Assembly: GCA_947494325.1 (NCBI GenBank)
Contig: CANLUS010000002.1
Coordinates: forward strand, 62,001-126,000
From: an uncultured Flavobacteriaceae bacterium
GTDB lineage: Bacteria; Bacteroidota; Bacteroidia; Flavobacteriales; Flavobacteriaceae
Direction: 5' to 3'
DNA length: 64,000 bases
Below the pieces are notes generated by a model. It had not been told where the DNA came from. It ran no database searches and worked only from the letters and a program-made list of their open reading frames with translations. The position numbers and the translations under genes were made by a program. This document shows positions 1 through 64,000 of this stretch, piece by piece (the first letter of the stretch is position 1; each line of letters opens with the position of its first letter).

Positions 1-466
1 CTTGATTGCGTAGAGCGGCTCTGACTATGGTAGCTGTTGCTGGCAGCCATCCATTCATTGTTAGTAAGGCCAATTCAAGTAAAAGATTGATGTATTCATC
101 GATTTCTGGAGAATTACTTTGCAATGCTAAATTTGTTTTTTTTAAACGATCAAAACATTCACCAGAATTTATAAAGGCGGTACCATTTGAGGAAGTAACT
201 TGAGGAGAAGTATAATTCTTTTCACCGATACCAATGGCAATGCGCACATCAAGATTCTTTTCCTTTTTGATGCTGGCTTTGATATATATGGCAGCTTCTA
301 ATGCTCGTAAAGGATCGATTTCAAGCTGAAAACTATCTCCACGGTAAATTTCCCAATGCGTAGGTTCTGATCCGAAAAAAGCTAATGCATCCTTTAGATT
401 CAGAATCCAATCAGGGGTGGTGCCTTGTTTAGAATTGATGATGTCACCTGTTAATACTGCTGTCAT
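1..466 (-). CDS. SatD-like family protein (C-terminus beyond window)
   Basis: This gene begins at the ATG (CAT on the plus strand) at 464-466 and runs off the left edge; about 155 residues are visible. The N-terminus reads MTAVLTGDIINSKQG, followed by a WEIYRGDSFQLE segment. These are the hallmarks I associate with the SatD family of flavobacteria, often annotated as a transcriptional regulator. Such proteins commonly carry a C-terminal helix-turn-helix, which cannot be checked here because the end is missing. Upstream, 501-565 holds an array of alternating CCGATA/TATCGG half-sites, which suggests autoregulation. The function is not established. The reading frame is open throughout the visible part. 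Confidence 0.7.
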   Translation of the reverse strand, partial: MTAVLTGDIINSKQGTTPDWILNLKDALAFFGSEPTHWEIYRGDSFQLEIDPLRALEAAIYIKASIKKEKNLDVRIAIGIGEKNYTSPQVTSSNGTAFINSGECFDRLKKTNLALQSNSPEIDEYINLLLELALLTMNGWLPATATIVRAALRNQ

Positions 467-500
467 TTAATAATTCTTTGTGACAAATATATCTCTTTTA

Positions 501-565
501 TTACCGATATCCAAAAATATCGGCTTTTTTACCGATAATTAAAAATATCGGCTTTTTTACCGATA
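501..565. promoter_or_regulatory. Operator-like array of five CCGATA/TATCGG half-sites
   Basis: Half-sites lie at 504-509 (CCGATA), 518-523 (TATCGG), 532-537 (CCGATA), 546-551 (TATCGG) and 560-565 (CCGATA). They are exactly 14 bp apart and alternate in orientation, so the stretch is also two copies of a 28-bp tandem unit (501-528 and 529-556) plus a partial third. It sits between the SatD-like gene and rdgB, close to the start of the former. Binding of a dimeric regulator, possibly the SatD-like protein itself, is an inference. Confidence 0.65.
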
Positions 566-624
566 AATATTCATATATATAACGCATTAATTAACACTTA
601 TTGTCTTGCAGGTTGTAGTTTTTA

Positions 625-632
625 TTATTTTT
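625..632 (+). promoter_or_regulatory. TAnnTTTG -7 box for rdgB
   Basis: TATTTTTG matches the Bacteroidota -7 consensus. TTG triplets lie upstream at 601-603 and 606-608. The box ends only four bases before the ATG at 637, so the transcript would have almost no leader. Confidence 0.45.
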
Positions 633-636
633 GAGC

Positions 637-1212
637 ATGAAAATAGTCTTTGCCACACACAATCAACACAAGCTAGAAGAAGTACAGGCTTTGTTACCTC
701 CTACCATTAAACTATTGAGCTTAACTGAGATTGGTTGTACCGAAGAAATTTTAGAAACAGCCAGTACCCTCGAAGGAAATGCTAAGATTAAGGCTAATTA
801 TATTACAAATACCTATGGTTATGACTGTTTCGCGGATGATACAGGTTTAGAAGTCACCGCCCTTAACGGAGATCCTGGAGTATATTCGGCGCGTTACGCT
901 GGTGATCACGCTGATGCGGAAGTAAATATGGATAAGCTACTAGCTAATTTAAAAGGAATTAGCGATAGAAAAGCTCAATTTAAAACTGTGGTAATCTTGA
1001 ATCTTAACGGAAAGCAGAGCGTTTTCGAAGGGGTGTGCAAAGGTGAAATTTTATCTGAAAGACAAGGGGTCAAGGGATTTGGTTATGATCCTATTTTTAA
1101 ACCAGAAGGATTTAGTGCTTCATTTGCTCAAATGTCTATGGAAGAAAAGGGGCGTATAAGCCATAGAGGAAAAGCTATACAACAACTTGTGCAATTTTTG
1201 AAAAGCTTATGA
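637..1212 (+). CDS. rdgB: Non-canonical purine NTP pyrophosphatase (XTP/dITP diphosphatase)
   Basis: RdgB/HAM1 enzymes hydrolyse dITP, XTP and ITP to monophosphates, keeping deaminated purines out of DNA and RNA. The 191-residue protein has the family N-terminus MKIVFATHNQHKLEE, the FADDTGLEV segment with metal-binding acidic residues, the GVYSARYAG motif, and the C-terminal KGRISHRGKA signature. Length is normal for the family. I chose the ATG at 637 rather than the TTG at 631 because homologues start at MKIVFAT. A -7 box ends at 632, so the mRNA may be nearly leaderless. The gene is intact and stands alone; its downstream neighbour is convergent. Confidence 0.95.
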   Translation: MKIVFATHNQHKLEEVQALLPPTIKLLSLTEIGCTEEILETASTLEGNAKIKANYITNTYGYDCFADDTGLEVTALNGDPGVYSARYAGDHADAEVNMDKLLANLKGISDRKAQFKTVVILNLNGKQSVFEGVCKGEILSERQGVKGFGYDPIFKPEGFSASFAQMSMEEKGRISHRGKAIQQLVQFLKSL

Positions 1213-1239
1213 TGCTTATTTAGCTAGGTTAAAAGAGTG

Positions 1240-1848
1240 TTAGTTCTTTTTCAATATTATAGAAATCCTTAATAAGAATACTAACACTGCAATGCTGGCG
1301 AATGCAATCCGTAAAGGGTTTGTCATTTCTAACACATAAGATTTTGCAAAAATCACCCACAATAAATAACCTCCAATGGTGTGTATTCGTTTCCAGTTAC
1401 TCGACCCAAAGAGGTCACGAGTCTTGTCAAAAGAGGTAAGAGTCATCAAAGTAATGAACGCATAGGCAGTAGCACCAACAGCTGTTCGAAAGAGACCTCT
1501 ATCCTCAAAAACATTAAAATTTATATGCATTGTCATTAAGATCAACATAGACAAGTGAATGTAGTGAGAGATGGCAAAAGATACTCCAATATACCGCCTA
1601 TTAACCAAAAGCCATTTTGTGAAGCGGCTTTTCACATAATGGTGTAGGGAAGAAGCTGTAAAGGCCGACATAAACAGTATAAATGAAAATTTAGCAGACG
1701 AACGAATTAAAACACTCACCGTTTCTTTTTCTGTAATATCTAATATTGCTAGCGTTACAAGTACGTTTCCTATGAGTACTATACTGATAAGGCCCGTTAG
1801 TGACCATCCAGACATTACTGGGTTAGCTGGAGCACTAGAAGGATTCAA
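1240..1848 (-). CDS. Ferric reductase-like (MsrQ/YedZ-type) heme membrane protein
   Basis: This 202-residue protein has about six hydrophobic segments and conserved histidines inside or at the ends of helices: HHYVKSR near residue 68, AISHYIHL near 95-98, an MHINF histidine, and KRIHTIGGYL near 155. This pattern resembles the ferric-reductase-like transmembrane domain, which binds b-type heme and passes electrons across the inner membrane, as in MsrQ. No FAD or NAD domain is attached and no msrP gene is adjacent, so the partner and role are unknown. It starts two bases after the end of the parC frame on the same strand, so the order is parE, parC, then this gene, probably one transcript. Confidence 0.7.
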   Translation of the reverse strand: MNPSSAPANPVMSGWSLTGLISIVLIGNVLVTLAILDITEKETVSVLIRSSAKFSFILFMSAFTASSLHHYVKSRFTKWLLVNRRYIGVSFAISHYIHLSMLILMTMHINFNVFEDRGLFRTAVGATAYAFITLMTLTSFDKTRDLFGSSNWKRIHTIGGYLLWVIFAKSYVLEMTNPLRIAFASIAVLVFLLRISIILKKN

Positions 1849-1850
1849 AA

Positions 1851-4526
1851 TTAAAATAATGTTGGTTGTCCGTCGCTGTCTGTATCTTTAGCAGAATTTT
1901 CATCCTTTTTAGTCGTGGTTTTCGGATCGATCTTTTCAGGTGAATCTCCCTTTATCTGCTCTTCTTCAACAACTTCAACAGCATTTACTTCAGGTTCTTC
2001 ATATGGTAAAGAATCTAATAAGTTGATTTGTTTTATTTTATCTCTAGTCAATTGATTTCCAATAGCTTTAATTCCCTTAATTGAAATAAATTCTTCAAAA
2101 TTTATGGAATCGTTTTCTAAACTACGTTTTGAGAAAATTACTTCAGCTATCGGTCTAAAATCTGTTGATACAATTTCTAGCTGAGATTTTGGATGTTCAC
2201 TAATAAATTGCTCTTCTTTATTAGGATTATCAATCATAAATCTTTTTACATAATAGCACTCTTTAGAGCCGTCATAATGCACTGCCGATATAGGCTTATT
2301 AGGAATCCATTTTTCAAGTATAATCATATTACTATCAAAATGGGTAGATAATTCTGGGCGAATTGTTTTTACCATTCCAGACTGGGTAATAATTAGTAAT
2401 CGGTCTTCTGCGGTGAACTCCCCAAGTAATTCCCCTCTATTATCAACATTTAAACGCTGTACAGTATCATCAAACCATATTTTACGCGGTTTAAGTGTAG
2501 AGATCCCTTTTTCTTTCAGCTCAATACGTTTTACACTGTATTTAGTAACTGTGTTTCCTCGGCTACCACGTCCTTTTATTGCTAAATCTGCGAAATCAAT
2601 ATCCCATTTTAGTTTTTTAACGCTTCCAACAGCTCTTAAGTGCACGGTTACAACTTCTGCTTCACCATTAGGGTTCGCCGAGAAATACAATACTTTAGAA
2701 AGTTTATTGCCAGCAGTTAAGTCATACTCTTTATCTCGTGTTACAGCGGTTACGGCAAAACGTTTCATGTAGGTTGGTCCTGATTTACCATCCTTATAGA
2801 TCATATTATACACCGTACGCTTATCACTTTTCTTAAAAACCGCTACGTGAATGATGTTTTTACCTACAAAAGTTTTAGAGTCTAGTTTTGTAACAGTCAT
2901 TTTTCCATCTGCTCTAAAAACGATTACGCTATCAATATCAGAACAGTCAGTTACGAACTCATCTCGACGTAAAGAAGTGCCTACAAATCCTTCTTCTCGA
3001 TTCACATATAATTTCGCATTTTTCATTGCTACTTTTGATGCAACTATATCTTCGAATATGCGAATTTCTGTCTTTCTCTCTTTACCTTTACCATACTTAA
3101 CCTTCAGGTTTTTAAAGTAATCAACCGCATATTCAATAAGATTAGCTAAGTGATTTTTTACCTCGGCAATCTTTTCTTCTAAGCTCTCGATATGTTGCTT
3201 TGCTTTGTCGATGTCGAATTTAGATATCTTTTTAATTCGAATTTCCGTCAATCGAACAATGTCCTCTTCCGTTACTGCGCGTTTTAAATGTTTAATGTGC
3301 GGTTTTAATCCTTTATCAATAGCAGCAATTACTCCTTTCCAAGTCTCCTCTTCTTCAATATCACGGTAAATTCTATTTTCGATAAAAATGCGCTCAAGAG
3401 ATGCAAAGTGCCACTGTTCTTCCAATTCTCCTAATTGAATCTCTAGTTCTTGCTTGAGTAGATCTACAGTATGATCTGTCGATCTGCGAAGCATTTCGGT
3501 CACACCAATAAAAACGGGTTTGTTGTTTTCAATAATACATGACAAAGGAGAAATTGACTGTTCGCAATTTGTAAATGCATACAAGGCATCAATCGTTTTG
3601 TCTGGAGACACACCATTGGGTAGATGAATCAAAATCTCAACGTTAGCAGCCGTATTGTCTTCAATACGCTTTATTTTAATCTTCCCTTTTTCGTTCGCCT
3701 TGATAATAGAATCAATTAAAGAAGAAGTTGTTGTACTGTAAGGTATTTGACTGATTATAAGAGTATTTTTGTCCAATTGCGAAATGGCCGCTCGAACTCT
3801 AACTTTCCCACCGCGAAGGCCGTCATTGTAGTTTGTTACGTCCGCAATACCGCCAGTTAAAAAATCGGGAACCAGCTTAAAACTTCTTCCTTTTAAATGT
3901 TTAATGGAGGCGTCGATTAACTCATTAAAATTGTGTGGTAATATTTTGGTGGATAGGCCGACGGCAATTCCCTCAGCGCCCTGTGCGAGTAGCAATGGGA
4001 ATTTAACTGGGAGATCAATTGGTTCTTTTCGTCTACCATCGTAAGACGATTGCCATTCGGTCGTTTTCGGGTTAAATACTACTTCTAAGGCAAATTTAGA
4101 GAGTCTAGCTTCAATATATCTTGAAGCTGCTGCACGATCACCTGTTAGTATATTCCCCCAGTTTCCTTGCATGTCAATTAACAGCTCTTTCTGGCCTAAT
4201 TGAACCATGGCATCTGCAATACTTGCATCCCCATGCGGGTGATATTGCATCGTATGACCTACCAAATTGGCCACTTTGTTATAACGACCATCATCTAAAT
4301 CTTTCATAGACTGCATGATACGACGTTGCACAGGTTTAAAACCATCATCGATCGCGGGAACAGCACGCTCAAGAATCACATAAGACGCATAATCTAGAAA
4401 CCAATCTTTGTACATACCAGTAACTTTGGTAATGGTTTCTTCAGTATGACTTTCTTCAGTATGACTTTCTTCGGGATGTTTATTCGCTAAATTATCGTCT
4501 TCTATGTCGTTATTTTCTTCTTGCAT
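1851..4526 (-). CDS. parC: DNA topoisomerase IV subunit A
   Basis: This is the DNA breakage-reunion subunit of topoisomerase IV, which decatenates daughter chromosomes together with ParE. The 891-residue protein has the GyrA/ParC core: GFKPVQRRI near 62-70, YHPHGDASIADAM near 95-107, and the active-site tyrosine Tyr137 in AAASRYIEARL. A coiled-coil region follows near 440-480 and then a C-terminal domain ending in an acidic/lysine-rich tail. Its ATG overlaps the last base of parE (4526), so the pair is translationally coupled. The N-terminal acidic extension contains the pentapeptide SHTEE twice, encoded by a 15-bp tandem duplication. At the position of GyrA Ser83 this protein has Ala. Gyrase is less likely because of the adjacent ParE-type partner. 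Confidence 0.93.
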   Translation of the reverse strand: MQEENNDIEDDNLANKHPEESHTEESHTEETITKVTGMYKDWFLDYASYVILERAVPAIDDGFKPVQRRIMQSMKDLDDGRYNKVANLVGHTMQYHPHGDASIADAMVQLGQKELLIDMQGNWGNILTGDRAAASRYIEARLSKFALEVVFNPKTTEWQSSYDGRRKEPIDLPVKFPLLLAQGAEGIAVGLSTKILPHNFNELIDASIKHLKGRSFKLVPDFLTGGIADVTNYNDGLRGGKVRVRAAISQLDKNTLIISQIPYSTTTSSLIDSIIKANEKGKIKIKRIEDNTAANVEILIHLPNGVSPDKTIDALYAFTNCEQSISPLSCIIENNKPVFIGVTEMLRRSTDHTVDLLKQELEIQLGELEEQWHFASLERIFIENRIYRDIEEEETWKGVIAAIDKGLKPHIKHLKRAVTEEDIVRLTEIRIKKISKFDIDKAKQHIESLEEKIAEVKNHLANLIEYAVDYFKNLKVKYGKGKERKTEIRIFEDIVASKVAMKNAKLYVNREEGFVGTSLRRDEFVTDCSDIDSVIVFRADGKMTVTKLDSKTFVGKNIIHVAVFKKSDKRTVYNMIYKDGKSGPTYMKRFAVTAVTRDKEYDLTAGNKLSKVLYFSANPNGEAEVVTVHLRAVGSVKKLKWDIDFADLAIKGRGSRGNTVTKYSVKRIELKEKGISTLKPRKIWFDDTVQRLNVDNRGELLGEFTAEDRLLIITQSGMVKTIRPELSTHFDSNMIILEKWIPNKPISAVHYDGSKECYYVKRFMIDNPNKEEQFISEHPKSQLEIVSTDFRPIAEVIFSKRSLENDSINFEEFISIKGIKAIGNQLTRDKIKQINLLDSLPYEEPEVNAVEVVEEEQIKGDSPEKIDPKTTTKKDENSAKDTDSDGQPTLF
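4442..4471 (-). repeat. 15-bp tandem duplication inside parC
   Basis: Two perfect adjacent copies of a 15-bp unit (4442-4456 and 4457-4471) encode the repeated SHTEE pentapeptide in the ParC N-terminal extension. In-frame repeats of this size can gain or lose copies by slippage without breaking the frame. Confidence 0.85.
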
Positions 4527-6382
4527 TATTTGTCTTCCACTAAATCAAGTTCAACTTTTAAGTTTTCGATTATAAATTTTTGCCTGTCAGGCGTATTCTT
4601 ACCCATATAGAAATTCAATAATTGATCTATTGACATTTCTTTATCAAGCATTACGGGGTCTAAGCGTATGTTATCACCAATAAAATGAGCAAATTCGTCA
4701 GGAGAAATCTCTCCAAGTCCTTTAAATCGAGTAATTTCTGGTTTTCCCTTTAAACTTTGAATGGCCGCTTGTTTTTCCGTATCCGAATAGCAATAATGTG
4801 TTTTACTTTTGTCTCGAACACGAAACAACGGTGTATCTAAAATATACAAATGGCCTTCTTTAATTAACTCTGGGAAAAATTGCAGAAAAAAGGTAATCAA
4901 TAAAAGTCTAATGTGCATACCATCTACGTCGGCATCAGTTGCAATGACAATATTGTTGTATCGTAAATTTTCAATTCCATCTTCAATGTTCAAAGCAGCT
5001 TGAAGCAGGTTAAATTCTTCATTCTCATATACGATCTTTTTACTCATGCCATATGAATTCAAAGGTTTCCCTCGTAAGCTAAAAACCGCCTGTGTATTCA
5101 CATTGCGAGATTTGGTAATCGATCCACTTGCTGAATCTCCCTCCGTAATAAACAAAGTGCTGTCTAAGCGATTGTCTTTTTTCATATCGCCTAAGTGTAC
5201 CCGACAATCTCTAAGCTTTTTGTTGTGAAGATTGGCTTTTTTTGCGCGTTCTCGCGCAAGTTTCCTTATACCAGACAGATCTTTTCTTTCACGTTCTGCC
5301 TGTAGTATTTTACGCTGCAATGATTCCGCGGAAGCTGTATTTTTGTGTAAATAATTATCCAGATTTGTCTTGACGAAGTCATTGATAAAAGTTCTAACCG
5401 TCGGTAAGCCTCCACCCATTTCAGTAGAGCCTAATTTCGTTTTCGTTTGACTTTCAAAAACTGGTTCCATTACTTTGATGCTAATTGCCGATACTATAGA
5501 TTTTCGAATATCAGAAGCTTCATAATTTTTACCAAAAAACTCTCGAACTGTCTTGACTACTGCCTCTCTAAATGCGTTTTGATGTGTACCACCTTGCGTG
5601 GTGTGCTGTCCATTTACAAATGAATGATATTCTTCACTATACTGTGTTCTACTATGGGTTAACGCCATTTCGATATCATCGCTTTTTAAATGGATGATAG
5701 GGTAGAGCATATCGGTATCAGCAATATTTTCTACTAAGAGGTCTTTTAATCCGTTTTCAGAGAAGTATTTTTCTCCATTAAAAATGATGGTTAAACCAGT
5801 GTTGAGATACACATAGTTTTTGATCATTTTTATGATATATTCGTTACGAAATTTATATTGATTAAAAATAGTTTCGTCTGGTGTGAAGCTTACTTTCGTT
5901 CCTTTACGTTGAGATGAAGATTGAACGGCATCATCGATAACTAAGTTGCCTTTTTCGAATTCGGCAATCTTAGTTTTGTCTTCTCTGACTGACTGTACCT
6001 TAAAATGAGACGATAAGGCATTTACGGCTTTTGTTCCAACCCCGTTTAATCCAACAGATTTTTTAAAAGCTTTAGAATCATACTTTCCGCCTGTATTCAT
6101 TTTAGAAACGACATCAACTACTTTTCCTAACGGGATACCACGACCATAATCTCGAACACTTACAGTTTTGTCTCGAACCGAAATTTCGATAGTTTTTCCT
6201 GCCCCCATTACGTATTCATCAATGGAATTGTCGAGTACTTCTTTAATTAAAATATAAATACCGTCATCTGGCGAAGAACCGTCGCCTAACTTACCAATGT
6301 ACATACCTGGACGCATTCTGATATGCTCTTTCCAGTCGAGTGAACGTATATTCTCTTCAGTGTATGTAGTTTGTTTAGCCAT
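4526..6382 (-). CDS. parE: DNA topoisomerase IV subunit B
   Basis: This is the ATPase subunit of topoisomerase IV. The 618-residue protein shows RMRPGMYIG at the N-terminus, the GHKL ATP-binding motifs ([10 protein letters not shown], then DYGRGIPLG and [14 protein letters not shown]), the EGDSASG metal-binding motif of the TOPRIM domain and the [10 protein letters not shown] acidic triad. Length fits ParE rather than the longer GyrB. It is followed at once by parC, whose start overlaps the parE stop. The start ATG gives the expected MAKQ N-terminus. The promoter should lie in 6383-6500, which it shares with the divergent pssA gene. Confidence 0.95.
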
Positions 6383-6521
6383 TTGATAATACTTATGATG
6401 CAGGTTTGCTAAAATAAGACTTCATACTAAAAAATAAAACTGTCTTCTGATTATTTATTAACATATAAATTAAGAATGTGAATCTAATTTATTTCTTTAA
6501 ATTTACCCGAATTTAAATCCA

Positions 6522-7274
6522 ATACTTATCAAAAAGCACATCCCAAATTTAATCACTCTACTTAATTTGTTTTGTGGAGTTATTGCTGTTTTAGCGGCGG
6601 CCTTAGGTAATTTACAAACGGCGGCATTATTTGTGCTGTGCGGCATTTTTTTTGATTTTTTTGATGGATTTGCCGCTCGAGTCTTAAAAGTAGATAGCGA
6701 GCTAGGAAAACAGCTTGATTCATTAGCAGATATGGTAACATCGGGTGTTGCGCCTGGTTTAGTGATGTATCAATTGATATTGAGAGCAATGAATCATGAT
6801 TCTTTCGCTACATCTTTCATAGAAAAAGGCAATATGAGCACCTGGAGTTTTGATGATATTCAATTTGTTCCGTTTATCGGATTTATACTCCCAATTGCTG
6901 CGGCCTATAGGCTTGCGAATTTTAACTTAGACGAACGTCAATCAACTTCATTTATAGGTTTACCTACACCTGCCATGAGTATTTTTGTTATATCCTTGCC
7001 ACTGATTTTACAATATTCAGATATAGAATTTATGCATGGTTTAGTTCAAAACATGTATGTTTTAATTGGAAGCACATTATTTTTAAGTTTTGTTATGAAC
7101 GTCGAAATTTCGTTATTTTCGTTAAAATTCAAGAATTTCTCAATCAAAAATAACTGGATTGAACTATTATTTATTTTATTAGTTGTACTTGGCTTAATTA
7201 GCTTAAAATTCACTTCAATCCCCTTACTAATAGTACTTTACATCTTATTTTCTATATTAAAAAAGAAAGATTAA
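6522..7274 (+). CDS. pssA: CDP-diacylglycerol--serine O-phosphatidyltransferase, non-canonical start
   Basis: The enzyme makes phosphatidylserine from CDP-diacylglycerol and serine, the precursor of phosphatidylethanolamine, in the inner membrane. The CDP-alcohol phosphotransferase signature is clear: DG-x2-AR-x8-G-x3-D-x3-D in DGFAARVLKVDSELGKQLDS continuing to LAD. Several membrane helices follow. Family homology starts at IKKHIPNLITLLNLFCG, encoded from 6528, but no ATG, GTG or TTG lies upstream in frame before the stop at 6498-6500. The first conventional codon is the TTG at 6567, which would delete the conserved N-terminus. I therefore start at the ATA at 6522 (giving MLIKKHIPN); ATT at 6501 is an alternative. 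A sequencing error is also possible. Confidence 0.85.
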   Translation: MLIKKHIPNLITLLNLFCGVIAVLAAALGNLQTAALFVLCGIFFDFFDGFAARVLKVDSELGKQLDSLADMVTSGVAPGLVMYQLILRAMNHDSFATSFIEKGNMSTWSFDDIQFVPFIGFILPIAAAYRLANFNLDERQSTSFIGLPTPAMSIFVISLPLILQYSDIEFMHGLVQNMYVLIGSTLFLSFVMNVEISLFSLKFKNFSIKNNWIELLFILLVVLGLISLKFTSIPLLIVLYILFSILKKKD

Positions 7275-7420
7275 TTCTTGATAATTTTAGAAATTTAATG
7301 ACATTATAACTACTTTTTGGCCAAAATTGGGTAGGAATAAATAATGTTCAGTTGTTGTGTTTATATACTAAATGATAAAACAGACCGTTTAAAAGTCTGA
7401 GAATCGCTAAACATTTTGTT

Positions 7421-10400
7421 ATGAACCAACCTAGTACTTTTACCAAGGTAAAGTTGTTATTTGCTACAGCTTTATTTTTTCTCCCATATTTTATCAATGC
7501 TCAAACGACAGTACCTTTTGAAAAAAGGTATGAGAATGTTGGGATTAATGGAGATTTAACAATGGTAGGAAATTCTATCGTTGGTAATGATGCGACCACC
7601 CCTTATAATGGTGGAAGTAACAATAATAGCTTTGCAGCTGTCTATATAGATGTTGATAGTGACGCAACTACTTTTAGTTCAAGTAGTGCTGAGTTAACAG
7701 GACTTACCAATTGTGATCGTGTGGTCTACGCGGGATTGTATTGGGGAGCCAATGTTACGCTAGCGACTCAAACACCAGAAACTATAAAATTTAGACCTCC
7801 CGGAGGTTCTTATATTGATATTTCCGCCGATATCGTGGATGTCACCCAGCGCGAACAATTAGATATCATGTATTATAAGGATGTAACGAGTATCGTTACC
7901 GGATTGTCTAACCCTTCGGGGGAATATTTCGTTGCAAACGTTTCTTGTGAAACTGGAGTTGGCAATAGGGCGGCCGGTTGGACGATGGTCGTTGTATATG
8001 AGAGTCCTACAAAACCACGTAAATATATTACTACTTTTGATGGATTCTCAAATGTAAGTCCGAGTAATACAGAACAGTTTAGTTATTCTGGTTTCGTAAC
8101 ACCTCCATCAGGAAGTGTTCAAGGTAGAATAGGTTTGGGTGCTTTAGAAGGAGATAGAGCTTTGACAGGAGAACAATTGTTTTTTGCAGATGCAATTGTA
8201 CCAGCTACTGATCCTAATAGTAGTTTTGATTTATTGTTTGATGCTGAGAATCCAGCAGACAACTTTTTTAACAGTAAAGTAACCATAGATGGGGCGCAAG
8301 TTACAACTAGAACACCCAATAGTACGAATACTTTAGGGTGGGATACTGCAATTGTGGATTTAGATCCTTTAAATAACCCTAATGCTCCTTTAACCGAGAA
8401 TCTTATTTTAGCAAACGGTGCAACGGATGCAACCGTACGTGTAGCAACGACTGGTGATAGAATTTTGACCTTCCTAAACACGTTTGCTGTAGATATCATT
8501 GAGCCAGTAATTGATGTTTTAACGAGTGTAGAAGATACATCTGGTAATGCGATTACGTTAGGTTCACCAGTTTCTTTAGGTGCTACGGTTGTATACAACA
8601 TTAACTTTGAGAATTCAGGTACTGATGGTGCACTGAATACCGAAGTCGTAAACACCTTACCTTTTAATGTAACTTTAGATGAAACCAGCATAGAATTTTT
8701 GGATGCCACGGACACTCCCTTGGCGCCAGGTTTGATAACGTATACTTATAATACAACCACTAGACAACTAACTTTTACTATAGATGATTCTTTAGTCTTA
8801 AAAGACGGATTAGCAGGCTCTTATAATATTCGATATCAAGTAACAGCTTCAAATGATTGTTTTGATTATACCGATGCTTGTACTAATTTATTAGAAAACT
8901 TTTTAGAGACTTCTTATGATGGTGAAACGTCAGGTACAAATATTACAGGTCAACCTGGTTTAAATGGCGTTAATGGATGTGGATTAGGGAACCCTGGATC
9001 GATGGATTTATTTGTAGATACAAGTTCTTGTAATTTTGATAGTACATTAACATTTTGTAATAATAATTTAACCTTTTCTGGTGATGATGGATATAATACC
9101 TATGAATGGGTAGATGAAACTGGAACAAATATTGGTAATACGAAAGAAATTACCGTAACTGGTCCAGGAATATATACTGTGACTCAGACCAGAACTGGTT
9201 GTTCAGTAACAACAAGAGTGGTGACTGTTTTAGGTTTAGATGTTACTTACACCCCATCAAATGCTTTGTGTAGAGATAGTGCAGATGGAACGATAGCAGT
9301 ACAAGTTAATGAAGCTTCAGCCAATTTTACTTTCGAATTGTTTAAAGGGGGCGTGTTGCAAGAAACTACTGGAGCGATTACCGCTGATAATCATGTATTT
9401 AATGGCTTGGATATTGGTACAGATTATTCGATACGTGTGACAAATGCTGCAGGATGTTTTGACTTTCAAACAACGGGTCTAACAGTAACAGAACCAACTT
9501 TATTGCAAGCCACAAATGTTGTGAGCGATAATATCATGCCTTGTAATGGTAATTTATTAAGTGGAAGAATAGAAGTGAACGCTTCAGGTGGTACACAGTT
9601 TACGGCTACAGGCGATTATGAATATAGTATGGATGGTGGTGCTTTTCAAGAGTCGAACATATTTACTACAACGGTTCAAGGAAATCATACAATTACGGTT
9701 AGAGACCAGAATAATTGTACGACAACAACGGTAGCCAATGTTGGTTTCGATGACGAAATTGCTTATACCATGTCGAAATTAGATGTGAATTGTGCAAATA
9801 GTACAAACGGCTCTATTTCAGTTAACTTGACTCAAAATACTGCTGGCAATACCATGACTTATAGTATTGATGGAGGTACAACGTTTCAAAATTCACCTGT
9901 GTTTAATGGGTTGGCAGTAGGAGATTATTCAATAATCATCCGTAAAGAAAAAGGGATTAATAGTTGTGAAACAACAGTAACAGAAAGTATCGATCAGCTC
10001 ATATTCTTAGAATTTGAAGCTACTGGTGGCTTTTCTTGTTCTGGCAGTATTAATACTATTACAGCTACAGTAGCACCTGCATATGCCAATGAAGTGACTT
10101 ACATAATGGACGGTACAATTACCAACACTACTGGAATTTTCGAAAATGTGACACCAGGGTTACATAGCGTTACTGCTAGGCATAATACTTTTTTATGTGA
10201 AGCGCCGCCTGTTGAAGTAAGTGCTGTGGCATATACGCCAATGAATATACTAGGTGTTAATCAACAGTTAGAAAATCCAAATCAATACGATATTAGTTTT
10301 TCTGGAGGTACGGCCGATTATCAATTCGCTATGCTTGCTGGTAGAATAACAGATGTGACTGTTACAGATAGTGATTTTGGAGATGAGAATCTATTTAATA

Positions 10401-10753
10401 TTTCCGCTGATGGTTTCTATACGTTTTTCGTAAAGGATGACAACGGATGTATTGTTGAGTTTGAAGCTGAATTAGAGTTTTTAGATTTAGAAATCCCAAA
10501 TTTCTTTACACCTAACGGGGATACTTTTAATGATGAATGGTATCCAAGAAACATTCAACCATATCCAAACATTACTGTAGAAGTATTTGATAGATATCAG
10601 CGTTTAATTGTAGCATTTGAGGGAATTGATAATTCTTGGAATGGATATTATAATGGCAAAGCACTGCCTTCTGGAGACTATTGGTATGTCGTCAAGTTGA
10701 ACAGTCCGACTGATGATCGTGTGTTTAAAGGAAATGTAACCTTATATAGATAA
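7421..10753 (+). CDS. T9SS type B sorted, SprB-repeat-like cell surface protein
   Basis: This is a large secreted surface protein of 1110 residues. It has a signal peptide (about residues 1-27, ending INAQ), an N-terminal domain rich in Asp/Thr/Ser, a DUF11-like segment around 375-460 (VVYNINFENSG), and Cys-containing SprB-like repeats between about 540 and 980 (for example YEYSMDGGAFQES and TYSIDGGTTFQNS). It ends with the gliding-associated C-terminal domain (IPNFFTPNGDTFNDEW) that directs type IX secretion, type B sorting. The next gene encodes PorP/SprF, the usual partner that helps type B clients reach the surface. SprB-like proteins serve in adhesion or gliding; the ligand here is unknown. 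The frame is intact. Confidence 0.88.
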   Translation: MNQPSTFTKVKLLFATALFFLPYFINAQTTVPFEKRYENVGINGDLTMVGNSIVGNDATTPYNGGSNNNSFAAVYIDVDSDATTFSSSSAELTGLTNCDRVVYAGLYWGANVTLATQTPETIKFRPPGGSYIDISADIVDVTQREQLDIMYYKDVTSIVTGLSNPSGEYFVANVSCETGVGNRAAGWTMVVVYESPTKPRKYITTFDGFSNVSPSNTEQFSYSGFVTPPSGSVQGRIGLGALEGDRALTGEQLFFADAIVPATDPNSSFDLLFDAENPADNFFNSKVTIDGAQVTTRTPNSTNTLGWDTAIVDLDPLNNPNAPLTENLILANGATDATVRVATTGDRILTFLNTFAVDIIEPVIDVLTSVEDTSGNAITLGSPVSLGATVVYNINFENSGTDGALNTEVVNTLPFNVTLDETSIEFLDATDTPLAPGLITYTYNTTTRQLTFTIDDSLVLKDGLAGSYNIRYQVTASNDCFDYTDACTNLLENFLETSYDGETSGTNITGQPGLNGVNGCGLGNPGSMDLFVDTSSCNFDSTLTFCNNNLTFSGDDGYNTYEWVDETGTNIGNTKEITVTGPGIYTVTQTRTGCSVTTRVVTVLGLDVTYTPSNALCRDSADGTIAVQVNEASANFTFELFKGGVLQETTGAITADNHVFNGLDIGTDYSIRVTNAAGCFDFQTTGLTVTEPTLLQATNVVSDNIMPCNGNLLSGRIEVNASGGTQFTATGDYEYSMDGGAFQESNIFTTTVQGNHTITVRDQNNCTTTTVANVGFDDEIAYTMSKLDVNCANSTNGSISVNLTQNTAGNTMTYSIDGGTTFQNSPVFNGLAVGDYSIIIRKEKGINSCETTVTESIDQLIFLEFEATGGFSCSGSINTITATVAPAYANEVTYIMDGTITNTTGIFENVTPGLHSVTARHNTFLCEAPPVEVSAVAYTPMNILGVNQQLENPNQYDISFSGGTADYQFAMLAGRITDVTVTDSDFGDENLFNISADGFYTFFVKDDNGCIVEFEAELEFLDLEIPNFFTPNGDTFNDEWYPRNIQPYPNITVEVFDRYQRLIVAFEGIDNSWNGYYNGKALPSGDYWYVVKLNSPTDDRVFKGNVTLYR

Positions 10754-10780
10754 TTTATAAACCCAAAGACAGACAAACCG

Positions 10781-11728
10781 ATGAAAAGAGTTATTTATAT
10801 AATCATATTTGCATGCACTTTAGTAGTAAATGCACAAGAATTTAAACTATCACCATATACGCAATATTTAACAGAAAATCCTTTTTCTATATCGCCTACT
10901 TTTGCGGGAATAAATGAAGATTATGATAGGATTCGATTAAATGCAGTATCGCAGTGGCTTGGGTTGAAAAATGCACCAAATACACAGAATTTATCGTATG
11001 ATCTTCGATTCGGAGAAAAATCAGGTGCTGGAATTCTTTTGTATAATGATAGTAATGGCGCTACGAAGCAACTTGGAGCTCAATTATCATACGCCCACCA
11101 TTTGATATTAAATGATGGGAACGAAGAGTATTTATCCTTCGGTATTTCATATAAATTCAATCAATTTAAAATTGAAACCGCCGATTTTGATGATGGAAGT
11201 GGAGGAGGCTTTGATGATCCTGCCGTAGGTGCAGCGAAAAGCACGACGAATCATAACTTTGAGGTTGGAGCATTATATCGATATATGGATTTCTTTTTTA
11301 GTTTAAATGCTTCAAATATATTGAACAAAAAAGTCGAAGGGGTTTTTGATTTTACAGAACCAAAGAAACTGAGAAACTATTATGTGTATACCGGATATAC
11401 TTTTGTAAGTAGAAGTGAAGAAATTGAATATGAACCTTCTATTTATTATAATTTATTTGAAGGTGATTCTCGTTCTGAGATGCATTTAAATTTCAAGGCT
11501 AGAAAAATTACCGATACTGGATATATGTGGGCTGGATTGAGTGGACGATTTTATATTGATCAAAGCTTTAAATCATCATCAGTTGCTCCTATGTTAGGTC
11601 TAAAGAAAGATCAGTTTTATGTAGCTTATGCTTTTCAATGGAATATTAACGAGGCCACTGAACTTAATAATGCGGGGACACATTTAATCACTTTAGGATT
11701 CGATTTAGAAAATAATAGAAGATTCTAA
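10781..11728 (+). CDS. PorP/SprF family T9SS outer-membrane protein
   Basis: The 315-residue protein has a signal peptide (residues 1-18, ending VNAQ) and beta-barrel character with alternating hydrophobic/aromatic strands. It begins with the family-typical QEFKLSPYTQYLTENPFSISPTFAG region (opening of mature protein) in which the YTQYL..NPFSISPTFAG pattern matches PorP/SprF proteins. Members sit in the outer membrane and are needed for secretion or attachment of specific T9SS type B cargo. It lies 27 bp after the cargo-like gene at 7421, a very common pairing. The last residues form a typical aromatic C-terminus (RRF). Confidence 0.88.
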   Translation: MKRVIYIIIFACTLVVNAQEFKLSPYTQYLTENPFSISPTFAGINEDYDRIRLNAVSQWLGLKNAPNTQNLSYDLRFGEKSGAGILLYNDSNGATKQLGAQLSYAHHLILNDGNEEYLSFGISYKFNQFKIETADFDDGSGGGFDDPAVGAAKSTTNHNFEVGALYRYMDFFFSLNASNILNKKVEGVFDFTEPKKLRNYYVYTGYTFVSRSEEIEYEPSIYYNLFEGDSRSEMHLNFKARKITDTGYMWAGLSGRFYIDQSFKSSSVAPMLGLKKDQFYVAYAFQWNINEATELNNAGTHLITLGFDLENNRRF

Positions 11729-11766
11729 AATATTGAAATAATTTATAGAATTATAAAAATAGAAAT

Positions 11767-12078
11767 ATGAAAATTTTAAGAATAATAGTAATATTGATTG
11801 GAATAGGAGCGTTTAGCACAGAAAGCACGTATGCTCAAGCTAAAAAAATAGTTCCAGTTGAATTCAACGAAACTTCTGGGAAAAGTATGGTGGCTACTCA
11901 GCTCCCTAGTAAGGTGAAAGAAGCCGCCTCTAAGTATGCTGGATATAAGATAAAAAAGGCGTTTGTTAGTCAGTACAAGCGCAATAAAAAACTGTATAAA
12001 GTGCAAATAGCACGAGGGCCTATTGTATATGAGTTAATTATTAATGAAAAGGGTAAAGTGATAGAGTCTAGAGAATAG
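11767..12078 (+). CDS. Small exported protein, PepSY-like fold possible
   Basis: This 103-residue protein has a clear signal peptide (about 1-24, ending TYAQA) and a mature part of about 80 residues. The segment LPSKVKEAASKYAGYKIKKAF followed by alternating strands (YKVQIARGPIVYELIINEKGKVIES) is reminiscent of the PepSY-like domains of Bacteroidota. I could not confirm this by search. It lies 38 bp after the PorP/SprF gene and probably belongs to the same transcript, so it may act in the periplasm with the T9SS cargo system. Its stop is one base from the stop of the convergent acyltransferase gene. Confidence 0.6.
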   Translation: MKILRIIVILIGIGAFSTESTYAQAKKIVPVEFNETSGKSMVATQLPSKVKEAASKYAGYKIKKAFVSQYKRNKKLYKVQIARGPIVYELIINEKGKVIESRE

Positions 12079-12079
12079 A

Positions 12080-12961
12080 TTATCCATTTTTACCAACATT
12101 TTTAAAGCGTTTATGCGTCCAGAAATAATATTCGGGCGCTTTTTTTATTTGCTTTTCTACTTCTCTTAAATAAAGATCTGTCAATTCATAATCTTTAAAT
12201 TCATTTGGATTTTCCGTCAATAAATGAAAAGTTGACTGATAATATCCACGACGAATCTTCTTCGTGTTGAAATATACAACTGCTAAATCATGTTTCTTAG
12301 CTAAAAGTTCTACACCGGTATGAATCGGAACTTCTTGAACACCTAAAAAATCCGTCCAATAATGAATCTTTCCTTTCTTTGGAGATTGATCTCCAAGAAA
12401 TCCATACAGTGATAAAACCTGTTGAGCTTTATTCTTGGCCATAAGCGCAAAAGTCTCTTTTGTAGGGACTAACGTTGTGTTGTATTTACCCCTAGTATCC
12501 CTAACTTTCTTATCAAAATATGGGTTTTTTACTTTTTTATATATGGCATATCCATTAAATTTTATCTTTAAATTAAGATTGAAAATCCATTCCCAATTTG
12601 CATAGTGGGCTCCATACAATATCCCACTCTTACCTTTTTCCTCTAATTCATGAAGTACTTCAATATTTGTAAAAGAGTATCGTTTGGATATTTGCTTCTC
12701 TGAAATGGTAAACGACTTAATCATTTCAATAAAAATGTCTACGAAGTGCTTATAAAATGTTTTGGTGATTTTTTTTATCTCAGCATTTGATTTTTTCGGG
12801 AAAACTAATTTTAAGTTCCCAACAACGATTTTCTTTCTGTATCCTATGATATAATAAAGAAGATAATAAAATAGATCCGAAATAAAATATAACACCCTAA
12901 AAGGTAAAATAGAAATGAGCCAAATGATCGGATATATCAATATAAATAGTACGAATTGCAC
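12080..12961 (-). CDS. Lysophospholipid/lipid A acyltransferase (LpxL/HtrB family)
   Basis: Members transfer a secondary acyl chain to lipid A or a related lipid at the inner membrane. The 293-residue protein has an N-terminal hydrophobic anchor (residues 1-40) and the family catalytic H-x4-D/E motif as His119-YANW-Glu124. It also has the GDQSP-like segment (FLGDQSPKKGKIHYWTDFLG) and a C-terminal YYFWTHKRFKN motif, which is typical for this family (WxHRRWK in E. coli). Length is normal. The promoter region is shared with the divergent rhomboid gene. The specific acyl donor cannot be told from sequence. Confidence 0.85.
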   Translation of the reverse strand: MQFVLFILIYPIIWLISILPFRVLYFISDLFYYLLYYIIGYRKKIVVGNLKLVFPKKSNAEIKKITKTFYKHFVDIFIEMIKSFTISEKQISKRYSFTNIEVLHELEEKGKSGILYGAHYANWEWIFNLNLKIKFNGYAIYKKVKNPYFDKKVRDTRGKYNTTLVPTKETFALMAKNKAQQVLSLYGFLGDQSPKKGKIHYWTDFLGVQEVPIHTGVELLAKKHDLAVVYFNTKKIRRGYYQSTFHLLTENPNEFKDYELTDLYLREVEKQIKKAPEYYFWTHKRFKNVGKNG

Positions 12962-12972
12962 GAGATAATAAT

Positions 12973-13004
12973 TTTGACAAATATCGGATATAATTTTATC
13001 TTTG
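12973..13004 (+). promoter_or_regulatory. Promoter of rhomboid gene: TTTG-N20-TATCTTTG
   Basis: A -33 element TTTG at 12973-12976 and a -7 element TATCTTTG at 12997-13004 are separated by 20 bp, matching the Bacteroidota sigma-ABfr consensus spacing. Transcription would begin near 13011, just before the ATG at 13022. Confidence 0.6.
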
Positions 13005-13021
13005 AGTAAATTATTTTTTGA

Positions 13022-13669
13022 ATGAATTCCGTTGTTTTTCTATTAATTGGTATTAATGCATTAGTGTCATTTAAAGGCTTTTCTGAACGTTTATTTTTAG
13101 AGCGTTATAAGTTTCAGGTAGGGCCTATCTTACAAGGTGATCAAATACGTATGTTGACTTCTGGGTTCCTACATGTTGATCAAACGCATCTTATTTTTAA
13201 TATGTTTTCCTTATTCATTTTTGCAGATCCAGTCTTAAACGAAGTTGGAGTGTGGAAATTTTTGATTATTTATTTTGGAAGTCTTATTGCGGGTAACACA
13301 CTTTCATTGAGTTTTCATAAAAAGGAACCCTATTATAGTGCTGTTGGTGCCTCTGGTGCAGTTATGGGTATTGTTTATGCCGCTATTATGTTGAATCCAG
13401 GTATGGAACTTACGTTCATTTTGTTTCCAGTAGTAAGTTTTCCGGGTTATGTTTTTGGTGTTGCTTATTTTTTATATTCAATTTATGGAATGAAAAAACA
13501 ACTTGGTAATATTGGCCATAGCGCTCATTTAGGAGGAGCTATTGGCGGTTTTATACTGACCCTGGCCTTATATCCTCAAATCTTGCAAATAAATCAGAAG
13601 ATTATTCTCATTTTAGCCTTACCAATTATTTTAATGTTTGTTTTTAAGAAACAGTTAGAGCAAAGATAA
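13022..13669 (+). CDS. Rhomboid family intramembrane serine protease
   Basis: Rhomboids cleave transmembrane segments of substrate proteins inside the membrane. The 215-residue protein has six likely helices and the catalytic dyad: Ser111 in GASGAVMG and His169 in GHSAHLGGAIGG. The oxyanion-type His56/Asn60 pair lies in THLIFNMFS. It also has the GDQIRMLTSGFLH segment typical of the first loop (usually W-R-xxT-xxFLH). It is a minimal-core rhomboid with no extra domains. Its substrate is unknown. It is transcribed alone from a good promoter and diverges from the acyltransferase gene. Confidence 0.9.
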   Translation: MNSVVFLLIGINALVSFKGFSERLFLERYKFQVGPILQGDQIRMLTSGFLHVDQTHLIFNMFSLFIFADPVLNEVGVWKFLIIYFGSLIAGNTLSLSFHKKEPYYSAVGASGAVMGIVYAAIMLNPGMELTFILFPVVSFPGYVFGVAYFLYSIYGMKKQLGNIGHSAHLGGAIGGFILTLALYPQILQINQKIILILALPIILMFVFKKQLEQR

Positions 13670-13716
13670 ATGTTGAAACTTATGGAAATTTACAGTCTTC
13701 TTCTTTTTTAAGTAAA

Positions 13717-16011
13717 TTATTCTAGATTTTTTACAACGAACTTAAATCGTTTTGAACCAATCAAGCCACGATCGCCAACCCCTTCGATATTCCCTACGAA
13801 AATTGTATTTAAATCAGAACAGAAAAACTCGATTACAGCTTCGCCATTTTCATTGGTGATCACATCTGGCTTCCAGAGAAGTGTATTACGTGTGTCTGGA
13901 AATGGATCCTTTATATCAATATTTTCATCATGTTTAGGTTGGTAAAACTCTCTTTTCCCATAAAATCCCTTGATCATGACAAGGTTAAATTTTTCTAACA
14001 ATTCAGATTCTGAATATTTTCTTTTGGCGTAAACAATATTAACTAAAAAACCTCTTTGCCTTTCTTTTAAGACTTCTCCAACTACAGGTGGACGTCCAGT
14101 AACATGATTTGCACAATTTAAAATATTATAATCACAAACATAATCTGTATAACTGCCTCTACCTGCAATAAGATCGTTAAGTGTGCTCAAGTATTTATCT
14201 CGAAAGGGTTTCCTGACTTTGCCTATTATATTGACCTCACTGAGTTGATTTACATCTGATTTAAGATTAAAAGCCTTTGTCTTTTTTTGTGGTGGAACGA
14301 AATTTTCGAAGATAGGGTAGTGCTTTTTTATTGCTGTTCTCCATTTGTTGATGTTATTAAAGCGATAATCACCTATACTTAATTTGAATTCTCTTTCAGG
14401 ATCGTTGAGCGCTTTAACGTACAGATAAGAATCATCAGAAATTCTTAAATGTCTTGGTGTGATATCGAATCTTCCTAATGAATCAGTAAAAACGAATTCT
14501 TTCTCATCTTCATTATTTCCTGAAAAAGTCATAACTGCATGTGTTTTTGGAGTAATTGAATGCTTTTTGCGCCTTCTTTTGGACACGATTCTTCCACCAA
14601 TATTGTCATTTATAAATAGTTGCTTTTTTTTTGAATCTAACTGAGCCTCTAAGTTTGTTTCTGTCCAAAGATAGCGTCTCCATCCTTGCGTACTGAGCAA
14701 AAGATCTAAGTCTCTTTTTCTATCTTTATTGATGGAGTCAAAATAATACGTAGGATTATAGAGTTTACCTTTTAATTTTGAAGATAATAGATAATGACTT
14801 TCTATTGTCTTAGAGCCTTGATCATTTTCATATAACATATCGTAGACACTGAGGCCTAGATGCCCTACAACGGGCTTATTATGCTGATCTGTGGTTTTGA
14901 TCTTTAGAATTGCCTTTTCTCTAGTTTGATATAAGGATTTGTCAAGAGAGGCATGAATATTTAATTTTTGATCTTGATTCACAAATACCAAACGCTCTGC
15001 CAACGGTTTAATGTTTTTATCAAAAAGTGTTATTTCTGCGATGCCCCTAGGAAGATCATCTAGCGGAATCTTTATGATAATTTCGCTTGTTAACTTGGCA
15101 TGCACAATCATAAAAACGGTACCATTCATTTGAACTCTGAGGTATACTTTTTCCTTTGAAGTATCACTTTTTGACACCTTAAATTGTAATACTTCATTCG
15201 TATTTGACAAAAGTTGTAAAGTTTTTCCTGAACGCATGATTTTTGGTAGATATAGATCAACATGTTCAGAAGTTTCTGACAATTTGATGTAATATTTATT
15301 CTTAATATCTGGTGTCATTTTAAATCGTCCCATTCCAGCATATTCACTTTTAAAATCAAGTAATTGTTGGTCATTTTCATAAACGGTTCCTGAAACCTTA
15401 ACTGGAAAACCTCTTGAATCCGTTGCTTTAAATGCTACATAACCCGCAATACCAGAAACTAAGTAACCTCCTTCTGGAAATACATTAAACTGAATGGAAT
15501 CATTTCTTTTTATTTTATCAAATGAGTTATTTGAGATATTTTTTAAAATTTTAATTTTCCTCATGGCTTGAAAATCATTGGAAATACCATTTACAGAATT
15601 AACACTATACGCGTAGATTGTATAAGTCCCTTCTTTTAAGGAATGATCTAAATAGATGTGGCCGTCTACAAACCCATTAACAATTTCATATTTTTCTTCC
15701 CAAACAGGTTGATTTGTTGTATCATTAATTAGTTGTATGTATAATATTTTATTTAGTAAAGAAGGATTTAGCTTTTTTGCATTTAGAACATATCCTTTAA
15801 ACCAAAGATCTTCTTCAGTTTCATAAATATCTTTACTTGTTTGCAGATATATCAAATCAGTAGCTAACTTATTCGATTTTGAATGAAGTTGATCGACTAA
15901 TTGTCTTTCAATAGGTTTTTCTTGAGAGTGCAAGGTCTTTGACCAACACCAACAACATAAAAAGGAAGTTAGAAAAAGAAATACTTTCGACGGGAACCTA
16001 TAACCTAACAT
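13717..16011 (-). CDS. Large exported protein with MG2/carboxypeptidase-regulatory-like beta domains
   Basis: This 764-residue protein has an N-terminal signal-like hydrophobic segment (VFLFLTSFLCCWCWSKTLHSQ) and consists of consecutive beta-sandwich-like regions. The segment TSKDIYETEEDLWFKGYVLNA near 58-78 resembles the start of MG2 domains (macroglobulin type), and the pattern recurs near 360 (SLDKSLYQTREKAILKIKTTD). The C-terminus has VITNENGEAVIEFFCSDL, typical of the last strand in these proteins. Bacteroidota encode many such exported proteins, sometimes linked to outer-membrane receptors; no TonB-dependent barrel is present here. The function is unknown. A bidirectional-looking hairpin precedes it at 16074-16096. 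Confidence 0.6.
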   Translation of the reverse strand: MLGYRFPSKVFLFLTSFLCCWCWSKTLHSQEKPIERQLVDQLHSKSNKLATDLIYLQTSKDIYETEEDLWFKGYVLNAKKLNPSLLNKILYIQLINDTTNQPVWEEKYEIVNGFVDGHIYLDHSLKEGTYTIYAYSVNSVNGISNDFQAMRKIKILKNISNNSFDKIKRNDSIQFNVFPEGGYLVSGIAGYVAFKATDSRGFPVKVSGTVYENDQQLLDFKSEYAGMGRFKMTPDIKNKYYIKLSETSEHVDLYLPKIMRSGKTLQLLSNTNEVLQFKVSKSDTSKEKVYLRVQMNGTVFMIVHAKLTSEIIIKIPLDDLPRGIAEITLFDKNIKPLAERLVFVNQDQKLNIHASLDKSLYQTREKAILKIKTTDQHNKPVVGHLGLSVYDMLYENDQGSKTIESHYLLSSKLKGKLYNPTYYFDSINKDRKRDLDLLLSTQGWRRYLWTETNLEAQLDSKKKQLFINDNIGGRIVSKRRRKKHSITPKTHAVMTFSGNNEDEKEFVFTDSLGRFDITPRHLRISDDSYLYVKALNDPEREFKLSIGDYRFNNINKWRTAIKKHYPIFENFVPPQKKTKAFNLKSDVNQLSEVNIIGKVRKPFRDKYLSTLNDLIAGRGSYTDYVCDYNILNCANHVTGRPPVVGEVLKERQRGFLVNIVYAKRKYSESELLEKFNLVMIKGFYGKREFYQPKHDENIDIKDPFPDTRNTLLWKPDVITNENGEAVIEFFCSDLNTIFVGNIEGVGDRGLIGSKRFKFVVKNLE

Positions 16012-16067
16012 GCTTTACTACTATTTCGTTTAAAGAAGTGATTCCTAAATTAATAAATTATACTCAA

Positions 16068-16096
16068 ATAAAAAAGGTCCGCTAAATGCGGACCTT
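16068..16096 (-). terminator. Rho-independent terminator after the Arg-rich protein gene
   Basis: The perfect 9-bp stem AAGGTCCGC (16074-16082) / GCGGACCTT (16088-16096) has a 5-base loop and is followed on the minus strand by a T run (the A run at 16070-16075 on plus). It ends the minus-strand transcript of the 16125-17336 gene. Confidence 0.85.
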
Positions 16097-16124
16097 ATCT
16101 TTTTCAATTTACATACCAATTTTA

Positions 16125-17336
16125 TTATTGTCTTCTTCTAGACGTTGATTTTCTAGGAGATGCTTTTCTCTGAGTAGAAACACTTCTTTTTTGTGTTGAT
16201 CTTGTACTTCTAGCTTTTTGAGGTTGTCTTTGTGATACTGCTCTTCGCTGAACTGTACTTCTTTTTTGAGGTGCTTTTCTCGTTTGAACCCTTGATCGTT
16301 GAGAAGCATTAGATCTTCTTTGAACAGTTTCACTTTGTGCTGTTCTTCTAGGAGTCGTACTTCTTTGTGCTGATCTTGAAGTATTCGCACTTCTTCTCTG
16401 AGTATTTGCACTATTGTTTCTAGTTGTTCCTCGACGAACTCCGATTTTATTACCATTATCTCTTTGAACCGTTCTTCGTTGAGCACTTCTTTGAACACCT
16501 CTTTTATCACCATCGTTTCTTCTTGCTGTTCTACGTTGTTGAGTACTTCGTTGAGTGCCTCTTTCTTGTACCGATCTTCTCGAAATCCCACGGCTGTTCG
16601 AAGCTGTTCTATTTGCTCTATTTACTGTAGAACGTCTGTCATAAGCTCTTCTATTTGAACTTGCAGTAGTTCTTACACGAGAATCAATTCTTCTATATGT
16701 TCTATTCACTCTGTTGTTCGCAGTATAACGTCTATTATAGTTTCTTCTGAAATCTCTGAAATTATATCTAACAGGTGTGTAAAAACGTCTATACGGTCTA
16801 TAACTTACAATACATCTGTTAAAAATAGGGCGAACAAAATAGTTGTGATAAGGATGAAACACATAGTTTCTATTATACACATTTACGAATCCTGTATAAT
16901 GTGAATAATTCCCAAATCTATTATAATGTACATATAAACCTCCTACACGAGTTAAACGTTGGTTATTGTATCTTATACGGATATTGTCAACTCTACTAAT
17001 GCGACCATAATAATCATAATCGATAGCAACATCCTCAATTTGTACAATCGCACCATAATCATCATATTGTACATAAGCATCATAATCATAACCGCCATTA
17101 TAGCTTATGCTAACTCCGCCAAGATTTACATTAGCATGTAAGCCATTTCTTGGATTGATATAGAAATCAAACTCGCCATTCTCAAATATAGAAAAGGTAA
17201 TACCTCTATGACTAAATGTAAATGTTTCTTGATTATTGTAAGTATAATTTACAGTTGTGCTATTTGCATTTGCAAACGCTAGGGGAGAAAGGCTTGTCGA
17301 AATGATTGCTACTAATATGATTGCTAATTTCTTCAT
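16125..17336 (-). CDS. Exported protein with Tyr/Asn-rich N-terminal part and Arg/Ser/Thr-rich tail
   Basis: This 403-residue protein begins with a signal peptide (residues 1-23, ending AFANA). A tyrosine- and asparagine-rich region follows (about 25-190), with strands such as FTFSHRGITFSIFENGEFDFYINP and repeated YNNQ/YDDYG segments. From about residue 205 to the end it is low-complexity and strongly basic (Arg, Ser, Thr, Gln, Asn; motifs such as RRSNASQRS). I recognise no catalytic motif. The basic tail could bind nucleic acid, polysaccharide or LPS, but this is speculative. The low-complexity DNA also leaves another frame open at 16109-16591, which I regard as a shadow. A good terminator follows the gene. 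Confidence 0.65.
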   Translation of the reverse strand: MKKLAIILVAIISTSLSPLAFANANSTTVNYTYNNQETFTFSHRGITFSIFENGEFDFYINPRNGLHANVNLGGVSISYNGGYDYDAYVQYDDYGAIVQIEDVAIDYDYYGRISRVDNIRIRYNNQRLTRVGGLYVHYNRFGNYSHYTGFVNVYNRNYVFHPYHNYFVRPIFNRCIVSYRPYRRFYTPVRYNFRDFRRNYNRRYTANNRVNRTYRRIDSRVRTTASSNRRAYDRRSTVNRANRTASNSRGISRRSVQERGTQRSTQQRRTARRNDGDKRGVQRSAQRRTVQRDNGNKIGVRRGTTRNNSANTQRRSANTSRSAQRSTTPRRTAQSETVQRRSNASQRSRVQTRKAPQKRSTVQRRAVSQRQPQKARSTRSTQKRSVSTQRKASPRKSTSRRRQ

Positions 17337-17457
17337 GACGTATATGTTTTATTTTTTAAATCGGTTCTTATGAATCACGATCGTAACATCTAAAACAAAC
17401 AGCGTGCCAAGATTTTTTAAATGAGGTAATATTAAGTCAAAATTGATGTCTAAATAG

Positions 17458-17488
17458 ATGTTTATTTTGATTAATTAATGATAAACAT
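17458..17488. repeat. Inverted repeat upstream of priA
   Basis: The arms ATGTTTAT (17458-17465) and ATAAACAT (17481-17488) are perfect and enclose 15 bases, including the only ATG in frame with priA (17478). This favours a non-coding, leader or regulatory role for the stretch. Confidence 0.5.
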
Positions 17489-17552
17489 TTTTATATTTAG
17501 TGAGAAGATTCGTTCTTATTCGATATTTTTACATTTTAAATTTTTAATAGCA

Positions 17553-19997
17553 CTGCATTTTATAAACGTCATACTACCTATTCCGCTTCAGCGACTATTT
17601 ACCTATAAAATAACGCAAGCTGAAGCTTCTTTTTTGCAACCAGGAATGCGGGTTGCAGTACCTTTTGGGAAATCTAAAATTTATACAGCCTTGGTTTCAG
17701 AATTGCATAAAACAGCTCCTGAAGCGTATGATGCAAAAGAAATTTATCAAATTCTAGATGATGTTCCCTTAGTTACTGCAAAGCAATTAGAACATTGGTC
17801 TTGGGTTGCACACTATTATATGTGTTCTTTAGGCGAAGTAATGCGTTCTGCGTTGCCATCGGCATTTTTGCTGGAAAGTGAAACGTTGGTAGTTCAAAAT
17901 GAACAATATATTGATGAAGAAGGTTTAACTGATGATGAATTTTTGATCTTGGAGGCATTGCGCCATCAATCATCGTTAAAAATAGATAAGATCAGCGCTA
18001 TTTTAGATAAGAAGCAAGTACTTCCAATCTTAAATAAATTATTAGATAAAGGTGGAATTCGATTACAAGAAGAATTGTATAAAAAATACGCACCTAAATT
18101 AATAAAATATGTAAGGTTAGGTGAAAGTTATACTCATGAAGATGCTTTGCATGAGTTGTTAACCTCTCTTACTCGAGCTAAAAAACAACGGGAATTAGTG
18201 TTGTCTTATTTCTCATTGCAGGCTGCTACGAATAAACCTGTTCGTGCGAAGCAGTTAAAAGAAGAGAGTGGCGTTTCAGGAGCTGTTCTCAATGCCTTGG
18301 TTGCTAAAGGTGTTTTTGAAATTTATCATATCCAAGTTGATCGTGTTAGTTTTGATGGTAAAAATATAAAAATAAATAAGTTAAATGATAATCAGACTCT
18401 TGCATATAGTCATATAAATAATATTTTTAAAGAAAAAGATGTTGCGTTGTTGCATGGAATAACGTCAAGTGGTAAGACAGAAATCTATGCAAAACTCATT
18501 GAAGAGATATTGGGGAAGGGAAAACAAGTACTTTATTTATTGCCAGAAATTGCCTTAACAACTCAACTCATTAGTCGACTGCAAAAGTATTTTGGTGACC
18601 GAATTTCTGTATTCCACTCAAAGTATTCATTGAATGAACGTGTTGAGGTTTGGAGAAATGTATTACATAAAAATGAGAAGGCTCAATTGATTTTAGGTGC
18701 TCGATCTTCCGTTTTTTTACCTTTTGATGATCTTGATTTAATTATTGTTGATGAAGAGCACGAAACTTCGTATAAACAATTTGATCCAGCACCTCGATAT
18801 CATGCGCGAGATGCAGCCGTAGTACTGGCAAATATTCATGATGCAAAAGTGCTTTTAGGGAGTGCAACGCCTTCGCTGGAGAGTTATAATAATGCGAAGG
18901 AAGGTAAATATGGTATAGCCGAATTGAACAGGCGATTTGGGAATGTACTATTGCCCGAAATAGAATTAGTCGATATAAAAGAGGCCTATCGTAAAAAGCG
19001 TATGGATGGTCACTTTTCTGAACGTTTATTGCTATTAATTCAAGAAGCTCTAGCAGAAAAGGAGCAGGTTATATTATTTCAGAATCGAAGGGGATTCTCT
19101 CCAATTGTTGAATGTACTTCATGTGGTGTGGCTCCTCAGTGTCCTAATTGTGACGTGAGCTTGACTTTTCACAAGTTTAGGAGTGAATTGCGCTGTCATT
19201 ATTGTGGTTATAATAGAGCTATGCCTCAAACATGTGCTGCTTGTGGCAATGCATCGTTAGATACTAAAGGCTTTGGTACTGAACAAATAGAACTAGAACT
19301 CAAGGAGTTGTTTCCGGATCATGCAGTAGGTAGAATGGATTTGGATACGACGCGGGGTAAATATGGTTATGAGAAAATTATAAATGCCTTTCAAGCGCAA
19401 GAAATAGATATTTTGGTTGGAACACAGATGCTTTCTAAAGGACTTGACTTTGCAAATGTTACTTTAGTTGGTGTATTAAATGCCGACAATATGTTAAATT
19501 TCCCTGATTTTAGAGCACATGAGAGGAGTTTTCAAATGCTGACGCAAGTGGCTGGTAGAGCAGGTCGTGATAAGAAAAGAGGAAAAGTAGCAATCCAAAC
19601 TTTTAATCCATATCACCAGATATTGCAACAGGTTACAACAAATGATTATGCTACAATGTATAAAGAACAATTAGATGAGAGATATCAATACCATTATCCA
19701 CCTTTTAATCGTTTAGTAAAAATCACATTAAAACATAAAGATTATAGTAAGGTCGATGCAGCAAGTAAATGGTTGGCCTTATCTTTGGTAAATTCGTTCG
19801 GAGATGATGTTTTAGGCCCAAGTAGTCCTGCAATTTCTAGAATTAGAAATCAACATATCAAAACAATATTGATAAAACTCACAAAAAAGCATTCGCTGCA
19901 TCAATCTAAAGTTATTATTCAGAAAATTAAAAATAGTTTTCAATCTATTGCAGATTATAGATCTGTTCGATTTAATATCGATGTTGATTGCTATTAG
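17553..19997 (+). CDS. priA: Primosomal protein N' (replication restart helicase), probable CTG start
   Basis: PriA recognises stalled forks and reloads the replisome. The helicase motifs are present: Walker A GITSSGKTE, the DEEH box in IIVDEEHETSYKQ, and QVAGRAGRDKKRGKV. The eight zinc-binding cysteines lie between CTSCGVAPQCPNCDVSLTF and QTCAACGNAS. Flavobacterial PriA begins with a short M-[YH]-FI-[DN]-VILPIPL sequence. Here that is HFINVILPIPLQRLFTY, directly preceded by CTG at 17553, giving 814 residues, normal for the family. The only upstream ATG (17478) would add 25 hydrophobic, AT-rich residues that look like translated leader. I therefore prefer CTG, with ATG 17478 as the conservative alternative. 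Confidence 0.88.
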   Translation: MHFINVILPIPLQRLFTYKITQAEASFLQPGMRVAVPFGKSKIYTALVSELHKTAPEAYDAKEIYQILDDVPLVTAKQLEHWSWVAHYYMCSLGEVMRSALPSAFLLESETLVVQNEQYIDEEGLTDDEFLILEALRHQSSLKIDKISAILDKKQVLPILNKLLDKGGIRLQEELYKKYAPKLIKYVRLGESYTHEDALHELLTSLTRAKKQRELVLSYFSLQAATNKPVRAKQLKEESGVSGAVLNALVAKGVFEIYHIQVDRVSFDGKNIKINKLNDNQTLAYSHINNIFKEKDVALLHGITSSGKTEIYAKLIEEILGKGKQVLYLLPEIALTTQLISRLQKYFGDRISVFHSKYSLNERVEVWRNVLHKNEKAQLILGARSSVFLPFDDLDLIIVDEEHETSYKQFDPAPRYHARDAAVVLANIHDAKVLLGSATPSLESYNNAKEGKYGIAELNRRFGNVLLPEIELVDIKEAYRKKRMDGHFSERLLLLIQEALAEKEQVILFQNRRGFSPIVECTSCGVAPQCPNCDVSLTFHKFRSELRCHYCGYNRAMPQTCAACGNASLDTKGFGTEQIELELKELFPDHAVGRMDLDTTRGKYGYEKIINAFQAQEIDILVGTQMLSKGLDFANVTLVGVLNADNMLNFPDFRAHERSFQMLTQVAGRAGRDKKRGKVAIQTFNPYHQILQQVTTNDYATMYKEQLDERYQYHYPPFNRLVKITLKHKDYSKVDAASKWLALSLVNSFGDDVLGPSSPAISRIRNQHIKTILIKLTKKHSLHQSKVIIQKIKNSFQSIADYRSVRFNIDVDCY

Positions 19998-20131
19998 AGT
20001 AATAGGCCTACTTTGATATTCTGTTCTGTCAAAATTTATTTGTTTGGTGTAATCATACTAAAACAAGTGATAATTCGTTCTTGTTGAAAGTATAAAACAA
20101 ATCCCCTACATGATATTAAGAATTAAAAAGT

Positions 20132-20779
20132 ATGGGACAATTCTACAGTTTTACTAAAAAAGGAATCTTTTTCTTTTCAATTTTATTCGTGAGTATTTCT
20201 TCTTATAGCCAATTTTATCATGGAATAGAGGTAGGTGCTCGTATTACAAATGCCGATTTTATGATGGATACTTCGCGAGAACCAACTAGTTCATTTGGAT
20301 TTAGTTTGGGTTACGCGGCTGAACGAGATCTATCAGAAAACATGTATGCAAAAGTCGCTATTCTTGCAAGTAAAAGAAGTTTTAATGCAAACAATATTCG
20401 TGGTATCAACACAACTGAAGAAAAGTGGGGCGTCAATGTTATAGAGATACCTATAAACTTAGGATACTATCTAAATATAAATAATAGAAATTTTCAGATC
20501 TTCATCGAAGGTGGGCTAAATATAGATTATAATATTAGAGCATTTGTAAAAAATGATAACGAGACAATTACCCTTGATATAGGCAGTGAAGGAGGCGTCA
20601 ATCGCATTTCTACAGGTGCGAATATAGGTGCAGGAATTCTATTTTCTAAGCGAATGAAGGTGAAGATGCATTATTACAAAGGGCTCACCAATCTTTTCAA
20701 TACAGAAGATGATATTTGGAAAAATGGAGCCGTTGGTATTTCATTGAATTATTTCTTAAAGAAAAGAGAGCCATATTAA
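20132..20779 (+). CDS. Outer membrane beta-barrel protein (PorT-like)
   Basis: The 215-residue protein has a signal peptide (about 1-28, ending SSYSQ) and then about eight alternating amphipathic strands, as in small beta-barrels of the OmpX/PorT type. Recognisable segments are FYHGIEVGARI, a GFSLGYAAERDLSENMYAKV hairpin and VIEIPINLGYYLNI, the last being a common PorT-family pattern. It ends with a strand rich in aromatic residues (GAVGISLNYFLKKREPY). Its role is unknown. Its stop overlaps the stop of the convergent fatty acid hydroxylase gene by three bases. Confidence 0.7.
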   Translation: MGQFYSFTKKGIFFFSILFVSISSYSQFYHGIEVGARITNADFMMDTSREPTSSFGFSLGYAAERDLSENMYAKVAILASKRSFNANNIRGINTTEEKWGVNVIEIPINLGYYLNINNRNFQIFIEGGLNIDYNIRAFVKNDNETITLDIGSEGGVNRISTGANIGAGILFSKRMKVKMHYYKGLTNLFNTEDDIWKNGAVGISLNYFLKKREPY

Positions 20780-21666
20780 GAGTTCTTATTCTTCCAATCT
20801 TTTCGAATATCGTCTGATAATACTCCAGTGCCATCATGTTTCCATCCAGGTGGTTTAATTACGTATTTAAGCCGATTCCATAAAGATGTCTTTGAAGAAA
20901 AAACATCCGATAATAAATCAATCCATTCATGGAAAGCCACATAGAGCGGGTTAAATGAGCTAATGTTTTTCACTAAGCCGTATCTAGGTTTTTCTGCCTC
21001 TGGTTCAAAAGACCCAAACCATTTATCCCAAAAAATGAAAATCCCTGCATGGTTTCTGTCGAGATATTGTGGATTAGTCGCATGATGCACTCGATGATGC
21101 GATGGTGTATTAAAAACGGACTCGAACCAAGTCGGCATTTTTTTAATGAATTCAGTATGAATCCAATATTGATAAATTAGGCTAATTGACATCTGAGCAA
21201 GTATCATTGCCGGATGAAAACCAAGAAAGGGTAGTGGTAACCAAAAAACAAATGCGAGAAAACCACCTGTCCATGTTTGCCTCAAAGCAGTACTTAAATT
21301 ATACTTTTGAGAAGAGTGATGTACTACATGTGATGCCCAAAAAAACCGACTTTCGTGACTTATTCTATGAAACCAGTAATAGGCAAAATCATCTATAAAT
21401 AGAATCAATATCCATGCCCACCAAGTAAATGGTATGGTAAAAAGACGAAGATTGTTATAGATCACTAAAAAGATTCCAAATACTAGGGCCTTACTCAAAA
21501 TTCCTAAAAAAACATTACCAAGTCCCATGCCAATAGAAGTAAGAGCATCTTTGGTTTCATACGCGTTAGCTTTCTCTCGCACGTCCACAATGATTTCAAT
21601 GATTAAGGTGAGAAGAAAAAATGGGATCGCATATAAAATGAGATCTGGGATTTCAGGTATTTCCAT
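20776..21666 (-). CDS. Sterol desaturase / fatty acid hydroxylase family protein
   Basis: This is a di-iron membrane oxygenase of 296 residues. It has the histidine boxes of the superfamily: HRISHE near 100, HVVHHSS near 113, and HHRVHHA near 190, plus YWIHTEFI between them. Four or five hydrophobic segments flank them. Members hydroxylate or desaturate lipid chains or sterol-like substrates; the bacterial substrate is not known. The start ATG gives MEIPEIPDLILYAIPFF with the first membrane helix. The gene is convergent with the beta-barrel gene and divergent from the rpsF operon. Confidence 0.88.
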   Translation of the reverse strand: MEIPEIPDLILYAIPFFLLTLIIEIIVDVREKANAYETKDALTSIGMGLGNVFLGILSKALVFGIFLVIYNNLRLFTIPFTWWAWILILFIDDFAYYWFHRISHESRFFWASHVVHHSSQKYNLSTALRQTWTGGFLAFVFWLPLPFLGFHPAMILAQMSISLIYQYWIHTEFIKKMPTWFESVFNTPSHHRVHHATNPQYLDRNHAGIFIFWDKWFGSFEPEAEKPRYGLVKNISSFNPLYVAFHEWIDLLSDVFSSKTSLWNRLKYVIKPPGWKHDGTGVLSDDIRKDWKNKNS

Positions 21667-21750
21667 GAAGTGTCGTTTAGCAATTTTTAATGTTCGTCAA
21701 TTTACTAAATATAATAGGAAATTAATAGGGAAATAAAGAAATTAATATCG

Positions 21751-21758
21751 TATATTTG
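21751..21758 (+). promoter_or_regulatory. TATATTTG -7 box of the rpsF operon
   Basis: TATATTTG followed by CAC matches the Bacteroidota -7 consensus TAnnTTTG and lies 33 bases before the rpsF ATG. No clear -33 TTG is visible, which is common for ribosomal operons in this phylum. Confidence 0.6.
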
Positions 21759-21791
21759 CACGCTTAAAAATAAACAATTAAAATATTAATT

Positions 21792-22133
21792 ATGAATCAT
21801 TACGAAACTGTTTTCATTTTGAATCCCGTTTTATCTGATACTCAGGTAAAGGAAACAGTAAAGAAGTTTGAAGACTACTTGGTTTCTAAAGGTGCCGAAA
21901 TGACTCACAAAGAAGATTGGGGCTTAAAAAAATTAGCATACCCAATTCAAAAGAAAAAAACTGGCTTTTATCATTTATTTGAGTACAAAGTTTCTGGGGA
22001 AGCTATTGCTCCTTTTGAATTAGAATTTAGAAGAGATGATAGTATCATGCGTTACTTAACGGTATCGTTAGATAAGCATGCTGCTGCTTGGGCAGAAGTT
22101 AGAAAAGAACGTGTAAAAGCAACTAAAAACTAA
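21792..22133 (+). CDS. rpsF: Small ribosomal subunit protein bS6
   Basis: This 113-residue protein starts MNHYETVFILNPVLSD, the standard bS6 opening, and contains LKKLAYPIQKKKTGFYHLFEY with the expected ferredoxin-like fold pattern. It binds 16S rRNA together with bS18 in the platform of the 30S subunit. It is the first gene of the conserved rpsF-rpsR-rplI operon; rpsR follows after 3 bp. In other bacteria the S6:S18 complex can bind the leader of this operon to regulate it. The 5' leader here is only about 25-30 bases, so I see no room for a large structure. Confidence 0.97.
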   Translation: MNHYETVFILNPVLSDTQVKETVKKFEDYLVSKGAEMTHKEDWGLKKLAYPIQKKKTGFYHLFEYKVSGEAIAPFELEFRRDDSIMRYLTVSLDKHAAAWAEVRKERVKATKN

Positions 22134-22136
22134 GGT

Positions 22137-22433
22137 ATGGCATCTATAGATCAACAAGCAAAAGAAGGAAATAAGGCTGAGATCAGATATTTAACTCCGT
22201 TAGATATTGATACAAAGCAGAAAGTGAAATATTGTCGTTTTAAGAAAAATGGCATTAAGTATATCGACTATAAAGATGCAGATTTTTTAATGTATTTAGT
22301 GAACGAGCAGGGTAAGATCTTACCTCGTCGTTTAACAGGTACTTCGTTAAAATATCAACGTAAAGTATCTCAAGCAATAAAAAGAGCGCGTCATTTGGCA
22401 CTTATGCCATATGTAGGTGATATGTTAAAATAA
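22137..22433 (+). CDS. rpsR: Small ribosomal subunit protein bS18
   Basis: This 98-residue protein has the bS18 core: [17 protein letters not shown] (one Cys), then a segment ending [20 protein letters not shown] and [14 protein letters not shown]. It forms a heterodimer with bS6 on 16S rRNA. It lacks the CPxC zinc motif found in some bacteria and has a single Cys at that site. It starts 3 bp after rpsF and is followed by rplI after 14 bp, consistent with a single transcript. Confidence 0.97.
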
Positions 22434-22447
22434 TTAAAGAGACAATT

Positions 22448-22900
22448 ATGGAACTTATATTAAAAAAAGACGTAGCAAATTTAGGATTTCAAGACGATGT
22501 AGTATCTGTGAAGAACGGTTACGGACGTAATTTTTTAATCCCTCAAGGATATGCAGTATTAGCAACTAGTTCTGCAAAAAAGGTTTTAGCAGAAAACTTA
22601 AAGCAAAGGGCTTATAAAGAAGCGAGTGTTATTAAAGAAGCTACTAAAATAGCAGATGCTATTAAAGGGCTAGAAATTAAGATAGCAGCCAAAACAGGCG
22701 ATGGTGATAAATTATTTGGTTCAGTAAGTAACGCTGATGTTGCTGCTGCCATAGCCAAAGCTGGAAATGAAATAGACAAAAAATTTATTACTGTTTCTGG
22801 TGGCTTGGTAAAAAGATTAGGTAAATATAACGCCAAAGTACGTTTGCACAGAGATGTTATTTTTGACATACCATTTGATGTGGTTGGAGAGAAGAAATAA
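22448..22900 (+). CDS. rplI: Large ribosomal subunit protein bL9
   Basis: This 150-residue protein shows the bL9 N-terminal domain (MELILKKDVANLGFQDDVVSVKNGYGRNFLIPQG), the connecting helix (roughly 45-75) and the C-terminal RNA-binding domain (KLFGSVSNADVAAAI and GKYNAKVRLHRDV). It is the last gene of the operon and is followed by a strong intrinsic terminator at 22936-22965. Confidence 0.97.
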   Translation: MELILKKDVANLGFQDDVVSVKNGYGRNFLIPQGYAVLATSSAKKVLAENLKQRAYKEASVIKEATKIADAIKGLEIKIAAKTGDGDKLFGSVSNADVAAAIAKAGNEIDKKFITVSGGLVKRLGKYNAKVRLHRDVIFDIPFDVVGEKK

Positions 22901-22935
22901 TCTCACTGTCGATAAATACCATCGTTAAAATTTGA

Positions 22936-22965
22936 AAGCCGTTCTTGTTGAACGGCTTTTTTTTT
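22936..22965 (+). terminator. Intrinsic terminator of the rpsF operon
   Basis: The perfect 9-bp stem AAGCCGTTC (22936-22944) / GAACGGCTT (22950-22958) has loop TTGTT and is followed by a run of T to 22965. Confidence 0.92.
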
Positions 22966-22972
22966 AATTTTG
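22965..22972 (+). promoter_or_regulatory. -7 box TAATTTTG before the 23004 gene
   Basis: TAATTTTG matches TAnnTTTG. TTG triplets at 22945-22950 could serve as -33, overlapping the rplI terminator hairpin. The transcript would start near 22979, 25 bases before the ATG. Confidence 0.5.
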
Positions 22973-23003
22973 CAGTACAAAATTTACAGAAATAGTATCG
23001 AAG

Positions 23004-23477
23004 ATGAAGTATAGACAATTAAGTAAAGAACAATTTGAGGCTTTGCACAAAGAATTTGCTCAATTCTTAGCATCACAGCAGATAGATGTCGAGGAGTGGG
23101 TAAGTATAAAGAAAAACAAACCGGAAGTAGCTGATGAAGAATTGAATCTATTTAGTGATGTTGTTTGGGATGATGCTCTTACTAAAACTAATTACTTAGA
23201 ACATTTTTCTAAGACAAACATCAACTTGTTTAAGTGTGAAGAGAAAGTAATATCTAGAATTGTAGTTCAGATAAACAAAAAAGACTTTGATTTTTTCAAT
23301 TCTGTAGATTATAATTGGTTTATAGATAATACGAATGATCCGTCGATTCAATTTCTAAAGGGAGTTAAGAAATATACAAAAGAACGCAATCTGGAGTTGT
23401 TTGACCTCGTTGAAAAAGGAAGTGTAATCTCCGATGGAAAATTATATGAAAGTCTTTTTCAGCTAATAGCAAAATAA
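23004..23477 (+). CDS. Conserved flavobacterial protein (DUF6495-like)
   Basis: This 157-residue soluble protein opens with MKYRQLSKEQFEALHKEF and has an acidic NKPEVADEELNLFSDVVWDD segment. I recall this as a conserved family of flavobacteria listed as DUF6495; the number should be verified. It contains one Cys and no catalytic motif, signal peptide or membrane helix. The C-terminal half (about 90-157) is predicted to be mostly helical. The function is unknown. It has its own promoter just after the ribosomal operon terminator and is convergent with the next gene. Confidence 0.7.
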   Translation: MKYRQLSKEQFEALHKEFAQFLASQQIDVEEWVSIKKNKPEVADEELNLFSDVVWDDALTKTNYLEHFSKTNINLFKCEEKVISRIVVQINKKDFDFFNSVDYNWFIDNTNDPSIQFLKGVKKYTKERNLELFDLVEKGSVISDGKLYESLFQLIAK

Positions 23478-23493
23478 GGTAGAGACAAATCTA

Positions 23494-24084
23494 CTATTGA
23501 GCTTGTAATTTTAATAGTTTATTTGTTGTAATTGCGCGAATGATTTTTCTTCCTCTATTTTTGTAACCTGTACTTCCAGTGGGTAATTTTCGTTCGATTT
23601 GAAGTATTAATTCTGGATGAATCCATTCAAATTTTGTTCCTAACAAATATAGCGCGTACATAGAATGAGCTTGTATAGCGATCGCTCTGTCTGTAATCAT
23701 CCAATCAAAGCATCGCTCCGTAAATTTTTCTAATATCTCAGTAGACAAGCGTTCAATATACACTGAATTATATTTTATAAAATATTGAAATGTAAGCATT
23801 TCTATTAGTTTAGCTGAAGTTCTAGATGAACCATCTAATTTAAGTTTTGCTATTAATTCACTAAATACATCAAGATAAGGGAGAAGAATACTCAATTCTT
23901 CTTTACAACTGAGCTCTAACATTCTTGCAGAGAAATTAGATCTTTCATCTGTCACAGCGCTCATATTATTCAGTAAAATAGCAACCCAATGTTGATTTTC
24001 TAAAATCGCAGCAACAAGAAGAGGTCTTTTCCTATAATCTTTAGGTGTTCTGGCTAATATGGAGTTAAATTCTTCCTTTGTCAT
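23494..24084 (-). CDS. HEAT-repeat-like conserved protein of unknown function
   Basis: This 196-residue all-helical protein has repeated helical hairpins such as NFSARMLELSCKEELSILLPYL and IAIQAHSMYALYLLG, consistent with HEAT/ARM-like repeats. Similar flavobacterial proteins are sometimes annotated as adenylosuccinate lyase, but none of the lyase signature motifs are present and the length is less than half, so I do not accept that name. Its ATG overlaps the sirtuin stop by 4 bp (24081-24084), so it is translationally coupled behind the sirtuin and may assist it or share regulation. Confidence 0.6.
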   Translation of the reverse strand: MTKEEFNSILARTPKDYRKRPLLVAAILENQHWVAILLNNMSAVTDERSNFSARMLELSCKEELSILLPYLDVFSELIAKLKLDGSSRTSAKLIEMLTFQYFIKYNSVYIERLSTEILEKFTERCFDWMITDRAIAIQAHSMYALYLLGTKFEWIHPELILQIERKLPTGSTGYKNRGRKIIRAITTNKLLKLQAQ

Positions 24085-24761
24085 AGATAAGTATTGATTA
24101 AATACTGAACCCCTATAGTTGCCTTTTCTGGGATGATTGTTAGATTATTAAAATCACTTTCTGTAACAGAAGGTTTCGGATCAATAAAGTAAATCGGGGT
24201 ATGAGTTGGCACATAGTTTATCAAACTTGCAGCAGGGTAGACCTGCATTGAAGTGCCAATTACTATTAAAATATCTGCATTCGCAGTAATTTCAATTGCT
24301 TTGTCAAGCATCGGTACAGCTTCTCCAAACCATACAATATGAGGACGTAATTGTGCATTTTCCTCACAATGATCTCCCCAAAGAATATCTTTTTTTTGCT
24401 CGTAAATTAAGTGTTCATTTTTAGTGCTTCTAGACTTCAGTAATTCTCCATGCAAGTGTATTATATGTGAGCTACCGGCTCTTTCATGTAAATCATCAAC
24501 ATTTTGCGTAACAATAGTAATTTGATAGTTCTTTTCTAAAGTGGCTAAAGCAAAATGTGCGCTATTAGGAGCAACTTGCAACAATTGCCGTCTCCGTTGA
24601 TTATAGAAATCTAATACGAGATCTGGATTATTATGGAACCCTTGAGGCGAAGCAACTTCCATAATATCATGCCCTTCCCATAGGCCGTCAGCATCTCTAA
24701 AAGTATTGATACCGCTTTCAGCGCTGATGCCTGCACCGGTTAAAACAACAATTTTTTGCAT
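24081..24761 (-). CDS. cobB: Sir2-family NAD-dependent protein deacylase
   Basis: Sirtuins remove acyl groups from lysine using NAD. The protein has GAGISAESGI, QNVDDLHERAG and the catalytic histidine in HLHGEL, followed by IVWFGEAVPM and GTSMQVYPA. The Y-x-x-R pair in DFYNQRR matches the class III (SIRT5/CobB) group, which prefers succinyl or malonyl lysine. The usual zinc-binding cysteine quartet is essentially missing (one Cys in GDHCEEN), as is common in this subgroup. I start at ATG 24759-24761 (MQKIVVLTGAG, 226 residues); an upstream ATG at 24800 would add 13 residues not expected in homologues. The next gene on this strand overlaps by 4 bp. Confidence 0.9.
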   Translation of the reverse strand: MQKIVVLTGAGISAESGINTFRDADGLWEGHDIMEVASPQGFHNNPDLVLDFYNQRRRQLLQVAPNSAHFALATLEKNYQITIVTQNVDDLHERAGSSHIIHLHGELLKSRSTKNEHLIYEQKKDILWGDHCEENAQLRPHIVWFGEAVPMLDKAIEITANADILIVIGTSMQVYPAASLINYVPTHTPIYFIDPKPSVTESDFNNLTIIPEKATIGVQYLINTYL

Positions 24762-24811
24762 TGGAATAGTATATTTCTTTGATTTGGGTAAATTTACCAA
24801 AAATTAGTTTT

Positions 24812-25492
24812 GTGATAGATATTCATCTTTTAAAACATTTAGAATCGATTATAACAGAAAATCGAAAATTGACATTCGAGAGAATCTTACAAAACCGTAC
24901 GCGACATTTTACGGTAGTTTTAGAAGATATTTATCAAAAGCATAATACAAGCGCTGTTGTGCGAAGCTGTGATATATTCGGTATACAAGATATTCATATC
25001 ATTGAAAATAAATACAATAGTTATGTGTCAAACCAAGTTGCGAAAGGATCGCAGAAATGGATAGATTTTAATGAATATAATACCGAAGAGTATAATACGG
25101 ATACTTGTATTGAATCACTCAGAAATAGCGGATATCAATTAATAGCAACAACCCCTCATAATGACTCATGTGTTTTGAAAGATTTTGATATTTCAAAAAA
25201 ATCTGCTTTTGTGTTTGGGGTAGAAAAAGCGGGGGTTTCTGAGAAAATGATGCGTGAAGCTGATGGGTATTTAAAGATTCCAATGGTTGGTTTTACCGAG
25301 AGTTTAAATGTTTCGGTGGCGGCTGCTATTATCTTAAATGATCTTACCACGCGCTTAAGGGATTCTAATGTGAATTGGCAACTCTCTGAGAGCGAGAAGA
25401 ATGAAAAACGTCTAGATTGGTGTAAAAAGACCATCAATAATGTAGAGCAAATAATTGAAAGGTATTATATTGACAATCAAAAGGTAAGTTAG
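24812..25492 (+). CDS. trmH: TrmH family tRNA/rRNA (SpoU) methyltransferase
   Basis: This is a SpoU-class 2'-O-ribose methyltransferase, probably for tRNA Gm18. Motifs: NTSAVVRSCDIFGIQ (motif 1, Asn and Arg), AFVFGVEKAGVS (motif 2), and IPMVGFTESLNVSVAAAIIL (motif 3), giving the trefoil-knot SAM-binding site. I start at GTG 24812 (V/M-IDIHLLKHLESIITENRK), since homologues begin at MID-LL. The next codon is ATA, so the true initiator could be either. A TTTG-N18-TAGTTTTG promoter-like pair (24783-24812) overlaps the start codon. The gene is divergent from the sirtuin gene, with only 50 bp between. Confidence 0.88.
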   Translation: MIDIHLLKHLESIITENRKLTFERILQNRTRHFTVVLEDIYQKHNTSAVVRSCDIFGIQDIHIIENKYNSYVSNQVAKGSQKWIDFNEYNTEEYNTDTCIESLRNSGYQLIATTPHNDSCVLKDFDISKKSAFVFGVEKAGVSEKMMREADGYLKIPMVGFTESLNVSVAAAIILNDLTTRLRDSNVNWQLSESEKNEKRLDWCKKTINNVEQIIERYYIDNQKVS

Positions 25493-25587
25493 ACTAATTG
25501 ACTTGTTCAAATGCCTCTAGCGCCCATTAACACGGGGATTTAATGAATTCTGACGGTCAAAAAATCGAAAATCTCAAGGTAAAATGC

Positions 25588-25595
25588 TATATTTG
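25588..25595 (+). promoter_or_regulatory. TATATTTG -7 box upstream of the cold-shock gene
   Basis: The exact TAnnTTTG match would place the transcription start near 25601, giving a leader of about 150 bases before the cold-shock-domain gene at 25750. No clear -33 element is visible. Confidence 0.5.
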
Positions 25596-25600
25596 TAACA

Positions 25601-25749
25601 GTTTAAAGAGTTTCTTGGAGTAGATAATTGAAATTGTTTGAAAAACTATTTTTAAAAAATAGTGATCTTCGCGCTTAATTTTGAACATTCGTTTCGTAGT
25701 TATATTTCTTCTAAAACTATATACATAATTACTAATTCTAAAATTACGA
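25601..25749 (+). promoter_or_regulatory. Long 5' leader of the cold-shock gene
   Basis: The leader is AU-rich and contains a perfect stem, ACTATTTTT / AAAAATAGT with one base between (around 25645-25665). Long structured leaders are typical of cspA-type genes, where they act as RNA thermosensors. A role here is inferred from position only. Confidence 0.4.
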
Positions 25750-26190
25750 ATGGCTAAATCACAACAAACATACAATAAGAAAGAAAAAGAAAAGAAGCGT
25801 TTAAAGAAAAGAGAAGATAAGAAAAAGAAAAAAGAAGCACGTAAAGCAGAAAAGGAAGTAGGAGCGGGAATACCATTTGCATATGTAGATCATAACGGTA
25901 ACTTATCGGATACTCCACCAGATCCGAATATGAAAGTCAAAATTGATGCAGAAAGTATTAGCCTAGACTATAAAAAAGAACATGTTGAAGTAGATCCTAT
26001 TCGTAAAGGAAAAGTATCTTTTTTTGACACTTCTAAAGGTTTTGGATTTATTACAGATTCTGAAAATCAAGAAAAATATTTTACCCATGTAAGTGGCCTT
26101 ATCGATCAAATTACTGAAAACGATAAGGTGCAATTTGAACTCGAGAAAGGCATGAAAGGTCTGAATGCAGTTCGCGTTAAAAAGATTTAG
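25750..26190 (+). CDS. Cold-shock domain protein with basic N-terminal extension
   Basis: This 146-residue protein has a strongly basic Lys/Glu/Arg-rich N-terminus (residues 1-38, such as KEKKRLKKREDKKKKKEAR), an acidic linker, and a C-terminal cold-shock domain from about residue 85. The RNP1 motif KGFGFI is at GKVSFFDTSKGFGFITD, and the RNP2-like KYFTHVSGL follows. Such proteins bind single-stranded RNA or DNA as chaperones. The extended form is common in flavobacteria. A long leader precedes it, so cold or growth-phase control is plausible. Confidence 0.88.
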   Translation: MAKSQQTYNKKEKEKKRLKKREDKKKKKEARKAEKEVGAGIPFAYVDHNGNLSDTPPDPNMKVKIDAESISLDYKKEHVEVDPIRKGKVSFFDTSKGFGFITDSENQEKYFTHVSGLIDQITENDKVQFELEKGMKGLNAVRVKKI

Positions 26191-26408
26191 ACTGCTTTAA
26201 AAGGTACCTTTAGGTGTAATCTTACCAACTAATTTCATTTTTTAAATTGAAATAAATTCTATTTACAATTCTAAAATCTACTGGTTGTATGCGTATGAAT
26301 GACGTGATAAATCAAGCTTTAGAATTTCTTTAGACTTTGTGTTTATGTTTACTTTATAATAAAATAGCGAGAAATACGTTAATTAAATGATTATAAAGAA
26401 ATATAAAT

Positions 26409-27899
26409 ATGACTACTAACTACGTTTCATGTAATATTTCTCCTCTAACTGAATACAATCCTTCGACGACTAACCCTTGGGATTCCATAAAAGTAAGGCA
26501 TCTTCATAACCGAATTGCTTTTGGTATTAATACCTCATCAATTGCAAATGCATTGGCGCAATCGCCCTCGGCGTATATTGACGCGTTAATAGATAATGCA
26601 ATGGCGTTAGCACCAACAGTTGAACCAGCCTGGGTTCCTCTAGATCCTGCCGATTATGCGGCCAATGGATTTACATATGGGGAAGATGAAAATCGAGATC
26701 TTGTTGACGAAACTCAGTATGCTTTTATCAAAGAGTTAATTGATAATGGTGTAAGAGGAAGACTGACCTTTTTTTGGCATAACCATTTTGTAACTATAGC
26801 TCATGAATATGACTTTGCAGGTTATGCATATAGATACTTTATGGCATTACAACGTAATTCGTTTGGTAATTTTAGAACTTTCATTACCGAAATGGGTTTA
26901 GATAACGCCATGTTAAAGTTTTTAAACGGCTTCGAAAGTACCGTAGAAAGTCCAAATGAAAACTATGCTAGAGAGTTATATGAATTGTTTGCTTTGGGGG
27001 AAGGTAATGGATACACAGAAGATGATATTGTTGAAACCTCACGAGCTTTAACAGGGTACAACGAATATGTTAATGGTGAAAATTCAAGTATTATTTTTAA
27101 TGCAGACAATTTTGATGTTGAAGAGAAAACTATTTTTGAGCAAACGGGTAACTGGGGGTATAATGATGTTATAGATATCTTATTTGATCAAAAAACAGAA
27201 CTCATTGCCCGATATATATGTGAGAAGATCTATATTAACTTCGTAAGCCCTGAGGTAGATGACGTTATTAGAACAAATATTATCAATCCTTTAGGTGCAA
27301 TTTTTATCAGTAATAATTTTGAAATAGCTCCAGTATTAAAAACGCTATTTAAAAGCGAGCACTTTTTCGATGAGAAAGCTAGAAATACCATTATTAAAAG
27401 TCCACTTGATCTTATCATCCAGTTTATCACAGCTACAGGTTTTAATTTTGGCGACTACGATATGTATAAAGAATTTGTGAAGAATGCTTCAAGGGTATTC
27501 GATCAAGATATTATGAACCCACCAACTGTTTTTGGATGGCCAGGAGATCGAGATTGGATAAATTCTGGTACGATTACCTTTAGAGCCGGGTTTTTAAGCG
27601 ATGATATGCTGACTTTAGCTCGAGAACAAGATGAGGAGCAATTTCGGCAATTTGCAATCGATGTATCAGGTAATAGTAATGATGCAGATGTGGTAACGAA
27701 AGATATTTTCGAAGCGTTGATGGGCGAAGTTCCCTATACCTTAGACGATTTTGAAACCGGCATAGATATTTTTAAAAGTAGTGTTCCATCTAATTATTTT
27801 GAAGATGATATTTGGACATTAAGTTTTGAGGGAGTTCCACTTCAAGTGCGAGACCTCATTGAATATATAGTTTCTCTCCCAGATTATCAACTTAAATAG
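26409..27899 (+). CDS. DUF1800 family protein
   Basis: This 496-residue protein matches the DUF1800 family: an N-terminal HLHNRIAFG segment, GRLTFFWHNHFVTIAHE (the WHNHF motif), and ENYARELYELFALGEGNGYTEDDIVETSRALTGYN. The last is the strongest signature (ARELLELHTLG-x3-YTE-D in most members). The biochemical role is unknown; members are almost always followed by a DUF1501 protein, as here (6 bp gap). I see no signal peptide. Fully helical content is expected. The gap 26191-26408 upstream holds only AT-rich DNA with a 12-bp palindrome at 26200-26211. Confidence 0.9.
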   Translation: MTTNYVSCNISPLTEYNPSTTNPWDSIKVRHLHNRIAFGINTSSIANALAQSPSAYIDALIDNAMALAPTVEPAWVPLDPADYAANGFTYGEDENRDLVDETQYAFIKELIDNGVRGRLTFFWHNHFVTIAHEYDFAGYAYRYFMALQRNSFGNFRTFITEMGLDNAMLKFLNGFESTVESPNENYARELYELFALGEGNGYTEDDIVETSRALTGYNEYVNGENSSIIFNADNFDVEEKTIFEQTGNWGYNDVIDILFDQKTELIARYICEKIYINFVSPEVDDVIRTNIINPLGAIFISNNFEIAPVLKTLFKSEHFFDEKARNTIIKSPLDLIIQFITATGFNFGDYDMYKEFVKNASRVFDQDIMNPPTVFGWPGDRDWINSGTITFRAGFLSDDMLTLAREQDEEQFRQFAIDVSGNSNDADVVTKDIFEALMGEVPYTLDDFETGIDIFKSSVPSNYFEDDIWTLSFEGVPLQVRDLIEYIVSLPDYQLK

Positions 27900-27905
27900 A
27901 AACTT

Positions 27906-29525
27906 ATGTGCACAACAAAAGAATCACAACCAACTAAAGATACGCATACAAATTGTAATACAGATGACCACCATAAATGGAATAGACGATCATTTTTACA
28001 AACCTTAGGATTAGGTGGAGCAGGAGCTACATTAATGATGAATGGTATTCCGATGGCTTTCGGTCAACCTACTCCATTAACTACAGCTTTGAGTAGCTCA
28101 GAATCAGGCAGAGTATTGTTGATTATAAGACTACAAGGTGGGAATGATGGTTTAAATACTATTGTACCAATTTATGACTATGATCGTTACGCAAATGCGC
28201 GACCTACGATACGCCATGAAATGGCAGATATACATAAGTTGTCTAATGATTTTGGAATTCCAAGTTATTTGCAAAATGCAATCGAGCCAATCTGGGAAGG
28301 GGGATGTATGAAAGTAGTTCAAGGTACCGGTTATGAGAATCAAAACTTGTCACATTTTACTGGAACTGATAATATGTCTAGAGGAACTGATGATGATTTA
28401 ATAGAAACTGGGGTGTATGGTAGACATTTTGAAGAAATTTATCCTGATTATTTGTTAAACTTACCAGATGCACCTCCAGCAGTACAAATAGGAGGGGTTG
28501 GTGATATTATGTTCACAGGTAACGAGAGTAATTTTGCTTTTACGATCGCTAATACGCGACAGTTAGAAAGAATTATTGATAGTGATGCGTTTTACGATGT
28601 TGCTGATATACCGGATTGCACAAGAGGATCGCAATTGAAATATGTGAGGGGAATTTTAAATACTACGTTAAAATACTCGGGTGTCATAAAAGATGCTGCA
28701 CGTGCTCAAACAAATACTGTTGAGTTTCCTGACACTAATTTAGGTCGTGCTTTATCAATTATATCAAAAACTGTGAAAGATGGCATGGGAACTTGTGTGT
28801 ACATGGTAAGTTTGAATGGATTTGATACGCATGCCAATCAGCCAGATAGACATCAAGAGTTGCTAACTAATATTTCTGAATCTGTGACCGCATTTTATAG
28901 AGATTTAGAGCCTACTGGAAGGGATAGAGATGTATTAACAATGACTTTTTCAGAATTTGGAAGACGCGTACGAGAAAATGGATCAAATGGAACAGACCAT
29001 GGTACGGCGGCACCTATGATGCTTTTTGGCCCAGCACTTAATGGAAACGGTTTTATCGGAGAACATCCAAGTTTGGCTAACTTAACTCGAGGTGGTAATT
29101 TAAGATATACTACAGACTATATAGATGTTTATGGTACAGTTATGGAAGAATGGTTATGTGTAGACCCTAGTGTGATCAATCAATCTATACCTCGCCCTTA
29201 TAATAAGCTAGATTTAGGCTTTAGTTGTTCAAGCACTGTACGAAATCATGATTATATTGTTAGAGAGAATTTTGAACATACACCTGTCTATCAAGAGGAA
29301 CGCGTTTCGGTTAGAATTGATAATAACTTCCCAGAAAACTATAAGATTTCACTTTATAATATTATTGGACAGAATTTAGGTGTAGTTTTTGACGACACAT
29401 TAGAACCAGGCTTACACGATATCAGTATTACCGACAGATTTCCACGTTTAACACCAGGAGTTTATATTTATAGTATCAATAAAAGTAATAAAAATTATAG
29501 TAAAAAAATTGTAATTAATAGTTGA
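27906..29525 (+). CDS. DUF1501 family protein with Tat-type signal and T9SS type A tail
   Basis: This 539-residue protein starts with a hydrophilic stretch, then NRRSFLQTLGLGGAGATLM, a twin-arginine-type signal (about residues 27-50). The DUF1501 domain follows (VLLIIRLQGGNDGLNTIVP, then YMVSLNGFDTHANQ and FSEFGRRVRENGSNGTDHGTAAP), an alkaline-phosphatase-like fold with His/Asp metal ligands. The last about 80 residues look like a type A T9SS sorting domain (ISLYNIIGQNLG, then PGVYIYSINKSNKNYSKKIVIN). This suggests folded export by Tat and then surface delivery by T9SS. It is translated directly after the DUF1800 gene. Confidence 0.9.
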   Translation: MCTTKESQPTKDTHTNCNTDDHHKWNRRSFLQTLGLGGAGATLMMNGIPMAFGQPTPLTTALSSSESGRVLLIIRLQGGNDGLNTIVPIYDYDRYANARPTIRHEMADIHKLSNDFGIPSYLQNAIEPIWEGGCMKVVQGTGYENQNLSHFTGTDNMSRGTDDDLIETGVYGRHFEEIYPDYLLNLPDAPPAVQIGGVGDIMFTGNESNFAFTIANTRQLERIIDSDAFYDVADIPDCTRGSQLKYVRGILNTTLKYSGVIKDAARAQTNTVEFPDTNLGRALSIISKTVKDGMGTCVYMVSLNGFDTHANQPDRHQELLTNISESVTAFYRDLEPTGRDRDVLTMTFSEFGRRVRENGSNGTDHGTAAPMMLFGPALNGNGFIGEHPSLANLTRGGNLRYTTDYIDVYGTVMEEWLCVDPSVINQSIPRPYNKLDLGFSCSSTVRNHDYIVRENFEHTPVYQEERVSVRIDNNFPENYKISLYNIIGQNLGVVFDDTLEPGLHDISITDRFPRLTPGVYIYSINKSNKNYSKKIVINS

Positions 29526-29551
29526 TGTTTTGTACTGTAAATAGCTAAAAA

Positions 29552-29926
29552 TCAATTATTTATTGTCATTTTTTGTATGGTGACAATAGTGTCGCAATTT
29601 TCGACATAAATGGAGGCTTCTTTTTGTAATAAGTAGCCGTCAATCCAATAGTATCTGCATGGTTCTTGACGGACTTTACTTTTTGAAAAATCAATATCTC
29701 CCTTTAGTAACAATTCAGCTACAGATGCTGAATCAATTTTATTAGAAACCATCATTTGATGGACGTCATCAGTATAAACTCTATGCTTATTTCGTAAAAT
29801 TTCTAACATCCTAGCATTGGGCAAATAATTACAAGAAGCATTTTTGCCATTTAATATAAATAATACAATGACGATACCTGCGGCAAATCCAAATCCGAAA
29901 AGAGTAAAGCGACGTTTAAGGTTCAT
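29552..29926 (-). CDS. Small membrane-anchored protein (DUF4258-like)
   Basis: This 124-residue protein has an N-terminal hydrophobic anchor (residues 8-25) and an exported or periplasmic domain containing three cysteines (NASCNYLPNAR, QEPCRYYW, VENCDTI). Similar flavobacterial proteins carry the label DUF4258, which I recall but have not verified. It lies 5 bp downstream of the alanine dehydrogenase gene on the same strand and is probably the last gene of the unit yebC, tsaE, ald. Its function is unknown. Confidence 0.55.
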   Translation of the reverse strand: MNLKRRFTLFGFGFAAGIVIVLFILNGKNASCNYLPNARMLEILRNKHRVYTDDVHQMMVSNKIDSASVAELLLKGDIDFSKSKVRQEPCRYYWIDGYLLQKEASIYVENCDTIVTIQKMTINN

Positions 29927-29931
29927 ATAAT

Positions 29932-31131
29932 TTAAATAATCAATAAATTAATATCTCTAAAAGGAAGATTGAACCAATCAGCAACGGCTCTATTGGTTAG
30001 AATTCCGTGGTAAAAGTACATACCTTTTCTGAGACTTTTATTGAATCGTACGGCATTTTCAATGCCTCCTTCTTCAGCAATATCAAGTAGGTAAGGAGTG
30101 AAAATATTACTAATTGATAATGAGGCTGTTCTTGAGTATCTGGATGGGATATTGGGCACGCAATAATGGATAACCCCGTGCTTCGTGAATGTTGGCTTTT
30201 TATGTGTTGTGATTTCTGAAGTTTCAAAGCACCCGCCACTATCGATACTCACATCTACAACAACGGAGCCATCTTTCATTTGCTCAACCATTTCTTCATT
30301 CACAATAATAGGCGTTCTCGTTTTACCACGTACTGCACCAATAGCGATATCACAACGCATTAATGCTTTTTGCAATGTTTTCGGCTGTATGGTCGACGTA
30401 TAAACAGGAGAATTTAAATTTTGTTGCAAACGTCGTAATTTTGTAATAGAGTTGTCGAAAACCTTCACTCTGGCTCCCAGTCCTAAGGCAGATCTTGCTG
30501 CGAACTCGCCAACGGTACCTGCTCCCAAAATAACTACATCAGAAGGAGGAACACCACCAATATTTCCAAATAACAATCCATTTCCACCATTATTGTTAGT
30601 CATTAATTCAGCCGCAATTAGTACTGACGATATTCCAGCAATTTCACTGAGCGATTTTACCACAGGAAACACCCCATGTTCATCGGTAATAAAATCGAAG
30701 GCAATAGCCGTAATCCTTTTTTTTGCAAGCGTTTCGAAATACTTTTTGTTTTGAGTTTTTAATTGTAAAGCAGAAAACAAGGTGCTTTGCGGATTCATCC
30801 AACCAATTTCCTTAATTGTTGGAGGTTCAACTTTTAAAATAAGGTTGCATCCAAATACTTCTTCTGTGCTATATGATATTTTTGCTCCAGCTTCCGAATA
30901 TTCGGTATCACTGTAATTAGAACCATCTCCCGCACCTGATTCCAATACAATTCGATGCCCATGATTGGTCAGAGCGGCAACGGCGTCTGGAGTTAGGCAA
31001 ATACGTTTTTCTTGAAGATGGGTTTCTTTAGGAATTCCTATGAATAATTCACCTTTTTGTTTTTTTACCTCAAGCATTTCTTCTTGTGGTAATAACTCTT
31101 CTTTACTAAAAGGCGAAAATTGCTTACTCAT
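29932..31131 (-). CDS. ald: Alanine dehydrogenase
   Basis: This 399-residue enzyme interconverts alanine and pyruvate/NH3 with NAD. Motifs: the N-terminal GIPKETHLQEKRICLTPDAV, the Rossmann dinucleotide site VVILGAGTVGEFAARSALGLGARVKVFDNS, and DVSIDSGGCFETSEITTHKKPTFTKHGVIHYCVPNIPS. Bacteroidota forms are longer than the 370-residue Bacillus enzyme because of an N-terminal extension (MSKQFSPFSKEELLPQEEML), as seen here. It is in an apparent operon with tsaE (6 bp upstream). Confidence 0.93.
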   Translation of the reverse strand: MSKQFSPFSKEELLPQEEMLEVKKQKGELFIGIPKETHLQEKRICLTPDAVAALTNHGHRIVLESGAGDGSNYSDTEYSEAGAKISYSTEEVFGCNLILKVEPPTIKEIGWMNPQSTLFSALQLKTQNKKYFETLAKKRITAIAFDFITDEHGVFPVVKSLSEIAGISSVLIAAELMTNNNGGNGLLFGNIGGVPPSDVVILGAGTVGEFAARSALGLGARVKVFDNSITKLRRLQQNLNSPVYTSTIQPKTLQKALMRCDIAIGAVRGKTRTPIIVNEEMVEQMKDGSVVVDVSIDSGGCFETSEITTHKKPTFTKHGVIHYCVPNIPSRYSRTASLSISNIFTPYLLDIAEEGGIENAVRFNKSLRKGMYFYHGILTNRAVADWFNLPFRDINLLII

Positions 31132-31137
31132 AAATGT

Positions 31138-31545
31138 TTATTTGATTGATATTGTACGCGATTGATCTTCGTTTAGAGTCAAATGAATTGCAACAGCATT
31201 TAAAGGTACTAAATTTTTGACTTTATCGGGCCATTCGACAAAGCACCAAACGTCATCATCAAAATAGTCTTCTATGCCCATATCTAAGGCCTCCGTTTCC
31301 TCTTCTATCCTATAAAAATCGAAATGATAGATTGTATTTCCATCTTGAGAACGATATTCATTTACCAATGAAAACGTTGGTGAGCTTACAATATCGTCAA
31401 CATTGAGCTGTCGCACCAACTCTTTGATCAAGGTTGTTTTCCCAACGCCCATATCACCATAAAACAGTAGGACCTTATTAGAGACGTTTTCAATAATATC
31501 TTTGGCAATTGAGGGTAGGTCCTTTAAGTTGTACTTTTTCTTCAT
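31138..31545 (-). CDS. tsaE: tRNA t6A biosynthesis ATPase
   Basis: This 135-residue protein belongs to the TsaE (YjeE) family, which with TsaB and TsaD makes N6-threonylcarbamoyladenosine at position 37 of tRNAs reading ANN codons. The Walker A site is GDMGVGKTTLIK (residues about 29-40), followed by SSPTFSLVNEY and the acidic YHFDFYRIEE with Asp/Glu typical of the family. C-terminal WPDKVKNLVP is also typical. It is followed by ald after 6 bp. Confidence 0.93.
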   Translation of the reverse strand: MKKKYNLKDLPSIAKDIIENVSNKVLLFYGDMGVGKTTLIKELVRQLNVDDIVSSPTFSLVNEYRSQDGNTIYHFDFYRIEEETEALDMGIEDYFDDDVWCFVEWPDKVKNLVPLNAVAIHLTLNEDQSRTISIK

Positions 31546-31583
31546 GGTAGCATATAAATCAAAATAAAATCGTAACCTTTTGA

Positions 31584-32309
31584 TTATGAAGCATTCACTT
31601 CCATAGAATGATATACATTTTGCACATCATCATCTTCTTCCAATTTTTCAAGTAATTTTTCAACTTCAGCCTGCTGTTCTTCAGATAATTTTTTGGTCGT
31701 GGTTGGAATGCGTTCAAATCCCGAGGATAAAATTTCTACGTTATTTTCTTCAAAAAAGGATTGAATAGCACCAAATTGCTCAAAAGGTGCATATATAATT
31801 ACACCTTCCTCATCGATGAAAATTTCTTCAACCTCGAAATCTATAAGTTCTAATTCTAGTTCTTCCATATCAATGGATATATCTTCTTTTTTAACAGTAA
31901 AGTTACAGGTATGATCGAACATAAATACTACAGATCCCGAAGTACCGAAATTACCTTCACATTTGTTAAAAGCAGCTCTGACATTTGCCACGGTTCTATT
32001 GTTATTATCAGTTGCAGTTTCTACTAAAATTGCAATACCATGAGGGGCATACCCTTCAAATAATACTTCTTTGTAATTGGCCGTATCTTTATCGGTTGCT
32101 TTTTTAATCGCGCGTTCTACATTGTCCTTTGGCATATTAGCAGCCTTAGCATTTTGCATAACGGCTCTTAAACGCGAATTCGATTCGGGGTTAGGACCAC
32201 CTTCTTTTACAGCCATCACAATGTCTTTACCGATACGCGTAAAGGTTTTGGCCATAGCCGACCAGCGTTTCATTTTTCTTGCTTTCCTAAATTCGAATGC
32301 TCTTCCCAT
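31584..32309 (-). CDS. yebC: YebC/PmpR family protein
   Basis: This 241-residue protein has the YebC opening (MGRAFEFRKARKMKRWSAMAK) and the motifs NPESNSRLR, ANMPKDNVERAIKKATDK and EGYAPHGIAILVE. Such proteins were first described as transcription regulators. Recent work links YebC to relief of ribosome stalling at proline-rich stretches, and both roles are considered. Length and motif order are standard. It heads the minus-strand unit with tsaE and ald. Confidence 0.93.
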   Translation of the reverse strand: MGRAFEFRKARKMKRWSAMAKTFTRIGKDIVMAVKEGGPNPESNSRLRAVMQNAKAANMPKDNVERAIKKATDKDTANYKEVLFEGYAPHGIAILVETATDNNNRTVANVRAAFNKCEGNFGTSGSVVFMFDHTCNFTVKKEDISIDMEELELELIDFEVEEIFIDEEGVIIYAPFEQFGAIQSFFEENNVEILSSGFERIPTTTKKLSEEQQAEVEKLLEKLEEDDDVQNVYHSMEVNAS

Positions 32310-32363
32310 TTATTAAAAAATATATTTAATCGTTTATAAAGATTTGTTTTACTCTTTTTAGTA

Positions 32364-33992
32364 TCAAACTTGTATTACTCCAAGGTTAAAAGGCTTCTCA
32401 ATAGGAGCGTGGTTTGCTGCTTCAATACCCATAGAAATCCAAGTCCTTGTATCCAGAGGATCAATAACTGCATCAGTCCAGATGCGAGCCGCCGCATAAT
32501 AAGGTGATACCTGAGAATCGTATCGATCTTTAATTCTATTGAAGAGTTCAGCTTCTTTTTCTTTGGTTATTTCTTCACCCTTTTTTAATAAAGAGGCTTT
32601 TTCTATTTGCAGTAATACTTTAGCAGCTGAATTTCCGCTCATTACAGCCAATTCAGCACTAGGCCATGCCACAATAAGTCTAGGGTCGTAGGCCTTGCCG
32701 CACATGGCGTAGTTACCAGCACCGTATGAGTTTCCGATAACAATCGTAAATTTCGGTACCACTGAATTACTTACTGCATTTACCATTTTAGCACCATCTT
32801 TAATAATTCCTCCATGCTCCGATTTACTACCCACCATAAAACCCGTTACATCTTGTAAGAATACTAACGGAATTTTTTTCTGATTACAATTGGCAATAAA
32901 ACGCGTCGCTTTATCGGCAGAATCTGAATAAATCACACCACCAAACTGCATTTCACCCTTCTTCGTTTTTACTATTTTTCGTTGGTTTGCAACAATACCA
33001 ACGGCCCAACCATCAATGCGAGCATAGGCTGTAATTATGGTTTGTCCGTACCCAGCTTTATATTCATCTATTTCAGACTTATCCACAATGCGTTTGATAA
33101 TTTCACGCATATCATATTGCTCATTTCTAGCTTTAGGTAGGATTCCATAAATATCTTTAGGAGAGTTAGTTGGTTTGTTCGATTCAATTCTATTATATCC
33201 AGCTTTATCAAAGTCACCAATCTTAGCTATAATATTTTGAATGGTAGCTAAAGCATCCTTATCATCTTTTGCCTTATAGTCTGTGACTCCCGAAACTTCG
33301 CAATGTGTTGTAGCACCTCCCAAGGTCTCATTATCGATAGTTTCACCGATAGCGGCCTTCACCAAATAACTTCCCGCAAGGAAAATACTTCCTGTCTTAT
33401 CCACAATCAATGCTTCATCGCTCATAATTGGTAGATAGGCTCCCCCTGCAACACAACTACCCATAACAGCAGCAATTTGGGTGATACCCATACTACTCAT
33501 GACGGCATTGTTTCTGAAAATTCTACCAAAATGCTCCTTGTCAGGAAAAATTTCATCTTGCATTGGTAAATACACACCTGCAGAATCAACTAAATAAATA
33601 ATTGGCAACCTGTTTTCAATAGCAATTTCTTGCGCTCTTAAATTCTTTTTGCCAGTAATAGGAAACCAAGCACCAGCTTTAACAGTAGCGTCATTCGCTA
33701 CCACCATACATTGCTTACCTTTTACATAGCCAATTTTTACAACAACGCCTCCACTCGGGCAACCTCCATGTTCTAGATACATCTCATCACCGGCAAAGGC
33801 GCCAATCTCTATAGCATCTCGTTTGTCATCTAACAAAAAGTCAATGCGTTCTCGAGCGGTCATTTTACCCTTTGCATGATGCTTGTCGATTCTTTTTTGC
33901 CCTCCGCCAAGCTTGACTTTTGCGAAACGTTTGCGAAGATCTGATACTAATAATTTATTGTGATCTTCATTTTTATTGAAGTTGATATCCAT
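32364..33992 (-). CDS. Acyl-CoA carboxylase subunit beta (propionyl/methylcrotonyl-CoA type)
   Basis: This 542-residue carboxyltransferase subunit transfers carboxyl groups from biotin to an acyl-CoA. Motifs: KMTARERIDFLLD, CMVVANDATVKAGAWFP, the crotonase-like SAGVYLPMQDEIFPDKEHFGRIF, GSCVAGGAYLP (oxyanion hole) and GNSYGAGNYAMCG in the second half. Sequence style fits methylcrotonyl-CoA carboxylase, but propionyl-CoA cannot be excluded. No biotin carboxylase subunit lies next to it in this window. Leucine degradation is one likely use. The upstream gap 33993-34243 is shared with the divergent coiled-coil gene. Confidence 0.88.
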   Translation of the reverse strand: MDINFNKNEDHNKLLVSDLRKRFAKVKLGGGQKRIDKHHAKGKMTARERIDFLLDDKRDAIEIGAFAGDEMYLEHGGCPSGGVVVKIGYVKGKQCMVVANDATVKAGAWFPITGKKNLRAQEIAIENRLPIIYLVDSAGVYLPMQDEIFPDKEHFGRIFRNNAVMSSMGITQIAAVMGSCVAGGAYLPIMSDEALIVDKTGSIFLAGSYLVKAAIGETIDNETLGGATTHCEVSGVTDYKAKDDKDALATIQNIIAKIGDFDKAGYNRIESNKPTNSPKDIYGILPKARNEQYDMREIIKRIVDKSEIDEYKAGYGQTIITAYARIDGWAVGIVANQRKIVKTKKGEMQFGGVIYSDSADKATRFIANCNQKKIPLVFLQDVTGFMVGSKSEHGGIIKDGAKMVNAVSNSVVPKFTIVIGNSYGAGNYAMCGKAYDPRLIVAWPSAELAVMSGNSAAKVLLQIEKASLLKKGEEITKEKEAELFNRIKDRYDSQVSPYYAAARIWTDAVIDPLDTRTWISMGIEAANHAPIEKPFNLGVIQV

Positions 33993-34151
33993 GCAAATTA
34001 CAGTTAATTGACTATTGGGCTAAAATACAAAAATGGATGAAATCTTAGTAACTCCTTTTGAATTACTTACAGATGGCTCTTGTTTGAATTTAAGTACTTG
34101 TATTTTAAGGGCTAAAATACTATTTGTAACAAAACTCATAGAAATCCTACA

Positions 34152-34159
34152 TATATTTG
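34152..34159 (+). promoter_or_regulatory. TATATTTG -7 box upstream of the AAA+ module
   Basis: The exact TAnnTTTG match is on the plus strand, 84 bases before the ATG at 34244. The nearest TTTG (34123-34126) is 25 bp upstream, wider than usual. It is a plausible promoter for the module's first gene, with a leader of about 78 bases. Confidence 0.4.
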
Positions 34160-34243
34160 AGTAGTTTCTCTTTCTATTTAGATTTTTTTGACGAAATTGC
34201 TTAGCCAAAATATCTTGTTGAACCTTAAAAATAATAAACCAAT

Positions 34244-35584
34244 ATGTCTGATGATTTTGATTTACTAGAAACTAGTTCTAATGAAAAAACCGAAAAAGTT
34301 GATGTGAACTGGGGCAAAGCGATCGATACCATGAAGTCTAAACTTGCTCAAGAAGACGATCCGCAAACCCGTCAAAAAATCTTGAACGCCACCTTAGATG
34401 ATGTAGTTCATATGGCTGAAAAAGATAGAACAACTTTATTAGACGCCATTAAAGACTTAACTGATTACCAAGATGAAGTAGGAATCATTTTTGAGAAATT
34501 CTCTGCCTTAAATGCAGTTGAACAGAAAGTGATTGATGACGCCCAAAAAGCACTAGAAAGAGCCAAAGTAAAACTTGAAGATGCTGAAAATAAGCCAAAT
34601 ACATGGTGGAATAATCTTTGGGGGCGCAAAAGCAAAATTAAAAAGGCTCAAGTAGAACTTCAAGAGGCACAAAAAATACGCGATGGAGCCGATAACAAAG
34701 CAAAAGCAATGTTTCAAGAACGTATTGAGAGTGCAGATGTTCAAACCCTGTTGAGCGAGTTGTCTTACAAAAGCCAGGCGGCAGTAACGCGTTTAAAGAA
34801 TAGAGAAGTTGAAATAAAAGAAGTTGAAGATAAACTACAGACGGCGATTGTAGAAGCTACAAAAAATCATACGAAAGCTTTAGAAAAAAAGAAGGAAGTA
34901 GAATCTAAGTTAGAAGAGCAATATGCTTTGTTAAAGCAAGTGCGTCAAGAACTTGAAGAAATTGTAGACAAACAATCTGCTGCTTATGCAGAAGCAGTTG
35001 GTAAAGTTACCACAGTCGAACAAAAGGTAGAAGAATTAGAAGGACTAAAAAATGCGTACACAACGTTAGCTGCTAGTAAGGATAGCTTCGTTCACAAACA
35101 TAATTTAACAATTAAAGTTTTGACATCTTTACGTAGTAATTTACAAACGCACCGAGCAAAACTCAAGAGTGATACTGAAGAGCGTTTGAAATACTATGAT
35201 GGTTATGTCGTTGCCTTAAAAGCTAGAACTGATCAAGAATTTGCTGCTATTTTAGAACATTTAGGAGTGAAAACTGATGAACACATAGGAGAAACATTAG
35301 CATCTATGCATACTGCGAGTGCGAAGGCACGTCAAGAGATGATGGATAATATTCCGGTTCATGAAAAAGTGATGCAAGGGGTGTATGGTAGTTACGCTGA
35401 GGCTTTGCAAGAAATTAGAGCCAAAGATTCTGAGATTCAAAAGAACTTTGCAGATCGATATGGTATTGATATGAAAGAGATTTTTGAAGATTATTATAAG
35501 GCTGATGGTGCAGCTCCTTCTGAGGACGGAGATAAGCCAGCTTCAGATCCCAAACCAACATCGCACGACGATTTATTGTCTTAA
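34244..35584 (+). CDS. Long coiled-coil protein, first gene of the AAA+ module
   Basis: This 446-residue acidic protein is helical and dominated by coiled coil: roughly residues 90-130 (VEQKVIDDAQKALERAKVKL), 135-160 and 190-270 (KKKEVESKLEEQYALLKQVR and following heptads). It has a helical C-terminal domain (about 285-420) and a disordered acidic tail ending DDLLS. No signal peptide or membrane helix is present. Related Bacteroidota proteins may be auto-labelled microtubule-binding, which reflects coiled coil rather than a known role. It resembles a scaffold or filament-forming partner. It lies upstream of an AAA+ gene set, separated from it by 222 bp that contain an inverted repeat. Confidence 0.6.
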   Translation: MSDDFDLLETSSNEKTEKVDVNWGKAIDTMKSKLAQEDDPQTRQKILNATLDDVVHMAEKDRTTLLDAIKDLTDYQDEVGIIFEKFSALNAVEQKVIDDAQKALERAKVKLEDAENKPNTWWNNLWGRKSKIKKAQVELQEAQKIRDGADNKAKAMFQERIESADVQTLLSELSYKSQAAVTRLKNREVEIKEVEDKLQTAIVEATKNHTKALEKKKEVESKLEEQYALLKQVRQELEEIVDKQSAAYAEAVGKVTTVEQKVEELEGLKNAYTTLAASKDSFVHKHNLTIKVLTSLRSNLQTHRAKLKSDTEERLKYYDGYVVALKARTDQEFAAILEHLGVKTDEHIGETLASMHTASAKARQEMMDNIPVHEKVMQGVYGSYAEALQEIRAKDSEIQKNFADRYGIDMKEIFEDYYKADGAAPSEDGDKPASDPKPTSHDDLLS

Positions 35585-35806
35585 AGGTTGGGCGTTTCAA
35601 TTGCTGTATTGCTCATGATACTTTTCTCCAGAAAAATTGAGATTGTATAAAAATACAGCAATTGTCAGGCTTTGCGCTATATCTTTTCTTTTAGCATGTT
35701 AAACCCAGTCTGAACCTTTTTTAAAAAAGAAAAGGATGTCGCTGCAATCCTTAACGCACAAGGAATGAATTTTTTGTAAAACTTAAAATTGAATAGTTAA
35801 ACTAAT
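35585..35806. other. Intergenic region with long-arm inverted repeat inside the AAA+ module
   Basis: Perfect 13-base arms CAATTGCTGTATT (35598-35610) and AATACAGCAATTG (35652-35664) enclose 41 bases. A second, 14-bp perfect palindrome CTTTTTTAAAAAAG lies at 35716-35729. The stem could attenuate transcription between gene 1 and gene 2 or stabilise the upstream mRNA. No ORF fits here. Confidence 0.6.
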
Positions 35807-36871
35807 ATGTCTGTCAATCATATCGTAACGCCTTTAGATTCTGCAGTTTTAGATTCTAAAGAACAGTATGTTTTCTATCATAAGATGGTGGATTTTGCAC
35901 TCAAAGAATTGATTGTAAGAGTTCAGCAGAATAATTTATGTTCACAGCAAGAAGTTGTTTTTTTTAAGCAATATGCAGATTTGTTGTTATATTCTATTGA
36001 AGCCATGCGCATCAAATATATGTATGATGATGAAGATAACATGAAAGTCGATTTGACAGATTCTGGGTTTCCAAATTATCTAGAGTTACGTTATTTATAT
36101 AATGACTTGTCGTTACGTGATAATTATATTAACAAGTTAACAGATGTAAGTGTTTTGCAAGATCAATTTTTAGATCAATTATTGCGAAAAAAAGAACCAG
36201 TTAAATCTGATAAGCTTTTTCAAGCCGCATCTATAGTCTACTATACTTCGGTAGAACAACAGTATATTTTCAATCGTTTTGTTCAAGGAAAAATCATCGA
36301 TGCTCCCGAAGGTATAGAGGCAAAATTTATGACAAGTTGGAGTTTTTATGATGTTGCTCATAATAGACCCTTCATTTGTTTTATGTATTTCGATTATAAT
36401 GGAAAGACAACAAAGAAAGAAAAAGAGCTCATATATGATGTGCTAAAAACAACGGCTGACAGAGAAATGTCATTAGACACCATGGCGTATACCATCGATA
36501 GAAGGTTGCCTGATTTGATTCCTAAGCATATAAAAAGGGTAGATTTAGGCCCATTTCACAACATTTTTGCAAAGGATGAACATGTCATAACACATGCTAT
36601 TTTAGATAGTATCGCTAAAAAAGAAATTCCTATAGAATCATATGCTTTATCTCTAAAAGTTGATGAAGTATTTTCTGGAGATACTTTTGAAGAAGGAAGT
36701 TTTTTCTCGAAACAGGTACTGCAAAGGTGGAGCGATGTTGTACATCAGAAATACATACTGGCGCCGCATAGAATTATTCAATTACTTTATAACAAAGCAC
36801 CGGAAACATTGAATAAATTGGCGAAAGCACCTATTGAGCTCGCTGATCTTAAAATTGATAAATTAGACTAA
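35807..36871 (+). CDS. Conserved-looking protein of unknown function in AAA+ module
   Basis: This 354-residue soluble protein has no motif I recognise. Predicted helices cover the N-terminal 170 residues (for example EQYVFYHKMVDFALKELIVR); a mixed alpha/beta part follows (FYDVAHNRPFICFMYFDYNGK, then KTTADREMSLDTMAYTIDRRLPDLIPKHIKRVDLGPFHNIFAKD). No signal peptide, membrane segment or zinc cluster is seen. It ends 7 bp before the AAA+ ATPase gene, so it is very likely translated from the same mRNA. The tight spacing makes it a candidate subunit or substrate adaptor of that ATPase. Confidence 0.6.
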   Translation: MSVNHIVTPLDSAVLDSKEQYVFYHKMVDFALKELIVRVQQNNLCSQQEVVFFKQYADLLLYSIEAMRIKYMYDDEDNMKVDLTDSGFPNYLELRYLYNDLSLRDNYINKLTDVSVLQDQFLDQLLRKKEPVKSDKLFQAASIVYYTSVEQQYIFNRFVQGKIIDAPEGIEAKFMTSWSFYDVAHNRPFICFMYFDYNGKTTKKEKELIYDVLKTTADREMSLDTMAYTIDRRLPDLIPKHIKRVDLGPFHNIFAKDEHVITHAILDSIAKKEIPIESYALSLKVDEVFSGDTFEEGSFFSKQVLQRWSDVVHQKYILAPHRIIQLLYNKAPETLNKLAKAPIELADLKIDKLD

Positions 36872-36878
36872 ATTAACT

Positions 36879-38843
36879 ATGGAACATAACTCAACCTTTC
36901 CCATTAAACAAAGCGAACTTGATATGCTTCGCGATGAAGCTGCATCGTATTTAAAAAGTATACAATGGGAGCAAGGACAAAGAGCAAAGAATAAGGACAA
37001 AGATGCTAAAGATGAGTCTATTTTATTATATCTCTCAAGAGCCAATAATGGAAGTAGTGCCGCCAATATCACGTCAGTTTCTAAGACCATTTTAGCCTTA
37101 AAAAAGAGACTTTTGCCCGATTCTGTAGCAATTCCTATTTATCTGAACCAAACCTTATACGCAGTTCAGGAAGGAATTACCTTGGGTATATGGATTAAAG
37201 ATAGCTACTATGATGCTTCTGGTTTGTCAAGTTTAAGCGAGAATAAATCTGGTCTAGATACTACTGGAAAGAGAGAATTTGAAAGTAAAATGCATACTGC
37301 CACAGCATTTATGTTGTTTGCAACTGCTTATAATATCTTACACAATTTAAAAGAAATTGCTTCTGATGATTTAAGTGTCATGAAACAAAAGTTCGCCGGA
37401 ATTCCTGAAGTTTCTTTGTTAACTCCGTTAAAAGGAATTGGTTGTAGCCTGTTTTATTATGATAAATATTTAGGGCATCCCGACATTATTAAGAGCGATC
37501 AAGATGTAGTCGATTTTACAGTGGTGTATTTTGAAGCCTTACTGGATGAAATTCAATTGAGAAAGAGTTCTCTTGAATATACAGAGACGATTGTCGATAG
37601 AACTTATAAGTTAGAAAAATCAGAATTCGCTATTTCCGGATGGGACAATGTATTTGCTGGTGCAGCTAAGAGTGTTGAATTTAATAAAATTCAATTCGAA
37701 CAAATTGTTGGAAATAGAGATGCAAAACATTTTGCACGTCGTCTTACAGAACGTATGCTTAGTTATGATTTTACAGCAAAGAAAAATCCGTTTCAAGAAT
37801 TAGGAGGTTTTATGCCTGTTTTTATGGGATATGGTATTCCGGGAACTGGTAAAAGTATGCTAATTGCAGCTATCGCAACACGTCTAAAAGAACATTGTGA
37901 TAATTTAGAATTACCATTCTTATTTCACCCAATGCCAGATACATTGATTTCAACATTTCAAGGAGGGTCTTCCGAAAAAATGGTAGAATGGATGAAGCCT
38001 TTACAAGATCCAACAAAGTTAATTTTTGCACCTATTGATGATGCAGAAAATAATTTGCAAGAACGTACGGCTCAAGGAGTGTCAGCGGGTGTAAAAGAAG
38101 TGATTGGTGTTTTTCTAAGATATACAGAAGGCGCGTATGCCGTAAATTACGGAAATAGTTCCGTAGGATTATTTACCAATTTACCAGAAATGCTCGATAA
38201 AGCCGTTATTTCTAGAGTGCAAGGACGTTTTAAGATAGATGGAGCACGAACAGAACATGATTTCTTAGATCAAGATCACCTTTGGTGGCGTAAACTACAA
38301 GAAACAATGCCTGAATTTGTAAATATGCAAGGTCCCAACGACTATACATACTTGAGTAATCAAGGGTTGGCGAAAAGCATGGGTGAAATCTTAAATTTAA
38401 CAGAAAAGCCTACAGAAGAGCGTGTGTTGGAAACCTATGAAAAAGTAGAGAAAATGCATGCAACAAATGATCATATGTTTTATGCCAGTTTGTATAAAGA
38501 AATACAACAAATATTTCCATTTTTCTCTTCACGTGATGTTCGTAATATACAATCGGCAGTTTCATTGCGATTAACCGATTTTGATTTGGAGAAAGATTGG
38601 TTTGAAAATCCAGAAAAGTATTTCAAACAACCATATGAAACAAAGTTCAACATGCTGCAAGAATTAATGAAAGCCAATATGAAAGGATTGAACTTTTCAG
38701 ATATTAGAAGGCAAGAAGTCGTGCGATATTTAGATAATGTGGCGACCATTGCCGATACAGACTTTAAACGTAAAGTTGACGGTAGAGTAAATCAATTGAA
38801 TATTGATTTAGAAGCGAGAGAACAGTTTGAAAAGGGTAGATAG
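36879..38843 (+). CDS. AAA+ ATPase, core of an uncharacterised module
   Basis: This 654-residue protein has an N-terminal helical region of about 290 residues and one AAA+ module. Walker A is GIPGTGKS (residues 319-326). Walker B is in LIFAPIDDAE with Asp387-Asp388, where the usual DE is DD. A sensor-1-like stretch is SVGLFTNLPE. Arginine-finger candidates are Arg446 and Arg450 in ISRVQGRF. A C-terminal helical domain completes it. It is unlike FtsH, ClpX, Lon or MoxR in flanking parts: no protease, zinc or membrane segment is present. It probably remodels or moves a protein partner encoded nearby. It is preceded by the 35807 gene (7 bp) and followed by 38849 (5 bp). Confidence 0.75.
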   Translation: MEHNSTFPIKQSELDMLRDEAASYLKSIQWEQGQRAKNKDKDAKDESILLYLSRANNGSSAANITSVSKTILALKKRLLPDSVAIPIYLNQTLYAVQEGITLGIWIKDSYYDASGLSSLSENKSGLDTTGKREFESKMHTATAFMLFATAYNILHNLKEIASDDLSVMKQKFAGIPEVSLLTPLKGIGCSLFYYDKYLGHPDIIKSDQDVVDFTVVYFEALLDEIQLRKSSLEYTETIVDRTYKLEKSEFAISGWDNVFAGAAKSVEFNKIQFEQIVGNRDAKHFARRLTERMLSYDFTAKKNPFQELGGFMPVFMGYGIPGTGKSMLIAAIATRLKEHCDNLELPFLFHPMPDTLISTFQGGSSEKMVEWMKPLQDPTKLIFAPIDDAENNLQERTAQGVSAGVKEVIGVFLRYTEGAYAVNYGNSSVGLFTNLPEMLDKAVISRVQGRFKIDGARTEHDFLDQDHLWWRKLQETMPEFVNMQGPNDYTYLSNQGLAKSMGEILNLTEKPTEERVLETYEKVEKMHATNDHMFYASLYKEIQQIFPFFSSRDVRNIQSAVSLRLTDFDLEKDWFENPEKYFKQPYETKFNMLQELMKANMKGLNFSDIRRQEVVRYLDNVATIADTDFKRKVDGRVNQLNIDLEAREQFEKGR

Positions 38844-38848
38844 AAGCA

Positions 38849-40084
38849 ATGAAAAAACTGAGAGAGGCAAATTTGTACAGAGGAGAGTTGATTCCGATAA
38901 GCGGAAAGCTCGTTACACGGTATAACCAATGCTTGGAAAAGCTTGGATTTACCAAAACAAAACTCAAAACATTCTCAATCGATGGCATAGGATGGAGTCC
39001 CGAAATTGCTGAGGAAAAAGATGAGATGCATTATCTGAACAATGGTGAGGCCAATTTGCATGGTATCGTTATTACTCCACTACAGAAAGGGAAACCAGTT
39101 TATGTACCATTTCATTCATTCGATAGAGAAATGATGCGTGAGATCTTTAAGATTCACGGTGATAAGATCAATGATATTACACGTGATTCTGCCATATGTA
39201 TAGATTTCGATCAGGATATCGATGCGTTTTATGAACCATTAGATATTTTAAAATATGAGAAAATTAAAATAAGTTTTCATCTTATAAATAATTTAAGAAC
39301 GGCTCAAAAAGAACAATTAAAGTTAATTGAGAAGTTTAAACAAGGAACGAATTTTATTGACGAAAATTTGCATCAGCAATTATTAGAATCTGCTAAGAAA
39401 TATGGAGATTTGCGGGAAAGAGATATTACATTATCTGAAATACACTATACTGCAAATTCTTTTTATACAAAAGCCTTTGGTGGTATCTATGTGTTACGTG
39501 ATTTTGTAGCGCCAATTATTGTTTTTGAAAAAGAGAATTCATATAAGGAGGCAATTAAGGATACAGTACACGATGTAATGATTTATCATATCGAACAGCA
39601 AGAGTTAGTAAATCAATTACGTGATCATGTGATAATAGATTACGACTTAGATGCAGATGTGAAAACCAAGCGTTATGAACGCATAAAGAAATACATTTTC
39701 TCACAGCACTTAAAGAAAACCCAACATCCTATCAAAGATATTTTAAGTGATACGTTGCTTTTTAAAAGTTATCTTAATAAGATGGAATTAGCGTCACGAA
39801 AAAGAGTGATGAGTGTAGAACGTTACCTAGAAAAATCTGAAATCAGTAACGAATTTAAGATTGCAGATATTGTAGATCAGAAAATGTTTCATGCGCTTCA
39901 TAGTCCACATTCTTCTTTAGAGCCAAAACATCAAGATCTTATATGGAAGTTGTTGGTAAATGTTTCTCCAAAAGATATTCTATTTCTCTATTGGTATGAT
40001 AAAGAAGAATTTTATGAGCAGTTTAAAACATGGGATGAATCTATGAAGGATTGGGCAATTGAAACCATCCGTAACAATATTTAA
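38849..40084 (+). CDS. Conserved protein of the AAA+ module (possibly DUF6638)
   Basis: This 411-residue soluble protein has an N-terminal MKKLREANLYRGELIPISGKLV region, a distinct IDGIGWSPEIAEE segment, and a helical C-terminal half (about 200-411). I recall a Bacteroidota family with this opening catalogued as DUF6638, but this is from memory and needs checking. No catalytic motif, signal peptide or membrane helix is visible. The start is 5 bp after the ATPase stop, which fits translational coupling. It is probably a constant partner of the ATPase. Confidence 0.6.
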   Translation: MKKLREANLYRGELIPISGKLVTRYNQCLEKLGFTKTKLKTFSIDGIGWSPEIAEEKDEMHYLNNGEANLHGIVITPLQKGKPVYVPFHSFDREMMREIFKIHGDKINDITRDSAICIDFDQDIDAFYEPLDILKYEKIKISFHLINNLRTAQKEQLKLIEKFKQGTNFIDENLHQQLLESAKKYGDLRERDITLSEIHYTANSFYTKAFGGIYVLRDFVAPIIVFEKENSYKEAIKDTVHDVMIYHIEQQELVNQLRDHVIIDYDLDADVKTKRYERIKKYIFSQHLKKTQHPIKDILSDTLLFKSYLNKMELASRKRVMSVERYLEKSEISNEFKIADIVDQKMFHALHSPHSSLEPKHQDLIWKLLVNVSPKDILFLYWYDKEEFYEQFKTWDESMKDWAIETIRNNI

Positions 40085-40160
40085 AAATTATAGACTAATT
40101 TAGTAGGAAGAATTATATCCGTCTATTCCATTTCGGAAAGGGATTTAAAAATAAGAACTT

Positions 40161-40703
40161 ATGACACTAGAACTCATTGTATTTATTGCGACTATCTTGT
40201 TTGGAGCTTTATTGTATTGGAGAGAATCTAATGGAAATGGCTTATATCGATTTTTTAATAAAATTGTCAACTCGAAAGAATTGCAAATGAAAGCTGATGA
40301 CAAGACTGGTTTTGTTTATCAACAATCATTTTTATTGAGATTAGTTTTTATTTCATTTCTTTTTTTGGTGGGTATTGTAATTACACGTTTTTTAATACCT
40401 ATTGATTTGGCAACAATTTCTCTTTTCGGTTCCATGATTGCGGGAACAGTGTTGGGTACATATTTAGCAAATTTTATTTTTAAATCTTCTGAAGTGATTG
40501 ATGAGAAGAGTGATTCATTAGAAGATATTGTCCATGATACCATAGAGAAAGGAAAAGATTTTATTGAGGATATTAAAGGCAACGAAACTAAAATCGGTAG
40601 CTCGAAGTCTAAAGAGACTCCTATTGAGCCACTTCAAAAAGAAATTCCAAAAGAGCCAGAGAAAAGTGCACGTGAACGATTGAAAGATAAAGGTTTGTTA
40701 TAA
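40161..40703 (+). CDS. Membrane protein of the AAA+ module
   Basis: This 180-residue protein has three likely membrane helices (about 1-18, 54-75 and 82-108: LELIVFIATILFGALLYW, LRLVFISFLFLVGIVITRF, LFGSMIAGTVLGTYLANFIF). A cytoplasmic, charged tail of about 70 residues follows (EKGKDFIEDIKGNETKIGSS). No enzyme motif is seen. It lies 76 bp after the DUF6638-like gene and 78 bp before the next membrane protein, both on the same strand. It may anchor the ATPase complex at the inner membrane. Confidence 0.6.
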   Translation: MTLELIVFIATILFGALLYWRESNGNGLYRFFNKIVNSKELQMKADDKTGFVYQQSFLLRLVFISFLFLVGIVITRFLIPIDLATISLFGSMIAGTVLGTYLANFIFKSSEVIDEKSDSLEDIVHDTIEKGKDFIEDIKGNETKIGSSKSKETPIEPLQKEIPKEPEKSARERLKDKGLL

Positions 40704-40781
40704 TCAAGAAGTATTGCGAGTTTTCGGAACTACTGACGATATAGCTACTATTTCCAAAAAAAAATAAAACCAACTAATAAA

Positions 40782-42494
40782 ATGATCAAAAGATACTGGC
40801 AGAAAGGAACTAAACAGAAGACAATTACAATAGTACTGAGCTTATTACTAGTAATTATTCTATTTATTTTAAGGGATGATTACCAACCAGCGATTCTTTT
40901 TATTAGAAAATTCCTTTTTATCATTTTGTTGTGTGGGTTGATCACCTTTATTGCATTGAGAAGTTTTAGAAAATCTCCAAGCGCAGGTAGACGTTTAGGT
41001 ATTCTCGGCGGATTATTGCTGTTTTTTGCAATTGTATATGCGGTGGGCTGGCATTTTAAAATGTATGATTATATGAAAACATATAACGTATTTAATAATC
41101 TTAATAAACAAGAAATAGACGAACTGCCTTTGACACAAAATGAACGTATCCAGCCACTTCAAAACATTTCGTCTATGGCCAATGAATCTGTTGGAGAGAC
41201 CAAAGATGTTTCCTTACCACATTTAGTAAGAGTTGATGGACAAAATAAGTGGACCATGGCTATTCAGCCTACAGAAAAGTATATTTGGCAACGGATTAAT
41301 GATAATACCGAAGAAGTCTTTTCAGTATCCAGTACAACACCGTTCCCAAGGTTTTCAAGTGAAAATCGTATTTCAGTAACATTTTCAATTGGCGAATCCT
41401 TAAAATTCAGCAGAAACACCTACAATGCAGTGGTACAGCGGATGAACGTTTTACAATACTTGACAACTGAACCTGGAGATGTTTTTTATATGAAAAATGA
41501 CAGCGATCAATGGGTTCAAGTAGTAAGTTTGATCAAATGGAAAGGGTTCTTCTTTCCGTACCCAACTTTTGGAGGAGTGGTTGTAATCGAAAGAGGTGAG
41601 CATGATTTCAATGATTATGTGGAGCGAATTTTTCTGGGAAAAGGAACTTATATTGCTCCTGAGGAGATGACTAATCATCCCTATTTAATTGGTCAAAATA
41701 CGTTGTCTGAAAAAGTTTCAAGATTACAGGCTGAATCGTTAAAATTTTTAGGAGGATTTAGTGATCCGTTACCATGGAATATGGAAACTGCAGTTAAAAT
41801 TCCGGATTTACCAAAAGATCAAAATCAACAGCCCTATGTTACTGATTTTAATTTTACAGATACTGACATTGATGCATTTAATGGATTATATCATTGGTTT
41901 GGATTAGAACCTGTAGGGGAGGAACGAACAAGTTTGACGCATAGTGTTTTTGTGCCAGCAGACGGATCTAACAAGTTATACTATTATGATCATTCTTCTA
42001 AGAAAGAAGGGTATGCAGGAGTGTCTGCGATGCCATTGAAAGTAAAAGAATCAAAAAAAGAATATGATTGGGATGCCAATACGCCAGTCGAATTTAGACC
42101 TTATATCAAAGAAATCGCAGGAAGAAAACGATTGTTTTTTCTTGGGACCGTTTCAGCTATTAGTGATAGTAATTCAAGTCAGTTTGATGGTTCGGCAACG
42201 CCAGATTTAGCTTTAATTGATAGTGAGTATAGAGATGTGGTTTGGATTGATGCTAAGCATCCAAGTCGATGGGATAAATTAGTGTATGATCAGTTAAACG
42301 AAGCTTGGAGATCAAGTGAAAATATAGATTTTTATTATAAAGATGAGGGGAATTTAAAAGATACCTCCCAAGCACAATTGGATTCTGTCGGAGAAATTTC
42401 CGAAATAGATCAAGAAACAGCGGCAATCAATGAATGGCAACGTAAGATTGATTCGGTTAAAAAACTAAAAACAAAAGATTCACTCAAACAATAA
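40782..42494 (+). CDS. Large membrane-anchored protein of the AAA+ module
   Basis: This 570-residue protein has three N-terminal membrane helices (about 14-32, 38-63 and 73-94). A large domain of about 450 residues follows, outside the membrane or in the cytoplasm, with mixed alpha/beta character (for example YIWQRINDNTEEVFSVSST, KWKGFFFPYPTFGGVVVIE, DLALIDSEYRDVVWIDAKHP). The C-terminal tail is Lys/Asp-rich. I do not recognise the family. The last gene of the set is closed by a clear terminator at 42498-42523, which marks the end of the module. It could be the membrane receptor for the complex. Confidence 0.6.
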   Translation: MIKRYWQKGTKQKTITIVLSLLLVIILFILRDDYQPAILFIRKFLFIILLCGLITFIALRSFRKSPSAGRRLGILGGLLLFFAIVYAVGWHFKMYDYMKTYNVFNNLNKQEIDELPLTQNERIQPLQNISSMANESVGETKDVSLPHLVRVDGQNKWTMAIQPTEKYIWQRINDNTEEVFSVSSTTPFPRFSSENRISVTFSIGESLKFSRNTYNAVVQRMNVLQYLTTEPGDVFYMKNDSDQWVQVVSLIKWKGFFFPYPTFGGVVVIERGEHDFNDYVERIFLGKGTYIAPEEMTNHPYLIGQNTLSEKVSRLQAESLKFLGGFSDPLPWNMETAVKIPDLPKDQNQQPYVTDFNFTDTDIDAFNGLYHWFGLEPVGEERTSLTHSVFVPADGSNKLYYYDHSSKKEGYAGVSAMPLKVKESKKEYDWDANTPVEFRPYIKEIAGRKRLFFLGTVSAISDSNSSQFDGSATPDLALIDSEYRDVVWIDAKHPSRWDKLVYDQLNEAWRSSENIDFYYKDEGNLKDTSQAQLDSVGEISEIDQETAAINEWQRKIDSVKKLKTKDSLKQ

Positions 42495-42497
42495 TTT

Positions 42498-42523
42498 AAA
42501 GCTCCTTATTTGGAGCTTTTTTT
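42498..42523 (+). terminator. Intrinsic terminator closing the AAA+ module
   Basis: The 8-bp stem AAAGCTCC (42498-42505) / GGAGCTTT (42512-42519) has a 6-base loop and is followed by T residues to 42523. Confidence 0.9.
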
Positions 42524-42551
42524 AAATTACGCATTTTTATATTACATGGAA

Positions 42552-42571
42552 ATATATTCCTTGGAATATAT
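42552..42571. promoter_or_regulatory. Perfect 20-bp palindrome over the -33 element (operator)
   Basis: ATATATTCC (42552-42560) and GGAATATAT (42563-42571) form a perfect 9-2-9 inverted repeat; an extra GGAA half-site lies at 42548-42551. It overlaps the TTG at 42561-42563, so a bound repressor would block the promoter. The MarR-type gene in this operon (43847) is the obvious candidate regulator. Confidence 0.75.
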
Positions 42572-42591
42572 ATTTTTATTTTGTACCTTTG
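42561..42591 (+). promoter_or_regulatory. Promoter TTG-N20-TACCTTTG of the redox operon
   Basis: The -33 TTG at 42561-42563 and the -7 TACCTTTG at 42584-42591 (20 bp apart) match the Bacteroidota consensus. Transcription would begin near 42598, just before the ATG at 42610. Confidence 0.7.
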
Positions 42592-42609
42592 GTTAAAATT
42601 TAAAATAAA

Positions 42610-43140
42610 ATGAAAAAAATTATCGCGTTTGCTGGAAGTAATAGCAAGCAATCTATAAACAAAGAGTTAGCCACTTATGCGGCTAACCAGATAAAGAATG
42701 TTACCGTAGAAGTATTAGATTTAAATGATTTTGAACTACCTTTATATGGTATAGATTATGAATCAGAATTTGGGATTCCCGAAAAGGCACGAGAATTCTT
42801 GAATAAAGTACAGTTAGCTGATGGTTTAATTATCTCATTTGCTGAGCATAATGGTGCGTATAGCGCAGCTTTTAAGAATTTATTCGATTGGATGTCTCGA
42901 ATTGACGGCAAACTGTGGAATGGTGTTCCTATGTTGTTAATGGCAACTTCTCCTGGAGCAAGAGGAGGAGCTACAGTTTTAGAAATTGCTACAAATAGAT
43001 TTCCGTATATGGGCGGAAATGTTATAGGATCCTTTTCTTTTCCTTCATTTAATGAGAATTTTAAAAATGGAGTTGTTGTTAATGAAGAATTAAAGAATGA
43101 TTTACATAAAGAAATTAAGGCATTAGAAAATGCAGTATAA
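42610..43140 (+). CDS. NADPH-dependent FMN reductase family oxidoreductase
   Basis: This 176-residue flavodoxin-like protein starts MKKIIAFAGSNSKQSINKELA (FMN phosphate loop GSNSK). It contains SFAEHNGAYSAAFKNLFDWMSR and LLMATSPGARGGATVLEIA, typical of the NADPH-dependent FMN reductase family (azoreductase or chromate-reductase-like). It probably reduces quinones, azo compounds or flavin with NADPH. It is the first gene of a four-gene operon with an Fe-S/CDGSH protein, a glutaredoxin-fold protein and a MarR regulator, behind a palindromic operator. Confidence 0.85.
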   Translation: MKKIIAFAGSNSKQSINKELATYAANQIKNVTVEVLDLNDFELPLYGIDYESEFGIPEKAREFLNKVQLADGLIISFAEHNGAYSAAFKNLFDWMSRIDGKLWNGVPMLLMATSPGARGGATVLEIATNRFPYMGGNVIGSFSFPSFNENFKNGVVVNEELKNDLHKEIKALENAV

Positions 43141-43156
43141 ATTTAAATAGTGAATT

Positions 43157-43588
43157 ATGAGTGGAATGAAAGAAGTTGTAAAAGAATATTCAAATGGAGA
43201 AATGACCATTTTTTGGAAACCAAAAGCGTGTATTCATGCAGGTGAATGTGTAAAACGATTACCTAAAGTTTATAATCCTAAAGCACGACCATGGATTCAA
43301 CTTGAAAATGCTACCACTCAAGAATTGAAGGATCAGGTTGATGCCTGTCCTTCAGGTGCACTTTCATTTAAAATGATTGGTGCTGATACTAAAGAAAAAA
43401 TGACTCAGGAAGTTAAGGTAGAAGCTTTAGAAAACGGTCCTTTATTAGTATCTGGCACTTTAAATGTGATAAATTCTGATGGTTCACGCGCTGTTAAGAA
43501 AAGGACCACTGCCTTTTGTAGATGTGGTGCTTCTAATAATAAACCTTATTGTGACGGTGCTCATGTAGAGGCAGAATTTAAAGGATAA
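43157..43588 (+). CDS. Fe-S protein: Fer4_19 domain fused to CDGSH domain
   Basis: This 143-residue protein combines two iron-sulfur modules. The N-terminal half (about 10-75) is a divergent 4Fe-4S domain with Cys in KACIHAGECVK and DACPSGAL, as in YjdI proteins (Fer4_19). The C-terminal part (about 115-140) has the 2Fe-2S CDGSH signature CRCGASNNKPYCDGAH, with C-x-C-x8-C-x3-H. CDGSH clusters are redox-active and oxidation-sensitive. It sits 16 bp after the FMN reductase gene, so electron transfer or oxidant sensing is plausible. Confidence 0.88.
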   Translation: MSGMKEVVKEYSNGEMTIFWKPKACIHAGECVKRLPKVYNPKARPWIQLENATTQELKDQVDACPSGALSFKMIGADTKEKMTQEVKVEALENGPLLVSGTLNVINSDGSRAVKKRTTAFCRCGASNNKPYCDGAHVEAEFKG

Positions 43589-43594
43589 TACTCG

Positions 43595-43843
43595 ATGAAA
43601 ATTACTCTATACGGAAAGAAAGGGCATGCCTATACAGTCGCTTTTAAAAATTTTTTACGAATGGCTGAAGTACCCTTTGATTATAAAGATGTTGCGGATG
43701 ATCTCGAAGCAAAAAATCATACGTTAGAAATTTATGATGGGATTCTTAAATTTCCAACACTGATTGTTGATGGTGAAATATATAAGACGCCTAGTACGGA
43801 TAGTTTTAATAAAATCATGCAAAATTTAAAGTTAAGAGGATAG
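43595..43843 (+). CDS. Glutaredoxin-fold protein lacking all cysteines
   Basis: This 82-residue protein follows the glutaredoxin pattern: an initial strand MKITLYGKK, the helix from residue 10, KFPTLIVDGEIYKTPS with the usual cis-proline region, and a C-terminal helix. The usual CPYC/CxxC active site is replaced by GHAY (residues 10-13), and there is no cysteine anywhere. It therefore cannot be a thiol-disulfide catalyst and may be a glutathione- or ligand-binding relic. It lies 6 bp after the Fe-S gene and 3 bp before the MarR gene. Confidence 0.7.
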   Translation: MKITLYGKKGHAYTVAFKNFLRMAEVPFDYKDVADDLEAKNHTLEIYDGILKFPTLIVDGEIYKTPSTDSFNKIMQNLKLRG

Positions 43844-43846
43844 GTT

Positions 43847-44284
43847 ATGGGTGATATTTCTAAAGACATTCAATCGACATTTCCTTCAAACAAAGTGAAA
43901 GCATTAATCAATATCAAATATACCGCGAACTGGATAGATAGTCATCAAAATACTTTTTTCAAACAGTATGGACTCTCACCACAACAATTTAATATTTTGA
44001 GAATCTTAAAAGGAGCAGGCAAGCCTTTAAAAGTACAAACAATTAAGGAGCGAATGATTGAAAGAGCACCGAATGCCACGCGATTGATGGATAAATTATG
44101 CGCGAAGCACTTGATAGAACGCTTGGCTTGTCCAGACGACAGACGGGTAGTTCATATTGCTATTAAAAAAGAAGGGTTAGACCTTTTAAATGACATAGCG
44201 CAGGGGGTTAAAGTAGATATTCTTAAAAACTTAACTGAACAAGAAGCTCAAACATTGAGTGAGTTATTGGATAAAATAAGATAA
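43847..44284 (+). CDS. MarR family transcriptional regulator
   Basis: This 145-residue protein has the winged helix-turn-helix of MarR regulators: QQFNILRILKGAGKPLKVQTIKERMIERAPNATRLMDKLCAKHLIERLACPDDRRVVHIAI (the wing DDRR at residues about 100). MarR proteins usually repress nearby genes and are released by phenols, oxidants or electrophiles. It is the fourth gene of the operon at 42610. The palindrome at 42552-42571 and the related one at 44300-44317 are candidate binding sites. One or two Cys residues could sense oxidants. Confidence 0.9.
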   Translation: MGDISKDIQSTFPSNKVKALINIKYTANWIDSHQNTFFKQYGLSPQQFNILRILKGAGKPLKVQTIKERMIERAPNATRLMDKLCAKHLIERLACPDDRRVVHIAIKKEGLDLLNDIAQGVKVDILKNLTEQEAQTLSELLDKIR

Positions 44285-44299
44285 AAAAAATTGAATTAA

Positions 44300-44317
44300 T
44301 ATTTTCCTAGGGAAATA
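44300..44317. promoter_or_regulatory. 18-bp near-palindrome upstream of the pirin gene
   Basis: TATTTTCC-TA-GGGAAATA has one mismatch and the TTCC-N2-GGAA-like core also found at 42552-42571. It lies just before the pirin ATG (44334), so the linked MarR protein may regulate both. Confidence 0.5.
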
Positions 44318-44333
44318 AAATACAACTAAAATT

Positions 44334-45197
44334 ATGTTAAAAACAATTCAACATAGAACAGGTAGCCCATTAGTTAATATGGGACCGATTAGATTACGGC
44401 AACCGATCCCTAATACAAATATAGAACAAGTAGATCCGTTCTTATTATTACATCATTACGGGCCTTACGCTATTAGTGAATTTAATAACCCGTTTGATTT
44501 AGGGCCACATCCGCATCGAGGATTTGAACCAATCACCCTGCTATTTAAAGGAGAACAATTACACCGTGATTCTTTAGGTAACGAAATGCTTGTGAAAGCC
44601 GGGGATGTGCAATGGACCACAGCAGGAAGAGGAATTATTCATTCAGAAGGACCAACCAAGGAATTTGTCGAAAAAGGAGGAGAGTTAGAAGGGATTCAAC
44701 TTTGGTTAAATCTTCCTGCCAAAGATAAAATGATGCCTGCTGCTTATCAGCACGTAAAGAATAATGAAATACCTGTTGTTCAAAATGAGGACCAAAGCGT
44801 TACTTTAAAAGTAATTGCCGGTGAACAACAGGGTTTAAGAGGCCGAATTAAAACACAAACTGAGGTGAACGTGTTTACAGTTCAATCAGATACAAATGGA
44901 ATCATGGAGGTGCTACTTCCACAAAATCATGAATCTTTAGTGTATTTGTTAGATGGTGAGGTCTTAATTAATAACGAAGCATTGCTAAAAAAAGGAGCTG
45001 TACAGATGCTCACTTTTAATAAAGATGGTAGTCATATTCGTCTAGAATCCAAATCAAAAAGTAACCTATTGATTCTTTCTGGTGAGCCAATTAATGAGAA
45101 GGTCGCGCAATACGGACCTTATGTGATGAATACTCAAACAGAAATCATGGAAGCAATGCGCGATTTTCAGCAGGGAAAAATGGGGTATCTCTATTAA
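44334..45197 (+). CDS. Pirin family protein
   Basis: This 287-residue bicupin protein starts with VNMGPIRLRQPIPN and carries the metal-binding His/His/Glu set in LGPHPHRGFEPITLLF and TTAGRGIIHSEGP. The C-terminal cupin holds LLPQNHESLVYLLDGEV. Pirins bind Fe or Ni and include quercetin 2,3-dioxygenases and redox sensors. It follows the MarR gene after 49 bp with an operator-like palindrome in between. It is ended by a hairpin at 45206-45260. It belongs to the same probable oxidant/electrophile-response set. Confidence 0.9.
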   Translation: MLKTIQHRTGSPLVNMGPIRLRQPIPNTNIEQVDPFLLLHHYGPYAISEFNNPFDLGPHPHRGFEPITLLFKGEQLHRDSLGNEMLVKAGDVQWTTAGRGIIHSEGPTKEFVEKGGELEGIQLWLNLPAKDKMMPAAYQHVKNNEIPVVQNEDQSVTLKVIAGEQQGLRGRIKTQTEVNVFTVQSDTNGIMEVLLPQNHESLVYLLDGEVLINNEALLKKGAVQMLTFNKDGSHIRLESKSKSNLLILSGEPINEKVAQYGPYVMNTQTEIMEAMRDFQQGKMGYLY

Positions 45198-45205
45198 AGC
45201 CATAC

Positions 45206-45264
45206 ATAGCCAATAACGTATAACTGATTTTTATCAAATCTGTATATTTTTATTGGCTATCTTT
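45206..45264 (+). terminator. Long-loop hairpin after pirin gene
   Basis: Perfect 10-base arms ATAGCCAATA (45206-45215) and TATTGGCTAT (45251-45260) are separated by 35 bases and followed by CTTTTC. It probably ends or stabilises the pirin mRNA. Confidence 0.55.
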
Positions 45265-45292
45265 TCATTTCAATAAAATTGCATTATCTTGC

Positions 45293-45320
45293 TTAACTAT
45301 TATGCACGCATAATAGTTAA
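45293..45320. promoter_or_regulatory. Perfect 28-bp palindrome before the flavin oxidoreductase gene
   Basis: TTAACTATTATGC (45293-45305) and GCATAATAGTTAA (45308-45320) form a flawless 13-2-13 inverted repeat ending 12 bases before the ATG at 45333. It has the size and symmetry of a MarR/TetR-type operator. It differs from the TTCC/GGAA palindromes upstream, so a different regulator is likely. Confidence 0.8.
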
Positions 45321-47357
<2,037 letters not shown>

Positions 47358-47834
47358 ATGATGACTCCAAGAATTATTACCCTTCATGAAAAGAAGATGT
47401 TAGGCATGCGTCTGGAGATGTCATTAGTGGACAACAGGACAGGTGAGTTATTTCAAAAATTTATGCCCCGAAAAAAGGAAATTTCAGATACTATTTCTGA
47501 CGGGGTCTACGCTTTACAACAATATGACTTCAAGAGTTTTAATCCACATACTGTTTTTGAAAAATGGGCATGTGTAGAAATCGATCCCGCTCAACCTATA
47601 CTTGACGGAATGGAAACATTTCAGTTAAAATCAGGATTGTATGCTGTTTTTAATCATAAAGGAACAACTAAAGAGTTCATAAAAACTATGGGATTCATAA
47701 CTCAGATCTGGGCACCGAAGTCGGCATATCAAATAGACAACAGTAGGCCACATTTTGAGTACTTAGATCATAGATATCTTGGCCCAAATAACCCTTTGTC
47801 AGAAGAAGAAATTTGGATTCCAATCAAAAAATGA
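47358..47834 (+). CDS. GyrI-like/AraC effector-binding domain protein
   Basis: This 158-residue protein resembles the GyrI-like small-molecule-binding domain: MMTPRIITLHEKKMLGMRLEMS, then FEKWACVEIDPAQPILDGMETFQLKSGLYAVFNHKG and a C-terminal HFEYLDHRYLGPNNPLSEEEIWIPI. Stand-alone domains bind hydrophobic ligands or toxins and can hydrolyse some; no DNA-binding part is present. It starts immediately after the stop of the FadH-type gene (TAA then ATG), so the two are translationally coupled and probably share a ligand. Confidence 0.85.
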   Translation: MMTPRIITLHEKKMLGMRLEMSLVDNRTGELFQKFMPRKKEISDTISDGVYALQQYDFKSFNPHTVFEKWACVEIDPAQPILDGMETFQLKSGLYAVFNHKGTTKEFIKTMGFITQIWAPKSAYQIDNSRPHFEYLDHRYLGPNNPLSEEEIWIPIKK

Positions 47835-47922
47835 AAACATTCCTTTTTCTGATTCAATAATAAATTGACATCAAAAATTAACAATTCTAACCCTTAGAAT
47901 TTAGTATCTTTACCTAAAAAAA

Positions 47923-48603
47923 ATGAAACAATATGTAGTATTTTTTGCAGTACTGATTTTAATAGTTAGCTGTAAATCAGAGTCTAAAAAAGAAGAAGCA
48001 ACCCTTGTTGAAACAAAAGAATTAACTGTAGCAGAGAAAATTGCAGAAGCTCATGGCTTGGAGAGCTGGAATAATGTCACTAAAATTGATTTTATTTTTA
48101 ATGTGGATCGAGGAGATAATCATTTTGAACGTTCATGGCAATGGGAGCCAAAAACGAATAATATTTCGATGATTTCTACAAAAGATACCGTTCGCTATAA
48201 CAGAATGAATATGGATAGTACTGCTATCAAAACTGATGGCGGGTTTATTAATGATAAGTTTTGGTTATTGACTCATTTTAATCTGGTTTGGGATGAAGGA
48301 ATTGAATTATCTGAGCCAATTAAAGAAATAGCTCCAATAAGCAAGAAGGAGCTTAACAAGATATCAATGACTTATGTTGGTGATGGAGGGTATACACCGG
48401 GAGATGCTTATGATTTATACTACGGAGATGATTATTTAATTAAAGAATGGGTTTTTAGAAAGGCAAATGCTAAAGAACCTTCGTTAATCACAACATACGA
48501 AGGGTATCAAGATTTTGGAGGGCTTAAAATTGCTACTATTAGATATAATGAGGATAAGAGTGCAAAATTTTACTTTACGGGAGTTCATGTAACGACTGAT
48601 TAA
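47923..48603 (+). CDS. Lipoprotein of unknown function
   Basis: This 226-residue protein has a lipoprotein signal (hydrophobic residues 4-16, Cys17 in IVSCKSES), then a Glu/Lys linker and a domain of about 180 residues with beta-strand character (LESWNNVTKIDFIFNVDRGDNHFERSW and ITTYEGYQDFGGLKIATIRYNED). This resembles the LolA/LolB-like beta-sheet lipoproteins of flavobacteria that may carry lipids. It has its own weak promoter region (47835-47922) and no obvious operon partner. The function is unknown. Confidence 0.65.
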   Translation: MKQYVVFFAVLILIVSCKSESKKEEATLVETKELTVAEKIAEAHGLESWNNVTKIDFIFNVDRGDNHFERSWQWEPKTNNISMISTKDTVRYNRMNMDSTAIKTDGGFINDKFWLLTHFNLVWDEGIELSEPIKEIAPISKKELNKISMTYVGDGGYTPGDAYDLYYGDDYLIKEWVFRKANAKEPSLITTYEGYQDFGGLKIATIRYNEDKSAKFYFTGVHVTTD

Positions 48604-48699
48604 GATTTCAAATCGTTGATCTAACTATCAAAAAAAGTATATTTTATAGATAGAATGAATTAAAATGCGATATTTGCGCACTAACCAAATTTATGAGAT

Positions 48700-48882
48700 A
48701 TGTCAATGAATAAAAATACTGTACTCGGATATGCTACCTTAATTATGATAATTATGGGCGTTATCTTAATAGGCTTAGGAGCTTTTCGATATGATGATGT
48801 CGCTGGTTGGGGTTTCGCCACTGTAGGTATCGGTTTTTTTGCCATTGCATGGGTTTTTAATGCCCTTAAAGGAAGAGTTTAA
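48700..48882 (+). CDS. CAL67264-type small membrane protein
   Basis: This 60-residue protein has two hydrophobic helices (TLIMIIMGVILIGLGAF and GFATVGIGFFAIAWVFNAL). It matches the lineage-specific family named CAL67264, which opens M[GS]MNKNTVL. The start is taken at 48700; ATG at 48706 is an alternative. Its role is unknown but it is conserved in flavobacteria. A near-consensus -7 box (GATATTTG, one mismatch) lies just upstream at 48669-48676. Confidence 0.8.
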   Translation: MSMNKNTVLGYATLIMIIMGVILIGLGAFRYDDVAGWGFATVGIGFFAIAWVFNALKGRV

Positions 48883-48944
48883 CTTGAAATTATAAAGTTA
48901 ACAGCACGAATCAACACAATTTACTAACATTTAACAACTAATTC

Positions 48945-50636
48945 ATGTCAGACGATAAGAAGGTCATCTTTTCGATGAATAAGGTTTCTAAAACCTATCA
49001 AAGTACAAATAAGCAAGTTTTAAAAGATATTTATTTAAGCTTTTTCTATGGAGCCAAAATCGGAATTTTAGGTTTAAACGGTTCAGGTAAGTCAACCTTG
49101 TTAAAGATCATAGCGGGCGTTGAAAAGAATTTTCAAGGTGATGTTGTATTTTCTCCCGGATATAAAGTGGGCTATTTGGAACAAGAACCGAAGTTAGATG
49201 AATCAAAAACGGTTATTGAAATTGTAAGAGAAGGTGTTGCTGAGACCGTGGCTATTCTTGATGAGTACAATAAGATAAATGACATGTTTGGTCTAGAAGA
49301 AGTATATTCTGATCCAGACAAAATGGATAAACTAATGGCTCAGCAAGCTGAGTTGCAGGATAAAATTGATGCCGCTAATGCCTGGGAACTAGATACGAAA
49401 CTTGAAATTGCCATGGATGCTTTGCGTACTCCAGAGCCAGATAAATCAATTGCTGTCCTTTCAGGTGGTGAGCGTAGGCGTGTTGCACTTTGTAGGCTAT
49501 TATTACAAGAGCCTGAAATCCTACTATTAGATGAGCCTACGAATCATTTAGATGCAGAATCGGTTCATTGGTTAGAACACCATTTAGCACAATATAAAGG
49601 TACTGTGATTGCTGTAACACATGACAGGTATTTTCTTGACAATGTTGCAGGTTGGATTTTAGAGTTGGATAGAGGAGAGGGTATACCTTGGAAAGGTAAT
49701 TATTCCTCATGGTTAGATCAAAAGTCGAAACGCCTAGCTCAAGAAAGTAAATCGGCTTCGAAAAGGCAAAAAACACTAGAGCGTGAATTAGAATGGGTTC
49801 GTCAAGGGGCAAAGGGACGTCAAACGAAACAAAAAGCACGTTTGAAAAATTATGATAAGCTCTTAAGTCAAGATCAGAAACAATTAGACGAGAAGTTGGA
49901 AATATATATTCCTAATGGCCCTCGTCTAGGAACGAATGTAATTGAGGCAAAAGGAGTATCTAAAGCTTTCGGAGAAAAATTATTGTATGAAGATTTAGAA
50001 TTTAAGCTGCCACAAGCGGGTATAGTTGGTGTTATTGGTCCAAATGGAGCAGGAAAGACTACTATTTTTAAAATGATTATGGGTGAGGAGGCCCCTGATA
50101 AAGGTGAATTTACTGTTGGAGAAACTGCCAAAATAGCTTATGTCGATCAAAGCCATTCGAATATTGACCCAGAAAAGAGTATTTGGCAAAATTTTAGTGA
50201 TGAACAAGAACTCATTATGATGGGCGGTAAACAAGTAAATTCTCGTGCTTATTTGAGTAGATTTAATTTTTCAGGGAGTGAACAAAATAAAAAGGTTTCA
50301 ACTCTTTCTGGTGGAGAACGGAATCGCTTGCATCTGGCGATAACATTGAAAGAAGAGGGTAATGTGTTGCTTTTGGATGAGCCAACTAATGATTTAGATG
50401 TCAATACATTAAGAGCTCTAGAAGAAGGCTTAGAAAATTTCGCAGGCTGTGCAGTTGTTATTAGTCACGATCGTTGGTTTTTAGATCGTATTTGCACTCA
50501 TATATTAGCATTCGAAGGTGATAGCCAAGTATATTTCTTTGAAGGTTCGTTTAGTGATTATGAGGAGAATAAAAAGAAACGTTTAGGTGGGGATTTAATG
50601 CCGAAGCGTATTAAATACAAGAAGCTAATTAGATAA
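48945..50636 (+). CDS. ettA: Energy-dependent translational throttle protein
   Basis: EttA is an ABC-F ATPase that binds the ribosomal E site and slows initiation when the ADP/ATP ratio is high. The 563-residue protein has two nucleotide-binding domains. Walker A sites are GLNGSGKST near residue 45 and GPNGAGKTT near 365. Signatures are LSGGERRRVALC and LSGGERNRLHLA, and Walker B segments are LLLDEPTNHLDAES and LLLDEPTNDLD. The P-site tRNA interaction motif region sits between. Length matches EttA (about 555). The downstream GDSL gene follows after 9 bp. Confidence 0.93.
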   Translation: MSDDKKVIFSMNKVSKTYQSTNKQVLKDIYLSFFYGAKIGILGLNGSGKSTLLKIIAGVEKNFQGDVVFSPGYKVGYLEQEPKLDESKTVIEIVREGVAETVAILDEYNKINDMFGLEEVYSDPDKMDKLMAQQAELQDKIDAANAWELDTKLEIAMDALRTPEPDKSIAVLSGGERRRVALCRLLLQEPEILLLDEPTNHLDAESVHWLEHHLAQYKGTVIAVTHDRYFLDNVAGWILELDRGEGIPWKGNYSSWLDQKSKRLAQESKSASKRQKTLERELEWVRQGAKGRQTKQKARLKNYDKLLSQDQKQLDEKLEIYIPNGPRLGTNVIEAKGVSKAFGEKLLYEDLEFKLPQAGIVGVIGPNGAGKTTIFKMIMGEEAPDKGEFTVGETAKIAYVDQSHSNIDPEKSIWQNFSDEQELIMMGGKQVNSRAYLSRFNFSGSEQNKKVSTLSGGERNRLHLAITLKEEGNVLLLDEPTNDLDVNTLRALEEGLENFAGCAVVISHDRWFLDRICTHILAFEGDSQVYFFEGSFSDYEENKKKRLGGDLMPKRIKYKKLIR

Positions 50637-50645
50637 GTACTATAC

Positions 50646-51374
50646 ATGAACATACGGTTGTTTCATATTCCTTTTTTGCTTTTGAGTGTTCTAAATTTTT
50701 GCATGCTCAATGATAGGCTTAAAAAAAAGGAATTTACCCTTAACATGTCCCATACGTTCGATGCTCAAGATTCTACTATACATTATTTAGCGTTAGGAGA
50801 TAGTTATTCGGCAGGGACGGGTGTTAGAATGGAAAAAAGTTTCCCGATACAGCTGGCAAACTGTTTACAGAAACAAACCAAAAAAAAAATATTAACTCAA
50901 GTTATTGCAAAAACAGGTTGGAGAACGGATGAACTTAAGGATAGTTTAACATCTAGTACAGCCCTATCTTCATATGACTTAGTTACACTTTGGATTGGTG
51001 TCAATAATCATTATCAAAAAAAACCTTTTAGTAAATTCAAAAAGGAATTTCCTAAACTATTAGCGAGAGCAATCAAATTAGCAAAAGGAAATGCTAGTCA
51101 TGTTTTTGTTATTTCTATTCCAGATTGGGGATTTACACCTTTTGGTGAAAAAGACGGGCGAAAAAACATTTCTAAAGAAATTAATAAGTACAATGACTTC
51201 GCGAGTAGTCAGGCTAAAGAACAAGGAGCAAGTTATGTTTCGATTGTCGACCTCTCTCGTGAAAGCATAAGAGATGCTAATCTTGTAGCCAAAGACGGCT
51301 TACACCCGTCAGGATTGGCCTACCAAGGTTTTGTTGAACGTGTATGTCCGTCAATAATCGCAATAGTTAATTAA
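50646..51374 (+). CDS. SGNH/GDSL hydrolase family protein
   Basis: This 242-residue enzyme carries the block I motif LALGDSYSAGTGV with nucleophile Ser53, Gly/Asn oxyanion residues in WIGVNNHY, and the catalytic Asp/His pair in KDGLHPSG near residue 222-225. Members are esterases, lipases or acetylhydrolases. The N-terminus has a short hydrophobic stretch (HIPFLLLSVLNFCML) that could be a signal anchor, so export is possible. It follows ettA after 9 bp. Confidence 0.85.
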   Translation: MNIRLFHIPFLLLSVLNFCMLNDRLKKKEFTLNMSHTFDAQDSTIHYLALGDSYSAGTGVRMEKSFPIQLANCLQKQTKKKILTQVIAKTGWRTDELKDSLTSSTALSSYDLVTLWIGVNNHYQKKPFSKFKKEFPKLLARAIKLAKGNASHVFVISIPDWGFTPFGEKDGRKNISKEINKYNDFASSQAKEQGASYVSIVDLSRESIRDANLVAKDGLHPSGLAYQGFVERVCPSIIAIVN

Positions 51375-51419
51375 AACCTGTATCGTTATGAACAATCTAG
51401 ATTATTCATACCAAAAGAA

Positions 51420-51830
51420 TTATTTGACGACCTCACTAATTTGAAGAACAGGTTGGATATTCGTGTAATTTGGAATGTCACCAACTATTTCTTTAGCATT
51501 TGGTCCAAAAGAGTTTTGATACGCCGAAAGTTGATCAAAATATAAATAACCAATAGCTAAGTACGGTTTTGGTTCATCTGGAGTCCTACCAGAAAGCCCC
51601 TTATCAATTTTATATACTTTTAAAGAATCGCCCAATAAGCGAGCCACCATTGGCATATGTTTATTGGTGTAGTAATCCATATCAAACGTTTTACCTTCAC
51701 TATTAGGATAGAGGATAGTTACTTTAATCATTCCCTTTTTAACATTGTTTGTAGATGAAGAATTGGATTGCTCACAACTTATAAAGAGAAGAACACAGGC
51801 CAACATCAAGATTTTTATAGTAGTTTTCAT
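51420..51830 (-). CDS. EthD-domain lipoprotein
   Basis: This exported protein of about 136 residues has a lipoprotein signal (MKTTIKILMLACVLLFISC, with the lipobox Cys at residue 19) followed by a Ser/Asn-rich linker. An EthD-type ferredoxin-like domain follows (IKVTILYPNSEGKTFDMDYYTNKHMPMVARLLGD), with the DMDYY-HMPM pattern characteristic of that family. I prefer the ATG at 51828-51830 because the upstream ATG (51857) would place nine residues before the signal. The function of EthD domains in exported proteins is unknown. The gene is convergent with the GDSL gene. Confidence 0.75.
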   Translation of the reverse strand: MKTTIKILMLACVLLFISCEQSNSSSTNNVKKGMIKVTILYPNSEGKTFDMDYYTNKHMPMVARLLGDSLKVYKIDKGLSGRTPDEPKPYLAIGYLYFDQLSAYQNSFGPNAKEIVGDIPNYTNIQPVLQISEVVK

Positions 51831-51922
51831 AATATTCTTATATAATGATTTGATCAAAGTTACTATTTTTATCGAAGTCTTGTTCGATAGATGCTCATTT
51901 CACATCGAACTGATTAAAAGCT

Positions 51923-52594
51923 ATGAAGAAAAATCAACATCAAGGCATAAAACAACCCTGGCCAACAAAAGATGCCATGGAACAGATATATGAAATGAAA
52001 CTTTGGGGAACTAACTACAATAAGTTTTATTCTGGTAATGGATCACACCTTAGAGAAATTGTAGAACCATATTTAAAATCGGTTAGTGAATTCTTAGTAT
52101 CATTTAAAGAGCCACTTATTGTTTGCGATTTAGGTTGCGGAGATTTTAATATTGGTAAAGAATTGGTTAAGTATACCAAACAATATATAGCCGTAGACAT
52201 TGTTCCAGCATTAATTCAATATAATAAAGAACGGTATAGTCTAGAAAATTTAGAATTTCAATGTTCAGATATTGCTACCGATGCCTTACCGGTTGCCGAC
52301 TGCGCTATTCTAAGACAGGTTTTACAGCATTTATCAAATGCAGAGGTACAGCGTATTGTGAGTAAATTGAATAACTTTAAGTACATTATTATTACTGAAC
52401 ATGTTCCCCAAGGAGATGTTGAATGGAACAGAGATATTATTTCCGGACAAGGAATTAGATTAAAAAAACAAAGCGGATTGAATATTACTGCTCCACCTTT
52501 CAGTTTTAAGGTAAAAGAAGAAATACAACTAAATTATCATCCACTAAATAACGGCAAAGAAGCTTTAATTACAACATGTTATAGAACTTTTTAG
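51923..52594 (+). CDS. Class I SAM-dependent methyltransferase
   Basis: This 223-residue protein has motif I VCDLGCGDFNIGKEL (SAM-binding), motif II YIAVDIVPALIQY and a DCAILRQVLQHLS segment for later motifs. The substrate is not deducible. It lies upstream of no partner on its strand; neighbours on both sides are on the other strand. The frame is complete and no signal peptide is present. Confidence 0.85.
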   Translation: MKKNQHQGIKQPWPTKDAMEQIYEMKLWGTNYNKFYSGNGSHLREIVEPYLKSVSEFLVSFKEPLIVCDLGCGDFNIGKELVKYTKQYIAVDIVPALIQYNKERYSLENLEFQCSDIATDALPVADCAILRQVLQHLSNAEVQRIVSKLNNFKYIIITEHVPQGDVEWNRDIISGQGIRLKKQSGLNITAPPFSFKVKEEIQLNYHPLNNGKEALITTCYRTF

Positions 52595-52654
52595 TTACAA
52601 TTTGAATTAAATACTAAAACGGTTTTAAATAGAATTTCTATTCTTATTTATAAA

Positions 52655-53005
52655 CTAAATACTTTGCCCAAATGTCAATAAGTTTGTGTCGGGATCTAAA
52701 AGAGCAAATTCTTTTTGCCCCCAAGGTTTTGTTTGCAGTGGTCCATTCGGATGAATTTCTACTTTGTTGTCGAGTAACGCCTGATACAAATTGTCAATAT
52801 CGTTGGTTCTAATATATATTTGTCCGTAATTTTCTTTCGGATTCAGTTCTTTAAATTCGAAGAAATGAATTTCTATAGTATCTTTTCGAACCATCAAATA
52901 GTGGTCGTAATCACCGATTTCATTAAACCCTAACTTTTCGACATAGAATTTTCTCGTACTATTTTTGTCACGCATTGGCAATTTTGGGTGAATTTCAGCT
53001 AGCAT
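52655..53005 (-). CDS. VOC/glyoxalase-bleomycin resistance superfamily protein
   Basis: This protein of about 116 residues has a beta-alpha-beta-beta-beta fold: LAEIHPKLPMRDKNSTRKFYVEKLGF, DHYLMVRKDTIEIHFFEFKE, then YIRTNDIDNLYQALLDNKVEI and KEFALLDPDTNLLTFGQ. A metal ligand set of His and Glu (HFFEF, and E in the final LDPDTN region) is typical. I start at ATG 53003-53005, as homologues start M-L-EIHPKLPMR, so the gene does not overlap the upstream acetyltransferase. The substrate is unknown. Confidence 0.8.
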   Translation of the reverse strand: MLAEIHPKLPMRDKNSTRKFYVEKLGFNEIGDYDHYLMVRKDTIEIHFFEFKELNPKENYGQIYIRTNDIDNLYQALLDNKVEIHPNGPLQTKPWGQKEFALLDPDTNLLTFGQSI

Positions 53006-53016
53006 TGGTATATGAT

Positions 53017-53589
53017 TTAAAGTTCTCTTATAATTTGGCAAGGATTACCGTATGCCAAAACGTTATCAGGTACATCTTTCGCAACGACACTTCCTGCTCC
53101 AATGGTAACATTGTCGCCAATAATCACTCCTGGAAATATTACAGAATTACCTCCGATCCATACATTATCACCAATACTAACAGGTTTAGAGGACGTTACA
53201 TATCGAGATTCCTTTCCTTTCCTTACAATTCTTTCCGATGCTTTTAAAGGATGATTTGCAGTATATATTTGAACGTATGGTGCAATGAGTCCGTTTTTTC
53301 CAATGGCAATCTTATTAGTATCCAAAAACATACAGTTTACGTTGATAAACGTATTTTCTCCAATTGAAATATTTTCTCCATAATCACAGAAAAAAGGAGC
53401 CTCAATCCATACTCCAGTACCTTTAAATTCGAGCAATTCACTTAATATTTGTTCACGTTGTTCTAGGAACTGAGAATCTAAATTATTGTATTGTTTCAAT
53501 AATTTTCGTGCTTTATGATACATGTTTATCAACTCTAAATCTCTAGAGTCATAATTATCACCACGAAGCATTTTCTCTTTTTCCGTCAT
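53017..53589 (-). CDS. Maltose/galactoside O-acetyltransferase family
   Basis: This 190-residue left-handed beta-helix enzyme has many hexapeptide repeats (for example ISIGENTFINVNC and IGDNVTIGAGSVVAKDVPDNVLAYGNP) after an N-terminal Mac domain (MTEKEKMLRGDNYDSRDLELINMYHKARKLL). The active-site His in YTANHPLKASER is present. It acetylates sugars using acetyl-CoA; the exact sugar is unknown. The VOC gene follows after 11 bp, so both may be in one mRNA. Confidence 0.88.
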   Translation of the reverse strand: MTEKEKMLRGDNYDSRDLELINMYHKARKLLKQYNNLDSQFLEQREQILSELLEFKGTGVWIEAPFFCDYGENISIGENTFINVNCMFLDTNKIAIGKNGLIAPYVQIYTANHPLKASERIVRKGKESRYVTSSKPVSIGDNVWIGGNSVIFPGVIIGDNVTIGAGSVVAKDVPDNVLAYGNPCQIIREL

Positions 53590-53655
53590 TAAATAGTACT
53601 TCTTACATGTTTCAAAACATCCTAATGGGCCGTATAGACTTACAATACAATCTTG

Positions 53656-54417
53656 CTAATTAGCATACCAATTCCGCAGACGAACTTCAATCTTTGGGTT
53701 TTTAGAATTCACCAATTTTTTGAAAGCTGTAGTATCACTCACATCTGGTTTACCACGATAATGATATGGGTACACAATTTTTGGTTTAAAATCTAACACC
53801 GCACTGGCGGCTTGCTTAATATCCATAGTATAGGGTAAATTCATGCAAACAAAGGCAATGTCTACACCAATTAACTTTCGCATTTCTTCAATGTCTTCTG
53901 TATCTCCACTAATATAAATTCCCTTTCCGCCAAGATTCAAAAAATAACCATTGCCTCGTCCTTTCGGATGACGAGAATTAGGATCTTCAGGTAAGTTGTA
54001 CATAGGCACAGCACTGACAAAAAGATCTTTCTGCATGTGCATACCTCCATTTTTAATGACATGAAGCTGTTTTTCATATTTGGGCTTTAATTTTTTGGCC
54101 ACGGCTGCAGGTACAACAAAAGTTGCATTTTTAGTATCTAAGCCAGCCAAAGTTGCCATATTTAAATGGTCACCATGTATATCTGTAATTAAAATAACAT
54201 CGGGAGGGGCGATACCTTTAAATTTTTCAGCACCTCCATAAGGATCAACATAAATAGTTTTGTTTTTCCATTGGAGTACTAAAGTTCCATGAGTAATTGG
54301 TTGTATAATTAGATCCCCATCATTAGTCTTAATAACATCTGCCTTCGGACGTTGGCCAAATAACAAGGCAGTAAGAAGGAGGCAAAAGAAAAACGCAACG
54401 TGTTTTTTATAATTCAT
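53656..54417 (-). CDS. MBL fold metallo-hydrolase (UlaG-like), exported
   Basis: This 253-residue protein has a signal peptide (about 1-23, MNYKKHVAFFFCLLLTALLFG) and a metallo-beta-lactamase fold: ITDIHGDHLNMATLAG (the HxHxDH motif with Asp in place of the first His), GMHMQ, YISGDTEDIEEM and PKIVYPYHYRG. It is UlaG-like. The ATG at 54415-54417 is preferred because the upstream ATG at 54492 would add 25 residues before the signal. It follows the 54422-54943 gene on the same strand with 4 bp between. Confidence 0.8.
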   Translation of the reverse strand: MNYKKHVAFFFCLLLTALLFGQRPKADVIKTNDGDLIIQPITHGTLVLQWKNKTIYVDPYGGAEKFKGIAPPDVILITDIHGDHLNMATLAGLDTKNATFVVPAAVAKKLKPKYEKQLHVIKNGGMHMQKDLFVSAVPMYNLPEDPNSRHPKGRGNGYFLNLGGKGIYISGDTEDIEEMRKLIGVDIAFVCMNLPYTMDIKQAASAVLDFKPKIVYPYHYRGKPDVSDTTAFKKLVNSKNPKIEVRLRNWYAN

Positions 54418-54421
54418 AAAT

Positions 54422-54943
54422 TTAAAATATTGAGTGTACTTCTTCTTTGATAAAGGCAAGAGCAGTATTACTTGGAGGTTCTTTCTCTGCACCTTCTTTT
54501 AATATATGTTCTTGTAATTCTCGAGCCGAATTAATGGTGGTATCTGCAGCAGCTGCTCGAATTTGATGCATTGTAGTATTTTTTGCGGCTAATATAATGT
54601 TCCAACATTCACCGGTTAAATAGATCTGCTGTGCTAAATTATGTTCAAATTCATTTTCAATGGCATTGACTAATTTCGTTTGATATGCTATTTTATCATC
54701 ACCCGTAGGTTTTACACGCACCAAAAGTTTTGCTGGAGAAATGCGTTCTAAAAACAATGCCATTCTCTCATAGGCTTGCAATCGTAAAGGTAAGGAAGTA
54801 CTTTGTTTTTCTTTGCGAATTTCAAAATGTCGTCTTTCGTCTTCATTTTTAACATGTTGTTTAAAGAAAAAATAGGCGATGCCACCTGTTATTAAGGCAG
54901 GAATGACATAACTCAAAAAGATTAAAAAATTAGTAGAATCCAT
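54422..54943 (-). CDS. Membrane-anchored protein (DUF7935-like)
   Basis: This 173-residue protein has an N-terminal membrane helix (residues 5-27, FLIFLSYVIPALITGGIAYFFF) and a helical cytoplasmic domain: LPLRLQAYERMALFLERISPAKLLVRVKP and NEFEHNLAQQIYLTGECW. I recall a flavobacterial family of this pattern catalogued as DUF7935, which should be checked. The function is unknown. It is translated ahead of the MBL protein (4 bp gap) and upstream of the divergent uvrD gene. Confidence 0.7.
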   Translation of the reverse strand: MDSTNFLIFLSYVIPALITGGIAYFFFKQHVKNEDERRHFEIRKEKQSTSLPLRLQAYERMALFLERISPAKLLVRVKPTGDDKIAYQTKLVNAIENEFEHNLAQQIYLTGECWNIILAAKNTTMHQIRAAAADTTINSARELQEHILKEGAEKEPPSNTALAFIKEEVHSIF

Positions 54944-55090
54944 GTTTTTATTTAAAGTTTATGTCTCAAAAATACATAAATTTATGATTGTTACGTAGGG
55001 ATTCTTAAAAACTAGTTAGCGTTGCCAATTTTACTTAAGAAATAGCCTATTTTGTCAATAACTTTTATTGTAAGTCTATAGATACAATTG

Positions 55091-55098
55091 TATTTTTG
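55091..55098 (+). promoter_or_regulatory. TATTTTTG -7 box before the uvrD-type gene
   Basis: The exact TAnnTTTG match starts the transcript near 55105. It covers the TTG at 55096, which therefore cannot be the translation start, and supports the GTG at 55117. Confidence 0.5.
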
Positions 55099-55116
55099 AA
55101 GCACTTATTATTTAAT

Positions 55117-57447
55117 GTGACTGAATATCTCCAGAATTTAAACGAAGCTCAAAAAGAAGCTGTTTTACATCAAGATGGACCTATGATTATCATTGCAGGT
55201 GCAGGATCAGGTAAAACACGTGTGCTTACATATCGTATTGCGCATTTGATGAGTAAAGGAATAGATGCTTTTAGTATCTTATCATTGACCTTTACCAATA
55301 AGGCGGCGAGAGAAATGAAGAATAGAATTGGGCAAATCGTTGGAGAAAGTGAAGCAAAAAACCTATGGATGGGTACGTTTCATTCCGTTTTTGCAAGAAT
55401 TTTGCGATCAGAAGCTGATAAGTTAGGCTATCCGTCAAATTTCACAATTTATGATACACAAGATTCTGTTCGTCTGATTACCTCAATCATAAAAGAACTT
55501 GGCCTCGATAAAGAGAAATATAAACCGAAGCAAGTGCTAGGAAGAATCTCTCAATTTAAGAATAGTCTAATTACAGTAAAAGCATATTATCAAAATTCAG
55601 ATTTGCAAGAAGCTGATGTTATGGCGAGTCGCCCGAAAATAGGAGATATTTATCATCAGTATGTTGAAAGATGTTTTAAGGCTGGTGCTATGGATTTTGA
55701 TGACTTGCTATTAAGAACGAACGAATTATTGACACGTTTTCCTGATGTTTTGGCCAAGTATCAACAACGTTTTAAATATATATTAGTTGATGAGTACCAA
55801 GATACCAACCATTCTCAGTATTTAATAGTAAGAGCATTGGCCGATAGATTTCAAAATATTTGTGTGGTAGGTGATGACTCTCAAAGTATTTATGCCTTTC
55901 GGGGAGCTAATATTCAAAATATCTTAAATTTTCAGAGAGATTATGATGATGTAAAGATTTTTAAACTTGAGCAAAATTATCGATCAACAAGTAATATTGT
56001 CGATGCCGCAAATAGTGTTATTGAAAAGAATAAAACCAAATTGGATAAGGAGATTTGGACGTCTAATGAGAAGGGAGAATTGGTTAAGGTCATGCGCACC
56101 GTTTCTGATGGAGAGGAAGGTCGTTTTGTTGCCGATTCTATCTTCGATAACAAATTGAATAAACAACTTAAAAATAATGAGTTTGCCATTTTATATCGTA
56201 CTAATGCGCAATCCAGAGCAATAGAGGATGCTTTGCGAAAAAAAGATATTGCTTATCAAATTTATGGAGGCTTATCTTTTTATCAACGTAAAGAAATTAA
56301 AGACGTATTATCTTATTTACGCCTGTTAGTCAATCCAAAAGATGAGGAGGCTTTAAAACGCGTCATTAATTATCCAGCACGTGGTATTGGACAAACAACG
56401 GTAGATAAATTAGTAGTTGCCGCCAACCACTATAAGAAATCTATTTTCGAAATAATTGAAAATATTCATAAAATTGATTTAAAAATTAATGGTGGGACAA
56501 AGAATAAGCTGAATGATTTTATGACCATGATTAAAAGCTTTCAAATAGAGGCTGAAACAAAAAATGCTTTCGAAGTAACCGAACATGTCATAAAAAAAAC
56601 ACTCGTAATTAAAGATCTAGAACGTGATGCTACCCCTGAAGCAGTCAGTAAGGTAGAAAACGTTCAAGAATTACTCAATGGAATAAAAGATTTTATCGTT
56701 GAACAAGAAGATAAAGAAGAAGATGCATCATTGGCCTTTTTCTTAGAAGATGTAGCCTTGGCAAGTGATTTAGATAAAGATAAAAAGAAAGATCAAGACG
56801 CAGTTTCCTTAATGACCATACATTTGGCTAAAGGATTGGAATTTCAATACGTATATATTGTAGGCTTAGAGGAAAATTTATTTCCCTCTGCAATGAGTAT
56901 GAATACTCGCAGTGAGTTAGAGGAAGAAAGACGTTTGTTTTATGTTGCTTTGACTAGAGCTGAAAAACAAGCCTATTTGAGTTACGCGCAATCAAGGTAT
57001 CGTTGGGGAAAATTGATAGACTGTGAACCAAGTCGTTTTTTAGAAGAAATCGACGAGCGCTTTCTCGAACATCTAGCTCCAAAAATGTCACGTCAGATGA
57101 ATAAATTTATAGATGAAGATATTTTTGGTTCAGTGCCTCAAGATAAAATAAGGTTTAAGAAGCCAGTAGCTCGAGAATTTCAGCGCCCTAAGAAAATGGT
57201 AAAAACATCACCTAAAACGGTTCAAATTACCCCACCTAAAAATCTAAAAAAAATAGGTAAGGCTACAACAAATTTATTCGATAGTAAAATTGCTGTTGGC
57301 AATATCGTTTCTCACGCGAAGTTTGGTAAAGGAGAAGTGTTAAGTTTAGAAGGTGTAGGGTCTAATAAGAAAGCAGAAATTAGATTTGAAAAGGCAGGAA
57401 GTAGGAAATTATTATTACAATTTGCAAAACTTGAAATTTTGGGATAA
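55117..57447 (+). CDS. pcrA: UvrD/PcrA-type superfamily 1 DNA helicase
   Basis: This 3'-5' helicase of about 776 residues has GAGSGKTRVLTYRI (Walker A), a Walker B site in ILVDEYQDTN, LEQNYRSTSNIV, and later ALTRAEKQAYLSYA and HLAKGLEFQYVYIVGLEENLFP. It unwinds DNA in repair and removes RecA or stalled complexes. I chose GTG 55117 (M-TEYLQNLNEAQKEAV), since homologues start with M-x-x-YLxxLNEAQ. The frame-matching TTG at 55096 lies inside the -7 box. The family name PcrA or UvrD cannot be distinguished by eye; length fits both. Confidence 0.9.
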   Translation: MTEYLQNLNEAQKEAVLHQDGPMIIIAGAGSGKTRVLTYRIAHLMSKGIDAFSILSLTFTNKAAREMKNRIGQIVGESEAKNLWMGTFHSVFARILRSEADKLGYPSNFTIYDTQDSVRLITSIIKELGLDKEKYKPKQVLGRISQFKNSLITVKAYYQNSDLQEADVMASRPKIGDIYHQYVERCFKAGAMDFDDLLLRTNELLTRFPDVLAKYQQRFKYILVDEYQDTNHSQYLIVRALADRFQNICVVGDDSQSIYAFRGANIQNILNFQRDYDDVKIFKLEQNYRSTSNIVDAANSVIEKNKTKLDKEIWTSNEKGELVKVMRTVSDGEEGRFVADSIFDNKLNKQLKNNEFAILYRTNAQSRAIEDALRKKDIAYQIYGGLSFYQRKEIKDVLSYLRLLVNPKDEEALKRVINYPARGIGQTTVDKLVVAANHYKKSIFEIIENIHKIDLKINGGTKNKLNDFMTMIKSFQIEAETKNAFEVTEHVIKKTLVIKDLERDATPEAVSKVENVQELLNGIKDFIVEQEDKEEDASLAFFLEDVALASDLDKDKKKDQDAVSLMTIHLAKGLEFQYVYIVGLEENLFPSAMSMNTRSELEEERRLFYVALTRAEKQAYLSYAQSRYRWGKLIDCEPSRFLEEIDERFLEHLAPKMSRQMNKFIDEDIFGSVPQDKIRFKKPVAREFQRPKKMVKTSPKTVQITPPKNLKKIGKATTNLFDSKIAVGNIVSHAKFGKGEVLSLEGVGSNKKAEIRFEKAGSRKLLLQFAKLEILG

Positions 57448-57508
57448 AAGGCAATTGATTAATAGAATAAATTGTTTATTTGTGGAACAGAAAATAATAT
57501 AGATATAG

Positions 57509-58147
57509 ATGGAGTATGATTTAGAGTATAATTCGAAAAGAGAACATTTAATTATTCCAGAATATGGAAGACATGTTCAAAAGCTAGTGAACCATTGTGT
57601 TGCATTAGAAACAAAAGAAGAACGTAATAAAATGGCGAACGCCATTATAGATGTTATGGGTAATTTACAACCACATTTACGTGATGTGCCCGATTTTAAG
57701 CATAAACTTTGGGATCAATTGTTTATCATGTCCGATTTTAAATTGGATGCTGATTCTCCATACCCAACACCTTCAAAAGAGGAATTAACGGCAAAACCAG
57801 AAGCATTAAATTATCCGAAGTCTGCTTCGAAATATCGCTTTTATGGGAATAATATTCAAATTATGATCGATACGGCGCTGACTTGGGAAGAAGGGGAAAT
57901 GAAGGAAGCATTGGTGTATACAATCGCTAATCACATGAAAAAATGTTTCTTAAACTGGAATAAAGATACTGTTGATGATGCTGTCATCTTTAAGCATTTG
58001 TCAGAATTATCAGGAGGCAAGTTAAATTTGTCGGCAGAGACCGAATCGTTATCTGAAAGTAAGAATTTACTTCGAGGAAAACCTGCCAAGTCAAATAATA
58101 ACGGAAAAAAACATCAGAAAAACAATAAGAACTGGCGCAAGCGCTAA
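57509..58147 (+). CDS. DUF4290 family protein
   Basis: This 212-residue protein starts MEYDLEYNSKREHLIIPEYGRHVQKLV and continues with the DUF4290 core (HLRDVPDFKHKLWDQLFIMSDF) and YPTPSKEELTAKPEALNYP. The C-terminal tail is basic and Asn/Lys-rich (ending WRKR). The family is found in Bacteroidota, usually next to murA as here (24 bp gap), but its function is unknown. A link with cell-wall synthesis is inferred only from that neighbour. No signal peptide. Confidence 0.9.
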   Translation: MEYDLEYNSKREHLIIPEYGRHVQKLVNHCVALETKEERNKMANAIIDVMGNLQPHLRDVPDFKHKLWDQLFIMSDFKLDADSPYPTPSKEELTAKPEALNYPKSASKYRFYGNNIQIMIDTALTWEEGEMKEALVYTIANHMKKCFLNWNKDTVDDAVIFKHLSELSGGKLNLSAETESLSESKNLLRGKPAKSNNNGKKHQKNNKNWRKR

Positions 58148-58171
58148 GAATATATAATAAGTTTTAAGTAC

Positions 58172-59482
58172 ATGGGAACATTTAAAATTGAAGGAGGTCA
58201 TCAATTAAAAGGTGATATTACACCACAAGGAGCAAAAAATGAAGCATTACAAATTTTATGCGCTGTATTGTTAACTCCTGAAGAAGTTACAATTACAAAT
58301 ATTCCAGATATAGTTGATGTAAATAAGCTCATTAAACTATTAAGTAATTTGGGTGTAAAAGTTCGTAAAAACGGCCCAGGATCGTACACCTTTAAAGCTG
58401 ATGATGTAAATTTAAAATATTTAGAATCTCCTCAATTCAAAGAAGAGGGCAAGGGACTTAGAGGCTCGATCATGATCGTTGGACCATTATTGGCGCGTTT
58501 TGGTAAAGGATATATCCCAAAGCCTGGTGGAGATAAAATAGGAAGGAGACGTTTAGATACACATTTTGAAGGGTTCATTAATTTGGGCGCTAAATTTAGA
58601 TATAATAAAGAAGATCATTTCTATGGTGTAGAATCAGATAAGTTGCAAGGAGCTTATATGCTATTGGATGAAGCCTCTGTGACAGGAACAGCGAATATTG
58701 TAATGGCTGCTGTATTGGCCGAAGGTAAAACTTCGATTTATAATGCAGCTTGCGAGCCGTATTTACAGCAACTTTGTAAAATGCTGAACAGAATGGGGGC
58801 GAAAATTACCGGTGTTGGCTCTAATTTATTAGAAATTGAAGGTGTTGATGCCTTAGGAGGTACCGATCACCGAATGTTACCTGACATGATTGAAATAGGC
58901 AGCTGGATAGGGTTAGCAGCCATGACGAAAAGTGAATTAACAATTAAGAATGTAAGTTGGGATGATTTAGGTCAGATTCCGAACGTCTTTAGAAAAGTTG
59001 GAATTACAGTTGAACGTAAAGGAGATGATATATATATTCCTGCTCATAAAGACGGTTATGAAATTCAAAATTATATTGATGGTTCTATCTTGACTATTTC
59101 TGATGCTCCTTGGCCAGGATTTACTCCAGATTTATTGAGTATAATTTTAGTGGTAGCTACACAGGCACGAGGTAGCGCACTTATTCATCAAAAAATGTTT
59201 GAAAGTCGTTTGTTTTTCGTAGATAAGTTGATTGATATGGGAGCAAAAATTATTTTATGTGATCCTCATAGAGCCACAGTTATCGGGCATGATTTTGAAT
59301 CACCTTTAAAAGCTACTACGATGACGTCTCCTGATATTCGTGCAGGGATATCTTTGTTGATCGCTGCATTATCTGCAAAAGGCACAAGTACTATTCATAA
59401 TATTGAGCAAATAGACAGAGGGTACGAGAATATTGATGACCGATTAAGAGCTATTGGTGCAAAAATTACAAGAGTAAATTAA
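58172..59482 (+). CDS. murA: UDP-N-acetylglucosamine 1-carboxyvinyltransferase
   Basis: MurA adds enolpyruvate from PEP to UDP-GlcNAc, the first committed step of peptidoglycan synthesis. The 436-residue protein has the family opening FKIEGGHQLKGDITPQGAKNEAL, and KPGGDKIGRRRLDTHFEGF. At the position of E. coli Cys115, the fosfomycin target, this enzyme has Asp121 (PGGDKIG). An Asp at this site is known from other bacteria to keep activity but prevent covalent inactivation by fosfomycin. Further motifs: TGTANIVMAAVLAEG and DIRAGISLLIAALSAKG. It follows DUF4290 by 24 bp. Confidence 0.95.
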   Translation: MGTFKIEGGHQLKGDITPQGAKNEALQILCAVLLTPEEVTITNIPDIVDVNKLIKLLSNLGVKVRKNGPGSYTFKADDVNLKYLESPQFKEEGKGLRGSIMIVGPLLARFGKGYIPKPGGDKIGRRRLDTHFEGFINLGAKFRYNKEDHFYGVESDKLQGAYMLLDEASVTGTANIVMAAVLAEGKTSIYNAACEPYLQQLCKMLNRMGAKITGVGSNLLEIEGVDALGGTDHRMLPDMIEIGSWIGLAAMTKSELTIKNVSWDDLGQIPNVFRKVGITVERKGDDIYIPAHKDGYEIQNYIDGSILTISDAPWPGFTPDLLSIILVVATQARGSALIHQKMFESRLFFVDKLIDMGAKIILCDPHRATVIGHDFESPLKATTMTSPDIRAGISLLIAALSAKGTSTIHNIEQIDRGYENIDDRLRAIGAKITRVN

Positions 59483-59531
59483 GATCACCTATTTACTTTT
59501 AGCAAACTTTACATATGAATGTCGCTGTATG

Positions 59532-59550
59532 TTGTGACATTTTGACACAA
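59532..59550. promoter_or_regulatory. Inverted repeat upstream of sigma-54-type promoter
   Basis: TTGTG (59532-59536) and CACAA (59546-59550) flank nine bases; TGACA also occurs twice (59535-59539 and 59543-59547). It lies just before the sigma-54-type promoter of grpE, so it could bind an activator or repressor. Confidence 0.4.
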
Positions 59551-59560
59551 ACCTATCTAT

Positions 59561-59576
59561 TGGCAGTACTTTTGCT
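59561..59576 (+). promoter_or_regulatory. Sigma-54-type promoter of grpE-dnaJ
   Basis: TGGCAGTACTTTTGCT has TGGCA and TTGCT with GG and GC ten bases apart, as in the sigma-54 (RpoN) consensus TGGCACG-N4-TTGCW. Transcription would start near 59587, 23 bases before the GrpE ATG. Confidence 0.65.
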
Positions 59577-59609
59577 AATAGAAAGATGTTTATAAATTTC
59601 CAGAAAATT

Positions 59610-60131
59610 ATGGGTAAAAAAGAAGAGATAAAAGAAGAAGAGAATATTGTTGATGAAACTCAAGAAACAAGTCAAGAGACTATAGAACCTACTACTGAGG
59701 AGTTAGTAGAACAAGAAAAAGATAAATATTTACGCTTGTTTGCCGAGTTTGAAAATTATAAAAAAAGAACTTCTAAAGAACGTATAGAATTATTTAGAAC
59801 TGCCAATCAGGAATTAATGACAGTGTTATTGCCTGTTCTTGATGATTTTGAGCGTGCTTTAATGCATATTGAAGATGATAAAGAGGCGGAGGAATTGCGT
59901 AAAGGGGTCTTGTTAATTTATCAAAAATTAGTGAAGACGTTAGAGCAAAAAGGATTGGAGAAAGTTGACGTTAAAAAAGGAGATACTTTTGATGCCGAAG
60001 TGCATGAAGCGATCACACAGATTCCGGCACCTTCAAAAAAATTAGTTGGCAAAATTGTTGATGTTGTTGAGCAAGGATACAAACTAGGAGACAAAATTAT
60101 CAGATTTCCAAAAGTGGTGATTGGTCAATAA
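59610..60131 (+). CDS. grpE: Nucleotide exchange factor GrpE
   Basis: GrpE releases ADP from DnaK in the heat-shock chaperone cycle. The 173-residue protein starts MGKKEEIKEEENI at ATG 59610, has an acidic N-terminal region, the coiled-coil segment YLRLFAEFENYKKRTSKERIE, and the C-terminal beta domain (EAITQIPAPSKKLVGKIVDVVEQGYKLGDKIIRFPKVVIG). An upstream ATG at 59586 coincides with the predicted transcription start, so I reject it. It is followed by dnaJ after 11 bp. The sigma-54-type promoter upstream suggests stress control. Confidence 0.95.
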   Translation: MGKKEEIKEEENIVDETQETSQETIEPTTEELVEQEKDKYLRLFAEFENYKKRTSKERIELFRTANQELMTVLLPVLDDFERALMHIEDDKEAEELRKGVLLIYQKLVKTLEQKGLEKVDVKKGDTFDAEVHEAITQIPAPSKKLVGKIVDVVEQGYKLGDKIIRFPKVVIGQ

Positions 60132-60142
60132 AGTTAGAATAG

Positions 60143-61267
60143 ATGAAAGAAGACTATTACGAAATATTAGGTTTAAGTAAAAGCGCAACGGCTGCCGAAA
60201 TTAAAAAGGCATATCGAAAGATGGCAATAAAATACCATCCCGATAAGAACCCTGATAATAAGGAGGCCGAAGAAAAATTTAAAAAAGCGGCAGAGGCCTA
60301 TGAAATATTAAGTAATGCTGATAAAAAAGCGCGTTATGATCAATTTGGTCATGCTGCCTTTGAAGGCGGAGCTGGCGGTTTTGGAGGAGGAGGAATGAAT
60401 ATGGAAGATATATTCAGTCAATTCGGTGATATTTTTGGAGGAGCCTTTGGTGGTGCTTTTGGCGGCGGCGGCGGCTTTGGTGGTGGCGGAAGAGCTAGGG
60501 TAAAAGGAAGTAACTTACGGATCCGTGTAACATTAAGTTTAGAAGAAATTTTAAACGGAGTAGAGAAGAAGGTAAAAGTAAAGCGAAAAGTACAGGCCGA
60601 CGGAGTTACCTATAATACGTGTACTACCTGTAATGGTCAAGGGCAAGTAACCCGAGTTACGAATACTATTTTAGGGCGAATGCAAACTGCGGCTACTTGT
60701 CCAACATGTCATGGAGCAGGAGAATCCATTGATAAGAAACCTAATGACGCGGATGCTCAAGGGTTAGTATCAAAAGAAGAGAATGTTTCTATTAAAATAC
60801 CTCCAGGAGTTACTGATGGTGTTCAACTGAAAGTATCTGGTAAAGGAAATGACGCAACAGGTAATAATGGTATTTCTGGAGATCTTTTGGTAGTCATTCA
60901 GGAGGAAGAACATGCTAATTTAAAAAGAGAAGGTAGTAATTTGCATTATGATTTGTATATCAATTTTTCTGAAGCTGTATTAGGAGCTTCAAAGGAGATA
61001 GATACACTCACTGGTAAAGTGCGATTAAAAGTAGAATCTGGTGTGCAATCTGGTAAGATTTTGCGCTTACGCGGAAAAGGGTTGCCGAGCTTAGAAAGCT
61101 ACGGAAAAGGTGATCTGTTAGTGCATGTGAATGTATGGACACCAAAAGAATTATCTAAAGAACAAAAACAGTTTTTCGAGAAGATGAAGGAGGATACGAA
61201 TTTTAAACCCGATCCTACGAATAATGAAAAATCTTTCTTTGAAAAAGTAAAAGATATGTTTTCTTAA
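60143..61267 (+). CDS. dnaJ: Chaperone protein DnaJ with reduced zinc domain
   Basis: This Hsp40 co-chaperone has 374 residues. The J domain (about 1-70) has the HPD motif (YHPDKNPDN), and a Gly/Phe-rich linker follows (GGAGGFGGGG). The zinc domain is reduced: only two CxxCxGxG-type motifs are present, CTTCNGQG and CPTCHGAG, instead of four. A C-terminal substrate-binding domain completes it. The reduced form is known in flavobacterial DnaJ proteins. It may bind a single zinc ion or none. It follows grpE by 11 bp in one operon and is not followed by a clear terminator. Confidence 0.93.
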   Translation: MKEDYYEILGLSKSATAAEIKKAYRKMAIKYHPDKNPDNKEAEEKFKKAAEAYEILSNADKKARYDQFGHAAFEGGAGGFGGGGMNMEDIFSQFGDIFGGAFGGAFGGGGGFGGGGRARVKGSNLRIRVTLSLEEILNGVEKKVKVKRKVQADGVTYNTCTTCNGQGQVTRVTNTILGRMQTAATCPTCHGAGESIDKKPNDADAQGLVSKEENVSIKIPPGVTDGVQLKVSGKGNDATGNNGISGDLLVVIQEEEHANLKREGSNLHYDLYINFSEAVLGASKEIDTLTGKVRLKVESGVQSGKILRLRGKGLPSLESYGKGDLLVHVNVWTPKELSKEQKQFFEKMKEDTNFKPDPTNNEKSFFEKVKDMFS

Positions 61268-61335
61268 AAAGTTAAAGTTTCGCAAAAATTCGTATTTATT
61301 TTAAAGATTTCTTTAATTTTTAATAATAATTTATT

Positions 61336-61343
61336 TACATTTG
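61336..61343 (+). promoter_or_regulatory. TACATTTG -7 box for small-RNA unit 1
   Basis: The exact TAnnTTTG match, five bases before the 5' hairpin of the unit at 61348-61420. Transcription would begin near 61350. Confidence 0.5.
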
Positions 61344-61347
61344 CAGA

Positions 61348-61420
61348 GTTGAATGTAATAATTCAACAACTTTTTCTTTTTCATAGCAATTTTCCCACTC
61401 AATTTTGAGTGGGTTTTTTT
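61348..61420 (+). ncRNA. Candidate small RNA, unit 1
   Basis: The unit has three parts. A 5' hairpin is GTTGAAT (61348-61354) / ATTCAAC (61361-61367) with loop GTAATA. A U-rich single-stranded block of 28 bases (61373-61400) follows and is identical in unit 2. A terminator hairpin CCCACTCAA / TTGAGTGGG (61394-61413) with a T run to 61420 closes it. No ORF is inside. I think of known flavobacterial motifs such as Flavo-1, but have not matched it to any model. Confidence 0.55.
61394..61420 (+). terminator. Intrinsic terminator of small-RNA unit 1
   Basis: The 9-bp stem CCCACTCAA (61394-61402) / TTGAGTGGG (61405-61413), with a minimal 2-base loop in the strict pairing, is followed by seven T. 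Confidence 0.85.
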
Positions 61421-61527
61421 ATGCTTTTATGTTTTGGTAAAATGCAGATGTTCAGTATTTTAAAACTACTTTTTTAAATAGTTTTATAACCATACAATAA
61501 ATTATAATCTTTAACGTTAAAGTAGTG

Positions 61528-61606
61528 TATTACTGGAATAGTACAGTAATATTTCTTTTTCATAGCAATTTTCCCACTCCCTTTTTTTGAGAGTGGGATT
61601 TTTTTA
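61528..61606 (+). ncRNA. Candidate small RNA, unit 2 (related to unit 1)
   Basis: This repeats the layout of unit 1 with a different 5' hairpin: TATTACTG (61528-61535) / CAGTAATA (61544-61551), loop GAATAGTA. The same 28-base block is at 61552-61579, and the terminator stem TCCCACTC (61572-61579) / GAGTGGGA (61591-61598) is followed by T to 61605. The hairpin sequence differs while the stem is kept, as expected for a structured RNA. The preceding palindrome CTTTAACGTTAAAG (61509-61522) may be part of its promoter. Confidence 0.55.
61572..61605 (+). terminator. Intrinsic terminator of small-RNA unit 2
   Basis: The 8-bp stem TCCCACTC (61572-61579) / GAGTGGGA (61591-61598) with an 11-base loop is followed by a T run at 61599-61605. 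Confidence 0.85.
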
Positions 61607-61641
61607 TACCAATACCAATTCAATAAGCTATTTTATTATAC

Positions 61642-61649
61642 TATTTTTG
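61642..61649 (+). promoter_or_regulatory. TATTTTTG -7 box of rnpB
   Basis: The exact TAnnTTTG match ends six bases before the predicted 5' end of the RNase P RNA at 61655. Confidence 0.6.
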
Positions 61650-61654
61650 TACAA

Positions 61655-61970
61655 AAGTAGGTCACCTTATCGCCGTGTATCGAATCTTATTCGGTTCAAG
61701 GAGGAAAGTCCGGACACCATAGAGTATCATAGCGGATAACATCCGTCCAACGTGAGTTGAGGACAAGTGCAACAGAAAGCAAGTACAGTTCGGCTGTAGT
61801 GAAACCAGGTAAACTCTATGAGGTGCAATGCTATGTATATTGAAGTTTGAGAATTACTCGTTCGATTTCAAAGGGTAAGCAGCTAAAATTATAAAGTAAT
61901 TTATAATTTAGATAAATGATAAGGACTCTGATTATTTGGAGTACAGAATCCGGCTTATGACCTACTTTTT
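61655..61970 (+). ncRNA. rnpB: RNase P RNA (class A)
   Basis: RNase P cleaves the 5' leader of precursor tRNAs. The 5' end AAGTAGGTCA (61655-61664) pairs perfectly with TGACCTACTT at the 3' end (61958-61967), forming helix P1. The conserved core GAGGAAAGTCCGGAC lies near 61701-61715, and ACAGAATCCGGCTTATGACC near 61944-61963. Length of about 313 bases is normal. The T run at 61966-61970 terminates it. It is on the plus strand, downstream of the two small-RNA units. Exact ends could be off by a few bases. Confidence 0.95.
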
Positions 61971-62061
61971 TATTTTCTTAGGATGTTTAGAGAATCATGT
62001 TATTTTTAAACTAAACTTGTAAGGAATGTTAGACTTAATTCTCTAATGTATAAAAGGAATA

Positions 62062-62637
62062 ATGACTTTTAAAAGAAAATATATATCAAACCTACTATTT
62101 TTCGGATTCATCATTTTTTTATTCACCCCTTATGGTTTGAATACAAAGGCAAAAATAACCGAAGGTCTCCTATATATAAAAGGTATATTAATGACCCCCG
62201 CTGTAAAGAGTACTGAAGAAAGAATTACGTTAGAAAACTTTAATGTAAATCTCAAAGAGGTGTCTAATGCTCGTGATATCAATTTAAATTCGCTAAAAGG
62301 AAAAGTAGTTTTTATAAATCATTGGGCGACTTGGTGTGGACCCTGTAGGGCAGAAATGCCGTCATTAAATAAACTATATCGCGACTATGCAGATAAAGTA
62401 TCATTCATATTTCTAACAAATGATCCAAAAAAGGCTGTCGATAAGTACTATGAGGCGTATAATTTTGATTTCCCGACATATATGCCAATATCCGCACTAC
62501 CGGAACAAATAAACACAACTACATTACCTGCTACCTTTATTTTAGATAAAGAAGGTAGAATTATTCTGGAAGAATTCAGTCCAGCCGACTGGAATACAAC
62601 TTCTGTTAGAGAACTATTAGATGAATTAATAGAATAA
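62062..62637 (+). CDS. TlpA-family thioredoxin-like protein
   Basis: This 191-residue protein has an N-terminal hydrophobic anchor (about residues 8-25) and a thioredoxin domain with INHWATWCGPCRAEMPSLNKL (WCGPC active site), typical of TlpA/ResA exported reductases. A loop with PATFILDKEGRIILEEF carries the cis-Pro. It may reduce disulfides in the periplasm, for example for cytochrome maturation. It stands alone after the RNase P RNA. A convergent gene follows, and the shared hairpin at 62642-62669 overlaps the end region. Confidence 0.88.
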   Translation: MTFKRKYISNLLFFGFIIFLFTPYGLNTKAKITEGLLYIKGILMTPAVKSTEERITLENFNVNLKEVSNARDINLNSLKGKVVFINHWATWCGPCRAEMPSLNKLYRDYADKVSFIFLTNDPKKAVDKYYEAYNFDFPTYMPISALPEQINTTTLPATFILDKEGRIILEEFSPADWNTTSVRELLDELIE

Positions 62638-62669
62638 AAAAACCATTTTCTACTTGTGTAAAAAATGGT
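62634..62669 (-). terminator. Terminator of the 62703-63035 gene
   Basis: On the minus strand ACCATTTT / AAAATGGT (pairing 62662-62669 with 62642-62649) is followed by a T run (A run at 62634-62641 on plus). It overlaps the stop of the convergent TlpA gene. Confidence 0.65.
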
Positions 62670-62702
62670 GTTTAAAAGTTATAGTTGAATAGAAATTACT
62701 TC

Positions 62703-63035
62703 TTAAGTGCTTACTACTTTTAATGGTAAGCGATACATCTTACCAGGGTTTAATGCCTTTACATTCACTTTCTTGTAGTTCAGTTTCGACTTTATAAAAT
62801 TATCTACAATGGTGTTATCTGACTTTACAGATACGACAACAATTTCGCTTTTATCATTTAGCGTAAAAGTAATTTCAGCATCTAAATTGATATCGGCTAA
62901 AGTCTGACTTGAATCACCAATAAGTTCAACGATTTGATCATGTAATTCTTTTTTTGTTTCTGCAGTTGTGCTTGTGAACGAAAGCGATAAGAATGCTAAA
63001 GCCACTACTGCCGTAAAAATTTTTAGTTTTTTCAT
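62703..63035 (-). CDS. Small exported protein of unknown function
   Basis: This 110-residue protein has a signal peptide (about 1-25, MKKLKIFTAVVALAFLSLSFTSTTA) and a mature domain of about 85 residues with alternating strands (LNDKSEIVVVSVKSDNTIVDNFIKSKLNYKKVNVKALNPG). No cysteine and no catalytic motif are seen. Its architecture, a signal plus one compact alpha/beta domain, resembles many small exported Bacteroidota proteins. The promoter region 63036-63170 has several GTTAA/TTAAC half-sites. Confidence 0.6.
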   Translation of the reverse strand: MKKLKIFTAVVALAFLSLSFTSTTAETKKELHDQIVELIGDSSQTLADINLDAEITFTLNDKSEIVVVSVKSDNTIVDNFIKSKLNYKKVNVKALNPGKMYRLPLKVVST

Positions 63036-63170
63036 AATAAGTTAAATTAAATTAGACATACACCTATAAGACTTGTATATCTATCGCAGTGTTACGTTAA
63101 AACCTCTAGTTTAACTCTTTTTTAATACAATTTAACTATTGTTAACCAATATTAACAAGCTGTTAAATAA

Positions 63171-64000
63171 TTAGTTAAGTTCATTTAAAACTTCAATTAT
63201 TGTTTTGCAACCTTCAGCAATTTCATGATCGCTTATAGTAAGTGGTGGAGTAATTCGAAGCGCTCTCCCTTCGAATAAAAGCCAAAAAAGAATCAATCCT
63301 CTATCTAAACATTTTAGAATGATTTTGGACGCTAATTCCGGCGTATCTACGATGGCGGCCAGCATTAAGCCTTTACCTCTAATCTCTAAAATCGAATCAT
63401 GAACCAAAAGCTCACGAATAAGTTGCTCTTTTTCGAGCGTTTCTTTGATTAGTTCTGAAGTAGTAATCTTAGTAATAGTGGCAAGTCCTGCGGCAGCAAT
63501 TACCGGATGACCTCCGAAAGTTGTGATATGTCCTAATTTCGGATAATTAGATAAAAGTTGCATTATATCGGGTCGCGCAATAAATGCGCCAATAGGCATA
63601 CCACCACCCAAACCTTTTCCGGCAACAATTATATCCGGAATCACATCATAATTCTCGAAGCCCCAAAATGTTCCAGTTCTTCCTACGCCAGGTTGAATTT
63701 CATCTAGAATTAATAAAGCTCCAACCTCTTGACATCTCTTTTTTACTAGTTTAAAATAGTTATTTTTTGGAAGTATGAAACCAGCACCTCCCTGGATGGT
63801 TTCTAAAATAACTGCAGCAGTTTTAGAGGAAATTTTTCTTATATCTTCCAAGTTATTAAATTCTACGAAGCGTGTTCCGGGAATTAAAGGGCGAAATGCA
63901 TTATTTTGGTGTTCAACACCCGATACGCTCATTGCGCCTTGAGTATTTCCATGATAGGATTTTTTGGCCGCAACTATTTCAGACCTTCCAGTAGCTCTCT
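63171..64000 (-). CDS. Class III aminotransferase family (5' end beyond window)
   Basis: The frame is open to the right edge; about 276 residues are visible, starting at ATGRSEIVAAKKSYHGNTQG. The segment LDEIQPGVGRTG (PLP-binding Asp) and the Lys in IIVAGKGLGGGMPIGAFI (internal aldimine) are typical of class III aminotransferases such as acetylornithine or ornithine aminotransferase. The substrate cannot be told, because the N-terminus is missing. An internal ATG exists at 63930-63932, but the frame clearly continues upstream. The C-terminus ends ADGCKTIIEVLNELN-like, normal for the family. Confidence 0.9.
   Translation of the reverse strand, partial: RATGRSEIVAAKKSYHGNTQGAMSVSGVEHQNNAFRPLIPGTRFVEFNNLEDIRKISSKTAAVILETIQGGAGFILPKNNYFKLVKKRCQEVGALLILDEIQPGVGRTGTFWGFENYDVIPDIIVAGKGLGGGMPIGAFIARPDIMQLLSNYPKLGHITTFGGHPVIAAAGLATITKITTSELIKETLEKEQLIRELLVHDSILEIRGKGLMLAAIVDTPELASKIILKCLDRGLILFWLLFEGRALRITPPLTISDHEIAEGCKTIIEVLNELN

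Follow-up and report, generated by a model that had tools for sequence, protein, structure and literature searches.

We report that an AAA ATPase with an unusual Walker B motif is encoded, together with three further proteins predicted to be soluble, in a gene quartet (A-B-C-D) which is the core of a system whose membrane part is exchangeable between lineages. The quartet has been kept together across lineages, and the joint retention of four soluble proteins along with lineage-specific membrane partners therefore points to a cell machine that has apparently gone unstudied so far. In the window, i.e. the whole stretch of 64,000 nucleotides that was analyzed, the quartet is followed by genes E and F, which code for predicted membrane proteins, and the six genes form a functional unit (Table 1). 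The partners of the ATPase are either unnamed or DUFs, and one of them, D, has a confident predicted fold for which Foldseek returned no match in the PDB.

Table 1. Positions in the window of the six genes and of features within and between them
Feature	Position	Strand	Evidence or conservation
Gene A, all-helical coiled-coil protein, 446 aa	34244..35584	+	ORF, AF2 model
A residues 321-342, equivalent of the 22 residues missing at reduced loci	35204..35269	+	alignment; window position assigned by eye
Inverted repeat, 13-bp arms, 41-nt loop, begins 13 nt after the A stop	35598..35664	+	repeat search
Flavo-1 RNA (RF01705), A-B gap, on the strand opposite the operon	35659..35764	-	52.2 bits, gathering 42
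Gene B, soluble protein, 354 aa	35807..36871	+	ORF; no Pfam match
Gene C, classic AAA ATPase, 654 aa	36879..38843	+	PF00004 34.6 bits, cut-off 21.2
Walker A GYGIPGTGKS, C residues 317-326	37827..37856	+	GxxxxGK[ST] in 125/125 homologues
Pore-loop-1-like ISTFQGGS, C residues 357-364	37947..37970	+	aromatic Y/F in 125/125
Walker B FAPIDD, C residues 383-388	38025..38042	+	DD in 125/125
Sensor-1 N434 and SRH-like stretch with R446, R450 of C	38178..38231	+	each 125/125
Gene D, DUF6638 (PF20343), 411 aa	38849..40084	+	Pfam 118.5 bits, gathering cut-off 27
Gene E, membrane protein, 180 aa	40161..40703	+	found in flavobacterial loci only
E C-terminal tail KSARERLKDKG	40662..40694	+	KSARxRLKDKG exact in 35/40 copies
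Gene F, 570 aa, three membrane helices at the N terminus and a large conserved soluble domain	40782..42494	+	flavobacterial loci only
Intrinsic terminator	42498..42519	+	8-pair stem, 4 G-C pairs, then T run

The locus and its distribution

Genes A to F are real ORFs with ATG starts, and a preliminary description of this DNA as six genes on one strand closed by a terminator is borne out by the ORF list and by the stem and T run recovered beyond F. The spacing of 5-7 bp that it mentions is true of B-C-D only (7 and 5 bp); the measured A-B, D-E and E-F gaps are 222, 76 and 78 bp. The neighbors of the locus are housekeeping genes, and it has the same flanking genes in three genomes of the same genus. 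A-F are under purifying selection: of 12 comparisons with two same-genus loci, 10 could be computed and gave dN/dS ratios of 0.005-0.058, which are rough, as seven of them have a dS above 1. Such a setting argues against an anti-phage defense system, a reading that draws on the patchy occurrence of the locus inside one genus, on weak matches of C to IetA in PADLOC (E 4e-5, 21.2 bits) and NCBIfam, and on a weak match to a phage family of unknown function, phrog_3757 (E 2.9e-6). The resemblance to the IetAS system is limited to weak AAA-domain similarity: C reaches 17.9 bits where the IetA equivalog cut-off is 510, and IetS, the partner of IetA, is not among the PADLOC matches of A-F. Further, tblastn of C against 50,697 phage records gave no match at 1e-5, and a phage origin was likewise rejected; a defense role hence appears remote.

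Across 120 Flavobacteriaceae genomes A, C and D are common to the same 40, being present or absent together (the count for C leaves out one 73-residue AAA match in G002), and 38 of 41 loci have the complete set of six arranged collinearly. Scattered families without linkage, the outcome named in advance as damaging to the idea of a system, are thus the opposite of what is observed: the genes A-F belong together. Among 398 sampled Pseudomonadota genomes, the phylum of genome G392, 26 carry C (G392 included) and every one of these also carries A; the order A-B-C-D is kept in 79 of 85 proteobacterial loci, at a median identity to the window proteins of 20-24%. Among the four proteins, conservation within flavobacterial loci is highest for A and C, with median identities to the window of 86% and 84%; B and D reach 69% and 67%, respectively. 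In several loci the B-C, C-D and D-E junctions overlap or abut (-1 to -4 bp). One departure from this arrangement is G087: D-E is 0.75 Mb away from A-B-C, A, C and D are nevertheless all retained, and no F was seen in either stretch. Another is locus L097, where A-B-C are present and D was not found within 9 kb downstream. Accordingly, the proposed six-gene set stands insofar as all six are linked in flavobacteria and fails as a fixed unit, the four-gene core being accompanied by an exchangeable membrane part; its designation as an uncharacterized system has held up, the families being linked and no known complex being matched in the libraries searched. A conserved, predicted ATP-driven machine would thus be present in a third of the sampled Flavobacteriaceae and in a second phylum, with carriers among marine flavobacteria, roseobacters, rhizobia and vibrios that include genera amenable to culture and study, such as Sinorhizobium and Ruegeria.

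The ATPase and its soluble partners

C consists of an N-terminal part of about 260-300 residues without a known match and one AAA domain, and its profile matches in the PDB are led by a VCP-like ATPase (best E 2e-9) and also include proteasomal ATPases and Vps4. It shares with the classic AAA ATPases (VCP-like/p97, proteasomal Rpt, Vps4 and Pch2) the single AAA domain, Walker A, the pore-loop aromatic, the sensor-1 asparagine and the SRH-like arginines, and differs from them in its unrelated N-terminal part, in its partners A, B and D, and in its Walker B, which does not end in DE with the catalytic glutamate. The full Walker A, unusual DD Walker B and arginine-finger candidates noticed at the outset are invariant throughout the 125 homologues, the stretch holding N434, R446 and R450 being what we take to be the SRH. 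An equally invariant glutamate, E407, lies 19 residues beyond the DD. We retain C as an AAA protein despite the DD because its PF00004 score exceeds the cut-off and the remaining motifs are present; as judged from its sequence, its motor motifs are intact and its Walker B is unusual. With DD in place of DE, C could be a slow hydrolase or a switch and not a strong unfoldase. C may form hexamers and thread polypeptides.

Homologues of A were found at 123 loci, window included, and the window protein matches no Pfam family above its cut-off. Its AF2 model is all helix and weak (mean pLDDT 66.6). Sequence-profile comparison with the PDB gave nothing credible (best E 0.015), and a fold search with the weak model gave mostly generic coiled coils among the 50 matches listed of 623 (best E 5.9e-3). 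An N-terminal [DE]FDLLE motif is present in 39/39 flavobacterial and 0/84 proteobacterial copies, and an acidic-LL tail in 38/39 and 0/84, respectively; the best-conserved region corresponds to window residues of about 306-345. We consider A a putative partner or substrate of C.

An AAA ATPase gene beside one for an all-helical protein in a membrane context recalls the ESCRT-III/Vps4 and PspA systems, and a bacterial membrane remodeler of this kind with A as the polymer would accord with the presence of Vps4 among the PDB profile matches of C and with the helical model of A. We regard it as highly improbable, as the Pfam matches of C up to an E of 1 include no MIT domain, and neither ESCRT-III nor PspA is among the 50 listed of the 623 fold matches obtained with the weak model of A. 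We know of no counterpart of B or D in these systems. The Vps4 and PspA neighborhoods are described in part of PMC11237479, and the quartet A-B-C-D is not shown in that part. We give hardly any credence to a tellurite/Ter-type stress system in which A would be a relative of TelA. The TelA (PF05816) toxic-anion-resistance proteins are long helical cytoplasmic proteins, as is A, and of similar length. However, TelA is not among the Pfam matches of the window A at E up to 1, nor among the 25 listed of 32 families for 30 A proteins; hhalign of A against seven TelA sequences returned a probability of 6.7%, i.e. no credible profile similarity, and TelA occurs in 1 of 40 relatives.

For B and D, PDB searches by sequence profile likewise gave nothing credible (best E 0.0079 and 0.18, respectively), and a confident predicted model of a D homologue found no Foldseek match in the PDB at E <= 0.001, nor a viral one. 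Kinship of B with D or with C was rejected (hhalign probabilities 0.3 and 0.2), and no mention of DUF6638 was found in the literature searched. The invariant residues of both proteins look structural rather than catalytic, and B is presumed to be an adaptor, a role that we would likewise assign to D.

Membrane partners and reduced loci

Two to three membrane helices are predicted in E and F, in all 40 copies of each, and none in nearly all A-D proteins. The E and F profiles matched no ORF in 86 proteobacterial loci; downstream of D in alphaproteobacteria there are membrane proteins whose representatives belong to DUF1523 (PF07509) or DUF2333 (PF10095), which like DUF6638 are family names without function, and DUF2333 also occurs elsewhere with no quartet nearby. 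In Vibrio, no membrane helix is predicted for either of the two genes immediately upstream of A, and D is followed by mfd; because of these neighbors and since E and F were not found in the proteobacterial loci, membrane attachment is not universal on present evidence. The earlier description of the machine as membrane-associated gains indirect support, from the helices of E and F and from the other membrane proteins after the alphaproteobacterial quartets. A may be docked at the membrane, and the function may concern the envelope.

The succession of membrane proteins of differing families after the quartet might also fit a MoxR-like assembly chaperone, in which C, B and D would mature a membrane complex made of E/F or their counterparts, or supply it with a cofactor. 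This appears very unlikely, given that C matches classic AAA models, that no VWA domain was found in A-F with Pfam, and that the supposed clients would differ between lineages, since the 86 proteobacterial loci contain no ORF that the E/F profiles recognize.

The loci of three rhizobial-type genomes have lost B, C and D and keep A next to DUF2333. One alignment shows that the A proteins of these genomes have a 22-residue gap inside the best-conserved region, and the equivalent residues 321-342 of the window protein are, on this comparison, a candidate ATPase contact. The gap is not the sole change, because these proteins have diverged along their full length: block identity to the S. meliloti A, leaving out a 2-residue end block, is 0.08-0.57 for them versus 0.64-0.98 for 14 intact rhizobial A proteins; moreover, a single event in a single lineage may account for it. 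Such natural variants, in which A and DUF2333 occur in the absence of B-C-D and A is 22 residues shorter in this region, lend themselves to a direct test of the supposed motor-partner contact.

A proposed remodeling machine and the A-B gap

We propose that A-F constitute one machine in which C, as a threading ATPase, remodels A at the inner membrane and B and D serve as its adaptors, a proposal that as a whole we judge about as probable as its contrary. C would assemble as a hexameric AAA unfoldase and thread a polypeptide through a pore with the conserved aromatic loop, and the coiled-coil protein A would be its own partner, held at the inner membrane by E/F here and by DUF1523 or DUF2333 elsewhere. 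B and D would link A to C as dedicated adaptors; C might grip the best-conserved region of A and pull apart or reshape A assemblies such that the membrane-bound part cycles, with envelope upkeep as the likely purpose. In favor of one machine are the co-occurrence of A, C and D, the collinear order and overlapping or abutting genes, the invariant motor motifs, the higher conservation of A and C, the differing membrane proteins that follow the quartet by lineage, and the loss of B-C-D that accompanies the gap in an A still beside DUF2333. Against it stand the weak model of A, the DD Walker B, the divergence of A at reduced loci, the failure to find E/F in proteobacterial loci, the Vibrio neighbors, L097 without D, the missing F in G087 and the occurrence of DUF2333 without the quartet.

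Alternatively, C might unfold other proteins for quality control or protease delivery, with A as scaffold or anchor and B and D as substrate-recognizing adaptors. The affinity of C to VCP-like, proteasomal and Vps4 ATPases and the two conserved partners with seemingly structural invariant residues are consistent with this possibility, which we judge unlikely, as no protease family is among the Pfam matches of A-F, A is as conserved as C, and the B-C-D loss coincides with a gap in one A segment.

Returning to the remodeling of A by C, the flavobacterial A-B gap is distinguished by an enrichment of hairpins after A and is a frequent site of an orphan Flavo-1 RNA, according to Rfam scans that covered 43 loci and the window region; no literature was found under the name "Flavo-1 RNA". 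A bolder version of the proposal, which is doubtful in our estimation, would make the quartet a cytoskeleton-like system of a new category, shared between phyla: a dedicated motor, the AAA protein with its DD Walker B, would cycle A polymers via two adaptors, of which D would represent a fold not yet in the PDB, A would be docked to the membrane protein of the respective lineage, and in flavobacteria an RNA hairpin element in the A-B gap (Flavo-1 or similar) would set the ratio of A to the rest. The recurrent siting of the orphan Flavo-1 RNA in this gap provides an entry point for the study of this RNA family, which has no assigned function.

Gene layout, family matches and the ATPase

All six ORFs of the module, coding for a coiled-coil protein (A), a protein with zero Pfam matches (B), an AAA ATPase (C), a DUF6638 protein (D) and two flavobacterial membrane proteins (E and F), are confirmed on the plus strand where the preliminary description had placed them, as is the terminator proposed to close the set, an 8-pair stem followed by a T run. 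The intergenic gaps in the window measure 222 bp (A-B), 7 bp (B-C), 5 bp (C-D), 76 bp (D-E) and 78 bp (E-F), and in several loci gene ends overlap at B-C, C-D and D-E. Both flanks in the window are housekeeping genes (Table), one of which we take to be YebC-like.

Table. Features within and beside the six-gene module of the window
Feature	Position	Strand	Source or place
Flavo-1 (RF01705)	35659-35764	-	Rfam, A-B gap
Carboxyltransferase			Flanking gene
Alanine dehydrogenase/PNT-type			Flanking gene
FMN reductase			Flanking gene
CDGSH/4Fe-4S protein			Flanking gene

C matches Pfam AAA (34.6 bits, cut-off 21.2) and D matches DUF6638 (118.5 bits, cut-off 27); A has no Pfam family above its cut-off, and E and F have no match above cut-off in Pfam or NCBIfam, the match of E to NCBIfam TIGR04561 being sub-threshold (22.2 bits, cut-off 30). 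A simple hydropathy scan (threshold 1.8 for A-D, 1.6 for E and F) predicted membrane helices in none of 123 A and 124 B proteins, in one of 125 C and one of 121 D, and two to three of them in all 40 copies each of E and F.

The C profile matches VCP-like, Rpt and Vps4 ATPases (best E 2e-9), and a Walker A of the form GxGxPGTGK[ST], the DD, N434, R446 and R450 are each present in 125 of 125 C proteins. The Walker B thus reads DD where DE is expected, and its retention throughout marks a family trait rather than a sequencing error. A [YF]QG[KG]S motif, with Y in 85 copies and F in the other 40, aligns with YYGQS of the VCP-like ATPase; on the strength of these motifs C is likely to be an active threading ATPase. 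The approximately 260-300 residues N-terminal of the AAA domain have no match above cut-off.

The predicted structure of A (window sequence, 43-row alignment) is all helix, with a mean pLDDT of 66.6 and a pTM of 0.45. Its PDB matches number 623 (best E 5.9e-3); the 50 listed consist largely of generic coiled coils and long-helix proteins and include neither ESCRT-III nor PspA. D was modelled on a homologue (L100, about 21% identical to window D, 62 rows); because this model is confident (mean pLDDT 88.1, pTM 0.84) and its best PDB match has an E of 0.7 (query TM 0.08), D looks like a fold without a PDB representative as far as Foldseek tells. Its best match among viral structures has an E of 0.31.

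Co-retention of A-D and natural loss of B-C-D

In a sample of 120 genomes from the window's family, C was detected in 40 (leaving out G002, with an AAA match over 73 residues only, E 3.3e-4), and A and D were each found in those same 40; presence is patchy in the window's own genus, at 4 of 13 sampled genomes with its own counted. We compared 41 loci, namely the window's, 37 from among the 39 other genomes with C, and three found via D, and at 38 of these all six genes occur in the order A-B-C-D-E-F. The exceptions are a locus close to a contig end with A on a different contig (L077), one in which about 10 kb with other genes separates C from D-E-F (G207), and one with 0.75 Mb between A-B-C and D-E, in neither of which two stretches F was seen (G087). 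In comparison with two same-genus loci, dN/dS could be computed for 10 of 12 gene pairs and lies at 0.005-0.058, a rough estimate with dS above 1 in 7 of the 10.

Outside the phylum, tblastn located C in 10 and D in 6 plasmid-deposited records from Vibrio, Sinorhizobium, Shinella and Rhizobium, several of them very large; the S. meliloti Ak57 record labelled pSymB, at 3.72 Mb, is presumably the chromosome. The order A-B-C-D is kept in the S. meliloti record and in two V. parahaemolyticus records, with an IS element splitting C from D in S. meliloti, and flavobacterial profiles recognise Vibrio A (1.9e-8, 1.1e-7) and B (7.5e-20, 9.8e-20). The S. meliloti C-D interval (L080, 10851-12596) holds genes for an endonuclease-domain protein and an ISRm16 transposase. 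A GTDB contig scan for C confirmed 567 relatives, of which we used the best 80; they are alphaproteobacteria as named, the absence of other groups there being uninformative. These 80 and six plasmid loci, minus one with C cut off (L111), make 85 proteobacterial loci with C. A-B-C-D are collinear on one strand in 79 of the 85, and five of the remaining six have a short stretch or a contig end on the missing gene's side. The sole locus of the 85 not explained by a stretch end, L097, has A-B-C without D across 9 kb downstream. The proteobacterial A and C proteins are 21-27% and 23-27% identical to those of the window, and for B and D the ranges are 17-23% and 15-24%. Among 398 Pseudomonadota genomes centred on G392 (Hellea, L141), itself chosen as a holder, C occurs in 26 and A in 29, and every genome with C also has A. 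A-D constitute one functional unit, a conclusion as firm as comparative genomics can make it.

The three Pseudomonadota genomes with A and without C (G437, G501, G647) share a synteny of rhizobial type, thymidine kinase - A - DUF2333 - formate-THF ligase, in which S. meliloti queries match A at 30-32% and the membrane-protein family DUF2333 at 60-61% by tblastn; the 17-19 kb of sequence taken from each genome yields no match to B, C or D. R. leguminosarum pSK03 has the same reduced layout by annotation, with a 'hypothetical protein' at the A position that is putatively A. In one alignment a gap of 22 columns, at S. meliloti residues 273-294, interrupts the three reduced-locus A proteins within the best-conserved region of A (blocks 221-300, conservation 0.86-0.90); they diverge beyond the gap too, with block identities to S. 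meliloti A of 0.08-0.57 versus 0.64-0.98 in 14 intact rhizobial A (2-residue end block left out). The simplest reading is that B, C or D would act on the gapped stretch and that A would play another part together with the membrane protein. The three genomes may descend from one ancestral event. The reduced form, A and DUF2333 without B-C-D, is seen at L202, L203, L204 and L205.

An exchangeable membrane part and a proposed mechanism

The membrane part of the module is exchangeable between lineages. E and F were found at none of 86 proteobacterial loci; we clustered the proteins downstream of D at the 81 with C and D and scanned one representative per cluster. One cluster, at 61 of the 81, is represented by a DUF1523 protein with two predicted membrane helices; at 56 loci D is followed by an 88-aa protein, likewise predicted to have two helices, and a third cluster, at 16, is represented by DUF2333. 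In Vibrio, mfd comes after D, and both genes directly upstream of A are without a predicted helix.

We class the module as a putative AAA remodelling machine, a kind that is known, with partners here that are unnamed or DUF proteins. We posit that C would act on A, that B and D would serve as adaptors and that the site of action would be at the membrane, supplied by E/F, DUF1523 or DUF2333, a scheme to which we give about an even chance. Of the readings considered, this scheme as a whole best accounts for three observations: the genes are retained together, A and C are equally conserved, and A of the reduced loci has the 22-residue gap. Envelope upkeep as its purpose is a guess. DUF6638 is not mentioned in the open literature searched, and the module was not found in the titles and abstract beginnings listed from it.

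Flavobacterial A has [DE]FDLLE near the N terminus in 39 of 39 copies and an acidic-LL tail in 38 of 39, and neither is present in any of 84 proteobacterial A; the C-terminus of E is KSARxRLKDKG, exact in 35 of 40. Because both are flavobacterial, the A motifs and the E tail may be docking sites for one another or for F. A NUDIX hydrolase gene lies between C and D at 16 of 39 flavobacterial loci (e.g. L041-L050; Pfam NUDIX in L042), the window being without it; an approximately 213-aa protein with hydrophobic stretches replaces it in L051, L052 and L057, with an additional amidohydrolase in L052. Outside the module, DUF2333 genes lie close to sigma-70/anti-sigma pairs at the two loci examined (L206 and L207; Skermanella and a Rhodobacteraceae plasmid).

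RNA elements in the A-B gap

Hairpins directly after A are enriched in flavobacteria, with z < -2 at 20 of 39 loci, against 5/39 after B, 1/40 after C, 4/40 after D and 5/40 after each of E and F. The proteobacterial counts (A 10/84, B 18/85, C 13/85, D 4/81) therefore give no A-specific bias there. An Rfam scan of 816,385 bases (43 loci and the window region, with 42 A-B gaps) recovered the orphan RNA Flavo-1 seven times above the gathering score, each time inside an A-B gap (window, L174, L041, L042, L054, L055, L058), leaving 35 of the 42 gaps without it at that score. As the window and L174 belong to the same genus, the seven matches span six genera. Going by the Rfam strand, six are antisense to the operon, that in L042 being sense. 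In the portions consulted, the 2010 discovery paper (PMC2864571) and a review table (PMC9029176) name Flavo-1 without a function, and a transcriptome study (PMC9723704) reports its matches in sense and in antisense to transcribed regions alike, with no function given. In a loose pattern scan (at most 4 errors) of 871,484 bases, 15 of 28 matches fell in A-B gaps, whose combined length is 8,501 bases, and the window's whole genome has only two Flavo-1 copies.
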